Shown here: positions 1 through 5,930 of the stretch, piece by piece | Position numbering within the stretch: the first letter of the stretch is position 1 | Layout of the letters: the number at the start of each line of letters is the position of its first letter | From: Myxococcales bacterium | GTDB taxonomy: Bacteria > Myxococcota > Polyangia > HGW-17 > SLPX01 | Length of the DNA stretch: 5,930 bases | Reading direction: 5' to 3' | Assembly: GCA_007131745.1 (NCBI GenBank) | Contig: SLPX01000372.1 | Location: 1-5,930 of the forward strand | Notes under the pieces: model-generated | Seen by the model: the letters and a program-made list of their open reading frames with translations, nothing else | What the model was told of the DNA's origin: nothing | Database searches by the model: none | Program-made: the position numbers and the translations under genes

Positions 1-1103
1 GAGCCGCCATCCCAATCATCGCTTTCTTCGTACACGGGAGGAGGTGGTGGTGGAGGCCGGTATGTAGGCTCTCCCTCATCTTGCCTGTAATCCGGAGGTA
101 TCTCAAAAGGCCCATCTTCATAATGTCGCGGCGGTGGCGGCCTCCTTCTCTCCCTGCTTCCGAAACCGTCCACGACCTGGGAGATACGCAAACTGATCCC
201 CATTATCGGAGCGTATATAACCGGATCAAAGTTAAGCGGCTGGTAGACGCCGATCGTTGCATGAACCACTTCAGTGAAATGCACCTCCCAGCCCACTACA
301 ATGTATGGATAAGGCGTGTGTCTCAGCCTGGGCCCGATTCCACTCGTGGTTATATGTCTCTCCTCGGTGATATCTTCGTTGTATGGATGATTCCTGATGC
401 CCGCGCCGATAGTAAGATGGCTGAACCCCAGATCCAGTCCTATGGAACACTGTGTTCTTGCGATGAACATTCTGGAAGTCATGATCTTTTCCGACCAGCT
501 CTCGTCGTATTCTATATCCTCACAGCCGCTTGCCTGGATGTAGGCCACCCGCGAGGGAATCTCATAGCCCCATACATCGGAAGTCCAGTCCAGCGTGACC
601 ATGTGATTCAATTTGATATGCAGGCCGAAGTGCAATCCGCCTCCGCCCACTCCGTGCTTTGGAGGTGGTATGATTCCCTCCGACACGGGCACGCTGCCCA
701 GACCCAAGCCGTACTCGAACGAAGTACCGATTGACACTATCGGGTGCGGGGAAAACGCCAAATACCCCCCAAGCTGTTCACGGGGAACATAGAGTCCCAC
801 GTTGGATCCGGCCGCACTCCGCGGGGGTCTCGCGTAAAACAGCGTATCCGATGATAACCCCGCTTCCACGTAACCCGATGGTTCCTTTGCAGGCCGCATC
901 GAGGGAGCCGGAAGCGGCACAACTGCAGCCCGCCGCACACAGTAATTTCGTGTTGAAACACATCCCGTGTTCAAAGACGCTCCAGCCGCAACCGCCCCGG
1001 CAAACATCAATGCTTTCATCAAAAGGGAGTTCAAACAGCTTAATACTCCGTAGTTGGTATTCCTCTTGCTGCCGTTTCTTCTTCGCTTTTTGTACTTATT
1101 CAT
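1..1103 (-). CDS. Putative lipoprotein with outer-membrane beta-barrel-like body and Pro-rich tail (partial, no stop in window)
   Basis: I do not recognise the family. The minus-strand frame is open from the ATG at 1103-1101 to the left edge, giving 367 full codons. The start is well fixed: an in-frame TGA lies four codons upstream (1118-1116), and GAGAGG sits 8 bases before the ATG. The N-terminus has a basic stretch (residues 4-14), then a hydrophobic segment (about 29-43) ending in SLNTGC. Cys48 could be lipidated, but Asn at -3 makes the lipobox weak. A later start at Met29 would give a more usual signal length, though with a poorer ribosome site. The body (about 75-310) alternates polar and hydrophobic residues and is rich in Gly, Tyr and Trp, as in beta-barrel strands. 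Cys194 and Cys219 could form a disulfide. From residue 315 it turns into a basic and then proline-rich region with seven prolines at 350-356, probably disordered and perhaps contacting peptidoglycan or a partner. It is divergent from the glycosidase. The reading frame is firm; the function is unknown. Confidence 0.85.
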   Translation of the reverse strand, partial: MNKYKKRRRNGSKRNTNYGVLSCLNSLLMKALMFAGAVAAGASLNTGCVSTRNYCVRRAAVVPLPAPSMRPAKEPSGYVEAGLSSDTLFYARPPRSAAGSNVGLYVPREQLGGYLAFSPHPIVSIGTSFEYGLGLGSVPVSEGIIPPPKHGVGGGGLHFGLHIKLNHMVTLDWTSDVWGYEIPSRVAYIQASGCEDIEYDESWSEKIMTSRMFIARTQCSIGLDLGFSHLTIGAGIRNHPYNEDITEERHITTSGIGPRLRHTPYPYIVVGWEVHFTEVVHATIGVYQPLNFDPVIYAPIMGISLRISQVVDGFGSRERRRPPPPRHYEDGPFEIPPDYRQDEGEPTYRPPPPPPPVYEESDDWDGG

Positions 1104-1220
1104 GGTTCCAGCCTCTCAAGTTTTGAAATACTCATCCCAATCCAAAGCCTCCCTGTATTTTCCCAAATCGTTTTTCAAGCGTAAAGACAAAAAAAGTTCA
1201 AACCGGACGGAAAGGATTCT

Positions 1221-1240
1221 TATCGCCGGCAACGGCGATA
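1221..1240. promoter_or_regulatory. Perfect 8-4-8 inverted repeat, possible operator or RNA hairpin
   Basis: TATCGCCG (1221-1228) and CGGCGATA (1233-1240) are exact reverse complements around GCAA. In DNA this could be an operator for a dimeric repressor serving the divergent genes. In a plus-strand RNA it would be an 8-pair stem capped by a GNRA-type tetraloop. No T-run follows on either strand closely enough for a standard terminator. The symmetry is directly visible; the role is inferred. Confidence 0.5.
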
Positions 1241-1392
1241 GAGGCGACAACAAACAAGATCCTCCCGTGAGCCCGCGTTGTAGACCGGGTTCTGCGGATA
1301 GGTTTGCGGTTTGATACCGGAATGTGGGGCAGCTACACCGTTCAAACTCCCCGCCACATAGCAATATCGCTTTTTTCGCCATGATTTTTTTC

Positions 1393-1421
1393 TTGATATC
1401 AGCATGCAACCAGTCTTTAAC
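1393..1421 (+). promoter_or_regulatory. Candidate sigma-70-type promoter for the GH31 gene
   Basis: TTGATA (1393-1398, five of six to TTGACA), a 17-base spacer, and TTTAAC (1416-1421, four of six to TATAAT). Transcription would start near 1428 and leave a leader of about 75 bases before the TTG start at 1502. A second weaker pair (TTGATA near 1312, TACACC 17 bases on) also exists. This is consensus matching only. Confidence 0.35.
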
Positions 1422-1501
1422 AAAACCCGAAAGAGCCATATTCATCACTGACCGGAAAGTAATTTCCGAATTGGAGCCGGTTTACAGAAAGGGCGAGTAC
1501 A

Positions 1502-3973
1502 TTGAGACCCATCAGAAACATCAGCATATGTGTGGTGGCATTTACTACACTCATGTTCATCGGCGCGTGTAAAGACGATGAACCTCCCACAGAGGTTGTT
1601 TGGCAGGATCTCAGGGTCAGGCTCACGCACAAGCCTGCACGACTGGAAATCCTCACCGCGGACGGAGAAGTGATCTTGCGCGGACTGCGTGGTGGAAAGG
1701 TCAGGGAAGGAGATGACCCGCACGTGGGCATGGCGTTCAGGGCCGCTGTAGCCTATTACGAGATGCTTTACGGGTCATTCTACATAGAGGAGACCTCTGC
1801 CGAACCCTGGCGGCCCGCAAGCAGAATTTCCCAGGTTGCAGAAACCGCTCTATCCTTGAGTTTCGATCTGCTTGATGAAAAAGGTTTGCCCGTCGCAAAA
1901 GGCTCAGTGGAATATGCGGGGCCGGGAGAGCTTTCGCTGGAGTTCAAGGCCGTTGCGGAAAGCGACAACAGGGTCTCGTTCGCGTACGAATGCCACCCAG
2001 GCGAACATTTCATAGGAATGGGCGGACAGAGCTTCGACGTGGACCATCGAGGACTCACCGTGCCGATATGGGTTCAGGAAGACGGCATCACAAAAGCCGA
2101 CACCAACGATTACGGAGCGGATCTCTGGTTTCTTCAGGGAAGAAGAAACTCCACCCATACCCCCATGCCCATCTTTTACTCGAGCAGGGGCTATGCATTG
2201 TTGCTGGACACCCCTTACCGGTCCCTGTTTTCCTTCTGCTCGGAAGATGACGGGGTCGTACGCATAGAGGCATGGGAAAACACCATGCGGCTGAGATTCT
2301 TTTACGGCCCTTCCCTCAGCGAAAGTATTCGCAAGGTCACCGCTTTTGTCGGACGGCCGGAAATGCCTCCGCCTTTCACTTTCGCACCGTGGCTGGATGC
2401 ATTGTACGGGTCGGACAACGTGCGGCGGGTTGCGGAAAAGCTGCGCGAGGAAGGCGTCCCCTCTTCCGTGATCTGGACCGAAGATTGGCGGGGCGGAGCG
2501 TTCGATGCATACGGTTACACCTTGGAAGAAGACTGGAGGGTGGACAGAGAACTCTATCCCGATTTCGAGCTTCTCGCCCAAGACCTGCACGACTTGGGCT
2601 TCAAGTTCCTGGTGTATAACAACACTTTTATCCACGAAGGGGTGGACGTGTGGGATGAGGCCGACTCCGCCGGGTACACCATTCAGAATGAAGCCGGCAA
2701 GACATACCTGTTTAGCAGCCACAAATTCGGCAAGTCTTCGCTGCTTGATCTAACAAACCCGGAGGCATGGGAGTGGGCCAAGGAAGTCTACCGCGAAGGG
2801 CTTTTGCTCGGAGCCGACGGCTTCATGGCTGATTTTGCAGAGTGGCTTCCGGTGGACGCTGTTCTGTATTCAGGTGAGGACGCTGAGGCCTATCACAACA
2901 TCTACCCGGTGGAGTACCAGCGATTGAACAAGGAGCTCTTCGACGAAATGTACGCTGAAGACGGAGTGGAGAGGCTCTTTTTCGTCCGTTCCGCGTACCT
3001 CTATTCTCAGCCGCTGGTATCCGTGGTATGGGCGGGCGATCAGCAAACCGACTTCTCGATCGACGACGGCATGCCGTCGGTCATCCCCATGGGAATCGGG
3101 CTGGGCGTAACGGGGTTTCCCTTCTACGGGCACGACATCGCGGGGTACATGAGCTTCATGACCCAGCCAGCGACAAAAGAGCTCTGGTTCCGCTGGACGA
3201 CCCTCGGCGCCCTGTCTCCCGTGATGCGGACCCATCACGGAAAAAGCGCTGATGAAAATTGGAACTTGGAGAGCGACCAAGAATCGATCGAACATTTCAA
3301 GGTCTGGGCGACTTTGCACATCCGCCTTTTCCCATATCTCTACGGCCTGGCGCGAATAGCGGTAGACGAAGGAATTCCCATGATGAGACCCCTGGCCCTT
3401 CACTATCCCGATTATGAAGAAAGCTGGACCTTGACCGATCAGTACATGCTCGGCGACCGCATCCTTGTCGCTCCCGTGGTGGAAGAAGGCGCCACGGCCC
3501 GAAAAGTCTTTTTCCCCGAAGGCACGTTCTACCCTTTGCTGGGAGGGGACCCGGTGGAAAGCCCGAGAGAGGGAAGTTACGTGACCGTAAACGCCGGTAT
3601 TACGGAGTGCCCGGCTTTTGTTCCCGCAGGCTCGATCCTGGTTTTTCTGCCCGAAGACATAGACACCCTGGTGGACGCGGATCCAAACGAAGACATAATG
3701 ACCCTGGACGACATGAAAGACGACCGCGTAATCCATGTTTTCCCCCGGGGTGAAAGCACCTGGACCGAAGCCTCCGGGCTCCAATACGACTGGAAGGCTG
3801 AATCCCTTCATACGCTTCCCTCGTCGGCCTCATGGAACGGCGAAACCGTGGCAATCGAAGGAAACACGGTCACCCTGCAAGGAAACGGCGAACTTCAACT
3901 CTCTTCCGACGCTTCCCTTACAATCGAGGGCGGCAAATCCGACCGCATCATCCAAGTCGTGTTCATGCACTAG
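1502..3973 (+). CDS. GH31 family alpha-glycosidase, lipoprotein, YihQ-like but without the sulfonate clamp
   Basis: An 823-residue retaining glycoside hydrolase that should release an alpha-linked sugar by double displacement. The start is TTG at 1502: the frame has an in-frame stop at 1460-1462, no ATG or GTG between, and AAAGGG eight bases before. Residues 1-23 are a lipoprotein signal ending FIGAC, with Lys and Asp after Cys23, so the enzyme is exported and membrane-anchored, probably in the outer membrane. An N-terminal beta domain (about 30-290) precedes the TIM barrel (about 295-650). Asp444 in the ADFAEW motif is the expected nucleophile and Asp513 in the WAGDQ motif the acid/base; MRTHHG (575-580) is also conserved. 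Beta-rich C-terminal domains follow (about 650-823), making it longer than YihQ (678). Aligned by memory to YihQ, the spacings fit closely: Tyr508 is kept (Tyr549), but Arg301 and Trp304 become Thr340 and Glu343, Gln288 becomes Glu327 and Gln262 falls at Leu301. Sulfoquinovose is therefore unlikely; the true substrate is unknown. Confidence 0.95.
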   Translation: MRPIRNISICVVAFTTLMFIGACKDDEPPTEVVWQDLRVRLTHKPARLEILTADGEVILRGLRGGKVREGDDPHVGMAFRAAVAYYEMLYGSFYIEETSAEPWRPASRISQVAETALSLSFDLLDEKGLPVAKGSVEYAGPGELSLEFKAVAESDNRVSFAYECHPGEHFIGMGGQSFDVDHRGLTVPIWVQEDGITKADTNDYGADLWFLQGRRNSTHTPMPIFYSSRGYALLLDTPYRSLFSFCSEDDGVVRIEAWENTMRLRFFYGPSLSESIRKVTAFVGRPEMPPPFTFAPWLDALYGSDNVRRVAEKLREEGVPSSVIWTEDWRGGAFDAYGYTLEEDWRVDRELYPDFELLAQDLHDLGFKFLVYNNTFIHEGVDVWDEADSAGYTIQNEAGKTYLFSSHKFGKSSLLDLTNPEAWEWAKEVYREGLLLGADGFMADFAEWLPVDAVLYSGEDAEAYHNIYPVEYQRLNKELFDEMYAEDGVERLFFVRSAYLYSQPLVSVVWAGDQQTDFSIDDGMPSVIPMGIGLGVTGFPFYGHDIAGYMSFMTQPATKELWFRWTTLGALSPVMRTHHGKSADENWNLESDQESIEHFKVWATLHIRLFPYLYGLARIAVDEGIPMMRPLALHYPDYEESWTLTDQYMLGDRILVAPVVEEGATARKVFFPEGTFYPLLGGDPVESPREGSYVTVNAGITECPAFVPAGSILVFLPEDIDTLVDADPNEDIMTLDDMKDDRVIHVFPRGESTWTEASGLQYDWKAESLHTLPSSASWNGETVAIEGNTVTLQGNGELQLSSDASLTIEGGKSDRIIQVVFMH

Positions 3974-4048
3974 TCCGCCTATTGCCTTAACACCCAAAGA
4001 TACCTGCCGAATCCATTCCAGAAATCCAATGGAAGGCTTTTCGAAAAA

Positions 4049-4081
4049 ATTCCGTATCAAAAACCATGATGTTTTCGGAAT
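4049..4081 (+). other. Bulged hairpin between the GH31 and radical SAM genes
   Basis: ATTCCG (4049-4054) pairs with CGGAAT (4076-4081). Inside it, AAAAC (4060-4064) pairs with GTTTT (4071-4075) around the loop CATGAT, leaving a five-base bulge (4055-4059). A smaller inverted repeat, TCCATT and AATGGA (4012-4033), lies before it, and TTTTCGAAAA (4038-4047) is a palindrome. No U-run follows any of these, so a classic intrinsic terminator is not supported. The structure ends 40 bases before the radical SAM start, so it could lie in that gene's promoter or leader, or be the 3' end of the glycosidase transcript. Confidence 0.35.
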
Positions 4082-4121
4082 AACTCTTAGACTTAATCAT
4101 TTAATCTGAAAGAGAGCTGCC

Positions 4122-5630
4122 GTGAAAACCAAAACAAAGGAAAAAACAAGATTCGCTCCCATGATCGAGTGGGAACTCACACGCGGTTGCAACTATCGTT
4201 GCGCTCATTGCTACGTTTTTCCGCATCGACCCAGACGTCATGAAATGAACACCCAAGAAGCCATGGACGTGGCCCGGACTCTTGCGGAAGCAGGCTGCAA
4301 GTCCGTGACCCTTTCCGGTGGAGAACCGACTTTGCGTGACGACTGGCATCTCGTGGCCGAAACCCTTGCAAGCAGAAACGTCGGAGTCCAAGTCTTTACA
4401 AATGGGCACAATATAGACGCGGAAACGGCACGAATTGCGAAAGAGTCCGGGGTTCGTTTTGTGTTCGTGAGCTTGGATGGGATGAAAAAGAGTCACGACC
4501 TTATACGAAAAAAATGCGGAGCTTTCGAAAAAGCCCTCCGCGCGATTGTCAATCTGCAGGATCAGGGGATCCCTGTCGGTATCAACACTACGCTGTTGAG
4601 CCCCAACATCCGGGATCTTACATCCATGTCTTCACTGGTGCGCGAGTTTGACATCCCTCTCTGGATGATCTGGTTGGGGATGCCGACGAAGAACAAGTAT
4701 GCACCCTTGTGGCTGAAGGAAAAGCGGGTGCCTGCGCTCGTCAAGGAGCTGAGAAAAATCCAAGCCTGTTGCCACTCTTTTTCGCCCGGCGACAATCTGA
4801 ACTCATTGCTTGGCACAAAAAGAATTTCCTCGATAATTACATCGAGAGGAAGTGGTTCATCCAACCCCGTGCCGGCCGAAGCGCTGTCACCATCTTCTTC
4901 TTCCTATATTGGGGGATGCCCGGCAGGGGTTTATACCCTCGCCTTGAAAAGCGACGGAAACGTCACCCTGTGTCCTGCGCTGGGGGAATCAGCTATTCTC
5001 GGCAACCTGACGGGTGAGTCTCCCCAAACCATAATGGAGAGAGCACGAAACGAAAAACTCGGCTTCTGTATTCAGGCGCGAAAAGCCCACACCGACAAAA
5101 AACATCTCTTTTCTCGCCATCCTTGCCACGCAACGCGTCTTGCGTACAAGCAAAGTGCCGCCGAAACTGCGCCGACCAATTCGTTCCTTCGCAAAACTGC
5201 TTGCATAATTGCTGCAGCGGGCCTCGCTGCTTCACCTCTGGCCTGTAGAAACGTAGAAAAACCAGACACATCCTCTCAGCCCCGCCCATCTGCAAACTCC
5301 GGACATCACGATGCAGCTTCTCCACCCACCTCCGAATCACCCTCGCCTTCTCCGCTGTCAAAAGAAGCGGATGGGGCAAAAAAGACCAAGGATCAAGGAG
5401 CCGTCCCGAGCACCGAAAGCATCGAAACCGAAACTGGGGCAAAAGAGATTCCCGACACAAAGCATCGAAATGAAAAAAGTGAAGAAATCACGAAGCCGGA
5501 TCTTTACGATCCGGACGGCCGTTACGCTCCAAACGGGATGCCTCTTTGCTGCATGATGCACGTCATTGTTCCTGGATGCAGGTGCGAATATCCCGCTGTG
5601 AAGGTCCTCAAGAAGAGACGCGTAGAATAA
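4122..5630 (+). CDS. Radical SAM protein with partial SPASM domain fused to an exported-looking Cys-rich tail
   Basis: A 502-residue protein starting at GTG 4122, with AAAGAGAG a few bases upstream. Residues 12-200 are a radical SAM core: C23-x3-C27-x2-C30 binds the 4Fe-4S cluster that cleaves S-adenosylmethionine, and SGGEPT (65-70) is the usual second motif. C266-x12-G279-x4-C284 matches exactly the first half of the SPASM motif of peptide-modifying enzymes. The expected CX2CX5CX3C half is absent; only Cys316 and Cys335 follow. From residue 357 comes RK plus a 16-residue hydrophobic stretch ending LAC (Cys375), like a lipoprotein signal or membrane anchor. A Pro/Ser/Thr/Glu/Lys-rich linker follows (about 377-458), then a Cys-rich end, C476C477MMH and C486RC488. 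No ATG, GTG or TTG lies in frame between the two parts after Met305. SPASM proteins typically modify ribosomal peptides, so the tail may be a tethered substrate; a deletion fusing a maturase to a precursor gene is the alternative. The radical SAM assignment is firm, the tail's role inferred. Confidence 0.92.
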   Translation: MKTKTKEKTRFAPMIEWELTRGCNYRCAHCYVFPHRPRRHEMNTQEAMDVARTLAEAGCKSVTLSGGEPTLRDDWHLVAETLASRNVGVQVFTNGHNIDAETARIAKESGVRFVFVSLDGMKKSHDLIRKKCGAFEKALRAIVNLQDQGIPVGINTTLLSPNIRDLTSMSSLVREFDIPLWMIWLGMPTKNKYAPLWLKEKRVPALVKELRKIQACCHSFSPGDNLNSLLGTKRISSIITSRGSGSSNPVPAEALSPSSSSYIGGCPAGVYTLALKSDGNVTLCPALGESAILGNLTGESPQTIMERARNEKLGFCIQARKAHTDKKHLFSRHPCHATRLAYKQSAAETAPTNSFLRKTACIIAAAGLAASPLACRNVEKPDTSSQPRPSANSGHHDAASPPTSESPSPSPLSKEADGAKKTKDQGAVPSTESIETETGAKEIPDTKHRNEKSEEITKPDLYDPDGRYAPNGMPLCCMMHVIVPGCRCEYPAVKVLKKRRVE

Positions 5631-5687
5631 CCTTGAAATCAAACGACGACATTGTTTTCTACATCCATTGATCCGAGTGACAGCCCC

Positions 5688-5731
5688 TGCGACTCCCCGA
5701 AGGAAGAGTTCATCGGGCAAAAGGAGTCGCA
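5688..5731 (+). other. Strong long-stem hairpin in the spacer after the radical SAM gene
   Basis: TGCGACTCC (5688-5696) pairs perfectly over nine bases with GGAGTCGCA (5723-5731). Inside, CCGA (5697-5700) can pair with TCGG (5713-5716) around a 12-base loop, leaving six unpaired bases on one side. No T-run follows on either strand, so it is not a classic Rho-independent terminator. It lies after the radical SAM stop and before the candidate promoter of the next gene, so it may protect or end the upstream transcript, or act as an operator. The rest of the spacer (5631-5871) shows no gene I can support. Confidence 0.5.
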
Positions 5732-5750
5732 CTTCACATCAATTAGGTTG

Positions 5751-5779
5751 TTGACCCATTTCTGGAAAATGTGCAAAAT
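5751..5779 (+). promoter_or_regulatory. Candidate sigma-70-type promoter for the secreted-protein gene
   Basis: TTGACC (5751-5756, five of six to TTGACA), a 17-base spacer, and CAAAAT (5774-5779, four of six to TATAAT). It would give a leader of about 85 bases before the ATG at 5872. Two TATCGG direct repeats, in the stretch 5791-5814, lie in that leader. This is consensus matching only. Confidence 0.4.
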
Positions 5780-5858
5780 GCGGAAAAAATATCGGTGGCT
5801 CAAAAGTATCGGCAAACTACCAACAGCACACATTGCAAACACCTGAGTGTAAACAAAG

Positions 5859-5864
5859 AAGGAG
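5859..5864 (+). promoter_or_regulatory. Strong ribosome binding site fixing the last start
   Basis: AAGGAG, seven bases before the ATG at 5872. It is the best Shine-Dalgarno match in the window and suggests high expression of the protein that follows. Confidence 0.8.
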
Positions 5865-5871
5865 CTGAAAA

Positions 5872-5930
5872 ATGAAACGTCTGTTCGCTCTTGCGCTAGC
5901 TGCGCCATTTATGCTTGCCACAGTCAACGC
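5872..5930 (+). CDS. N-terminus of a Sec-exported protein (partial)
   Basis: Only 19 full codons are present before the right edge. They begin Met-Lys-Arg, then a hydrophobic run rich in Leu and Ala that ends near AxVNA at the edge, a typical Sec signal peptide with possible signal peptidase I cleavage just there. No lipobox Cys is visible yet. The start is supported by AAGGAG seven bases upstream and by the signal peptide itself. The mature protein lies outside the window, so its function cannot be stated. It follows the radical SAM gene by 241 bases on the same strand and appears to have its own promoter. Confidence 0.8.
   Translation, partial: MKRLFALALAAPFMLATVN

Follow-up and report, generated by a model that had tools for sequence, protein, structure and literature searches.

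The window, by which we mean the whole 5,930-nucleotide stretch of Myxococcales DNA analysed here, contains a gene in which a radical SAM enzyme is continued into a signal-like segment, a low-complexity linker and a short cysteine-rich end. The fusion of enzyme and tail is genuine, and the enzyme groups with the PlpX-type spliceotide maturases. Judging from the sequence, we put at roughly 60% the probability that the protein is a peptide maturase grouping with PlpX-type enzymes and fused to its own substrate, which would be modified in cis, exported and probably lipidated.

Architecture of the fused protein

The N-terminal part of the protein belongs to the radical SAM superfamily, with PF04055 matching residues 18–159 at 92.8 bits (E 3.5e-26, Pfam cut-off 29.5). 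The nearest solved structure, both by sequence and by fold, is the RiPP maturase SkfB. The region that follows the core is a degenerate SPASM domain; PF13186 reaches 17.4 bits over residues 266–312, below the Pfam cut-off of 21.5. The preliminary description of this DNA had the SPASM domain as missing, which is correct for the CxxCxxxxxC motif but overlooks a remnant that keeps C266, C284 and C335. Most of the seven cysteines that characterise the SPASM auxiliary cluster domain are gone, which counts against the reading given above.

Near residue 356 the protein changes character, as described previously. The segment FLRKTACIIAAAGLAASPLAC begins at residue 355 and has Cys375 as its final cysteine; within it, R357 and K358 precede a hydrophobic stretch of about residues 359–374, which closes as P-L-A-C375. 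A further 127 residues lie beyond Cys375, and the four cysteines among them are all contained in a CC-x8-C-x-C arrangement at residues 476–488. The linker, which had been estimated at about 80 residues, is about 100 residues long. In the AlphaFold2 model the enzyme is predicted with confidence and is followed by a helix at residues 354–368, beyond which pLDDT is below 50 for almost all residues and the tail takes no ordered placement. Searches of the tail against Pfam and NCBIfam gave no family above threshold, and PHROGs gave none.

Table 1. Features of the fused gene and their positions in the window (type A denotes the fusion type of the window protein)
Feature	Positions	Strand	Basis or remark
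Fused gene: radical SAM enzyme, signal segment, linker and Cys-rich end	4122..5630	+	502 aa, GTG start
Radical SAM core, residues 14–190	4161..4691	+	Pfam PF04055; AlphaFold2 pLDDT mostly >90
CxxxCxxC cluster motif, C23-C27-C30	4188..4211	+	Invariant in alignment A1, 9/9 type A
SPASM remnant, residues 265–345	4914..5156	+	C266 and C284 (first two SPASM Cys) and later C335 kept; CxxCxxxxxC lost
Lipoprotein-like signal segment, residues 353–375, Cys375 last	5178..5246	+	Hydrophobicity scan; model helix 354–368
Low-complexity linker, residues 376–475	5247..5546	+	Predicted disordered, pLDDT <50 nearly throughout
Conserved end CCMMHVIVPGCRC, residues 476–488, putative core peptide	5547..5585	+	9/9 type-A proteins
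Basic C-terminal extension EYPAVKVLKKRRVE	5586..5627	+	Varies among relatives

Separate translation of the tail was considered and rejected. ATG 305 is the sole ATG, GTG or TTG among codons 301–399, so there is no usual start codon near the tail that would fit a separate lipoprotein. Codon-use scores favour the frame of the fused gene over the other two frames in the enzyme and in the tail alike, and third-position GC is 0.48 in the tail versus 0.57 in the enzyme.

Whether the segment ending at Cys375 resembles an export signal was scored by looking for a hydrophobic segment (h12 ≥ 1.4) that closes in [AGS]C and has more than 20 residues beyond it. All 15 fused proteins have such a segment versus 8 of 116 other matches, a comparison that is not independent, as the fused set had been picked by eye beforehand. 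The PROSITE-like lipobox pattern, which we take to be PS51257, holds in 6 of the 9 type-A proteins and in 9 of the 15 fused proteins; it fails in the other 6 of the 15, including the window protein, which has Pro at −3 and does not score as a bacterial lipoprotein by this pattern. P0009, P0013 and P0014 have no net positive charge ahead of the hydrophobic segment. A signal behind 350 folded residues is unusual, and post-translational export would be needed. A hydrophobic stretch followed by AGC also occurs a few residues before the end of P0100, a pyruvyl-transferase/radical SAM protein.

The remainder of the window encodes several other proteins. The ORF at 3–1103 on the minus strand is lipoprotein-like, with a signal closing in LNTGC and an acidic, proline-rich C-terminus; neither Pfam nor NCBIfam gives a match for it at E ≤ 1. 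The plus-strand gene at 1502–3973 encodes a glycoside hydrolase family 31 protein with a lipobox-like N-terminus of its own (FIGAC); its top NCBIfam model is the alpha-glucosidase model NF007746, at 465 bits versus a cut-off of 553. The 300 bases 3′ of the fused gene inside the window hold unassigned short ORFs, and at 5872–5930 on the plus strand a protein that looks exported by eye begins as MKRLFALALAAPFMLA and is broken off at the window end.

Conservation of the fusion and a second fused type

A search of 5.8 billion proteins, with the best 7990 candidates scored, returned at least 114 matches. The fusion of the window, referred to as type A, is present in at least eight further proteins (P0002–P0006, P0009, P0013 and P0014), which are 27–49% identical to the window protein. 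P0007 and P0008, which come from short contigs that do not show their ends, were counted in neither type A nor type B. Where source names are given, they are Deltaproteobacteria (P0004 and P0009) and Myxococcales (P0012, a type-B protein). In the window's nearest relative, P0002, HPNQI tandem repeats are inserted at about residues 230–262, where they separate the SPASM remnant from the radical SAM core.

All nine type-A proteins share the same order: the enzyme is followed by a hydrophobic segment that closes in [AG]C, then by a low-complexity linker and CCxxHxxxPxCxC. Each has exactly four cysteines beyond the lipobox-like cysteine. Among the nine, the 13-residue end reaches a mean pairwise identity of 0.75, compared with 0.46 for the core and 0.245 for the linker. 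By this measure the end is conserved as well as the best catalytic motif: 7 of the 339 13-residue windows before residue 352 match its conservation, and the six shown start at residues 58–63, around SGGEPTL. As the combination is retained in distant relatives, it is probably a real self-processing device.

The preliminary description had proposed looking for homologs of the enzyme and of the tail separately, and had regarded SPASM-intact relatives with a stop codon and a separate precursor gene as the sign of a strain-specific deletion or an assembly error. The homologs turned out to be fused in the at least eight relatives above. Stand-alone tail proteins of 64–203 residues were sought with the C-terminal 40 residues of P0003 as query. 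A single candidate came up, and nothing reached E ≤ 10; exact shared words were required, so that distant forms could escape. P0003, P0004 and P0006 keep all SPASM cysteines, as judged by eye on the alignment, yet their tails are fused; in the precomputed Pfam list, SPASM is not assigned to any of the nine type-A proteins, these three included. A strain-specific deletion or artefact is rejected by the nine diverged fusions. That gene calling, a frameshift or the assembly has united two genes is extremely improbable, with an identical join in nine diverged proteins and a window frame that is open and codon-consistent.

The same three proteins bear on a further possibility, namely that the four-cysteine end bends back and supplies ligands to an auxiliary iron-sulfur cluster in lieu of the lost SPASM cysteines. 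In its favour, CxxCxxxxxC is missing in the window protein and in five others of type A, while the four tail cysteines are present in all nine. A role of the tail as replacement for SPASM ligands is spoken against by P0003, P0004 and P0006, in which this tail coexists with the SPASM cysteines. The signal-like segment also lies between the two parts, and the tail is disordered in the model. We regard this function as improbable.

The distribution of the fusion was surveyed with profile A1 in 643 genomes, comprising 199 Acidobacteriota (the phylum of G004), 150 Fibrobacterota (that of G001) and 294 Planctomycetota (that of G003), at E ≤ 1e-35, 1e-50 and 1e-55, respectively, and with the best 5–10 candidates per genome scored. 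Among the matches listed, none extends past profile position 395 of 460. Since no listed match reached the tail in these three phyla at such strict thresholds, the fusion may be limited to a narrow group. Inspection by eye of the printed frames of L072–L096 likewise revealed no fused tail of type A or B. In viral contigs (38 loci, scanned only for YG frames) no match extends beyond query residue 201.

Four other fused proteins (P0010, P0011, P0012 and P0021) constitute a second type, type B. They contain the full set of SPASM cysteines, a hydrophobic segment ending in [AGS]C and a Cys-rich tail, in the same signal-plus-tail layout as type A. The type-B tails carry CDYGVxPP-like repeats, for example CCECDYGVVPPGCC. 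YG occurs in all four type-B tails versus none of the nine type-A tails, and the window tail thus lacks the XYG of a spliceotide. When compared by eye, CC-EC-DYGVVP-PGCC of type B aligns over CC-MM-HVLVP-GCRC of type A, with His for Tyr. Kinship of the two tail motifs is nevertheless unsupported; when their profiles were compared, the probability was 4% over 5 columns, and the link between the types therefore rests on layout and enzyme kinship. Two further tails have motifs of their own. That of P0033 has AYGIIEP-like repeats, in a sequence without CxxxCxxC, and P0019 has YMVMPP.

The absence of YG from all nine type-A tails, together with the loss of SPASM ligands in six of the nine, could be read as decay, in which the tail of a former YG substrate lost its Tyr-Gly and was kept as an exported Cys-rich lipoprotein behind an inactive enzyme. 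Such a relic is improbable given that the CxxxCxxC motif is present in 9/9 proteins and that mean identity is still 0.46 in the core and 0.75 in the end.

Relationship to PlpX-type maturases and their YG-motif neighbours

The top NCBIfam model for the window enzyme is TIGR04103 (nif11-class maturase 3), which we take to be the same family as InterPro IPR026482. The match scores 143 bits, short of the cut-off of 725. The same model gives 273 and 276 bits for P0010 and P0011 (the type-B members scanned), 220 bits for L072 and 853 bits for a member from Nostoc; for P0003 and P0010, TIGR03913 scores slightly above it. The Nostoc nif11-class maturase 3 is encoded between a nif11 precursor ending in ALYGLPPELF and a 71-residue protein. 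PlpX is reported to be a member of IPR026482 and to remove tyramine from Xaa-Tyr-Gly jointly with PlpY, an RRE protein (PMC11002830, PMC10533398). The excision amounts to −135.08 Da (PMC10533398), and tyramine splicing is said to be widespread in nature (PMC11002830).

Phylogenetic analyses place the window enzyme with the TIGR04103 member, within a broad group. In a tree of 51 rows, 33 rows stand apart at 98 SH-aLRT, and these comprise all fused proteins, the Nostoc enzyme and 9 of the 13 split-labelled rows; the remaining four split rows, from Bacillota, go with TIGR04133. A 35-row tree separates 26 rows from 9 at 98/95, with the Bacillota, TIGR04133 and heme-type rows on the other side. Type A and type B form clades in the latter tree (100/99 and 96/91, respectively), and the position of the Nostoc row inside the 26-row group is weakly supported (52/43). 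A single origin for all fusions is not rejected (p-AU 0.38 with 15 rows and 0.31 with 14 rows).

Among the split relatives, enzymes from Acidobacteriota, Planctomycetota and Fibrobacterota are accompanied by a neighbouring protein in which YG...P motifs recur, and Bacillota enzymes, which fall outside the PlpX-type group in the tree, likewise adjoin such a protein. A neighbour with at least three YGx0-4P motifs was found for 17 of 23 high-scoring relatives versus 0 of 30 lower-scoring radical SAM loci; here the core and control loci were defined by match score, the threshold was set after inspecting the table, and nine Fibrobacterota core loci among the 23 are close kin. With three YG anywhere in the neighbour, the counts are 19/23 and 5/30. 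The six high-scoring loci without a YGx0-4P-rich neighbour are L051, L054, L087, L092, L094 and L096, among which L054 encodes close kin of the YGPP-linked Bacillota enzymes and has no such neighbour within about 1.5 kb.

The motifs and the proteins that carry them differ among the phyla. In Acidobacteriota, the neighbours of L072 and L073 are RYGVILP, MYGVALPP and KYGVLP proteins. Planctomycetota neighbours are RYGVIPP and YGPP proteins, and one of them (L095:951-1724) has VYGPP, VYGIP and VYGGP motifs ahead of a hydrophobic segment at its C-terminus. Fibrobacterota neighbours have KYGYPCG-like repeats: throughout L082–L091, except L087, the upstream neighbour contains 11–21 YG motifs, and the four that were printed have KYGYPCG-like repeats. 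It is possible that this neighbour is an unusually large splicing substrate. Two lipoprotein-like YGPP proteins adjoin the Ruminococcus enzyme of L002. VYGPPE[YW]F-like repeats are found in a lipoprotein-like protein (L056), an exported-looking protein (L055) and a DUF805 membrane protein (L053). The last, at L053:618-1406, has five YGPP motifs, is encoded by a gene overlapping the radical SAM gene, and is a possible substrate.

Proposed self-maturation and comparison with known systems

Gene fusion typically joins partners that are encoded separately in split systems, and the split partner of these enzymes appears to bear the target motif; on this logic the tail should be the substrate. The most likely reading of the sequence is thus that the tail is modified in cis by its own enzyme and then exported. 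The preliminary description had likewise suggested that the enzyme is linked to a Cys-rich substrate capable of export; it did not draw the connection to the spliceotide (YG) systems. The conservation of the fusion and the YG-motif proteins beside split relatives agree with this suggestion, whereas the lipobox of the window, with its Pro, does not conform to the lipoprotein pattern.

This imperfection speaks for a different reading, in which the enzyme is tethered to the membrane and acts on other substrates in trans. The signal would then be an anchor only, and the periplasmic CC...CxC end, together with Met and His, would be a metal-binding sensor or handle, for example for copper. To judge from its composition, the combination of Cys, Met and His would suit a soft-metal site such as copper. 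On the other hand, related enzymes accompany neighbouring motif-bearing proteins, type B has YG motifs at the same place, and a metal site alone leaves the fusion to a peptide maturase unexplained. We consider this reading unlikely, though less so than the cluster-ligand and relic explanations discussed above.

Under the preferred reading of a self-modifying fusion, the conserved 13-residue end would be the core peptide, carried on a flexible linker behind the lipoprotein-like signal segment. The long disordered linker would let the Cys-rich end reach the active site of its own enzyme, and modification would take place in cis, in the cytoplasm, ahead of export, since the enzyme resides in the cytoplasm. 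Export would then proceed via Sec with the N-terminus inside, and probable lipidation and cleavage at Cys375 would free a modified small lipoprotein. This product may bind metal, the alternative put forward in the preliminary description. The tether would in this way replace the separate leader and recognition protein of the split systems.

With YG absent from type A, tyramine excision is not expected as the chemistry of the window's type. Our best guess is a change at Cys, at the conserved His or at neighbouring residues. A more specific version, to which we give slightly less than even odds, is that self-maturing lipoproteins exist in two types: type B would excise tyramine from its own CDYGVxPP repeats, and type A, in which His-(Val/Ile/Met) replaces Tyr-Gly, would install a different, undescribed modification on CCxxHxxxPxCxC.

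The spliceotide systems (PlpX, TIGR04103) are among the closest; their enzymes group with that of the window, and the type-B tails and the split neighbours bear YG, the site of tyramine excision by PlpXY. The window system differs from them in that enzyme and putative substrate form a single chain, with a lipoprotein-like signal on the substrate, and in that YG is missing from type A. The rSAM/lipoprotein system (TIGR04133 with TIGR04134) likewise has a radical SAM/SPASM enzyme and is named for a lipoprotein partner, but enzyme and lipoprotein have separate models there, unlike the single chain of the window. The window enzyme reaches 77 bits against TIGR04133, whose cut-off is 425, and TIGR04134 does not match its tail at E ≤ 1; neither places the window protein in that system. 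P0042, by comparison, clears the TIGR04133 cut-off and carries an rSAM/lipoprotein source name.

Bufferins are similar to the window tail in being Cys-rich peptides that are modified in the cytoplasm by an MNIO, exported by Sec and metal-binding; they differ in the class of the enzyme and in being encoded separately from it. In the fungal borosins (OphMA), the modifying enzyme is fused to its own core peptide, and split versions are mostly bacterial (PMC8429565). The enzyme-core fusion is common to borosins and the window protein, although the borosin enzyme is a methyltransferase and not a radical SAM enzyme; an alpha-N-methyltransferase domain is absent from the five Pfam matches of the window protein. 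To our knowledge, borosins have no export signal between enzyme and core. The window system thus works like borosins in its enzyme-core fusion, with an enzyme that is kin to spliceases. Among the titles and abstract openings surveyed, we found no report of a radical SAM enzyme that forms one protein with its substrate; the key publication on widespread splicing, Scott et al. 2022 (Chem), may describe fused cases.

If the proposal is correct, a single gene would suffice for the enzyme, the substrate and the export signal of a modified peptide, and the family would be the radical SAM counterpart of the fused borosins. Modification in cis, and the hand-over of a folded iron-sulfur enzyme's own tail to the export machinery, would become directly testable. 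The analysis also indicates that, in several phyla, splicease-like enzymes have exported proteins with YG motifs as neighbours, in addition to a type whose chemistry would necessarily be different.
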